Shown piece by piece: positions 1 to 35,341 of a stretch of 35,341 nt of DNA. The position numbers and the translations under genes are program-made. The stretch is from Chitinophaga pinensis (lineage in GTDB: Bacteria > Bacteroidota > Bacteroidia > UKL13-3). The stretch is taken from positions 1-35,341 of the forward strand of contig CAMAWM010000022.1 in assembly GCA_945861965.1 (NCBI GenBank), written 5' to 3'. A model generated the notes under the pieces. It had not been told where the DNA came from, made no database searches, and saw only the letters and a program-made list of their open reading frames with translations. Each line of letters starts with the position of its first letter. Within the stretch, counting starts at the first letter, position 1.

Positions 1-1750
1 AAATGTTTCCCATCGGTGTTCCCCACCATGCATGCGCTGTTACATTCACAGGTTCGCCCACTGCTGAGGGTGGCAACTTGGTGCAATTGAATGTGTCGGG
101 CCTCAATACATCTACCGGAAATGGATTGAATATCGAGTCGGTTTTGGTAAATGGGCAGCCAGCGGGTGTAGGCAAGGAAGTAGTTAGACGCAATTTATAT
201 TTATACCAGCCACCTTGAGAAAAGTAATAATTATTGACGCTTTGTTGGTTAATATTTACATATGCATTTGAACCGGGTGATGTTTCAAACTGCCATTGCG
301 TATAAGCTAAATTTAAATTTAGCGGAGGATTATCTAATTGCGTGTAATTAAAATTTCTAAAACTACAACTCCTGTCCAAATTAGTCACTAAGGCACTTGG
401 CACTTTTAAAACACGAATTCCAATACCACGAGTTGAACGGCCTGGTAGTGGGCAATTTCGATCTCTTCCAGTAACAGTAAAAAAGTGTGGTTGCTGACGA
501 GCAGAGCTAACAGGCGGTGTCCAACAAAAACGGAAACTATCTAATCGTGGTCCTGTAATTCTGCGTTGATTTGGTATGTAATTGGGTGTCCATGTTGCGC
601 CCGCAAAAAGCGGATTAAGGGAAGCTGGATTATTCCAATTTAAATCTGTGGTATCGTACTGTGTATCCCAAGCAGATACATCTAAGCATATTTGTTGGCC
701 TGCGCAGACATCAAACACATAAGGCAAGGCTTGTCGGACTCCATTTCGATAAATAAATATTATAGGCGAATAATTATTTAAACAAAGTTTGACATAGAAT
801 TGTACATCTCGTCTGGTTGTTCCAACATGAACATAAACTCCATTTATCAATTTCCATTGTTTTACTTCTATTACAAGATTAGAAACAAAAGTACCTAATG
901 GCCTAAAACTTATATCTCCAGATTCGGGATTGATATGAATACCTGCCGGGGAAGGAGCGTTTGCATTGGGCGCTCCAAGAAATGGAAATGGGACACCCGC
1001 ATTGTAAGGCGAAATATAAATTGCCGGACTTCCTGCGCCAATTAATGATTGTCCAAAATTGTAACTCAAAGAATCTCCATCAGGATCAATTGCTCCAAGG
1101 TTAAATATATAATCTTCGCCTGCGCAACAAACTGCAACGGGGTCGTTGGTAAATACCGGACCGCTGTTACAAGGTGTTTGACAACGATCAATCATTGCTT
1201 CGGTATAAAAATTTTGCCAAGTTGTAAGTGTAGTTATTGCTACATTTCTACAACATTCGCTGTAACTGACAGCAATTTTGCAACAGCCAACTGGCAATCC
1301 ATTTAAATTTACTGTTCCTTGGAAAGTATAAACTTCAATACCTGGTGAGTAAGTTCCAGGAGTTCTTGTTCCGCAATTGGAACAAATAGTAACTTGTTGA
1401 ACACAAAGTTGAATAACATCGTATCCGCTTACGGATGGTAGAATTCCTAGTGTTGCATTGCCAAAATTTGTACCCAAACAAGGAGCTGCCGCGCCTCTTA
1501 ATGTTACTGATTTCTGACATCCAGGCAAGCTGCATCCAGTTGGACCAATACCACTTCCGCAAATTTGAATCCCAGCACAATCGCGGTATGTACGCAAGGT
1601 AATCATATAAACGCCTGGAGTTCCGGTACAAGTATACGTAATATCGCTGCCTACCATGTGATCGCTAAAGGCAGTATTCACAAACGAGAAATAAAGCAGC
1701 GTGAGACTAAGTACTAATTTTGTTATGTGTTTTAGAAACAGGGTTTTCAT
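1..1750 (-). CDS. Large secreted Cys-rich surface protein, N-terminal part (T9SS/gliding-motility type), truncated by window edge
   Basis: An open frame runs from an ATG at 1750-1748 to the left edge with no stop, giving 583 visible residues and an incomplete C terminus. Residues 1-29 form a signal peptide (Lys-rich start, Leu/Phe core, AFS before D30). The mature part opens with DHMVGSDITYTC, then ITLRTYRDC, SYSECCRN, VCCAGEDY and DPDGDSLSYN. This order is typical of large Bacteroidota extracellular proteins often annotated as gliding-motility-associated C-terminal domain or type IX secretion (T9SS) cargo. Cysteines are frequent and often paired (CC), suggesting disulfides outside the cell. 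The expected C-terminal sorting domain would lie outside the window, so the secretion route is inferred. The gene lies 70 bases downstream of gatC on the same strand and may have its own promoter. The exact role (adhesin, structural or matrix protein) cannot be told. Confidence 0.8.
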   Translation of the reverse strand, partial: MKTLFLKHITKLVLSLTLLYFSFVNTAFSDHMVGSDITYTCTGTPGVYMITLRTYRDCAGIQICGSGIGPTGCSLPGCQKSVTLRGAAAPCLGTNFGNATLGILPSVSGYDVIQLCVQQVTICSNCGTRTPGTYSPGIEVYTFQGTVNLNGLPVGCCKIAVSYSECCRNVAITTLTTWQNFYTEAMIDRCQTPCNSGPVFTNDPVAVCCAGEDYIFNLGAIDPDGDSLSYNFGQSLIGAGSPAIYISPYNAGVPFPFLGAPNANAPSPAGIHINPESGDISFRPLGTFVSNLVIEVKQWKLINGVYVHVGTTRRDVQFYVKLCLNNYSPIIFIYRNGVRQALPYVFDVCAGQQICLDVSAWDTQYDTTDLNWNNPASLNPLFAGATWTPNYIPNQRRITGPRLDSFRFCWTPPVSSARQQPHFFTVTGRDRNCPLPGRSTRGIGIRVLKVPSALVTNLDRSCSFRNFNYTQLDNPPLNLNLAYTQWQFETSPGSNAYVNINQQSVNNYYFSQGGWYKYKLRLTTSLPTPAGCPFTKTDSIFNPFPVDVLRPDTFNCTKLPPSAVGEPVNVTAHAWWGTPMGNI

Positions 1751-1820
1751 GAATTGAATTATGCTGTTTCAAATCAAAAACAATTTATCGAATAAATTTT
1801 CTTTATAATTACTTAATTCT

Positions 1821-2111
1821 TTATTTCTCAATAAATTTAGGAACACGAAAGTAGTCTGAATCCTTTGATGCTGCGTTTTGCAGCGCTTCTGCTTTTGTTA
1901 TACTTGTTTTAACTTCATCCTTGCGAAGTACATTTGTTTCTTCTGTCATAAAAATTAAAGGTTCAACATTTTCGGTATCCAGTTCATTCATTTTTTCAAT
2001 GTAAGAAATAATTTGCGACATGTCTTTTTTAAGGTTTTCGGTTTCGGTTTCTGAAAACTCTAGCTTTGCCAAATCAGCTAATTTGTTGATGATTTCGGTT
2101 GTAATTTCCAT
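1821..2111 (-). CDS. gatC: Asp-tRNA(Asn)/Glu-tRNA(Gln) amidotransferase subunit C
   Basis: GatC is the small subunit of GatCAB, which amidates mischarged Glu-tRNA(Gln) or Asp-tRNA(Asn) in the cytoplasm; it stabilises the GatA-GatB contact. The 96-residue product fits the family length. It starts MEITTEIINKLADLAKLEFS and ends with the typical Asp/Val-rich tail (KDSDYFRVPKFIEK). I chose the ATG at 2111 over an in-frame TTG six bases upstream because the TTG adds only two residues. The start lies inside the 3' end of the upstream acyltransferase gene, a 38-base overlap, so the two are probably co-transcribed and translationally coupled. gatA and gatB are not in this window; a lone gatC is common in this phylum. 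Confidence 0.9.
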   Translation of the reverse strand: MEITTEIINKLADLAKLEFSETETENLKKDMSQIISYIEKMNELDTENVEPLIFMTEETNVLRKDEVKTSITKAEALQNAASKDSDYFRVPKFIEK

Positions 2112-2850
2112 GCTCAATTAATTTTGTTTCAATAATACGATAAACTTTTTCTTTTAAGGCAGAAACATCGTTTAAAGTTAAGTTTAATGTTGAAATGGGT
2201 TTGTGAATTATTTGAGATGCGCATCCAGGTTTAAATTCATACTTTCCTTTGTCGGGCATTAACAAATAGTTGTTTAGAAAAGTTACAGGCAAAATATCAA
2301 CTTGTTTTTCGATGGCCAATCGAAAAGGACCGTCTTTAAAATCGCTAAGCTGTGGCGATGTTTTGTTAATTGTAGCTTCAGGAAATATGACCAAGCTTCG
2401 GCCGGTGTTTAAAAAATTGAAAGCTTTGCGATAGGCATTGGCAGCTTTTTGAGTGTTTGTTCGGTCAACTGCTATGTCAATAGTTCGAAACCAAATGCCA
2501 TAAAGCGGAATTTTTTTAAATTCGGCCATCGCCATAAAACTAAAATCTAAGTCCAAATTTTTGATTAAAGTAAATATATCGAGCCGAGATTGGTGATTAG
2601 GAACTATTATGTAAGGTTTTGATTTGTCTAAAACGCATTCATTCGTTTGTTTTACTTTAATACAACACAAAAACAAAACACAACTCACCCAAATTCTTCT
2701 GATTTTATGCGCAATTGGATACGTTTTAGGATGCTTTAAAGTGTACAACAGAAAAGGATAAAATACCAGTAACATAAAAACATTAGTAGCGGCAAACCAA
2801 AAAAAGAAAAGCGTTTTAAATGGATTTTTACTAAGTCTTAATTTTGCCAT
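2074..2850 (-). CDS. 1-acyl-sn-glycerol-3-phosphate acyltransferase, PlsC family (copy 1, diverged)
   Basis: This 258-residue protein belongs to the PlsC/LPLAT family, which transfers an acyl chain to lysophosphatidic acid at the inner membrane. A hydrophobic segment covers about residues 14-38. The catalytic NHx4D motif is intact (N85-H86 to D91, NHQSRLD). Motif II reads GIWFRTIDIAVDR (118-130). Motif III reads FPEAT (156-160), where the family usually has FPEGT, so a Gly is replaced by Ala. The gene starts at an ATG and follows a close paralog (2897-3646) by 46 bases, so this is a tandem duplication. The C-terminal half is the best-conserved part between the copies (FKDGPFRLAIEK, DILPVT, IHKPIST). 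It could use a different acyl acceptor from its neighbour; that is inference. Confidence 0.85.
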   Translation of the reverse strand: MAKLRLSKNPFKTLFFFWFAATNVFMLLVFYPFLLYTLKHPKTYPIAHKIRRIWVSCVLFLCCIKVKQTNECVLDKSKPYIIVPNHQSRLDIFTLIKNLDLDFSFMAMAEFKKIPLYGIWFRTIDIAVDRTNTQKAANAYRKAFNFLNTGRSLVIFPEATINKTSPQLSDFKDGPFRLAIEKQVDILPVTFLNNYLLMPDKGKYEFKPGCASQIIHKPISTLNLTLNDVSALKEKVYRIIETKLIEHGNYNRNHQQIS

Positions 2851-2896
2851 TTAATGCGTGTAAAACGAATTAGAGATTGAAAAAAATGTATAAAAT

Positions 2897-3646
2897 TTAA
2901 TAGCCGTATTCGGTCAATTTATTTTGAATAATGTGATACACTTTTTCTCTTAAAGCATCTACATCATCCATCGTTAAATTTTTAGTTGAAATAGGTTTGT
3001 GAATATATTGATAAACAGTTCCAGGCCTTCCGTCAAGCGTATCTTGATCGGCTAGTATGATGTGATTTCCAAGAATAGTTACAGGCAAAATATCAATTTG
3101 TTTTTCGATAGCCAATCGAAAAGGGCCGTCTTTAAATTTCAACATTTTAGGTACATGCGTTCCAATTGTTCCTTCAGGAAAAATCACCAAGCTTCTTCCA
3201 GAATCAAAAAACCGAGTTGCTTTTTTATATGCCTCTGCAGCTTTGCGAATATTTTTTCTGTCTACATTTATATCAACAGTTCTAAACCAAATTCCAAACA
3301 ATGGAATTTTGGCAAGTTCAGCCTTTGCCATAAAACTAAAATTCAACTGATTTAATTTTACAGTTAAGGTAATAATATCAATATACGATTGGTGGTTAGG
3401 AGTTATAATATATGGCTTTGTTGTATCTAGTTTTTCTTCAACAATTTGCTTTACTCTAACAAAACAAACGCGTAGTAATATCCATCCCCAAACCCTTCTA
3501 ACTCTATGTCCCCACGCATATCGTTTAGGATTGCTGAGTGTGTAATAAATTGCAGGGTATAGAATTATAAATGTAATTAATGTCCACAATCCAAAGTAAG
3601 CTGCGTACAATGATTTTAAAGGATTTTTATTTAGTCTGATTTTCAA
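2897..3646 (-). CDS. 1-acyl-sn-glycerol-3-phosphate acyltransferase, PlsC family (copy 2)
   Basis: This is a 249-residue PlsC-type acyltransferase for phospholipid synthesis at the inner membrane. A hydrophobic segment covers about residues 12-36. Motif I is NHQSYID (84-90) with the catalytic His85 and Asp90. Motif II is GIWFRTVDINVDR (118-130) and motif III is the canonical FPEGT (156-160). The start is a TTG at 3646: an in-frame TAA lies two codons upstream, no ATG is available nearby, and the N terminus aligns with copy 1 (KIRLNKNPLKS against KLRLSKNPFKT). It sits 32 bases after pyrE and 46 bases before copy 1 on the same strand, so the four genes pyrE, copy 2, copy 1 and gatC probably form a unit. 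This copy keeps all canonical motifs and is the more likely housekeeping PlsC. Confidence 0.87.
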   Translation of the reverse strand: MKIRLNKNPLKSLYAAYFGLWTLITFIILYPAIYYTLSNPKRYAWGHRVRRVWGWILLRVCFVRVKQIVEEKLDTTKPYIITPNHQSYIDIITLTVKLNQLNFSFMAKAELAKIPLFGIWFRTVDINVDRKNIRKAAEAYKKATRFFDSGRSLVIFPEGTIGTHVPKMLKFKDGPFRLAIEKQIDILPVTILGNHIILADQDTLDGRPGTVYQYIHKPISTKNLTMDDVDALREKVYHIIQNKLTEYGY

Positions 3647-3678
3647 TTTTTAAATAGTTTATTCTGTCATTGTATAAT

Positions 3679-4320
3679 TTATTGACACCAAGTTTCAGGA
3701 TTTTTTCTCCAAGCTGCAAGCAGTTCAATATGTTCAGGTTTTACGAATCCCTGTTGTAAAGCAATTTCGATTAAAATTGGATAATTTGATAATGAAAAAT
3801 AGCTGCAATTTGCATCCTCAAAAGATTTTCTAGCGGCATCAAAATCGTAAGTAAAAATACTTGCCATTCCCAAAACCTCGCAACCGAAATCGCGCAAAGA
3901 CTGAATTGCCTGCAAGCTGCTTTTCCCAGTAGAAACTAGGTCTTCGATAACAACAACCTTCATTTTTGAATTGATATCGCCCTCAACTTGTTTGCCCATT
4001 CCGTGTTTTTTTGCTTCGCTTCTAACGTATCCAAATGGCAATTGCAATTCATCAGCAACTAAAGTTCCAGGCGCAATTCCGGCAGTGGCTACTCCAATGA
4101 TTGCTTCGGCAGTAGGGAAATGATTTTTTACAAGTAAACTGAGTTCTTTTTTTATAAAATCTCGGACATGAACATGTGAAAGAGATAAACGGTTGTCGCT
4201 GTAAATTGGACTTCGCCAACCGCTTGTCCATGTAAATGGATTTTCGGGACTCAGTTTTATAGCATTAATTTGTAAAAGATATTCTGCTATTTTAGCAGCG
4301 GCATTTTCATTTAAATTCAT
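3679..4320 (-). CDS. pyrE: Orotate phosphoribosyltransferase
   Basis: PyrE converts orotate and PRPP to orotidine 5'-monophosphate in pyrimidine synthesis. The 213-residue product has the family's usual length. The PRPP-binding loop is clear as VVVIEDLVSTGKS (122-134). The orotate-side motif FTWTSGWRSPIYSDNR lies near residues 29-44, and the flexible catalytic loop (RSEAKKHGMGKQVEG) near 100-114. The start is an ATG at 4320, only eight bases from the divergent Nudix gene, so its promoter must overlap that gene's start. A -7-like box (TACATTTG on the minus strand, 4333-4326) sits there. Other pyrimidine genes are scattered: only a dihydroorotase-like gene at 18034-19317 is present here. Confidence 0.93.
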   Translation of the reverse strand: MNLNENAAAKIAEYLLQINAIKLSPENPFTWTSGWRSPIYSDNRLSLSHVHVRDFIKKELSLLVKNHFPTAEAIIGVATAGIAPGTLVADELQLPFGYVRSEAKKHGMGKQVEGDINSKMKVVVIEDLVSTGKSSLQAIQSLRDFGCEVLGMASIFTYDFDAARKSFEDANCSYFSLSNYPILIEIALQQGFVKPEHIELLAAWRKNPETWCQ

Positions 4321-4325
4321 CTGCG

Positions 4326-4333
4326 CAAATGTA
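4326..4333 (-). promoter_or_regulatory. Predicted -7 promoter element of pyrE
   Basis: The minus strand reads TACATTTG, matching the Bacteroidota -7 consensus TAnnTTTG. It lies five bases before the pyrE ATG and overlaps the ATG of the divergent Nudix gene. I could not find a TTG -33 element at the expected distance, so the call rests on one box. If real, the pyrE mRNA would begin at or next to its start codon. Confidence 0.35.
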
Positions 4334-4943
4334 TAAAATTTTTATAAACGATAAGCCATTTGTATTGTCATCGTTAAATGATGACACATCGGAATTTGAA
4401 GGAATTGAAAGAATTCATTTTGATTCTGAGAACTTAATTAATCTGATCAAAGCAGGCGAAGAAATGAAGTTTAAAGGACTTATTCTTTTATGTATTGATG
4501 TTGAAAAAGCATTAGTTGAATTTAAAAAACATTTTATATCCATTGAAGCTTCGGGCGGAATTGTGTTAAACAATGAAAAGAAATTGTTATTAATAAAACG
4601 ATTTGGGAAATGGGATTTGCCAAAAGGGAAAATTGATTTGGGCGAAAGCAATGAAGAAGCAGCTTTGCGAGAAGTAGAGGAGGAGTGTGGTGTTTCTCAA
4701 TTAAGTATTGTTAAAGAATATTCAACTACATTTCATACATACAAAAATCAGGGGCATAGATTTTTTAAAATTACATATTGGTATTTGATGAATTGTAAGT
4801 ACACTGAAAAATTAGTACCTCAACTTGAAGAAAGTATAACAGAAGCCATTTGGCAGGATTTAAATACGTTTGATTTAAAAGAAACTGACTCGTATTGGAG
4901 CATCAAAGATTTGTTAAAAAATATTGTTAATCTTAAAAAATAA
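4329..4943 (+). CDS. Nudix hydrolase
   Basis: Nudix enzymes hydrolyse nucleoside diphosphates linked to another group, using a metal held by the Nudix box. The box is complete here: G100, E106, then REVEEECGV at 114-122, fitting GX5EX7REUXEEXGU. It is preceded by GGIVL (76-80) and WDLPKGK (95-101), as in the MutT/diadenosine-polyphosphate-hydrolase-like group. The first 70 residues are an extra N-terminal segment (MYKIFINDKPF...) seen in a Bacteroidota subfamily, so the protein, at 204 residues, is longer than a minimal Nudix enzyme. The substrate cannot be deduced. The gene is divergent from pyrE with an eight-base gap, so its promoter probably lies inside the pyrE coding sequence. A membrane-protein gene follows after 20 bases. 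Confidence 0.88.
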   Translation: MYKIFINDKPFVLSSLNDDTSEFEGIERIHFDSENLINLIKAGEEMKFKGLILLCIDVEKALVEFKKHFISIEASGGIVLNNEKKLLLIKRFGKWDLPKGKIDLGESNEEAALREVEEECGVSQLSIVKEYSTTFHTYKNQGHRFFKITYWYLMNCKYTEKLVPQLEESITEAIWQDLNTFDLKETDSYWSIKDLLKNIVNLKK

Positions 4944-4963
4944 TTCCTGTTTCATCAATAATA

Positions 4964-5911
4964 ATGCAATCATTCAACATGAATTTAGGACATGCAATAG
5001 CACAAACTTTGGCTAATTTAAATTGGATTTTGTTTGTATTAATCTGCGTATTTTCTATATCGTATTATATTTTTTTTAGTCGAAAATTTCGGTACAATCC
5101 AAGCCAGATTTTATATGCAAAATTCATTTATTTTTTAACTTTTAATTTTTTCTTTTCGTTTGCATTTCTATTTTATGAATCTGCATGTAAAACATTTGAA
5201 TTTTCTTTTCGTTTGCTTTTCCCAGCCTATGTTTTACTCTTGCCAATTGGGCTTTTAGGTGGTTTGCTTGGTTGGCTGATTGCAATTTTTGCTTCTAAAT
5301 TATCAAACAAATATCTTGATGAAATTACTTTTAAATTAATTCACATTTCTTTAATTGTATTCACTTTTATTATTGTGTATTTTTCAATTGCAAAACCATT
5401 TTATTATTTGTTTGAAAAATGTAAAAATGAATCTATTGAATGTATGCAAAATGAAATCATTACAAATCAATGCAATCTAAAAAAATACGAACCGGATAGT
5501 GTGATGAAATTGCAAAAGAAAAATTTTATAGAATGCATTCCGATTCTACTAAAAGATTCATTGCAGTTTGTTATTTCCGATACAAATAAAATTAGTGTGA
5601 AAGATGCAATTCAGAAGCAGCAATCCTTTTTTTACAAGGCAAACAATAAACAAATTACTGATTTAAAAGCAACATTCTTGACTACCAATTCTGGCGATGT
5701 TTACTTAGCAATTCTTGCTATTATGAATCCCGAATCGGCAAATTCCGAATTGCTTTTATTTGATAAAAATGGAGAGCTTGTTTACAAAGAAAGTTTTACG
5801 GATTCGTTTTGGATTTTATCGAAACATAAAAATTATTTAATGATTGGAAAGCAGTATTATTCGGACGGAAAATTAAATACGATTACGCAATGGTATTATT
5901 CTTTTGACTAA
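4964..5911 (+). CDS. Membrane protein of unknown function with C-terminal soluble domain
   Basis: I do not recognise this 315-residue protein. Four hydrophobic segments are visible near residues 18-39, 49-75, 81-110 and 121-150. A soluble region of about 165 residues follows. It contains four Cys within the first 45 residues after the last membrane span (CKNESIEC, NQC, IEC) and then alternating hydrophobic/polar stretches suggesting beta strands (GDVYLAILAIMN, SELLLFDKNGELVYKESF). The tail resembles single repeats seen in beta-propeller or YD-like sensor domains, but not strongly enough to name. The gene follows the Nudix hydrolase by 20 bases and is probably co-transcribed with it. Its TAA overlaps the stop codon of the convergent lipB by three bases, leaving no room for a terminator between them. 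Confidence 0.7.
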   Translation: MQSFNMNLGHAIAQTLANLNWILFVLICVFSISYYIFFSRKFRYNPSQILYAKFIYFLTFNFFFSFAFLFYESACKTFEFSFRLLFPAYVLLLPIGLLGGLLGWLIAIFASKLSNKYLDEITFKLIHISLIVFTFIIVYFSIAKPFYYLFEKCKNESIECMQNEIITNQCNLKKYEPDSVMKLQKKNFIECIPILLKDSLQFVISDTNKISVKDAIQKQQSFFYKANNKQITDLKATFLTTNSGDVYLAILAIMNPESANSELLLFDKNGELVYKESFTDSFWILSKHKNYLMIGKQYYSDGKLNTITQWYYSFD

Positions 5912-6606
5912 ATTAATTCCATTTCGAAAACTTCACAAAGTTCTTTTTTTAATATAAGTTTAACTTCTTCGATATCCATTTTTTTATCCATTTCTTTTTC
6001 AATACTTGTAACTTTTTTGTCATTAATTCCGCAGGGAATTATATTGTCAAAATAACTTAAATCTGTATTTACATTAAGTGCAAATCCATGCATCGTTATC
6101 CATCTGCTGCAGCGAACTCCCATTGCACAAATTTTACGCGCTTCTGAAGTATTTGCATCCAACCAAACTCCTGTCAATCCTTTTTTTCGTTCAGCTTTTA
6201 TATCGAAATGTCTTAGCGTTTTAATAATTGATTCTTCTAAAAAACGCATGTATTTGTGTATGTCTTTAAAAAATTGTTCGAGATCTAAAATTGGATATCC
6301 AACAATTTGTCCTGGTCCGTGATAGGTAATATCTCCACCACGATTTGTTGAATTAAATTTTGCGTTTATTTTCTGTAAACTAACATCATCCAATAATAAA
6401 TTTTTCATGTCACCACTTTTTCCAAGCGTGTAAACATGCGGATGTTCGCAAAAAATTAAATGATTTTCGATTGGCGTTTGATTTTCTGCTGAAAGTTCGC
6501 GTTGCGATAATTTCAAATCAATTTTTTCTTTCAGAATGGCTTCTTGTTTATCCCAAGCTATCTGGTAATCTATCAATCCCCAATCTATAAAATGAGTTTT
6601 GTTCAA
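5908..6606 (-). CDS. lipB: Lipoyl(octanoyl) transferase
   Basis: LipB moves octanoyl groups from acyl carrier protein to lipoyl domains of 2-oxoacid dehydrogenases and the glycine cleavage H protein. Family motifs are present: HVYTLGKSGD (57-66), the signature RGGDITYHGPGQ (89-100), the catalytic Lys in ARKICAMGVR (Lys158), and the catalytic Cys in PCGI (Cys192). The length of 232 residues is normal. The only sensible start is a TTG at 6606: no ATG lies upstream before the previous gene's stop region, and the N terminus (THFIDWGLIDYQIAW) fits the family. It follows the terC-like gene by five bases and is the last gene of the minus-strand cluster. Its stop overlaps the convergent unknown membrane-protein gene. 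Confidence 0.92.
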   Translation of the reverse strand: MNKTHFIDWGLIDYQIAWDKQEAILKEKIDLKLSQRELSAENQTPIENHLIFCEHPHVYTLGKSGDMKNLLLDDVSLQKINAKFNSTNRGGDITYHGPGQIVGYPILDLEQFFKDIHKYMRFLEESIIKTLRHFDIKAERKKGLTGVWLDANTSEARKICAMGVRCSRWITMHGFALNVNTDLSYFDNIIPCGINDKKVTSIEKEMDKKMDIEEVKLILKKELCEVFEMELI

Positions 6607-6611
6607 GAAAA

Positions 6612-7343
6612 TTAATGTTTGATTGAGTGTTTTGAAACGTTTTTTCGATAGCGCATATTTAACATTTCTACTAAAATACTAAATGCTAATGCAAAATAAA
6701 TATATCCTTTTTCGACATGTACATCAAACGCTTCAACCGTTAGCAATCCGCCAATCATAAATAAAAATGCAAGTGCCAAAATTTTCATACTTGGATTGTG
6801 ATTAATAAATTCGCCAACCTTGTGCGAGTATGCCATCATAACTATCATAGATATAACAACAGCAGCAATCATTATTTCTAATTGATCGGCAATCGCAACG
6901 GCTGTGATTATCGAATCGAAAGAAAATACAATGTCAATAATTATTACCTGCACTACCACCACCCAATAGTTTTTGCCGGCTTTTGTTGATGATCCATTAT
7001 GGTTTTTTTCTAATTTTTCATGCAACTCAACAATGCTTTTATAAAGTAAAAATACTCCACCGGCAAGTAAAATTATATCGCGCCAACTGAAACCAAAATT
7101 CAAAAAATACACAAAATCAATTGTTAAATCATGAACAATATGGTTGATAAATGCCAATAAAATAAGACGAATAAAAAGAGCCAAGAACAAGCCCATTCTT
7201 CGAGATGAAAGTTGTTGTTCTTTAGGTAATTTTCCGGTAACTAAGGATATGAAAATAATGTTATCGACACCCAAAACTATTTCAAGAATTGTAAGCGTAA
7301 AAAGGCTAAACCAGATTTCAGGACTGCTTAAAAATTCTATCAT
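6612..7343 (-). CDS. TerC family integral membrane protein
   Basis: This is a TerC/Alx-type membrane protein of about 243 residues. Family members transport or exchange metal ions such as manganese, or help protein secretion. The signature EIVLGVDNIIFIS near the N terminus has the conserved acidic residues Glu and Asp. A second acidic membrane motif, DIVFSFDSIITAVAIAD, is the internal-repeat counterpart. Seven or so hydrophobic segments cover most of the chain, and FLLYKSIVELHEKLE sits in a cytosolic loop. I prefer the ATG at 7343 (MIEFLSSPEIWFSL), which matches the usual N terminus, over a TTG 33 bases upstream that would add an uncharacteristic leader. It lies 38 bases after miaA and five bases before lipB. 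The ion specificity is not visible. Confidence 0.87.
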   Translation of the reverse strand: MIEFLSSPEIWFSLFTLTILEIVLGVDNIIFISLVTGKLPKEQQLSSRRMGLFLALFIRLILLAFINHIVHDLTIDFVYFLNFGFSWRDIILLAGGVFLLYKSIVELHEKLEKNHNGSSTKAGKNYWVVVVQVIIIDIVFSFDSIITAVAIADQLEIMIAAVVISMIVMMAYSHKVGEFINHNPSMKILALAFLFMIGGLLTVEAFDVHVEKGYIYFALAFSILVEMLNMRYRKNVSKHSIKH

Positions 7344-7381
7344 TGTAGCTGCGTTTTCGAATAAATTTGTGTGCAAAAATA

Positions 7382-8293
7382 CTATAGTTTACTAAAGTTT
7401 TTTATATGATTCATAATTTGTTCGAAATCTGTTGGTTCAAACCATGTAATTTCTTTATCTCTAGTAAACCAAGTCACTTGTCGCTTAGCATAATTTCGAG
7501 TATGTTGTTTGATTAATTCAATTGCTTTTTCTAATGTATTTTTCCCTTCAAAATACTCGAAAATTTCTGAATATCCAACAGTTTGTAGAGCATAGTGGCT
7601 TTTGTGATTCATTACATTTTCGCACTCTTTTATCAAACCTTTTTCAATCATTTGATCCACTCTTTGATTAATTCTTTCATATAATTTTTCGCGAGATGTG
7701 TTCAATCCAATTTTAACAATTTTAAAATCTCTTTCCGACTTTTTCGAATGGATAATTTCTTCAAATTCTTTTCCAACAGTTGTTGCAATTTCAATTGCAC
7801 GCATCAATCGTTGTGGGTTTTTTTGATCAATCGTTTGATATCTAACTGCATCAATTTTTTTTAATCTATTCTGCAATCCTTCAATTCCATTTTTTGCATA
7901 AAACTGTATTATTTCTTCTCTCAAATTATTGTCAATTTGTGGTAGTGTGTGAAGTCCTTCCCACAATGCTTTTACATATAATCCAGAACCGCCAACCATC
8001 AATACATAATTTTTTAATTCGAAAAGCGAATTAATTTTTATCAATGCATCGCGTTCGAATTCACCTGCTGAATAATTTTCAATTATTGATTTGTTATTAA
8101 TAAAATGATGTGGAATTTTTGAAAGATCATTCTCAGATGGTTTTGCTGTACCTATTTCAAACTCTCTGTAAAATTGCCTGCTATCAGCCGAAATGATTTC
8201 TGTATTAAACTGTTCGGCAATTTTTATTGCCATTTCTGTTTTGCCTATTGCTGTTGGTCCTACAATGCTAATTAGTGTTTTTGACTTAGGCAT
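7382..8293 (-). CDS. miaA: tRNA dimethylallyltransferase
   Basis: MiaA adds a dimethylallyl group from DMAPP to adenosine 37 of tRNAs that read UNN codons. The P-loop is GPTAIGKT (12-19). ISADSRQFYREFEIGTAKP follows, where family members usually have SADSxQxYRxxxIGTAKP, and then the conserved GGSGLYVKAL and a TVGYSEIFEY motif. The Arg-rich C-terminal RNA-binding part ends in QHTRNYAKRQVTWFTRD. The product is 303 residues. I use the ATG at 8293, not a TTG two codons upstream; this start overlaps the preceding glycosyltransferase stop by eight bases, suggesting translational coupling. MtaB, which modifies the same tRNA position in other tRNAs, is encoded elsewhere in the window. Confidence 0.94.
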   Translation of the reverse strand: MPKSKTLISIVGPTAIGKTEMAIKIAEQFNTEIISADSRQFYREFEIGTAKPSENDLSKIPHHFINNKSIIENYSAGEFERDALIKINSLFELKNYVLMVGGSGLYVKALWEGLHTLPQIDNNLREEIIQFYAKNGIEGLQNRLKKIDAVRYQTIDQKNPQRLMRAIEIATTVGKEFEEIIHSKKSERDFKIVKIGLNTSREKLYERINQRVDQMIEKGLIKECENVMNHKSHYALQTVGYSEIFEYFEGKNTLEKAIELIKQHTRNYAKRQVTWFTRDKEITWFEPTDFEQIMNHIKNFSKL

Positions 8294-9431
8294 TCGCAAT
8301 CAGTTTTTGATACAAATCTAAAAGTAGTATTTCTTGGCTTTCCCAATTGTATTTTTCATCAATAGCAGCTTTGCATGAGTTTACACAATTGTCATAAAAT
8401 GTTTTATCAGTAAATAGTTTTTTTAATGCAGTCGCAATTTCATTGGGATTTTGCAAATCAACGGCTATACCGATTGGAAATTTGTTAAGCACTTCGGTAT
8501 AAATTTCGGAATTGCAAAAAATAGAAGGCAGCCCAATTGCCATGTACTCAAAAAATTTTCTTTCGTGTGAAACCAGCATGTTTTCTGGTTGATTTTTTAT
8601 GCAAATACCTACTTTACATTGCATAGATATTTGATAGCCCGTATCCATATCTAAGTAGCCATAAAAATGAAAATTATCTTTGACTTCTTTCCATCTTGGA
8701 TGCTCGTCAAAACCAGGATTAGTACGAGCTCCATAATAACCTACACAATGAACATATACTGGAAAATTTTCTTGTTTTAATAAATAAACCGCATCCAAAA
8801 GTTTACCAAAATCATAATACATATCTTTAATCATTCCGATATAAAACAAATGATTTCCGGGTAATATATTTCTGTCTTCGATGCAATATTTTTTCATTTG
8901 ATTGGCATCAGCATAATTTTGAATTACGGTGTATTGATTTTTCTTTACTTGAAAAATAGGAAGAAATTTTTCGTGAGCAACAACAGGAATAAAATGAAGG
9001 AATTTAGATGCTATTTTCAGCGTCAATTCGTAGGCATTTGCAATTATTTTTTTTCTGCTTTCTGGAATCCAAGGTTTGAGTAGAATGTCTTGTTTTGTGT
9101 TTTCATGAATATCATAAATTACTTTTTTTCCTAAAAGCGAAAAGATAATTCCAAAAGGTATCATCTCTGCATCGTGAATATGGTATATTTTCGCTTTTGT
9201 TTTTATAGCCAATTTAAAAACTTTCAAAGAGCTTGAAAACATTCTTTGAATTCGGCTTTCAGGTTTTGGAATGCCAATGATATTTACATCATTTCTTATT
9301 CCAGTAAAGTTTCCTATTCCAATAAAAGTTGCATCAAAGTGTTTTGCAAGACTTACGCATTCGCGGTGAAATACGCGCGTATCAATAATACTGTGTACAG
9401 TTGAAAAATGACAAACTTTTATTTTACTCAA
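8286..9431 (-). CDS. Glycosyltransferase, GT4-like (GT-B fold)
   Basis: The 381-residue protein looks like a GT-B fold glycosyltransferase that moves a sugar from a nucleotide sugar to a glycan or lipid acceptor. The N-terminal half starts KVCHFSTVHSIIDTRVFHRE, typical of one GT4 subgroup, with KIYHIHDAEMIPFG near 80-93. The C-terminal half has FYIGMIKDMYYDFGKLLDAV and then FFEYMAIGLPSIF, the donor-binding region where most GT4 enzymes have an E(x7)E motif. No ATG is available at the N terminus; the start is a TTG at 9431, with an in-frame stop four codons upstream. It is placed between coaD (64 bases away) and miaA (overlapping), an unusual position for a sugar transferase. The acceptor is unknown. 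Confidence 0.82.
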   Translation of the reverse strand: MSKIKVCHFSTVHSIIDTRVFHRECVSLAKHFDATFIGIGNFTGIRNDVNIIGIPKPESRIQRMFSSSLKVFKLAIKTKAKIYHIHDAEMIPFGIIFSLLGKKVIYDIHENTKQDILLKPWIPESRKKIIANAYELTLKIASKFLHFIPVVAHEKFLPIFQVKKNQYTVIQNYADANQMKKYCIEDRNILPGNHLFYIGMIKDMYYDFGKLLDAVYLLKQENFPVYVHCVGYYGARTNPGFDEHPRWKEVKDNFHFYGYLDMDTGYQISMQCKVGICIKNQPENMLVSHERKFFEYMAIGLPSIFCNSEIYTEVLNKFPIGIAVDLQNPNEIATALKKLFTDKTFYDNCVNSCKAAIDEKYNWESQEILLLDLYQKLIANA

Positions 9432-9495
9432 TTTAATATTTCAGTTATTAAGTATAATTGAAGTGTTTATTTTTGATTGGACATTAATTGAAATT

Positions 9496-9954
9496 TTACC
9501 ACTTCACTTCTTTAGGCAAAAACATAGCAGCATCGCCACCATTACGAATCAAATCGCGCACAACAGATGAACTGATTGGAGTAAAAGTTGGGTCGCACAT
9601 TAAAAAGATTGTTTCTGTTTGTGGATGTATTAATTTATTCATCTGTGCAATGTTTTTTTCGTAATCAAAATCTGCCATTGTACGAATTCCACGTAAAATA
9701 TAATTTGCTTCGATTTTATCACAAAAGTTAACTGTCAATCCTTCGTAAACTTCAGCTCGTACTTTTGTAGCATTGCTGAAAATACTGTTCACCCAATTTA
9801 GTCTTTGTTCAATTTTAAACAAAGTTGCTTTTGAACTATTATGCCCAATTCCGACAACAATCTCATCAAACATTGGCATGGCGCGTTCAATGATATTAAC
9901 ATGTCCGATGGTTATTGGATCGAATGTACCTGGAAATAATGCGATGCGTTTCAT
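9496..9954 (-). CDS. coaD: Phosphopantetheine adenylyltransferase
   Basis: CoaD transfers AMP from ATP to 4'-phosphopantetheine, the next-to-last step in coenzyme A synthesis. The N-terminal nucleotidyltransferase motif is FPGTFDPITIGHV, with the TxGH core ending at His18. The family motif YILRGIRTMADFDYEKNIAQMN lies near residues 86-107, and the second nucleotide-binding motif ISSSVVRDLIRNGG near 127-140. The length of 152 residues is normal. The start is the ATG at 9954, 12 bases after the rsmD stop. This rsmD-coaD pairing is common in bacteria. Confidence 0.95.
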   Translation of the reverse strand: MKRIALFPGTFDPITIGHVNIIERAMPMFDEIVVGIGHNSSKATLFKIEQRLNWVNSIFSNATKVRAEVYEGLTVNFCDKIEANYILRGIRTMADFDYEKNIAQMNKLIHPQTETIFLMCDPTFTPISSSVVRDLIRNGGDAAMFLPKEVKW

Positions 9955-9966
9955 GGTTGCTTGTTA

Positions 9967-10503
9967 TTATAAATATTTAAAAAAACTAAATGCACTTTGT
10001 CCGTATTTTCTTTTTTCAAAAAAACCTATTTCGTGGCTTAAATCCAAATTGTTTTCGTGTTCAACAATTAACCAACCTCCTTGTTTCAGTATTTTATTAT
10101 CGAAAATTAGTTGAGGTAAAGTTATTATTTTTTCCAATTTGTATGGAGCATCAGCAAAAATAATATCAAAAACATTGGTACATTGTTTTAAAAAAACAAA
10201 CACATCTTTTTTATGGATTTCAAGTGCGTTGAAATCAAATTTTATTTTTGATTCTTTAATAAATTTTACACAGCCAAAGTCTATATCTACTGCTGTAACA
10301 GCTAATGAGCCGCGACTGCAAAACTCATAAGAAACGTTTCCGGTTCCGCTAAACAAATCCAATGCAGAAATTGAATTTAAATCAAAATTGTTTTCTAAGA
10401 TATTAAATAAACTTTCTTTTGCCATATCAGTCGTTGGCCTCACAGGCAAATTTTTGGGTGCATGTATAATTATGCCTTTGTTTTTGCCACTAATTATTCG
10501 CAC
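9967..10503 (-). CDS. rsmD: 16S rRNA (guanine(966)-N2)-methyltransferase-like protein with altered catalytic motif
   Basis: RsmD methylates a guanine in 16S rRNA on the assembling small subunit. The family hallmark VRPTTDMAKESLFNIL is at 21-36 and the SAM-binding motif DLFSGTGN at 49-56. The catalytic motif, normally (D/N)PPY or DPPF, reads DAPY at 118-121, so the first Pro is Ala. The start is GTG at 10503: MRIISGKNKG is the usual N terminus and no ATG is available. It overlaps the end of the DUF3822 gene by ten bases and precedes coaD by 12, matching the frequent rsmD-coaD arrangement. The length of 178 residues is normal. Identity is firm; activity with the changed motif is less certain. 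Confidence 0.88.
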   Translation of the reverse strand: MRIISGKNKGIIIHAPKNLPVRPTTDMAKESLFNILENNFDLNSISALDLFSGTGNVSYEFCSRGSLAVTAVDIDFGCVKFIKESKIKFDFNALEIHKKDVFVFLKQCTNVFDIIFADAPYKLEKIITLPQLIFDNKILKQGGWLIVEHENNLDLSHEIGFFEKRKYGQSAFSFFKYL

Positions 10504-11369
10504 AGCAATACGCTTGAACTATGGAAATAAAATTGTGATGGAATTTTATAAAAGCTTTCTGGATATCCAAATTGAGTCAATCTGTCGCCAAATAGTATTC
10601 TGTTGCAATATTTTTTAAGTAATGAATATAAAGTATCGTCTGCTGTAATGTTGCCGTACAAATGCAAACTGAAATCTGCCGAAATGCCTAACTGTTCAGC
10701 GGCAGCTAAAATGTAATAAATAACATCGGTGTCGCTTTCGTATTTAAAATTGTTATAAAATTTTAATTGTCTGCCTTCGATTTTTAAAATTTCAAAGTAA
10801 TTTGAATGTATATTAATATATAATTTCTTTGATGAATTTATTTCATCGTGTTGCACTTCACAAGCTTTTATAAAAAGCAAACTTTGGTGAATTATATCGG
10901 CAGTTGGTAAATTAAAACGGATAAATTTTAAAGTTTCGTTTCTTAGATTAAATAAGCTAGTAATGTTAAAAATATTCAACTTGCAATTCATAACCTGAGA
11001 GTTTGGTAAGATGGTGTGATTTACTTGAAAATACTTTTCCATCTCAACAATATTATTAAGCGAATTTGGAACCAAAGTGCAGATTTCGTTACATATAATA
11101 ACTCGTTTACTTTTATACACAGGTTTAAATTCATTGGTAATTTCTGTGATAAGTTTTAATTCATCGTATTTCATTTCTAAAAAATTGCATGTTTTGCAAG
11201 CAAAAATTTTGAATGAAACAATCTTATTAATCTGTACATCGCCAACCACAGAAATCATTTCGTTTTGGCTAATTAATAAATAATAATTGTACCTGAAACT
11301 GCTTTCAGGATTGTAATCCTTGTCAATAAATTCCTTGATTTCGAGTTGAATTTTGTTTTCTGTTTGCAT
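10494..11369 (-). CDS. DUF3822 family protein
   Basis: This protein of about 291 residues belongs to the DUF3822 family found next to rsmD-coaD in Bacteroidota; its function is not established. It has an N-terminal YNYYLLISQNEMISVVGD segment and later FIKACEVQHDEINSSKKLYINIHSNYFEIL, a pattern that suggests a divergent actin/ASKHA-like fold. The fold is inference from sequence texture, not from motifs I could prove. An open frame extends to 11504, but I choose the ATG at 11369 because the extension is Phe/Lys-rich, unlike the family, and would run into the divergent thioesterase gene. It overlaps rsmD by ten bases and is probably the first gene of the run ending in lipB. Confidence 0.75.
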   Translation of the reverse strand: MQTENKIQLEIKEFIDKDYNPESSFRYNYYLLISQNEMISVVGDVQINKIVSFKIFACKTCNFLEMKYDELKLITEITNEFKPVYKSKRVIICNEICTLVPNSLNNIVEMEKYFQVNHTILPNSQVMNCKLNIFNITSLFNLRNETLKFIRFNLPTADIIHQSLLFIKACEVQHDEINSSKKLYINIHSNYFEILKIEGRQLKFYNNFKYESDTDVIYYILAAAEQLGISADFSLHLYGNITADDTLYSLLKKYCNRILFGDRLTQFGYPESFYKIPSQFYFHSSSVLLCE

Positions 11370-11429
11370 AGCTACGCTTACATTCGCAAAATATTTTTTC
11401 TTTTTGATAAATAAAAAAATAATTGACAA

Positions 11430-11888
11430 ATGAGCAAAACAAAATTTATTCCTCAAAATCCTAACTTTAAAAAAATGGTTGAATCCAGAATTAGAGGAAA
11501 TCATTTTATGAATTTTGTTGGGATTGAGATAACAACCATAGAACCTGGATTTGTAGAAGGAGAATTGAAATTAAGAGATGAATTGCTTCAGCAATTAGGG
11601 TTTGTTCATGGCGGTGTTAGCTCAACTTTGGCTGATGTTGTTATGGGATTTGCAGCCTATTCATTGGTTAAAGAAGGTCAAGGAGTTGTTACGGTTGATT
11701 TGAAAGTTAATTTTGTTAGCCCTGGAAAAGGAGAAAAATTAAAGGCTGTTGGAAGAGTGTATAAAGCTGGGAATAAACTTTTTTTCTGCGAAGGTGAAAT
11801 TTATGTCATACATGGAAATACGGAATTGTTAATTGCAAAATCTGATTCAATCATGACAGTGCTGAATCCTGAGGATTATTTGAAATAA
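11430..11888 (+). CDS. PaaI-type hotdog-fold thioesterase
   Basis: The 152-residue protein has the hotdog thioesterase signature of the PaaI family, which hydrolyses acyl-CoA thioesters: FVHGGVSSTLADVVMGFAA near 54-72, with the HGG/D region typical of the active site, then VTVDLKVNFVSPGKGEKLKAVGRV, the central hotdog strand pair. The physiological acyl-CoA is not visible. It starts at an ATG 60 bases from the divergent DUF3822 gene. Its stop lies two bases from the stop of the convergent TonB-dependent receptor gene, so no separate terminator fits between them. A weak -7-like box (TACATTCG, 11379-11386) lies 43 bases upstream of the ATG. Confidence 0.88.
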   Translation: MSKTKFIPQNPNFKKMVESRIRGNHFMNFVGIEITTIEPGFVEGELKLRDELLQQLGFVHGGVSSTLADVVMGFAAYSLVKEGQGVVTVDLKVNFVSPGKGEKLKAVGRVYKAGNKLFFCEGEIYVIHGNTELLIAKSDSIMTVLNPEDYLK

Positions 11889-11890
11889 AT

Positions 11891-14098
11891 TTAATATTTA
11901 TACTTCACACAAATCCAAAAATTTCTTCCAGAAGCGCTAATGCCTGAAGCAAAATAACGATAATTTCGATCGAGTATATTATCTATTCCAGCCTGAATTT
12001 GAAATCTATTGTTGCCTAATTCATAGCTGCTTCTTACATTTAAAGTAAACCAAGCTGGAGTGCCATTTGCAGTTGCATATTGTTGGTTGTCTTCTCCCTG
12101 AAGGTTGTAGTCTTTGATGCTTTTATCCCCGTTAAATAAACTAAAAAATTCAATTTGAAGTTTTTGTTTGTGATAGAGTATTGATAGTTTTCCAAACACG
12201 GGCGAAATATGATCTAATGGATAATCGCTGCTATCTGTTTTAATTCTACCATAAGTATAATTCAAGTTTCCGCTTAATCGTATATGCCAAGTAATGTCTA
12301 ATTTTAATCCTAAACTGTAACCATAAAGATAAGCTTCGCGTCCGTTTTGATTGCTATAGGCAGCTGCTTTTATTCCATCATACATTACAGAATCAAGTCC
12401 GTTGAGTGTTGATTTATTTACAGTTATTGCATCTGTCATTTGTGTAAAATATCCAACAGTTTCTATTCTTAATTTTTCGAAAAACATTTTGTTTAAGCCA
12501 ATTTCATAGTTGATAGTTTTTTCTGGTTTTAGGTTCATATTCGGCAATATTGCTTTCCCATTTTGACCGCTTTTTGATTCAAATGTTTTTCCCATATCAT
12601 CCAAGTTAGGTGCTCTAAAACCAGTGGAGATAGTTGACCAAATTTTCCAACTTTCCTTAGGCAAATAGGTAATTCCTAATGTTCCGTTTAACGCACTATT
12701 GTTTTGCGAAAATGTGTTTTGATCTAAAAAATCAAAAAATGTTTTGTCAATTACTTTTGATTCAAGAGAAACAAAACTAAAACGCAATCCATCGCTAATA
12801 ATTAATTTAGGAGAAATTTCAATGGAGTGGCTTATGTAAGATGCAAACGTATTCATATTTGTACCTCCATCAGGATATCGTGAAGATAAATTGCTGCGAT
12901 TAGATGTTGCTATATTTTCACTATAAGCGGATGATTTTACAAAATTGTAAATGTATTCAACACCGTAACGAATTTCATTTTTCATTACTTGTTTGTAAAA
13001 ATCAGCATTCAAACTACTAACATGTACGTATTCATTTCTGTGGTTTAATTTGTCGCTCAACCAGTTTCTGTTGTGTCGACTTTCTTCAAGGTATTGGTAT
13101 GCAAAAGTTAAGTGCGCTTTGTCATACATTTTATGTTGAGATGACAATTCCAAATGATAAGCAGCAAGTGTTCTCAACTCAGGACCATAATACCAAACTG
13201 CAGAATTAAACTTGCCCGATGAATTTATTTCGCTCAGCCTATCGTATCTTGGAACTTCATTCGTATTTGAATAGTGTAAGTTGATTTTATGTTTTACATT
13301 TTTGTTTTTTTGAAACAGAATCTTTTGCATAAAATCGTATTGTAAATATCCCGACAAAGTCTGTAATAGAGGATCAGAATTCAATAATATGGTGTCTTTG
13401 TTATTTATTCTTCTTTGTATGTATTTTCTTAAACCAAGACTGTCTATTTCAGGGCATCTATTTTTACCTTGCATTAAATCATCAAAAGTTGAAAATGAAA
13501 AACTGCTTAAAAAAGCCCAATTGGTTAATCCTTTTTGCAAATCAAGGTGAACAGTATTTTCATTGTTTGAAGTTGAATAACGATAATGTGAACCAACAGA
13601 AAGTTTACTTTTCAAGATAGGGTTTTTAGTATTAAAACTCATAACGCCACCCAATGCATCACTACCATACATAACGCTTCCTGGACCAAAAACAATTTCT
13701 ATTTTGTCTAAACTATTTTGGTCGATGCGTAATATATTTTGCAAATGTCCTGCACGATAAATTGCATTATTCATACGAATTCCGTCAACTACTAACAGGA
13801 TTTTATTGGCTTCAAAACCCCGAATGACAGGACTTCCAGCGCCAGCTTGGCTTTTTTGGACAAACACATTTCCAGTTTGTGTAAGCAAATCCGCAGTGTT
13901 CTGTTGATTCATAAAACCAATCTCTTTGGCTTTTATAATATCAATTTGTTTTGGAATGTCTTTCAGTTTTTCTTCCACTCGATTGGCGGAGATAATAACT
14001 TCATTCAATGTGTTTTTTACACTGCTGGTACTGTCAAGAATTTGTGCATTTGCACTATGAAATAAAAGTAAAAAAAGTATAAGTAGGAGGGCTTTCAA
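11891..14098 (-). CDS. TonB-dependent receptor, heme/hemoglobin-receptor type
   Basis: This outer-membrane receptor of about 735 residues imports a bound ligand using TonB energy. Residues 1-18 form a compact signal peptide (LLLILFLLLF core, SANA before Gln19). A TonB-box-like stretch LNEVIISANR is at 31-40. The plug domain (about 45-157) contains SPVIRGFEANKILLVVDGIR, NNAIYRAGHLQN and FGPGSVMYGSDALGGV, closely resembling the hemoglobin/transferrin receptor subgroup. The rest is a beta barrel with NILDRNYRYFASGISASGRNF near the end. The frame continues upstream to a TTG at 14146, but that adds 16 charged residues before the signal peptide and overlaps the previous gene; the TTG at 14098 gives a clean leader 11 bases after the upstream stop. 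Heme is a guess from family similarity. Confidence 0.87.
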   Translation of the reverse strand: MKALLLILFLLLFHSANAQILDSTSSVKNTLNEVIISANRVEEKLKDIPKQIDIIKAKEIGFMNQQNTADLLTQTGNVFVQKSQAGAGSPVIRGFEANKILLVVDGIRMNNAIYRAGHLQNILRIDQNSLDKIEIVFGPGSVMYGSDALGGVMSFNTKNPILKSKLSVGSHYRYSTSNNENTVHLDLQKGLTNWAFLSSFSFSTFDDLMQGKNRCPEIDSLGLRKYIQRRINNKDTILLNSDPLLQTLSGYLQYDFMQKILFQKNKNVKHKINLHYSNTNEVPRYDRLSEINSSGKFNSAVWYYGPELRTLAAYHLELSSQHKMYDKAHLTFAYQYLEESRHNRNWLSDKLNHRNEYVHVSSLNADFYKQVMKNEIRYGVEYIYNFVKSSAYSENIATSNRSNLSSRYPDGGTNMNTFASYISHSIEISPKLIISDGLRFSFVSLESKVIDKTFFDFLDQNTFSQNNSALNGTLGITYLPKESWKIWSTISTGFRAPNLDDMGKTFESKSGQNGKAILPNMNLKPEKTINYEIGLNKMFFEKLRIETVGYFTQMTDAITVNKSTLNGLDSVMYDGIKAAAYSNQNGREAYLYGYSLGLKLDITWHIRLSGNLNYTYGRIKTDSSDYPLDHISPVFGKLSILYHKQKLQIEFFSLFNGDKSIKDYNLQGEDNQQYATANGTPAWFTLNVRSSYELGNNRFQIQAGIDNILDRNYRYFASGISASGRNFWICVKYKY

Positions 14099-14109
14099 GT
14101 TAGTTGAAA

Positions 14110-15240
14110 TTATAGTTCTAACAATTTTTCGCAAAGATGATTCCAAGTAAATTTTTGTTTCTCTATTTTGATATTTTCAATAAAAAAATCTTCGCGATTA
14201 TTGGTATAAAAATCAAGAATGCTGTCTGCTATTTCTACTTTATTTTTGTTTGCAACGTATCCAACTTTATCGTGTGGAACTAATTCTGCCAATCCGCCAA
14301 CATTTGTTACCAGCATAGGTTTGTCGTAAAAATAGGCGATTTGCGTTACACCACTTTGTGTGGCATTCAAGTAAGTTTGAGCAACCAAATCACAAGCACT
14401 AAAATATTTTCCTACTTCGTTGTTTGGAATAAAGTCTGTCCTTAAAATAATTTCATTTTTCAGATTTAATTTTTCAATTAATTCAATGTAAGATTTTTTG
14501 TCTTCGTAAAATTCTCCTGCAATAATTAATTTTAGATTTAATTTTCTTAAACGTTCGTCCGCAAAACTTTCGAGCAACAATTTCAAACCTTTATACTTCC
14601 GAATGAATCCAAAAAACAAAATGTACTTGCAGTTTTCATCTAAATTTAAATGCTTTTTAGCCTCTGATTTTGCAATCGTTTCCCCAAACATGTCGTACAT
14701 TGGATGTGGCACATATTTTTTAGGTTTGCCAGCAACAAAATTTTCGATTTGGTCAAATACTTCGCGACTCATACTTAAAAAACCATCGCAACTGTTCAAA
14801 AAATATTTTGTTAAAGTCGTATCAAAAAACCTGCGTTCGTGAGGAATTACATTGTCTGTGATTGCAATTATTTTTGTTTTCTTATTTCTCTTTAATTGTC
14901 TTGCAATAGTTCCAAAAGCTGGAGCCATAAAACTTAGCCAATAACGAAAAATAACGAGATCGTAATTTTGTTTTGAAAATTTTCGTCCAAGCGAAAACCA
15001 ATTGAAAGGATTAATTGAATTGATTAAGGAATGAATTTTTATATCGTTTGGTTTTGAATCCGATGAAAATTGTGATTTACCTGGAAATAAAAATTCAGGA
15101 TATTGAAGTTTGAAACTTAAGATTTCGCATTCGAATCCCATTGAGATAAATTCTCGACAAAGTCGTTCATCATAAGTCGCCAAACCGCCACGCAGAGGAT
15201 GAGCTGGACCCACAATGAGTATTTTTTTCTTACTCGTCAA
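14110..15240 (-). CDS. Glycosyltransferase, GT4 family
   Basis: The 376-residue protein has a typical GT-B/GT4 layout. The N terminus is KKILIVGPAHPLRGGLATYD, whose GG loop binds the donor phosphate. The second domain opens with ILFFGFIRKYKGLKLLLESF, and the donor site follows as ATQSGVTQIAYFYDKP and VGGLAELV near residues 300-335. It probably adds a sugar to a lipid-linked or surface glycan at the cytoplasmic face. The start is TTG at 15240: no ATG is near, and the TTG overlaps the upstream GT2 gene's GAC GAG TAA end by 11 bases, so translation is probably coupled. It precedes the TonB-dependent receptor by 11 bases. Sugar and acceptor are unknown. Confidence 0.88.
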   Translation of the reverse strand: MTSKKKILIVGPAHPLRGGLATYDERLCREFISMGFECEILSFKLQYPEFLFPGKSQFSSDSKPNDIKIHSLINSINPFNWFSLGRKFSKQNYDLVIFRYWLSFMAPAFGTIARQLKRNKKTKIIAITDNVIPHERRFFDTTLTKYFLNSCDGFLSMSREVFDQIENFVAGKPKKYVPHPMYDMFGETIAKSEAKKHLNLDENCKYILFFGFIRKYKGLKLLLESFADERLRKLNLKLIIAGEFYEDKKSYIELIEKLNLKNEIILRTDFIPNNEVGKYFSACDLVAQTYLNATQSGVTQIAYFYDKPMLVTNVGGLAELVPHDKVGYVANKNKVEIADSILDFYTNNREDFFIENIKIEKQKFTWNHLCEKLLEL

Positions 15241-16195
15241 TTCCTAATTTTTTTGTAATTCCATAAGTGTTTCTTTCGCTTGCATTTCGCGAAATCATTT
15301 CGCCAATAAATCCAGCTAAAAATAATTGGACACCTATAATCGTAGCAACCAAAGCAATATAAAATAAAGGTTGGTCAGTAACATTTCTATTTAATGGCAG
15401 ATTGTTTATGATATGATAAACTTTAAATGAAATCAGATAACAGGTTACTAAAAATCCGCCTATAAAACTTATCAAACCCATTACGCCAAAAAAGTGCATT
15501 GGTTTTTTTGCAAATCGAGAAACAAAGAAAATGGTCAATAAATCTAAAAATCCGTTAAAAAATCGAGCCATTCCACCAAATTTCGTTTTGCCGTATTTTC
15601 TTTTGCGATGTTGAACTACTTTTTCACCAATCTTTTTGAAACCAGCCCATTTTGCGATAACCGGAATGTATCGGTGCATTTCGTTGTAAACCTCAATAGA
15701 TTTTACTACATCGCTTCGATAAGCCTTTAAACCGCAGTTAAAGTCGTGCAAAGGTATTTTTGAAATGCAGCGTGTTACGCCATTAAATATTTTTGTTGGA
15801 ATCGTTTTGCTTAATGGATCGTATCGTTTCTTTTTCCATCCACTTACTAAATCAAAACCATCTTCGGTAATCATTTTATACAATGCCGGAATTTCATCTG
15901 GATCATCTTGCATATCGGCATCCATTGTAATCACAACATCGCCTTTGCTTGCATGAAATGCAACATTCATTGCGGCAGATTTGCCGTAATTTCTTCTGAA
16001 TTTTATTGCTTTTATTGCGTTATTTTTTTGCTGAAGTTGTTCTACAATTTGCCAACTTGAATCGGTACTTCCATCATCAACTAAAATTATTTCATACGAA
16101 AAATTATTTTCATTCATCGTTCGTTCAATCCACGAAATCAATTCGGCCAATGATTCTTCTTCGTTTAGAAAAGGGATAACAACTGAAATTTGCAT
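15230..16195 (-). CDS. GT2 family polyprenyl-phosphate glycosyltransferase (ArnC/DPM1-like)
   Basis: The 321-residue GT-A enzyme starts MQISVVIPFLNEEESL, followed by VDDGSTDSSW near 41-50 and the metal-binding VITMDADMQDDPDEI near 88-102. HDFNCGLKAY near 150-159 is typical of enzymes that load a sugar onto undecaprenyl or dolichyl phosphate. Two C-terminal membrane segments (about 235-258 and 270-300) anchor it in the inner membrane, as in GtrB/ArnC-type proteins. It lies 21 bases after the DUF4199 gene and overlaps the next glycosyltransferase. This suggests a small glycan-modification operon: this enzyme charges the carrier lipid and another enzyme uses it. Which sugar is unknown. Confidence 0.9.
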   Translation of the reverse strand: MQISVVIPFLNEEESLAELISWIERTMNENNFSYEIILVDDGSTDSSWQIVEQLQQKNNAIKAIKFRRNYGKSAAMNVAFHASKGDVVITMDADMQDDPDEIPALYKMITEDGFDLVSGWKKKRYDPLSKTIPTKIFNGVTRCISKIPLHDFNCGLKAYRSDVVKSIEVYNEMHRYIPVIAKWAGFKKIGEKVVQHRKRKYGKTKFGGMARFFNGFLDLLTIFFVSRFAKKPMHFFGVMGLISFIGGFLVTCYLISFKVYHIINNLPLNRNVTDQPLFYIALVATIIGVQLFLAGFIGEMISRNASERNTYGITKKLGIDE

Positions 16196-16216
16196 AGTAA
16201 TTTAAGTCTATTTTTT

Positions 16217-16783
16217 TTAAGATGAAATTTGAGATTCTCTTTTAGTGAAAATACTAATGATCAAAACGAGAATAAATCCAAAAAGCATTGTTCCGAAAAT
16301 TGAATAAAAAGACATCGCTATAGGAGTCATAAAATTTTTCGATATTTCTAATGATTGATTCATTTCATCATCTGACATTCCGCGTTCAATCATACTTCTT
16401 TTAGCTTCTTGCATTGCAAATGCAGCTGTTTCGGAATCTAAATACGTCATGTAAAACCATGTCCAAATACCCATAATAATGGAAGCAAAAAGCAATACAA
16501 AAGATCCTGTTCCGACAGATTGTCCATAACTTAAATATCCGTTTAACTGCTCATCTCTTCTGCTTTTTAATGCGATAAATAATATTGCAATTGATGCTAT
16601 AAAAGAGGGTGGCGTTGTAATCCAAGCATTACTGTTTTCGGGCTTGTTCATGCCAAGTATATAAAAAAGTAAGACTAAGCAAATTTGAATTAAGGCATAG
16701 ATACAGCCAAACTTCAATGCCAATTGCCAGTGCTTGGATGTGTTTTCATTTTGCACTTCAGAATTTTTGAAATCGTTGTTCAT
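16217..16783 (-). CDS. DUF4199 domain-containing membrane protein
   Basis: DUF4199 proteins are small Bacteroidota membrane proteins of unknown function. This 188-residue example has four hydrophobic segments at about residues 24-44, 55-73, 91-114 and 150-180. The family features are there: a charged loop with YLSYGQSVGTGSF near 83-95, and a conserved Met/Glu-rich stretch EAKRSMIERGMSDDEMNQ near 126-143 between the last two membrane spans. It stands at the head of a unit with GT2, GT4 and TonB-dependent receptor genes; DUF4199-GT2 adjacency is common in the phylum. A candidate promoter lies just upstream. Confidence 0.85.
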   Translation of the reverse strand: MNNDFKNSEVQNENTSKHWQLALKFGCIYALIQICLVLLFYILGMNKPENSNAWITTPPSFIASIAILFIALKSRRDEQLNGYLSYGQSVGTGSFVLLFASIIMGIWTWFYMTYLDSETAAFAMQEAKRSMIERGMSDDEMNQSLEISKNFMTPIAMSFYSIFGTMLFGFILVLIISIFTKRESQISS

Positions 16784-16803
16784 TTTTGAAAGGTATTATT
16801 GAA

Positions 16804-16834
16804 CAAATTAAACTGTTTTGAATGGTAAACGCAA
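16804..16834 (-). promoter_or_regulatory. Candidate promoter of the DUF4199-GT2-GT4-receptor unit
   Basis: On the minus strand a TTG (16834-16832) is followed after 20 bases by TTAATTTG (16811-16804), one mismatch from the Bacteroidota -7 consensus TAnnTTTG. The spacing fits the -33/-7 pattern. The ATG follows about 20 bases after the -7 box. The region is AT-rich, so chance matches are possible. Confidence 0.35.
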
Positions 16835-16886
16835 AATGAGTTATTTGATTTCAGCTTTTAAGACGATAAATTTAGCTGACTTTTAG

Positions 16887-17525
16887 TTATTTGTTAAAAG
16901 CAATTATTGAATTCAGTACTGAGAATTCAAACGAATTTAATTCGGTTTTTATTTCATTGGTGTTTGATTCTTCTGGATTTTGGAAAAACAAAACCATAGG
17001 AATAAAGAAGTCTTTAATTGGATTTTCTTCCGTTAAATTTTCTTTGATTAATTTAAGTTGATTGATTTCAATTTCATTCAAATCATTTTTGATAAAAGGC
17101 TCATAAATTTTGAATTCATCTTGGTTTTCGTCTGTATCAACAAATAAAAATTCATTTAAAAAATCTTCAATTGAAATTTCAACTTTGTGTTCTTTTGCTT
17201 CGGTTATATATAAAAATAAATTGAGTAGTTCAGTTCCACGGTCAATTGTTTTTTCTTCAATTTCTGCCCATTCTAACGATTCGAAATAATCTTCTTCTGT
17301 TTGATTTGTTGAAAGAAAATCAAACATCATCAAGTCAAACAGAATGTCATTTAATTCGTTGTATCCATTTGAATCTGTGATCTTATCCAACTCATCCGTT
17401 TTTTGCAAAAGGTCTAAATCAGATAAAAAAAGTTCTTCGCAATAGGAAGTTATACTCTTTAAATTGTTTTCTAAAGCAAATGTATTTAGTAAAGCATTTG
17501 CCGATTGTAAAGTATTGGATTGCAT
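16887..17525 (-). CDS. Acidic protein of unknown function
   Basis: I do not recognise this 212-residue protein. It is strongly acidic, rich in Glu, Asp, Asn and Leu, with no signal peptide, membrane segment or Cys pair; the only Cys lies near residue 28. Heptad-like Leu spacing suggests a largely helical cytosolic protein. It starts at an ATG 27 bases after the stop of another unknown gene (17553-17927), and the two are probably co-transcribed. It ends about 100 bases before the DUF4199 gene on the same strand. The acidity and pairing could fit a binding partner or inhibitor, but nothing in the sequence proves this. Confidence 0.65.
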   Translation of the reverse strand: MQSNTLQSANALLNTFALENNLKSITSYCEELFLSDLDLLQKTDELDKITDSNGYNELNDILFDLMMFDFLSTNQTEEDYFESLEWAEIEEKTIDRGTELLNLFLYITEAKEHKVEISIEDFLNEFLFVDTDENQDEFKIYEPFIKNDLNEIEINQLKLIKENLTEENPIKDFFIPMVLFFQNPEESNTNEIKTELNSFEFSVLNSIIAFNK

Positions 17526-17552
17526 TTTTAGGAATTTAAATTATTTGAAAGT

Positions 17553-17927
17553 TTAAGCAACAACTTCTACTTCTTCGCTTTCAACTTTTATTTCTTCCTT
17601 CATTGTCTGATTCAAGGTTAATTCGCAAGAACGTGCAACAGTAATTTTTATAATTTTCCCTTTTAGCCAAGCAGCAACAAGGTCGTTTTCATTTAATACG
17701 GTTAACAAATCGTAAGAAACTGCAATTTTTGCAGTGTTTTTTATAGCTTTTCCGTTAGTTATCTCAAGACTAAAAACATATCCAAGCTTATTTTTCGCTC
17801 CGGTTTTCTCAAATTCATGCTTATATAGTTGTAATTTTTGATCCGAATTTTCAGTTTTTTTCAAAAGTAAACGGATAACTGGAAGATACTTCCTCCATAA
17901 TTGTGTATATGCTCCTTGGTCTCTCAT
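17553..17927 (-). CDS. Small conserved-looking protein of unknown function
   Basis: The 124-residue product begins MRDQGAYTQLWRKYLPVIRLLLKK and continues with LQLYKHEFEK, then a predicted beta-strand stretch (GYVFSLEITNGKAIKN). I recall similar N termini in other Bacteroidota hypothetical proteins but cannot name a function. There is no signal peptide or membrane span. The C terminus is an acidic Glu/Val tail (KVESEEVEVVA). It starts at an ATG with a consensus -7 box (TATCTTTG) about 50 bases upstream, so it is probably the first gene of a two-gene unit with the acidic protein downstream. Confidence 0.7.
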   Translation of the reverse strand: MRDQGAYTQLWRKYLPVIRLLLKKTENSDQKLQLYKHEFEKTGAKNKLGYVFSLEITNGKAIKNTAKIAVSYDLLTVLNENDLVAAWLKGKIIKITVARSCELTLNQTMKEEIKVESEEVEVVA

Positions 17928-17977
17928 GATATTTAATAAATAAGGTTATTGAAGTTGAAATTGCATAAATTTCTGGT

Positions 17978-17985
17978 CAAAGATA
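17978..17985 (-). promoter_or_regulatory. Predicted -7 promoter element for the two unknown genes
   Basis: The minus strand reads TATCTTTG, an exact match to TAnnTTTG and the commonest form seen in Bacteroidota. It lies about 50 bases upstream of the ATG at 17927. No TTG was found at the usual -33 distance. Confidence 0.4.
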
Positions 17986-18033
17986 GGAATTATTTGTTAG
18001 CAGCATAAAAAACAAGTCTATTTGCAGTTATTT

Positions 18034-19317
18034 TCAACTAGAAAAAGTGTGCAAAAGTCCTTTGTTCACTAACGCAATTGTCTTGCCTGTAAGTTGTTTG
18101 CCAAGTATTGGCGAGTTTTTCGACTTTGATAAATTATTTTTTTCATCGTATTGCCATTTCTTTTTCTCATCAAAAATCAACAATTCTGCTCGATTTCCTT
18201 TTTTGATGCTATTGTCTGGCAACTTGCAAATTTTTCTTGGATTTGCAGATAGCTTTTCAATCAGTAACTCAAGGTCGAAATTTTTTGGTTTGTATTCAAC
18301 TAAGAGTGAAAATGCAGTTTGTAACATAATCATTCCGTCTTCTGCATACTCAAATTCTACCTCTTTCAATTCAGGGTTCTGAGCGCAATGGTCAGTTACA
18401 ATACAATCAATAGTTCCATCAAAAAGTCCGTCCCACAATGCTTTCTTGTCGCTCATTGATCGCAATGGAGGCGATGTTTTAAAATTACTATCGTAAGTGC
18501 TTAAATCTTGGTCAGTAAAACACAAATTTGAAACAGCAACATCGCAACTGATTTGTTCATTATGTTTTTTAGCTTTACGAATTAAATCAACACTGCCTTT
18601 GCTACTCAAATGAGAAAAGTGGATTTTTGATTCAGCGTATTTGGCAATTTCAATGTCGCGTTGAATGATAATTTCTTCTGCAATGCTTGGAGTTCCTTTC
18701 AATCCCAATGAAGTACTCACTTTCCCTTCGTGCATTTTTCCGACAGAAAGTTCTTGATCTTCGGCATGAATCAATATTAACCCATCAAAAATTTTGTTAT
18801 ATAGTAAAGCTCGAAGCAAAAGGTTTGAATTTTTTATTGATTTATTCGCATCCGTAAAACCAATTGCGCCCGCTTTGTGCATATCAAACATTTCACTTAG
18901 CTCTTCGCCTTCCATCTTTTGACTAATTGTACCGTATGGATAGATATAAATTGGCGATTTTTTAGCTTTGCCAATTATATATTTCACTTCAGATTTACTG
19001 CTAACTGTAGGCAAGGTATTTGGAAGGCATGCAATTGCCGAAAATCCGCCTGCTGCTGCTGAGTTTGCTGCAGAATGAAGATCCTCTTTAAACTCAAATC
19101 CAGGATCTGAAATCTGCGCTCGCATGTCCATAAATGCAGGAGAGATTTTAGCTTCTTTTGCGTCAAAAAAAAGTATATTTTTATTTGAATTTGATGTCTT
19201 TTTCTTTGATATTTCAATGGATTCAATTAAATCTCCATTAATAATAATATCGCATGTCTTATTGTTGAAGGAGCTTTGTTTATCGCAAATCTTTGCGTTT
19301 GAGATTAATATTTTCAT
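18034..19317 (-). CDS. Dihydroorotase-like protein lacking the metal-binding HxH
   Basis: The 427-residue protein has the amidohydrolase fold of class I dihydroorotases, which close carbamoyl-aspartate to dihydroorotate. The usual DxHxHxREPG motif reads DMRAQISDPG (64-73), so both metal-binding His are replaced by Arg66 and Gln68. Other landmarks remain: LPNTLP (98-103), GFTD with Asp156, HAED (His184), HFSHLSSKG (His236) and TDHC with Asp309. This pattern matches the Bacteroidota paralog usually annotated pyrC, which resembles the inactive dihydroorotases that pair with aspartate carbamoyltransferase. It may be structural, or catalytic by another route. The start is the ATG at 19317, with a -33/-7 candidate just upstream. 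It is monocistronic as far as I can see, divergent from the AMP nucleosidase gene. Confidence 0.85.
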   Translation of the reverse strand: MKILISNAKICDKQSSFNNKTCDIIINGDLIESIEISKKKTSNSNKNILFFDAKEAKISPAFMDMRAQISDPGFEFKEDLHSAANSAAAGGFSAIACLPNTLPTVSSKSEVKYIIGKAKKSPIYIYPYGTISQKMEGEELSEMFDMHKAGAIGFTDANKSIKNSNLLLRALLYNKIFDGLILIHAEDQELSVGKMHEGKVSTSLGLKGTPSIAEEIIIQRDIEIAKYAESKIHFSHLSSKGSVDLIRKAKKHNEQISCDVAVSNLCFTDQDLSTYDSNFKTSPPLRSMSDKKALWDGLFDGTIDCIVTDHCAQNPELKEVEFEYAEDGMIMLQTAFSLLVEYKPKNFDLELLIEKLSANPRKICKLPDNSIKKGNRAELLIFDEKKKWQYDEKNNLSKSKNSPILGKQLTGKTIALVNKGLLHTFSS

Positions 19318-19333
19318 GTGTAGATAAACTGGT

Positions 19334-19363
19334 CGAAGATAGAGTTTATTACCTTAAATGCAA
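19334..19363 (-). promoter_or_regulatory. Candidate promoter of the dihydroorotase-like gene
   Basis: On the minus strand TTG (19363-19361, within ATTTG) is followed after 19 bases by TATCTTCG (19341-19334), one mismatch from TAnnTTTG. The ATG lies 16 bases after the box. Spacing and both elements fit a Bacteroidota sigma-ABfr-type promoter. Confidence 0.42.
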
Positions 19364-19436
19364 ATTTGCGACAATTTATACCTTAAGTAATTCAGTAAAA
19401 GGAGTAGAACAATTCAATTTAAAAATTGAAAAAAAC

Positions 19437-19444
19437 TATATTTG
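19437..19444 (+). promoter_or_regulatory. Predicted -7 promoter element of the AMP nucleosidase gene
   Basis: TATATTTG matches TAnnTTTG exactly and sits six bases before the ATG at 19451. A clean -33 TTG is not visible at the usual spacing. If used, the transcript would begin at or within a few bases of the start codon. Confidence 0.4.
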
Positions 19445-19450
19445 TCAACT

Positions 19451-20224
19451 ATGGTTACAAAAGAAGAAATAGTAAAAGATTGGTTGCCTCGATATACGGG
19501 TTTGCCTTTAAATAAATTTGGCGAGTATATTTTACTTGTAAATTTTATCAATTATGTTGAGCTTTTTGCAGATATGTTTAATGTGGAAATTGTTGGAAAA
19601 GATAAACCAATGCAAACTGCTACTGCCGAAAAAATTACCATCATTAATTTTGGAATGGGAAGCGCAATGGCTGCAACTTGTATGGATTTGCTTTCAGCGG
19701 TTAAACCCAAAGCAGTATTGTATCTTGGTAAATGCGGAGGGTTAAAAAAAATTACAAAAGTTGGTGATTTAATATTGCCAATTGCAGCTATTAGAGGAGA
19801 AGGTACAAGTGATGATTATATAGTTCCTGAAGTTCCAGCTTTGCCTTCGTTTCGATTGCAAAAAGCCGTTTCTGCAAGTATTGTAAAGCACGACATGGAT
19901 TATTGGACAGGGACAGTTTACACTACAAATCGTAGAGTTTGGGAACACGATGAAGAATTTAAAACATATTTGCGAAAAACCCATGCTTTAGGCATTGACA
20001 TGGAAACCGCAACTATTTTTATAGTGGGTTTTGTAAATAGTATTCCAAAAGGCGCATTGCTTTTGGTTAGCGACAATCCTATGGTTCCAGAGGGTGTTAA
20101 AACATCGAAAAGCGATAAAAAAGTAACCGAAAAATTTGTCCGTAAACAATTAGAAATTGGAATCGACTCGCTAAAAGAGCTTAGAGATTCAGGAGAATCG
20201 GTAAAGCATTTGAGATTTGAGTAA
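19451..20224 (+). CDS. amn: AMP nucleosidase (short Bacteroidota form)
   Basis: AMP nucleosidase splits AMP into adenine and ribose 5-phosphate in the cytoplasm, lowering AMP and feeding purine salvage. The 257-residue protein belongs to the nucleoside phosphorylase superfamily: INFGMGSAMAATCMDLL near 66-82, LYLGKCGGLKK near 91-101 (phosphate/ribose site), GIDMETATIF near 182-191 (ribose-binding Glu) and LLLVSDNPMVPEG near 203-215 (base-contacting Asp). It lacks the extra N-terminal regulatory domain of the longer proteobacterial enzyme, as is usual in this phylum. I chose the ATG at 19451 (MVTKEEIVKDWLPRYTG) over a TTG three codons upstream, which overlaps the -7 box. Confidence 0.9.
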   Translation: MVTKEEIVKDWLPRYTGLPLNKFGEYILLVNFINYVELFADMFNVEIVGKDKPMQTATAEKITIINFGMGSAMAATCMDLLSAVKPKAVLYLGKCGGLKKITKVGDLILPIAAIRGEGTSDDYIVPEVPALPSFRLQKAVSASIVKHDMDYWTGTVYTTNRRVWEHDEEFKTYLRKTHALGIDMETATIFIVGFVNSIPKGALLLVSDNPMVPEGVKTSKSDKKVTEKFVRKQLEIGIDSLKELRDSGESVKHLRFE

Positions 20225-20251
20225 CTAATTTATCAATTCCAACAATTCATT

Positions 20252-20259
20252 TATCTTTG
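20252..20259 (+). promoter_or_regulatory. Predicted -7 promoter element of mtaB
   Basis: TATCTTTG followed by CGGC is the textbook Bacteroidota -7 region. It lies seven bases before the mtaB ATG at 20267. The -33 region has no perfect TTG. Confidence 0.5.
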
Positions 20260-20266
20260 CGGCCTC

Positions 20267-21571
20267 ATGCAAAAATCGGTAGCATATTATACAATAGGCT
20301 GTAAGCTTAATTTTTCAGAAACATCAACTATTGCAAGGCAGTTGGCAAATGAAGGAATGCGAAAAGTTGCGTTTGAAGAAGGCGCAGATGTGTACGTCAT
20401 AAATACCTGTTCGGTTACTGACAATGCCGATAAAAAATGTAAGAAAATTGTAAAGGAAGCGCTTCGCCACAATCCCAATGCCTTTATTGCGGTAATTGGT
20501 TGCTATGCTCAATTAAAACCAAATGAAATTGCGAAAATTTCCGGTGTTGATTTAGTTTTAGGAGCAGCTGAAAAATTTAATATGCTATCGTATTTAAATA
20601 CAACTGAAAAAAAGCTTGTTGCCGAGGTACACGATGGTAAAATTAAAGAAGTTTTAGAATACCATTCAAGCTATTCAATTGGCGATCGAACGCGTAGTTT
20701 TATAAAGGTTCAAGACGGATGCGATTATTTTTGTTCGTTTTGTACCATTCCGCTTGCTCGTGGAAGCAGTCGAAGCGATACGATTGAAAATATTTTACTT
20801 CAGGTGAATGAAATTGTAAAAAGTGGTGTGAAAGAAATTGTCTTAACTGGTGTTAATACTGGTGATTTCGGAACGAAAAACGGAGAAACATTTCTTGATT
20901 TGCTGATTGCATTAGATGAGGTTAATGCTTTAGAAAGAATTCGAATCTCATCAATTGAACCCAATTTACTTAGTGATGAAATAATTGAATTTGTTGCAAA
21001 TTCAGCAAAGGTTGTTCCTCATTTTCATATTCCTCTTCAATCGGGTTCTGACAAGATACTAATTTCAATGCGAAGAAAATATTTAACAAACCTCTACTCG
21101 TCAAAGATTGAAAAAATAAAGTCATTGATGCCACATTGTTGTATTGGTGTTGATGTAATTGTAGGATTTCCTGGCGAAACAGACGATGATTTTTTAGATA
21201 CTTACAATTATTTAAACGAGTTGGATGTATCCTATTTACACGTATTTTCATACAGCGAACGTGAGAATACATCTGCAATAAAAATATCTCAAAAAATTCC
21301 AATGAACGAAAGAGCAAAAAGGAGTAAAATGTTGCATGTTTTATCTGATAAAAAACGAAGATATTTCTACGAACAGAACTTAAATAAACCTTTTAAAGTT
21401 CTTTGGGAAGCAGAAAATGAGAACAATAAAATGTTTGGATTTACTGAGAATTATATAAAAGTTCAAACCTCCTATGATCCAATGTTGGTAAATGAAATCA
21501 TGGAAATTGAGCTTGCAGAAATTGATTGCGATATGACAGTAAAATGCAGAACGCTTGAACATGTCATATAA
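20267..21571 (+). CDS. mtaB: tRNA (N6-threonylcarbamoyladenosine(37)-C2)-methylthiotransferase
   Basis: MtaB is a radical SAM enzyme that converts t6A37 to ms2t6A37 in tRNAs reading ANN codons. The N-terminal UPF0004 domain carries the auxiliary iron-sulfur cluster Cys at 12, 48 and 79 (GCKLNFSE, NTCSVTD, IGCYAQ). The radical SAM CxxxCxxC is DGCDYFCSFC, with Cys152, 156 and 159. Further family motifs are ELTGVNTG-like (VLTGVNTGDFG), HIPLQSGS and VIVGFPGETDDDF. A TRAM-like C-terminal part follows from about residue 370. The length of 434 residues is normal. A consensus -7 box is seven bases upstream. mtaB directly precedes dnaX, with 52 bases between them. Confidence 0.94.
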   Translation: MQKSVAYYTIGCKLNFSETSTIARQLANEGMRKVAFEEGADVYVINTCSVTDNADKKCKKIVKEALRHNPNAFIAVIGCYAQLKPNEIAKISGVDLVLGAAEKFNMLSYLNTTEKKLVAEVHDGKIKEVLEYHSSYSIGDRTRSFIKVQDGCDYFCSFCTIPLARGSSRSDTIENILLQVNEIVKSGVKEIVLTGVNTGDFGTKNGETFLDLLIALDEVNALERIRISSIEPNLLSDEIIEFVANSAKVVPHFHIPLQSGSDKILISMRRKYLTNLYSSKIEKIKSLMPHCCIGVDVIVGFPGETDDDFLDTYNYLNELDVSYLHVFSYSERENTSAIKISQKIPMNERAKRSKMLHVLSDKKRRYFYEQNLNKPFKVLWEAENENNKMFGFTENYIKVQTSYDPMLVNEIMEIELAEIDCDMTVKCRTLEHVI

Positions 21572-21585
21572 ATAATTATCAACGA

Positions 21586-21618
21586 TTGGTTTAGGTTTTA
21601 AAATAAAAAATTAATTTG
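21586..21618 (+). promoter_or_regulatory. Candidate promoter of dnaX
   Basis: TTG (21586-21588) is followed after 22 bases by TTAATTTG (21611-21618), one mismatch from TAnnTTTG. The dnaX ATG comes only five bases later. The spacer is slightly longer than typical, so the call is tentative. Confidence 0.35.
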
Positions 21619-21623
21619 CGCAC

Positions 21624-22775
21624 ATGGAAAATTTTGTGGTATCGGCCCGAAAATATAGACCTGCAACTTTTGATACTGTAGTTGGGCAAAGCCATGTAGT
21701 TACTACCTTAAAAAATGCAATTAGGAACAAACAAATTGCTCATGCTTTTTTGTTTTGTGGACCAAGAGGTGTAGGAAAAACAACTTCTGCGCGATTATTG
21801 GCTAAAACAATTAATTGTACCAATCTTTCGGCAGAAATTGAAGCATGTAATCAATGCGATAGTTGCAAAGCCTTTAATAATAACGCCTCGTTTAATATTT
21901 ATGAATTAGATGCAGCAAGCAATAATTCAGTTGAAGACATCCGCTCATTGGCAGATCAAGTTAGGTATATGCCTCAGGGTGCAACCTATAAAATTTATAT
22001 AATTGACGAGGTTCACATGTTAAGTGCAGCGGCTTTCAATGCTTTTTTAAAAACACTGGAAGAGCCGCCACCTTATGCAAAATTTATTTTAGCAACAACC
22101 GAAAAGCACAAAATTCTACCAACCATACTTTCAAGATGTCAGGTTTTTGATTTTCATAGAATAAAAATTGATGATGCCGTAAGACAATTAAAAGAAATTT
22201 GCGAAAAAGAAAATATTAAAGCCGAAGATGAAGCATTGCATATCATAGCCCAGAAAGCTGATGGAGCCATGCGCGATGCCTTATCAATTTTTGATAGGAT
22301 TGTTAGCTTTACAGGTAGCGATATCAAATACCGCGATGTGATTAATAATCTTAATATTTTAGATTACGATTATTATTTTAAAGCAATTAATCTTATGGCC
22401 AACGAAGATTTGCCTTCGATGCTATTGCTTTTTGATGAAATATTATCCAATGGATTTGATGCTCAACATTTTCTTATTGGATTTAGTGAACACATTAGAA
22501 ATTTAATGGTTTGTAAATATCCGGAAACAATAAAATTACTTGAAGTTGCGCAATCAGTTGCCAAAAAGTTTGCTGATCAATCACAAGTTGCTAATTCTGC
22601 TTTTTTGCTCAATGCATTGAATCTATTAAACAAATGCGAATTGGATTATAGAAGCAGTAAAAACCAAAGACTTCATGTAGAGTTATGCTTGATGAAACTC
22701 TGTCATTTGAATACCTACATTAATTTGCAAAACGGACAGACCGAGCTAAAAAAAAAATCTCTGACCTTACTATAA
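21624..22775 (+). CDS. dnaX: DNA polymerase III subunit gamma (unshifted dnaX product)
   Basis: The zero-frame product is 383 residues, close to the size of gamma subunits that contain AAA+ domains I-III of the clamp loader. Walker A is GPRGVGKT (46-53). Four Cys at 65, 75, 78 and 81 form the zinc module. Walker B is YIIDEV (125-130), followed by sensor 1 ATTE (157-160), the SRC motif (170-172) and sensor 2 GAMRDALSIFDR. After domain III the frame reads three Lys codons in the A10 run and ends five residues later (SLTLL, TAA at 22773-22775). In E. coli gamma also ends very soon after the slip site, so the layout fits a functional short product. The downstream gene starts 618 bases after this stop. 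Confidence 0.85.
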   Translation: MENFVVSARKYRPATFDTVVGQSHVVTTLKNAIRNKQIAHAFLFCGPRGVGKTTSARLLAKTINCTNLSAEIEACNQCDSCKAFNNNASFNIYELDAASNNSVEDIRSLADQVRYMPQGATYKIYIIDEVHMLSAAAFNAFLKTLEEPPPYAKFILATTEKHKILPTILSRCQVFDFHRIKIDDAVRQLKEICEKENIKAEDEALHIIAQKADGAMRDALSIFDRIVSFTGSDIKYRDVINNLNILDYDYYFKAINLMANEDLPSMLLLFDEILSNGFDAQHFLIGFSEHIRNLMVCKYPETIKLLEVAQSVAKKFADQSQVANSAFLLNALNLLNKCELDYRSSKNQRLHVELCLMKLCHLNTYINLQNGQTELKKKSLTLL

Positions 22776-23374
22776 ATACTGAAAACAGTACGATTTTTGA
22801 TGTAAAACCTGAAATAAGAATTGATTTTGAAGTAATTGAAAATACTGCAGAAGTAAAATTTGAAACAACATTAATTCCTGAACCAATTCAAAAATCGAAC
22901 ACCTCATCAAAACTTGAATTTCTAAAGACTCAAGTAAAGGAAAAAATAAATACAAACAATCTTGCAAATAATAATACGAAGCAAAATTTGGATGTCCAAA
23001 TTTCAGATGATGATAAGAGTTTTACTTCCGATGAAATGACAAATACATGGAAGGATTATTTAGCGGATATGAATAAAAGCAGTCTTTCGTTTTTGAAAGA
23101 ACGAAGATTGGAATTGAAGGATAATTTTAAAATAAATTTATGGTTGGCTAGTTATCACGAAAAAGAATTGATTGAAGATATTAGAATAAATTTAATTCAG
23201 TTTTTTCGTAAAAATATTCAAAATAGCAGCATCGAATTTGATTTTTTAATTGATGAAAATATTTTGCCGCAGATAAAAACATTTACGGTTGAAGAGCGTT
23301 TTAATGCAATGGCATCAGCAAATCCATTGTTAAATGAAATGAGGCAAACACTTGGATTGGATTTTGAATACTAA
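21624..23374 (+). CDS. dnaX: DNA polymerase III subunit tau, made by -1 frameshift or slippage
   Basis: Tau is the full-length clamp-loader subunit that links polymerase cores and helicase. The zero frame stops at 22775, but the -1 frame is open from a TAA at 22721-22723 to a TAA ending at 23374. Joining the frames at the A10 run (22748-22757) gives 583 residues, the usual size for Bacteroidota DnaX. The part after the shift begins ISDLTINTENSTIFD, then a low-complexity linker, then a folded C-terminal domain (TWKDYLADMNKSSLSFLKER to MRQTLGLDFEY) that resembles the tau C-terminal region. This region has no plausible start of its own for a separate gene. Either programmed recoding occurs, as in other bacteria, or the true run length is 8 or 11 As and there is a sequencing error. 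Confidence 0.75.
22748..22757 (+). promoter_or_regulatory. A10 slippery site for dnaX recoding
   Basis: Ten consecutive A residues are read as part of CTA AAA AAA AAA in the zero frame, which contains the slippery heptamer A AAA AAA. A -1 slip here opens the tau frame. Any recoding must occur between the -1 frame stop ending at 22723 and the zero-frame stop at 22775, and this is the only homopolymer in that interval. A small hairpin, TACTG-AAAA-CAGTA (22777-22790), lies 19 bases downstream. That is farther than the E. coli stimulatory hairpin, so polymerase slippage on A10 may be the better explanation. Confidence 0.65.
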
Positions 23375-23393
23375 ATTTTAAGATAAAAAAATA

Positions 23394-23972
23394 ATGAGCA
23401 ACGAAAAAATAAAAAATTCAGCATCTCAAACATTTAAAAAAGTTCTAACTTATTTTTTAAAAGGATTACTTGTAACGCTTCCTTTAATTATAACTTTTAA
23501 GTTGGTAAGTGGAATAATTGAATGGATAGACAGCTTGTTGTTATTGGATATTCCAGGTTTGGGATTTGGAATAGTTGTAATATCTGTCATCATTATTGGT
23601 TGGGGTGGAAGTAATATAATTACAAAGCCGTTTTTAAATTTAATGGACGATTTTTTTTCAAAACTTCCATTTATAAAAATTATTTATACTTCGGTAAAAG
23701 AATTAATGGAGGCCTTTGTTGGAGACAAGAAAAAATTTACTAAACCTGTTGTGGTTGAATTTACGGTTGGGATTTTTAAGCCAGGATTTATTACACAAGA
23801 TGATTTAATTGAAATAAATCAACCTGGAATAGTTGGCGTTTATTTTCCTCATTCGTATGCTTTCTCTGGCAATTTATTTTTTGTTGATAAAAGTAAAATC
23901 AAGCCATACGATGGAAATTCAACTGAATTTATGAAATTTATAGTGAGTGGCGGTGTAATTACTATTGATTAA
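23394..23972 (+). CDS. DUF502 family membrane protein
   Basis: The 192-residue protein has the DUF502 layout: a basic N terminus (to about 20), two hydrophobic segments at about 20-43 and 52-70, then a soluble domain. The characteristic LMDDFFSKLPFIKIIYTSVKELMEAF lies near 83-108, followed by GIVGVYFPHSYAFSGNLFFVDKSKI near 145-169. DUF502 proteins have no proven function. The gene follows dnaX by 19 bases and precedes ubiA by 24, so it is probably in the dnaX transcription unit. The start is an ATG. Confidence 0.88.
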   Translation: MSNEKIKNSASQTFKKVLTYFLKGLLVTLPLIITFKLVSGIIEWIDSLLLLDIPGLGFGIVVISVIIIGWGGSNIITKPFLNLMDDFFSKLPFIKIIYTSVKELMEAFVGDKKKFTKPVVVEFTVGIFKPGFITQDDLIEINQPGIVGVYFPHSYAFSGNLFFVDKSKIKPYDGNSTEFMKFIVSGGVITID

Positions 23973-23996
23973 TATTTAATTAAAAAAACACCTTAA

Positions 23997-24875
23997 GTGA
24001 TTTCAAAAGCAATTGATTTCTTAAATCTAATCCGATTCAAAAATATTTTGATAATTGCTTTTACGCAATCCTTCGCATATTACTTTTTGTCGGATAATAT
24101 TTCTTTAGATGACTTATTAAATCAACAATTTATTTTTCTAATTATAGCTACAATTTTAGTTGCGTCAGCTGCTTATATAATTAACGATTATTTCGACTTG
24201 AAGCTTGATAAGATAAACAAAGCAAGTGCTGTAATTGTCGGCAATGGAATTAGCAGCAGAATGGCTTTGTTTGCATATTGGATAGTAAATATTGCTGCTC
24301 TATGCTTTGCTTATTTCATTTCATTTCCTGTGTTTGTAATGGTATTTTTTTGCCAATTATTTCTTTGGTTTTATTCGCGGTATTTTAAAAAAATGTTTTT
24401 AATCGGAAATATTCTAGTTGCTTTTATGGCATCGGCTTCAATTTTAATTTTATTTGTTTTTGATTCAAATGTTTCAAAAGTTGGATTGATAGTTTATGCA
24501 ATATTTTCATTTGTAACTACACTTATTCGCGAAATAATAAAAGATACTGAAGACATTCGTGGCGATGAGAAATTTGATTGTTACACTTTGCCAATTGTAC
24601 TTGGAATACAAAAAACAAAAAATGTTTTAATAGCATTACAAGTATTTTTTATAATTATTGTTACTGGGTTTTTACTTTATACTGATAGTTTAATTCATAG
24701 TCGAAATGTATTTTATTGTTGTTTATATGTTATTCTGTTTGTTCAGTTTCCAAATCTAATTATGCTGTATTTAATATATAAATCAGATGCTAAGAAAGAT
24801 TTTACCAGACTAAGTTTTATTTCTAAATTTAGTATGTTGTTTGGAATTATTAGTATGGTTTTCTGGAAAATTTAA
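23997..24875 (+). CDS. UbiA family prenyltransferase
   Basis: This 292-residue integral membrane protein transfers a prenyl chain to a small acceptor. The first Asp-rich motif is NDYFDLKLD (63-71) and the second is DTEDIRGD (183-190); both bind magnesium and the prenyl diphosphate. About eight hydrophobic segments are visible. The NDYFDLKLDKINK form is typical of the Bacteroidota subgroup often annotated as geranylgeranylglycerol-phosphate geranylgeranyltransferase, but the acceptor cannot be deduced. The start is GTG at 23997, directly after an in-frame TAA, so no longer N terminus is possible. It is followed by a polyprenol-type GT2 gene after 43 bases. Confidence 0.87.
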   Translation: MISKAIDFLNLIRFKNILIIAFTQSFAYYFLSDNISLDDLLNQQFIFLIIATILVASAAYIINDYFDLKLDKINKASAVIVGNGISSRMALFAYWIVNIAALCFAYFISFPVFVMVFFCQLFLWFYSRYFKKMFLIGNILVAFMASASILILFVFDSNVSKVGLIVYAIFSFVTTLIREIIKDTEDIRGDEKFDCYTLPIVLGIQKTKNVLIALQVFFIIIVTGFLLYTDSLIHSRNVFYCCLYVILFVQFPNLIMLYLIYKSDAKKDFTRLSFISKFSMLFGIISMVFWKI

Positions 24876-24918
24876 GTGCTGATATAATTAAAAATATTTT
24901 CAATCTTTATAAAAACGA

Positions 24919-25668
24919 ATGCTAAACGGAAAAAAAATAATTGTAGTTATGCCAGCATACAATGCTGAACATACATTAGAAAGAACTTTTAATGAAATTC
25001 CTTTTGATATTGTTGATGATGTTGTTTTGGTTGACGATACAAGCAAAGACAATACTTCAGTTTTGGCGTATCAATTGGGAATTAAAAATGTTATCAGGCA
25101 CGAAAAAAACAGAGGATATGGTGGAAATCAAAAAACTTGTTACGCCAAAGCAATTGAATTAGGTGCAGATATCGTAATAATGTTACATCCCGATTATCAA
25201 TACACGCCAAAATTGATTCATGCTTTTTCGTCTGTAATTGCTTACGATGTATTTCCGGTTGTATTTGGTTCGCGAATTTTAGGAAAAGGAGCATTGAAAG
25301 GTGGAATGCCGCTTTATAAATATTTTTTTAATAGGGTTTTAACTTTATTTCAAAATGTATTAATGAATCAAAAATTATCAGAATACCATACAGGTTATCG
25401 CGCTTTCAAAACAGAAGTTTTAAAAGACATAAATTTCGAATTGTGTAGCGATGACTTTGTTTTTGACAATCAAATAGCGGCTCAGATATTTTATTCTGGA
25501 TATGAAATTGGTGAAATAACATGCCCAACAAAATATTTTAAAGAGGCATCTTCAATAAATTTAGAAAGAAGTATAATATATGGTTTTGGTGTAGTAATTA
25601 CTTCCATTCAATATTGTTTTCAGAAAGCGGGTTTGATAAATTTAAAGCTGTTTGAAAAAAGAAAATAA
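24919..25668 (+). CDS. GT2 glycosyltransferase (DPM1-like)
   Basis: The 249-residue GT-A protein starts KKIIVVMPAYNAEHTLERT, followed by VVLVDDTSKDNT near 35-46 and MLHPDYQYTPKLI near 90-102 in place of the usual DxD region. EYHTGYRAF near 152-160 is the acceptor-side motif of dolichyl/undecaprenyl-phosphate sugar transferases. It has no C-terminal membrane anchor, unlike the GT2 at 15230-16195. It starts at an ATG 43 bases after ubiA and ends convergently 26 bases from the thioredoxin-like lipoprotein gene. A link to UbiA through a common lipid acceptor is possible but not shown. Confidence 0.86.
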   Translation: MLNGKKIIVVMPAYNAEHTLERTFNEIPFDIVDDVVLVDDTSKDNTSVLAYQLGIKNVIRHEKNRGYGGNQKTCYAKAIELGADIVIMLHPDYQYTPKLIHAFSSVIAYDVFPVVFGSRILGKGALKGGMPLYKYFFNRVLTLFQNVLMNQKLSEYHTGYRAFKTEVLKDINFELCSDDFVFDNQIAAQIFYSGYEIGEITCPTKYFKEASSINLERSIIYGFGVVITSIQYCFQKAGLINLKLFEKRK

Positions 25669-25694
25669 ATTGGAATAAAAAATTTCAAATTTGA

Positions 25695-26234
25695 TTATTC
25701 GAAAATTTCAATCATGTCTTCTTCAAGCGATTTTTCAGGCGATTCGATAATTCTACCAATTTCTATTCCGTTTTGAAAAAATATAAATGTAGGAACATTT
25801 GTTACGTTAAAAATTGAAACGTTGAAATAATTACATTGCTTTTTTCTGTCTAACATATACATTTCAATTGAAGAGTTTTGAATTCCTATTTCATCAATTA
25901 TTTTTATAAAACGTGGTAGTTCGCGCTGCGTTTCATCACACCATGTTCCGCCAAATATTAGTATTTTTAAATTTGTTGATTTGAGTTTCAACTGCGCAAT
26001 TAAATCAGGATTAATTGTATAGTTTTTATATTCTTTATCAAACCAACTAAATACTTTAGAGCCCATAAAATCTGATTTGAAAACTCTTCCATTTATAATG
26101 TTTTCTCCCTGATTTTTTTCAATTGTAAATTGCTTTATCGTGTTGCAAGAATTTAGATTTAAACATAAAAAGAATAACATCAAAATATGTTTTAAAGTGT
26201 TAATATTATTTTGGTTTGAAGAATTGGCAAACAT
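25695..26234 (-). CDS. Thioredoxin-like lipoprotein with a single active-site Cys
   Basis: This is a protein of about 179 residues. Residues 1-29 form a lipoprotein leader with Cys30 at the lipobox (LNLNSC). The thioredoxin fold starts around residue 90 with LKILIFGGTWCDETQRELPRF. The usual CxxC reads CDET, so the second Cys is missing. The cis-Pro element is NVPTFIFF, then GIEIGRIIESP. Similar WCxDS-type proteins are common in Bacteroidota, so this looks like a subfamily trait. It probably faces the periplasm. A disulfide reductase mechanism with two Cys is not possible; a binding or mixed-disulfide role is likelier. I chose the ATG at 26234 over an upstream TTG at 26252, which gives a poorer leader. 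The gene is divergent from lpoB. Confidence 0.78.
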   Translation of the reverse strand: MFANSSNQNNINTLKHILMLFFLCLNLNSCNTIKQFTIEKNQGENIINGRVFKSDFMGSKVFSWFDKEYKNYTINPDLIAQLKLKSTNLKILIFGGTWCDETQRELPRFIKIIDEIGIQNSSIEMYMLDRKKQCNYFNVSIFNVTNVPTFIFFQNGIEIGRIIESPEKSLEEDMIEIFE

Positions 26235-26266
26235 TTTGTAAAATTGAAACAATTAATTAAAATTCT

Positions 26267-26854
26267 ATGAAAAATTTATTTTTATTTCTTTGTCTATTTC
26301 ACTTAATGATATTGACAGAAAGCTGCGCTAACAGAAAGGTGAAACGAATTGATCCTAATCAACAAACGGATATTAGTGGAAGATGGAACGATACGGATTT
26401 AAAGTTGGTTGCTAATGAAATGATAACGGATGTGCTTTCTAATGCATGGCGCAAAAATTTCGAAACTAAATTCAATAGAAAACCTGTTGTAATTGTAGGA
26501 AGTGTGCGAAACAAAACAAGTGAATATATTGATGCTACAATGCTAATAAAAATGATTGAAAGGGCGTTTATAAACTCTCAAGCAGTCGGAGTTGTACAGC
26601 GAGGTGACGACCGGAATCAACTTAGAGAAGAAAGAAATGATCAACAAACTTTTTCAAGCGAGGAAAGCAAAAAAAAATGGGGCAAAGAAAAAGGAGCAGA
26701 TTATATGTTGAACGGAGTTATTACTTCAATAGTTGATGAATATAAAAAACAAAAAACAGTAGCGTATCAAATAAATTTAGAGCTTACAGATCTTGAAACC
26801 AATGAAATAGTTTGGATAGGAGATAAGCCAATTAAAAAGTACATTAAAAATTAA
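26267..26854 (+). CDS. LpoB-like penicillin-binding protein activator lipoprotein
   Basis: The 195-residue protein belongs to the LpoB/COG3417 family; in proteobacteria LpoB is an outer-membrane lipoprotein that reaches through the peptidoglycan to stimulate the synthase PBP1B. The leader ends in a lipobox with Cys20 (LTESC). The mature part has GRWNDTDLKLVANEMITDVL near 38-57, PVVIVGSVRNKTSEYID near 72-88, GADYMLNGVITSI near 145-157 and the C-terminal NLELTDLETNEIVWIGDKPIKK. The start is an ATG, 32 bases from the divergent thioredoxin-like gene. It is followed after 66 bases by a COG3014-type lipoprotein gene; the pairing is recurrent in Bacteroidota. Activation of a PBP here is inferred from the family. 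Confidence 0.85.
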   Translation: MKNLFLFLCLFHLMILTESCANRKVKRIDPNQQTDISGRWNDTDLKLVANEMITDVLSNAWRKNFETKFNRKPVVIVGSVRNKTSEYIDATMLIKMIERAFINSQAVGVVQRGDDRNQLREERNDQQTFSSEESKKKWGKEKGADYMLNGVITSIVDEYKKQKTVAYQINLELTDLETNEIVWIGDKPIKKYIKN

Positions 26855-26859
26855 TTAAT

Positions 26860-26882
26860 TTGTGCTAGTGCACAATATATTG
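26860..26882 (+). repeat. Overlapping inverted repeats between lpoB-like gene and COG3014-type gene
   Basis: TTGTGC-TAGT-GCACAA (26860-26875) is a perfect six-base inverted repeat with a four-base loop. It overlaps the palindrome CAATATATTG (26873-26882). No T run follows, so this is not a standard terminator. It lies five bases after the lpoB-like stop and could be an intercistronic RNA hairpin or an operator. Confidence 0.4.
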
Positions 26883-26920
26883 AAACGCTAAGCAAATATT
26901 GCCTTGAAACATAATTTGAT

Positions 26921-28345
26921 TTGAAGGGGTCCCTAAAAATATCACTCGTATTTATTCTGTTTTTTTTGCAATCGTGTACTACGTATTACAGAAAAAATTA
27001 TAAGCTTATGGAGGCGGTTTATAGCAATGACTTAAAAAAAGCTGAGCGCCTAATGGATGATAGCAAGTGGGAAAAACCCAATAGAAACAGACTGCTTTTT
27101 TATTTAAATAAAGGAACTGTGCTTTGGATGAATGGCAAAAATGAGCAAAGCAATATATATTTTAAACAAGCCGATTATTTTATTGAGGATTATCAAAAAA
27201 ACTATGCTGAAGTACTTTTTAGTCTAATTACGAATCAAGGCTATACAACATATCAAGGCGAGAATTTTGAACAGATTTTGTTGCAATATTATGTGACTTT
27301 AAATTTTATTCAGTTAGGTGATTTTGATAATGCATTAGTTGCTTGTAAGAGAATGCAGTTAACAATGCAAAAAATTACAGACTCGTATAAAGAAAATAAT
27401 AAGTATAAAAGAGATGCGTTTGCACATAATCTTTTAGGGATGATATACGATGCGCAGCATGAATACAACAGTGCATTTGTCGCTTATCGGAATGCATTAG
27501 AGATTTATAACCAGGATTATAAATCCATGTTAGAAACAGAGGTTCCAATGCAGCTTAAAAAAGATTTATTACGAACAGCATATTTAACAGGATTTGATGA
27601 AGAGCTTGGTTTCTATGAAAAGGAATTTAGAATGAAGCATAAAATTCAGCCGGATTCATGTGGATCTGTAGTGTTTTTTTGGAATAATGGATTGTGTCCA
27701 ATCAAAGATCGGAATGAAATTAATTTTACCATTATGCCTCAAGGCGATGGTTGGGTTGAATTTGTAAATGTAAATTTAGGGATGCGTTATCGATTTTATA
27801 TTGGCAACGAAAATGACCGAAAAAATCTTTCAGAACTAAAAATTGTAAGAATTGCTTGGCCAAAATATATTTCAAGATCTCCAATTTTCGACAATGCAAT
27901 TATTGTAGATTCAAGCGGAAATCAATCAAAATTAGAATTAGCTGAGGATATAAATGCAATAGCATATAAATCGCTTGAGGATAGAATGTTTAAGGAAATT
28001 GCCACTACAGTTTTAAGAATGGCTTTAAAACAAGCATTAGAAAGTGCATCACGAAAAAATGACAAAAACGCAGGCGCAGCTATTAGTATAATTAACGCAT
28101 TTACTGAACAAGCCGATACACGCAACTGGCAACTTTTGCCTTATTCTATTAATTATACAAGGGTGTTTTTGCCTGAAGGGAATAACAAATTAACACTTCA
28201 AGTAACCTCATCAAAGTCCAAAAGTACCGAGAAAATGGATTATTTTTTTGATATTAAAAGAGGCCAAACATTGTTTGGTTCCTCTCAAACTTTGCAATTT
28301 TCAGGTTATACCGATAAATATAAAATTCCTGTTTTGATGCATTGA
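26921..28345 (+). CDS. COG3014-type TPR-like lipoprotein
   Basis: The 474-residue protein resembles COG3014, an uncharacterised group of surface lipoproteins often next to LpoB homologs. The leader has a lipobox at Cys19 (LFFLQSC). Helical repeats follow: YSNDLKKAERLMD, NKGTVLWMNGKNEQSN, the family feature GYTTYQGENFEQILLQYYV near 107-125, and GDFDNALVACKRM near 135-147. A C-terminal beta-rich domain starts near 260. The start is TTG at 26921: an in-frame TAA is three codons upstream and there is no ATG before the leader, so this start is forced. The likely place is the periplasmic face of the outer membrane. A link to peptidoglycan synthesis is inferred only from the neighbour. Confidence 0.8.
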   Translation: MKGSLKISLVFILFFLQSCTTYYRKNYKLMEAVYSNDLKKAERLMDDSKWEKPNRNRLLFYLNKGTVLWMNGKNEQSNIYFKQADYFIEDYQKNYAEVLFSLITNQGYTTYQGENFEQILLQYYVTLNFIQLGDFDNALVACKRMQLTMQKITDSYKENNKYKRDAFAHNLLGMIYDAQHEYNSAFVAYRNALEIYNQDYKSMLETEVPMQLKKDLLRTAYLTGFDEELGFYEKEFRMKHKIQPDSCGSVVFFWNNGLCPIKDRNEINFTIMPQGDGWVEFVNVNLGMRYRFYIGNENDRKNLSELKIVRIAWPKYISRSPIFDNAIIVDSSGNQSKLELAEDINAIAYKSLEDRMFKEIATTVLRMALKQALESASRKNDKNAGAAISIINAFTEQADTRNWQLLPYSINYTRVFLPEGNNKLTLQVTSSKSKSTEKMDYFFDIKRGQTLFGSSQTLQFSGYTDKYKIPVLMH

Positions 28346-28367
28346 CTTGATATTCTTACTATTTGCC

Positions 28368-28398
28368 ATTGAAAAACGGTTTACAATAATTTTTTTTT
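28368..28398 (+). terminator. Candidate intrinsic terminator after the COG3014-type gene
   Basis: ATTG-A-AAA, loop ACGG, TTT-A-CAAT (28368-28387) forms a hairpin with one mismatch. It is followed by AA and nine T residues (28390-28398). It lies 22 bases after the stop codon, as expected for a rho-independent terminator, but the stem is AT-rich and weak. Confidence 0.42.
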
Positions 28399-28432
28399 AT
28401 TTGCGTTAGGTGTTTTCAATATAACTAAGGGA

Positions 28433-28466
28433 CTTGGCGCCAAGCGAGCAATTATTTTAAATTGCT
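28433..28466 (+). repeat. Palindrome plus inverted repeat directly upstream of the polysaccharide operon
   Basis: CTTGGCGCCAAG (28433-28444) is a perfect 12-base palindrome, GC-rich in an AT-rich setting. Two bases later AGCAATT-ATTTTA-AATTGCT (28447-28466) forms a seven-base stem ending one base before the ATG at 28468. The first may bind a dimeric regulator. The second could sequester the start region in RNA. No known regulator site is recognised. Confidence 0.45.
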
Positions 28467-28467
28467 T

Positions 28468-30969
28468 ATGTTGCGCCCTAATTTAAATTTTTTTACAAGA
28501 GTGAACAATAATAAAATCAATCGTTTAATTCGTTTATTCATATTAATTGTACTATCTCAGATTCTATGTCTGAAGACTGCGATTTCTCAAACTTCTGGAA
28601 TTAACATGCAGAATCTTTCATCTGTAAAGGTTGATGAGCTTACTGACGAACAGATTTTGAGTTTTTGGACAAAAATAAAAAGTAGTGGAATTAGTTTAGA
28701 TCGCTTTGAAAATGAGGCGTACAAAAGAAAAATGCCTTCTGATGAGTTTGCAAAATTGAAGATTAGGATTCAAAAAGTATCAAGCTCATTAAACGATAAA
28801 GAATCATTTGAAAGCGCTGGAAGAAATTCGCAAAATAAAAACGAATCAGAAAGCTACAAAGAGGTAGATGTACTTTTTTCGGTATTGAAGCCAAAGATAT
28901 TTGGTGCTGAATTGTTTTCGAATAAAAATTTAAGTTTCGAACCCAATTTGAGAATGGCTACACCTCTTAATTATCAACTTGGTCCAGATGATGAGTTGCT
29001 TATTGATATTTATGGATATTCAGAAGAGTCCTTTAATTTAAAAGTTAGTCCAGATGGTTCAATTAGAATTCCCAATGTTGGAATTGTTCAAGTCTCAGGT
29101 TTAACGATAGAATTAGCTCGTAAGCGCATCATTCAAAACCTAATGGGAAGTTACGACAGAATTGGTTCTGGCGAAACAAAGGTGAGCATTACTTTAGGCA
29201 ATATTAGAAGCATTAAGGTTACATTAATTGGCGAAGTGAATATGCCAGGAACGTATACTTTGCCATCACTTGCTACTGTTTTCAATGCATTGTATGCATC
29301 AGGTGGGCCAAGTGATAATGGATCAATGAGAAGCATTCAACTTATTCGCAACAATAAAATTGTTGCAACTTTAGATGTGTATGAATTTTTGATAAATGGA
29401 ATTGCAAAAGGAAATATTCGACTTCAAGATCAAGATATAATTAAAGTTAGTGCATACGAAACACGTGTTGAATTAAAAGGTCAGGTAAAAAGAGAAGGAT
29501 ATTTTGAAGTAGCAAAAAAAGAAAACTTAAAAAATGTAATTGATTTTGCTGGAGGTTTTACTGATTTTGCATATCGCGATAGGATTAAAGTAACACGCAA
29601 TACCAACAAACAAAAACGAGTTGCTGATGTGTCTTCTGATTTGTTTGGAATGTTTACACCGGAGAGCGGTGATGTTTATACGATAGATAGTATTTTGGAT
29701 AGATATGAGAATCGTGTGCAAATAAAAGGCGCTGTTTTTCGTCCAGGATCTTATGCATTAGACAACAACTTAACGGTATCTAAAATCATTAAAAAAGCGG
29801 ATGGAGTTAAAGAAGACGCGTTTATGTCAAGAGCAATTATTTATAGATTGAAGTCTGATAATTCACTTGAACTACTTTCGTTTAATGTTACAGATATACT
29901 TTCAGGAAAAGTTGAAGACATTCCATTAAATCGGGAAGATGTTATTCAAATTGCTTCTCTAAAAGATTTGCATGAAGGGTATAAAATAACCATTAATGGA
30001 GAGGTTTTAAGGCCAGGTGAGTTTAACTATGCGCAAAACATGAAGATTGAAGATCTGATTATTGCAGCTGGGGGATTAAAAGAATCAGCATCTATAAAAA
30101 GAATTGACGTTTCGAGAAGGAAAGACAATGCCGACAGAAACTCACTAACTGGAGAGATTACTATAATAAAACAATTTGAAATTGATAAGGATTTGAAGGA
30201 TAATTTAAGTGCCGCCAAATTTGTACTCGAGCCGTTTGATATAGTTACTATTTTTCCTTCGCCATCTTATACTTCACAGAAAAATTTGGTTGTAGAAGGT
30301 GAAGTGCTTTATCCTGCTGTTTATTCTATTTCGAAAAATAACGAACGCATTTCAGACATAATAAAAAGAGCTGGTGGAATTACTGCAAATGGATTTGCAG
30401 AAGGAGCAATTTTAATTAGACAAAAAGAAAAAACCATTTCAGATGCAGTTATAAAATCCAACAGAATTCGTGTATTAAAAAAACAGTCAAAAGACAGTTC
30501 AGAATCAAATGAATTTATTGCTGAAAAAGCAGAATTGAATTTTGATATTGTTGGTATTGATTTGCAAAAAATATTAAAAAATCCAGGATCAAAAGTTGAT
30601 TTATTTTTAAAAGAGGGCGATCTAATTCGAATCCCATCGCAAAAGCAAACCGTATTGGTTTCAGGCGAGGTTTTATACCCAGTTAGAGTGCGGTATAATA
30701 ACACTTCTGGGTTTAAAAAATATGTTTCGAGTGCTGGTGGATTTAGTCCAAATGCATTGAAAAAACGTTCGTATATTATTTATGCAAATGGTACTGCAAA
30801 ATCAACTAAAAACATATTTTTTTTGAGTTTTTACCCTAAAGTAAAACCAGGTGCTGAAATTGTGATTCCTGCAAAAGAGGAAAAAAAATCTGTTTCGACT
30901 GTTGAGTTTGCAACTATTGCAACAAGTTTAACAAGTATGGTTTTTTTAATTGTTACTTTTTTTAAATAA
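28468..30969 (+). CDS. Wza-like polysaccharide export protein with six SLBB repeats
   Basis: This outer-membrane/periplasmic exporter of about 833 residues should form the exit channel for a surface polysaccharide. A basic N terminus and long hydrophobic signal (to about residue 41) lead to a poly-export domain near 165-245 (YQLGPDDELLIDIYGY). Six SLBB-type repeats start near 249, 333, 416, 506, 606 and 728, each with a G(E/Q/A)V..PG-like turn such as IGEVNMPG, KGQVKREG, KGAVFRPG and NGEVLRPG. A single C-terminal membrane helix is at about 814-832. The classic Wza has fewer repeats, so this is an extended form. I use the ATG at 28468, not a TTG two codons upstream. It begins the polysaccharide gene run, preceded by a terminator-like sequence and palindromes. 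Confidence 0.9.
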   Translation: MLRPNLNFFTRVNNNKINRLIRLFILIVLSQILCLKTAISQTSGINMQNLSSVKVDELTDEQILSFWTKIKSSGISLDRFENEAYKRKMPSDEFAKLKIRIQKVSSSLNDKESFESAGRNSQNKNESESYKEVDVLFSVLKPKIFGAELFSNKNLSFEPNLRMATPLNYQLGPDDELLIDIYGYSEESFNLKVSPDGSIRIPNVGIVQVSGLTIELARKRIIQNLMGSYDRIGSGETKVSITLGNIRSIKVTLIGEVNMPGTYTLPSLATVFNALYASGGPSDNGSMRSIQLIRNNKIVATLDVYEFLINGIAKGNIRLQDQDIIKVSAYETRVELKGQVKREGYFEVAKKENLKNVIDFAGGFTDFAYRDRIKVTRNTNKQKRVADVSSDLFGMFTPESGDVYTIDSILDRYENRVQIKGAVFRPGSYALDNNLTVSKIIKKADGVKEDAFMSRAIIYRLKSDNSLELLSFNVTDILSGKVEDIPLNREDVIQIASLKDLHEGYKITINGEVLRPGEFNYAQNMKIEDLIIAAGGLKESASIKRIDVSRRKDNADRNSLTGEITIIKQFEIDKDLKDNLSAAKFVLEPFDIVTIFPSPSYTSQKNLVVEGEVLYPAVYSISKNNERISDIIKRAGGITANGFAEGAILIRQKEKTISDAVIKSNRIRVLKKQSKDSSESNEFIAEKAELNFDIVGIDLQKILKNPGSKVDLFLKEGDLIRIPSQKQTVLVSGEVLYPVRVRYNNTSGFKKYVSSAGGFSPNALKKRSYIIYANGTAKSTKNIFFLSFYPKVKPGAEIVIPAKEEKKSVSTVEFATIATSLTSMVFLIVTFFK

Positions 30970-30994
30970 TTAGCACAATTTATTTTTTAATGAG

Positions 30995-32065
30995 ATGAGT
31001 GAAAATAAACAAATAAGTTTTAAAGAGATTATTAATTTATTTAAACAAATAATTCTGCTTGGAATAAAGAAATGGAAAGTAATTACTGCAGCTGGAATTA
31101 TGGGTACAACAATTGGCTTTTTAATTGCACAATTTTCAAGTCCGGTTTACAAAGCAAAATTAAGTTTTTTATTAAATGAAAACGAACCTGCAGCTAATCT
31201 AAACTTATCTTCTTTGGCTGGCCTTGCTGGATTTTCTGGATTTGGAGCTAGTACAAATGTGAGTGAAGACAAATTGATTTTTTTAGTTACTTCTCGTAGT
31301 TTAATGGGAAATACTTTATTAATTGAAGCCGACATTGATCATCATAAAGATTTATTAGTTAATCATTTTATCGATAAGTATAATTTTACAAAAGTTTTTA
31401 AATCAGATACTGCTCTTGAAGAATTTACATACATTCAAAACAAGACTTTAAAAACATTAAACTACAAAGAGAATAAAGCTTTAGATTTAATTATTAAATT
31501 TATAAACGATAAAAAGAATTTATCAATTGAAGTAAAGAAAAAGGGTGGAATTGTAGCTCAGTGGGCAGGAATTGTATTGCTTGAATTTAAAAGCAAAAAT
31601 GAAGAATTCTCAAAAGTATTTATGGATAATTTATACATTAATCTGAGCGATTTTTATACCAACAAGACAATTAGAAAACAAGAAAAAAATTACCATTTAA
31701 TTAAACTTAGAGCAGATTCAATTCAGAATTTATTATTTGACAAAGAAGAATATGGAGCGGAAGTTTATGATAGAAATTTAAAAACCATTAGAATGAAAGG
31801 GCAGATAGAAGTGCAGCGTACAAGAAGGGATGTAGAAATGCTAAGTTTAATGTACGGTGAGGTTTTGAAAAATCTTGAAATGGCGAAATTTACATTGGAT
31901 AATCAAACTCCAGTTTTTCAAATTATTGACAATCCAACTTATCCTTTAGAGAAGAAAAAAATGTCGAGATTGATTGCCGGAATTGCAGGTGGATTTATTT
32001 TCGGATTGTTTACTTGTTTATTTATTTCTGTTTCGTATTACTATAAAAATGAAACAACTAATTAA
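30995..32065 (+). CDS. Wzz-type polysaccharide chain-length determinant / co-polymerase
   Basis: The 356-residue protein has the Wzz topology: a cytoplasmic N terminus, a membrane span at about 28-48 (ITAAGIMGTTIGFLIAQF), a large periplasmic region with helical segments, and a second span at about 328-348 preceded by NPTYPLEKKKMSR, the Pro-rich motif before the last helix. It has no C-terminal tyrosine-kinase domain, so it is like O-antigen Wzz and not a full Wzc. In such systems it sets glycan length together with Wzy and contacts the exporter. It starts at an ATG 25 bases after the exporter gene and overlaps the flippase gene by 17 bases. Confidence 0.87.
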   Translation: MSENKQISFKEIINLFKQIILLGIKKWKVITAAGIMGTTIGFLIAQFSSPVYKAKLSFLLNENEPAANLNLSSLAGLAGFSGFGASTNVSEDKLIFLVTSRSLMGNTLLIEADIDHHKDLLVNHFIDKYNFTKVFKSDTALEEFTYIQNKTLKTLNYKENKALDLIIKFINDKKNLSIEVKKKGGIVAQWAGIVLLEFKSKNEEFSKVFMDNLYINLSDFYTNKTIRKQEKNYHLIKLRADSIQNLLFDKEEYGAEVYDRNLKTIRMKGQIEVQRTRRDVEMLSLMYGEVLKNLEMAKFTLDNQTPVFQIIDNPTYPLEKKKMSRLIAGIAGGFIFGLFTCLFISVSYYYKNETTN

Positions 32066-33356
32066 TAGAATAAGGGGCTCGCAACTTATTACTGTTATGT
32101 CGTACACCGCAGTTTCTACTGCAATTAAATTACTGACTTCATTTATTACAGCAAAATTTATTGCCATTTATTTAGGGCCTTCAGGTTTGGGTTTGTTAGG
32201 TCAACTTGCAAGTTTTGTTGCAATTATGAGCACACTTTCTGTTGGTGGAATAAATATGGGTGTTGTTAAATTTATTGCTGAATACAATGATGATAAACAA
32301 AAGCAATATCGATTTATAAAAGCGTCAATAATTATTACAATTTCTTGTTCATTATTCATTGGGCTAATTGTTTCTTTATTTTCAAATCAATGGTCAATGA
32401 CACTTTTTCATACAACTGAATATGCTTCAATTCTTGTTGTATTTGGATGTACATTGATGTTTTATGGAGTTTATATTTTGTTTACGTCAATTTTAAATGG
32501 ATTAAAAGAGTTTAAAAAGTTTAACTACATTGGAATTTGGTCTAGTTTAATCAGTTTTACATTTACTATTTCAATGATATTTTTCTTTGATTTATATGGC
32601 GCATTGCTTTCTATGGTAACATTCCAATCTGTAGTATTTATTGTTCTTGTGTTTTTTATTTCAGGTTTAAAACAAATTCAATTAAAAGAAATTGTACAAA
32701 CATTAGCCACCAAAAAAGAATATTTAGCATTGTCAAAATTTGCATTGATGACGATTATAACAATTTCTTGTCTTCCAGCAGCGCAAATATTTATAAGAAA
32801 TTATCTTGGAGCAAATGTGGACGCAAGTGCTGTTGGATATTATGAAGGCATGAATCGCATTTCGATTTTGAGCATGACATTAATTACCAATACACTTACT
32901 ATTTATTACTTGCCCAAACTGTCTGAACTATCAGACGATTACTCAATAAGAAAAGAAATATTAAAAGTTGCAAAAATTATATTGCCTATTACTTTTCTTT
33001 TAATTTTAGCCATCTTTTTACTTAGAGTACATGTTATAAAAATAATTTTTGCGCCTTCATTTGAGCCAATGCAAGTGTATTTTTTACCTCAATTGGCAGG
33101 AGATTTATTTAGAATAACTGGTTATATGATTGCGTTTCATATCTGGGCAAAAGCAATGACAAAAACTGTAATATTTTCCGAAATATTTTTCTCGATAACA
33201 ATCACATTGTTATCAGTTTGGTTTATCAATTTATTTGGTGGAGTTGGGTCGGTTTATGCATACGCTTTAAACCAATTTATATATTTAGTAACGATGGTTT
33301 TTCTGTTTAGAAACCTAATATTCAACTCGAAATTGCGTTCGACAACGCAGAAATAA
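32049..33356 (+). CDS. Wzx-type lipid-linked oligosaccharide flippase
   Basis: This is a polytopic membrane protein of about 435 residues from the MOP/polysaccharide transporter superfamily. The first segments match O-antigen translocases (SYTAVSTAIKLLTSFITAKF, then YLGPSGLGLLGQ and SVGGINMGVVKFIAEY near 50-75). About twelve hydrophobic segments run through the protein. It should flip undecaprenyl-diphosphate-linked repeat units across the inner membrane. The frame is open further upstream, but the ATG at 32049 (MKQLINRIRGSQL) matches the family start. It overlaps the Wzz-type gene by 17 bases and is followed directly by a glycosyltransferase gene. Confidence 0.88.
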   Translation: MKQLINRIRGSQLITVMSYTAVSTAIKLLTSFITAKFIAIYLGPSGLGLLGQLASFVAIMSTLSVGGINMGVVKFIAEYNDDKQKQYRFIKASIIITISCSLFIGLIVSLFSNQWSMTLFHTTEYASILVVFGCTLMFYGVYILFTSILNGLKEFKKFNYIGIWSSLISFTFTISMIFFFDLYGALLSMVTFQSVVFIVLVFFISGLKQIQLKEIVQTLATKKEYLALSKFALMTIITISCLPAAQIFIRNYLGANVDASAVGYYEGMNRISILSMTLITNTLTIYYLPKLSELSDDYSIRKEILKVAKIILPITFLLILAIFLLRVHVIKIIFAPSFEPMQVYFLPQLAGDLFRITGYMIAFHIWAKAMTKTVIFSEIFFSITITLLSVWFINLFGGVGSVYAYALNQFIYLVTMVFLFRNLIFNSKLRSTTQK

Positions 33357-34220
33357 ATGATTGAAACCAAAAAATATCTTCACGAATTTTATGCAGTGAT
33401 TGTTATTTACAATCAAGATTTATTTTTATCTGATTCGTTTATTTCATTAAAAAATTCTTTAGTAAATTCAAATTTCGAATTGGATTTGTTCGTTTACGAT
33501 AACAGCAAGGAAAGTGCATTTAAAAAAGATGGTTTAGAAATAGAGAATTTAAATATCACCTACATTCACAATCCTTCAAACCCCGGTGTTGGCAAGGCTT
33601 ATAATGTTGCTGTTGAAATTGCTTCGAAATCAAATAAAAAATGGATATTGATTTTAGATCAAGATAGCAAATTTCCAATTGACGCAATAAATTGTTATGT
33701 AAATGCAGTATTAAATTATCCAGATATAAAATTATTTTCTCCTTTGTTGATTTCAAAAAATACAATTATTTCTCCATGTGTTTATAAATTTAGACGAGGA
33801 TTTGCAGTGAAGAAAATTCACCATGGAATCCATACTTTGAATACGTATATCCCAATTAATTCTGGACTTCTCATTGATATTGCTGTTTTTAATAAAGTTG
33901 GTGGTTATAATGAGAATATCAAACTTGATTTCAGCGATTTCTTTTTTATGAGTAAATTGAAAAAAGTGATTTCAAACTTTGTATTGTTGGATTTAACATT
34001 TGGACATTCATTGTCAACATTTGATGAAAGTAGTAACTCAATTGAAAGTGTACAGAAAAGGTATGAGTTGTTTTGTTCAGGAGGAAAACATTCTGTCAAT
34101 TCGGTTATTGATTTCTGCTATTTATTTATGCTTGTATTTTTAAGAGGATTAAATTTAAGTTTCCAATTTAAAAACGCATACTTTTTAATACTATTCTATA
34201 AATGTTTTTTAAGAAAATAA
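33357..34220 (+). CDS. GT2 glycosyltransferase (rhamnosyltransferase-like)
   Basis: The 287-residue GT-A protein starts with YAVIVIYNQD. DLFVYDNSK lies near 43-51, HNPSNPGVGKAYNVAV near 71-86 and WILILDQDSKF near 96-106, where DQDS is the metal-binding motif of the rhamnosyltransferase-like GT2 group. It probably adds one sugar of the repeat unit on the cytoplasmic face. Its ATG immediately follows the flippase stop, and its 3' end overlaps the next gene by 19 bases, so the genes are tightly coupled. The sugar specificity is not certain. Confidence 0.85.
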   Translation: MIETKKYLHEFYAVIVIYNQDLFLSDSFISLKNSLVNSNFELDLFVYDNSKESAFKKDGLEIENLNITYIHNPSNPGVGKAYNVAVEIASKSNKKWILILDQDSKFPIDAINCYVNAVLNYPDIKLFSPLLISKNTIISPCVYKFRRGFAVKKIHHGIHTLNTYIPINSGLLIDIAVFNKVGGYNENIKLDFSDFFFMSKLKKVISNFVLLDLTFGHSLSTFDESSNSIESVQKRYELFCSGGKHSVNSVIDFCYLFMLVFLRGLNLSFQFKNAYFLILFYKCFLRK

Positions 34221-35341
34221 TAAATACAGACATAAAGATTTTATTAATGCCATTGCTTCTATTGATAGTAATGGAAGTAGTGATTGGCGGTGGTGGACAC
34301 TTTACTGCTATCGGTAATTTTACGCTGCGAATGGCGATGTATTTGCTTAGTATTCCAATTGCTATTGTCTATATTTTAGTTGACAAAAAGCTACCCAAAT
34401 ATGTTCTCATGTTAACATCAATTTTTACTTTCCTTTTGATTTTAGCAACTGTTATAGCATTAATAAATCAAGCTGAAACTGAAATGATTTTAGAAGACAT
34501 TAAGCAATTGCTTTTCTTCTATACTTTGTTGTTTTTTTCAATAACAATTGTTACGCTTAAAGACATTGAAAAGGTAACAAATATTGTAAAATATTCATCG
34601 CTTATTCTTGCCTTCTGTTATGTAATATTCATTCTCTTGCTTTATTTTGGATTTATTGATTTCATGGCTATGTATACATACCTTGAACCAATTGGTGAAA
34701 TCAAATTCAGAGGAACTGGGTATTTTATTTATAAAGGATTTTTATTTTTATGTATTGGATTTCTATTTTTTGTTGTTAGCAACAAAAAAAACAGCATCTT
34801 GTTTGCATTATTTCTTTTTACATCAGTCATCTTAACATTTACACGTGGGTTTGTATTGGCCACTATTTTTGTATTTGCAATACACTTGATTTTTATTAAT
34901 CGAAACAAACTCTTAAGCATTGTTATTCTTGCATTAGGCGTAGTTTTAATTGCTATTGTATTGCCTTTTTATCTTGATAGTTTAGGAAATAAATTCGAAT
35001 CAGATATTATTCGTGTGATTCAAATTGAACAAGTTTTAGAGCGAACCGACTTAAGCAATTTCTTTATTGGACATGGATTTGGTACTGGTGTAGAAATTAG
35101 AAAAGACCATTTTGAGATTTCGTATTTAGAGATTTTTGCAAAGCAAGGAATTATTGGATTGATGTTTTGGTTTGGATTAGGATTATATATTCTAATTATG
35201 TATTTGAACTTACGAAAAACAAGCGAGTATTTTAATACTGCAACACCATTTTTTTTAGGAACTGTATTTATTTTTTTACAATCCTTTACAAATCCTTATT
35301 TAAACAATGCAATTGGGATGTCTTTTATTTTATTAACGGTT
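34202..35341 (+). CDS. O-antigen polymerase/ligase-like membrane protein (Wzy/WaaL), truncated by window edge
   Basis: A frame from the ATG at 34202 stays open for 380 codons to the right edge. About ten hydrophobic segments alternate with short loops. A basic motif at a membrane end (LTFTRGFVLATIF near 209-221) and a late GHGFGTGVEIR ... HFEISYLEIFAKQGIIGLMFW (near 291-325) are typical of the O-antigen ligase/polymerase superfamily, where Arg and His residues in the large periplasmic loop take part in glycan transfer. Polymerase (Wzy) is likelier than ligase given the Wzx and Wzz neighbours, but the sequence alone does not decide. It overlaps the glycosyltransferase gene by 19 bases. Confidence 0.82.
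   Translation, partial: MFFKKIINTDIKILLMPLLLLIVMEVVIGGGGHFTAIGNFTLRMAMYLLSIPIAIVYILVDKKLPKYVLMLTSIFTFLLILATVIALINQAETEMILEDIKQLLFFYTLLFFSITIVTLKDIEKVTNIVKYSSLILAFCYVIFILLLYFGFIDFMAMYTYLEPIGEIKFRGTGYFIYKGFLFLCIGFLFFVVSNKKNSILFALFLFTSVILTFTRGFVLATIFVFAIHLIFINRNKLLSIVILALGVVLIAIVLPFYLDSLGNKFESDIIRVIQIEQVLERTDLSNFFIGHGFGTGVEIRKDHFEISYLEIFAKQGIIGLMFWFGLGLYILIMYLNLRKTSEYFNTATPFFLGTVFIFLQSFTNPYLNNAIGMSFILLTV

Follow-up and report, generated by a model that had tools for sequence, protein, structure and literature searches.

The protein PyrC', encoded at positions 18034 to 19317 of the window (the whole stretch of DNA that was analysed, 35,341 nucleotides), is probably a pseudo-dihydroorotase that serves as a scaffold of aspartate carbamoyltransferase (ATCase), similar to the class A2 arrangement of Pseudomonas, from a gene that stands apart from pyrB. 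The metal- and substrate-binding residues of PyrC' are lost in the window's genome and in the related bacteria examined. Judged from its residues, the protein is predicted to be without dihydroorotase activity, and it has probably been retained to support, structurally, the enzyme one step earlier in the pathway. The evidence comprises the residue losses and their distribution, a second PyrC, a PyrB without PyrI, the mutual exclusion of PyrC' and PyrI, and divergence of some PyrB proteins; from these we infer a physical PyrB-PyrC' complex and an effect of it on ATCase.

Sequence and predicted structure of PyrC'

The following positions were assigned by reading frame, profile search, model and alignment with the dihydroorotase of Aquifex aeolicus (3d6n):

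18034..19317, minus strand: pyrC', encoding a putative pseudo-dihydroorotase of 427 amino acids with the type-I fold
19120..19122, minus strand: codon of Arg66, where HxH has its first His (alpha-metal site); 29 of the 34 family proteins carry Arg here
19114..19116, minus strand: codon of Gln68, at the second His of HxH; variable in relatives
19108..19110, minus strand: codon of Ser70, at the Arg of HxHxR; Arg in 18 of 18 HxH proteins
18850..18852, minus strand: codon of the retained Asp156, equivalent to the zinc ligand Asp153 of Aquifex
18766..18768, minus strand: codon of the retained His184, equivalent to His180 of Aquifex at the beta site
18610..18612, minus strand: codon of the retained His236, equivalent to His232 of Aquifex at the beta site
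18391..18393, minus strand: codon of Asp309 (Aquifex Asp305), kept
18379..18381, minus strand: codon of Gln313, at the final DHAPH position, which is His in all 18 HxH proteins and Glu or Gln in all 17 proteins of the window's clade

The reading frame starts with ATG on the minus strand, and frame 1 of the plus strand over the same positions is full of stops. A profile search against TIGR00857 (pyrC_multi) gave 307.8 bits, above the cut-off of 279.05; a match to this model makes no demand of activity, and PyrC' genes match models named dihydroorotase. The best solved match was 3d6n, to which residues 2–420 were aligned nearly end to end (E 3.1e-75). In this alignment, the alpha-zinc motif His61-x-His63 of Aquifex is replaced by Arg66-x-Gln68, exactly as an earlier preliminary description of this DNA had stated, and the three positions that it regarded as kept (Asp156, His236 and Asp309) are joined by a fourth, His184. 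Two further substitutions, absent from the preliminary description, are Ser70 for the HxHxR Arg and Gln313 for the final DHAPH His; both replaced residues have a substrate-binding role.

The AlphaFold model, built from a 48-row alignment, had a mean pLDDT of 90.0 and a pTM of 0.91. Its top match in the PDB was 3d6n_A, the Aquifex dihydroorotase from the ATCase complex (TM-score 0.93); other type-I dihydroorotases followed closely (0.91–0.93), so the fold ranking alone is no proof of a complex. An error of sequencing or assembly was rejected because relatives share the loss of HxH, and a recent pseudogene was rejected with the open reading frame intact and conserved.

Distribution of the HxH loss

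In the alignment of homologues, HxH was kept in none of 96 proteins of the same class (34 from the window's own family and 62 others). All 18 homologues taken from the phylum's remaining classes, the best-scoring ones of a longer list and not an even sample, keep HxH, the Arg, both beta-site His residues, the Asp and the DHAPH His, and they form one group with a support of 100 in a tree built by a quick method with a midpoint root. Three class rows of the 131-row alignment had been set aside after their residues were seen: an HxH pyrC beside pyrB (G072), a genome with the QxH paralogue only (G012) and a diverged 95-bit match without HxH (G246). Within the family, 34 of 35 genomes were read; the remaining one (G213) and three genomes of the class (G095, G166, G250) lay outside the alignment. 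An alignment-based scan of contigs from named relatives (the best 80 of a longer list) found HxH absent in 79, the single exception being labelled Ignavibacteria (L265). The nearest relatives among these 80 were Bacteroidetes MAGs and Bacteroidetes bacterium UKL13-3, which the NCBI taxonomy places among unclassified Bacteroidota. Judged by named relatives such as Chitinophaga and Niabella, the window's class is probably Bacteroidia.

Pyrimidine genes elsewhere in the genome

The genome (G000; 2.10 Mb, 61 contigs) is 96% complete. A second pyrC was located on another contig:

L002:1486-2826 (contig C9): second PyrC, 446 amino acids, NF006688 member with 717 bits

Its match at C9:25923-27146 is 25% identical to PyrC', its NF006688 score compares with a cut-off of 535 bits, and its closest solved relative is 2GWN of P. 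gingivalis. Gln61-x-His63 with the following Arg, Lys147, His179, His237 and Asp311 were identified, a set that is complete apart from QxH; the Lys is presumably carboxylated. All 44 rows read for this type have QxH; they represent 41 distinct places (three places occur twice), and 2GWN carries the motif as well in the alignment. Since a table in the excerpted part of PMC12524618 lists 2GWN with zinc at both the alpha and the beta site, QxH is compatible with two zincs. By its sequence, this second PyrC probably carries out the dihydroorotase chemistry in this genome.

Several further copies were noted. Three of the 44 rows (L133 in G222, L135 in G049, L137 in G218) are extra QVH-type copies with the Lys shifted out of its alignment column, two of these genomes (G049 and G218) having an ordinary QxH PyrC besides the QVH-type paralogue. 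The second match of G246 (L128) reads HVH and lies outside the 44 QxH rows. One genome of family f83 (G393) combines a match to the window's protein at 2e-50 and a PyrB at 64% with no QxH PyrC match at E ≤ 1e-40.

A single pyrB was found, behind pyrR on contig C19, pyrC' being on C22. PyrI had no match in the genome (assembly 96% complete), and no class II PyrC scored over its cut-off there, a cut-off that only one of 14 controls passed. The genome thus has PyrB, no PyrI match and a separate second dihydroorotase, as in class A2; pyrC' does not lie beside pyrB.

The preliminary description had called for a search for pyrB and for a second pyrC with an intact HxH, and had supposed that, if no second pyrC existed, the enzyme would need another arrangement of its metal site. 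Both genes were found, although the second pyrC has QxH in place of HxH. With a second pyrC in the genome, an alternative catalytic metal site in PyrC' is not required; an inactive protein with a role beside PyrB, which had also been suggested, is the best-supported reading, and the need for an unusual metal site falls away. As a caution, neither dihydroorotase found in this genome carries the canonical HxH.

Relation of PyrC' to PyrI and PyrB

PyrI was matched in nine of 247 genomes of the class. A match to PyrC' at E ≤ 1e-40 was present in none of these nine and in 209 of the 238 PyrI-negative genomes (Fisher 2e-8, kinship ignored). The 209 were set by E-value only and include G072; 30 genomes had weaker matches and eight had none. 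The best matches of the nine PyrI genomes to the window's protein ranged from 1e-21 to 1e-32. Their PyrB proteins form one clade (100/100 support), so the exclusion may be a single event. On the other side of the branch that separates this clade stand all 17 PyrBs of PyrC' genomes in the tree, together with those of HxH genomes, whether pyrC is adjacent to pyrB or not; the PyrBs of PyrC' genomes show no special grouping with the pyrC-adjacent ones.

The PyrB of the window's genome was also compared with solved structures. It gave 205 bits against 2at2, the ATCase of B. subtilis, and 200 bits against the Aquifex class A1 subunit; this near-equality counts against the scaffold reading. The B. 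subtilis enzyme is described in an excerpt of PMC7053772 as a class C trimer without a partner. Classes A and C could not be told apart by this ranking, which was dropped for that purpose.

Divergence of PyrB was examined in six genomes of the class without PyrI or a clear PyrC'. Their PyrBs are 33–63% identical to that of the window's genome, against 63–80% in 24 PyrC' genomes hand-picked across families (p 2e-4); the second PyrC, at 56–61% in the six, shows no difference between the groups (p 0.67). The six come from families f4, f64, f96 (G384) and f53 (G313) and are not independent, as G012/G095 and G255/G321 are same-genus pairs. G095 was taken from the draw of the phylum and not from that of the class, and is absent from the three PyrI matches there. 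The match in G384 (5e-37) may be a diverged PyrC', and G255 and G321 each have three weak matches to the window's protein. When G384 and G313 were omitted, the remaining four PyrBs (45–62%) were still below all 24. PyrB has therefore diverged, and the second PyrC has not, in two clear lineages (f4, f64) and less surely in four. Inside f64, a genome with PyrC' (G291) has its PyrB at 74%. G313 itself, in contrast to another genome of f53 (G244), has a PyrB at 33% and lacks both a PyrI match and a clear PyrC'.

Some material was kept out of this comparison. Families f77 and f84, which lack PyrC' and have PyrB at 47–52%, initially looked like the strongest case for a coupled loss but were dropped: the second PyrC is at 34–39%, and with both enzymes equally diverged the two families are uninformative. 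Five genomes of low completeness (69–88%; G322, G347, G380, G415, G426) without a clear PyrC' were left out; the four with a PyrB have it at 71–84%, a level like that of PyrC' genomes, and their lack of PyrC' may therefore reflect gaps in the assemblies. Eight others (G281, G312, G344, G358, G432, G273, G375, G393) with matches to the window's protein of about 1e-44 to 1e-57 and PyrBs at 64–78% were likewise left out. With the second PyrC controlled for, the partial rank correlation between the similarities of PyrC' and of PyrB was weak (0.44, p 0.03), and the correlation of the two was rejected as evidence of coupling, being mostly shared descent.

Gaps of 14–180 bases between pyrC and pyrB were found in at least 29 genomes of other classes and in G072 of the window's class, and the adjacent pyrC had HxHxR in 15 of 15 loci checked. 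The arrangement is not universal: 11 of 18 stretches around HxH genes (1.5-kb flanks) were without pyrB. Around the window's gene and its relatives, 100 stretches (20 class genomes and the best 80 named relatives) were inspected, and pyrB was present in two (L078, L265), both with HxH. In the class, pyrC' was not found near pyrB, apart from the HxH case G072, which counts against a partnership with PyrB.

The half-kept metal site and the neighbouring genes

The invariant beta-site residues of the window's own clade are left unexplained by a pure scaffold and count against that reading. In this clade (17 proteins, 96% support), Arg66, Asp156, His184, His236, Asp309 and His310 are invariant in 17 of 17 (81 of 370 positions are invariant overall), and positions 68, 70, 100 and 313 vary; only the tree-defined clade is counted here, since an earlier "core" label had been set by His184 and His236 themselves. 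Such a pattern, with HxH lost and the beta-site positions kept, would suit a NagA-like enzyme in which Asp156, His184 and His236 hold a single beta-site metal, Asp309 acts as general base on another substrate and Arg66 occupies the alpha site. A precedent is E. coli NagA, which has QxN instead of HxH and one metal at the beta site (PMC3880350, in the excerpt available), and the neighbouring clade of seven proteins has exchanged Asp309 for Asn in all seven and lost His184 in seven and His236 in six. We nevertheless regard this enzyme as unlikely. Outside the family, His236 is missing from 61 of 62 class proteins and His184 from 48 (kept in 1 and 14, together in none), which means that the beta site cannot be required for whatever function the class has in common. 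Within the family the pair occurs in 20 of 34 proteins. The substrate-side positions vary inside the clade, and conservation of Asp156 and His310 is not special to it, as almost all of the class keeps them (outside the family Asp156 in 58 of 62, Asp309 in 36 of 62). In the Aquifex enzyme, as far as the same excerpt describes it, zinc is borne by the alpha site, the beta site holds water and the beta-site His pair can be replaced with little effect (PMC3880350). The zinc-bearing alpha site of Aquifex also bears on the idea that PyrC' has dihydroorotase activity through a metal centre of an unusual kind; in favour of it, the fold and part of the metal-site residues are kept. With both alpha-site His residues, the HxHxR Arg and the last His of DHAPH gone, positions 68, 70 and 100 variable among close relatives, and a second PyrC with otherwise complete residues at hand, such activity is highly improbable. 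A metal or structural role of the beta site is possible in the window's clade; it is not needed for the function that the family shares.

The genes downstream of pyrC' give the following context:

16887..17525, minus strand: open reading frame of 212 amino acids, downstream and two genes from pyrC', with no Pfam or NCBIfam match
14110..16783, minus strand: genes of a DUF4199 protein and of two glycosyltransferases (GT2, GT1), which in the class often lie close to pyrC'

Homologues of GT2 occur in 83 of the 100 stretches, of GT1 in 59, of the DUF4199 protein in 33 and of the 212-residue frame in 27; among 20 class stretches the 212-residue frame occurs in 14, GT2 in 10 and the DUF4199 protein in eight. 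Frequent glycosyltransferase neighbours could mean another role for PyrC', and the scarcity of pyrB in the same stretches agrees with a protein that serves the adjoining cluster in the envelope or in lipids and is unrelated to pyrimidines. Gene order alone is no proof of shared function, however, and none of these neighbours was found around the 18 HxH genes of other classes (1.5-kb flanks), an indication that the protein is older than the linkage. As the exclusion of PyrI and the divergence of PyrB point to PyrB, an envelope or lipid role is considered improbable.

Proposed origin and role

The scaffold reading, which we prefer, would start from an active type-I dihydroorotase, encoded by the kind of gene that in other classes is often beside pyrB, and assembled with PyrB as in the class A1 enzyme of Aquifex. 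Catalysis would then have been taken over by the QxH PyrC of the P. gingivalis type; in the window's class the alpha-metal site and the substrate-binding residues would have been lost and the gene would have come to stand apart from pyrB, the protein staying as a subunit. It is proposed that PyrC' was retained because it still binds PyrB. Its dimers would most likely link the catalytic trimers of PyrB into a dodecamer like that of class A2 (PyrB6-PyrC'6), which would stabilise or regulate ATCase with PyrC' in the place of the PyrI dimers of class B.

For the window's clade, a more speculative extension, itself improbable, is that PyrC' was rebuilt and not merely decayed: the invariant Arg66 would replace the alpha zinc and balance Asp156 and Asp309, and Asp156, His184 and His236 would bind a single metal or ligand at the beta site, through which the docking to PyrB is controlled, so that the dead metal site would be the sensor of an ATCase regulatory subunit functionally replacing PyrI.

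If the scaffold reading is true, the ATCase type with a pseudo-dihydroorotase, found in Pseudomonas and fungi, extends to the majority of the genomes sampled from one Bacteroidota class. The phylum would then offer a comparative case, with classes whose HxH pyrC is often beside pyrB and one class that keeps an inactive-looking subunit, and further with a PyrI clade that has a different PyrB in its place and PyrC'-less lineages with a diverged PyrB.

Comparison with known systems

Among the matches listed in the open-licence literature, no paper on a pseudo-dihydroorotase of Bacteroidota was found. The genome's other PyrC belongs to the P. gingivalis-type dihydroorotases (NF006688/PRK09236, 2GWN); it differs from PyrC' in subfamily and in its QxH, with the Lys and the remaining residues kept. 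In fungal CAD-like proteins (Ura2; Chaetomium 5nnl), a dihydroorotase fold without catalysis likewise stands beside ATCase (excerpts of PMC7053772 and PMC12524618), but the inactive domain is fused, whereas PyrC' is a separate protein. The class A1 dihydroorotase of Aquifex (3d6n, 4bjh) is the best match in sequence and fold and shares Asp153; its HxH and substrate residues, lost in PyrC', are present, and it is active within its ATCase complex (excerpt of PMC3880350). According to a portion of PMC7053772, the ATCase trimers of Aquifex are held by dihydroorotase dimers, in the place that regulatory dimers take in E. coli.

The closest parallel is the class A2 pDHO (PyrC') of Pseudomonas. PyrC' has the dihydroorotase fold with the zinc and substrate residues lost, as a class A2 pDHO has; its beta-site residues are kept. 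Pseudomonas has a second dihydroorotase, and its pyrC' gene lies beside pyrB. An inactive-type dihydroorotase homologue, a PyrB and another, probably catalytic dihydroorotase are common to both systems. According to PMC7053772, the inactive pDHO of P. aeruginosa is necessary for ATCase activity, and PyrB needs it to form active trimers. Other Bacteroidota keep HxH, so the loss seems to have occurred separately from that in Pseudomonas, of which the tree contained no sequence. The complex is known in Pseudomonas; here pyrC' stands beside glycosyltransferase genes, and a corresponding complex is predicted.
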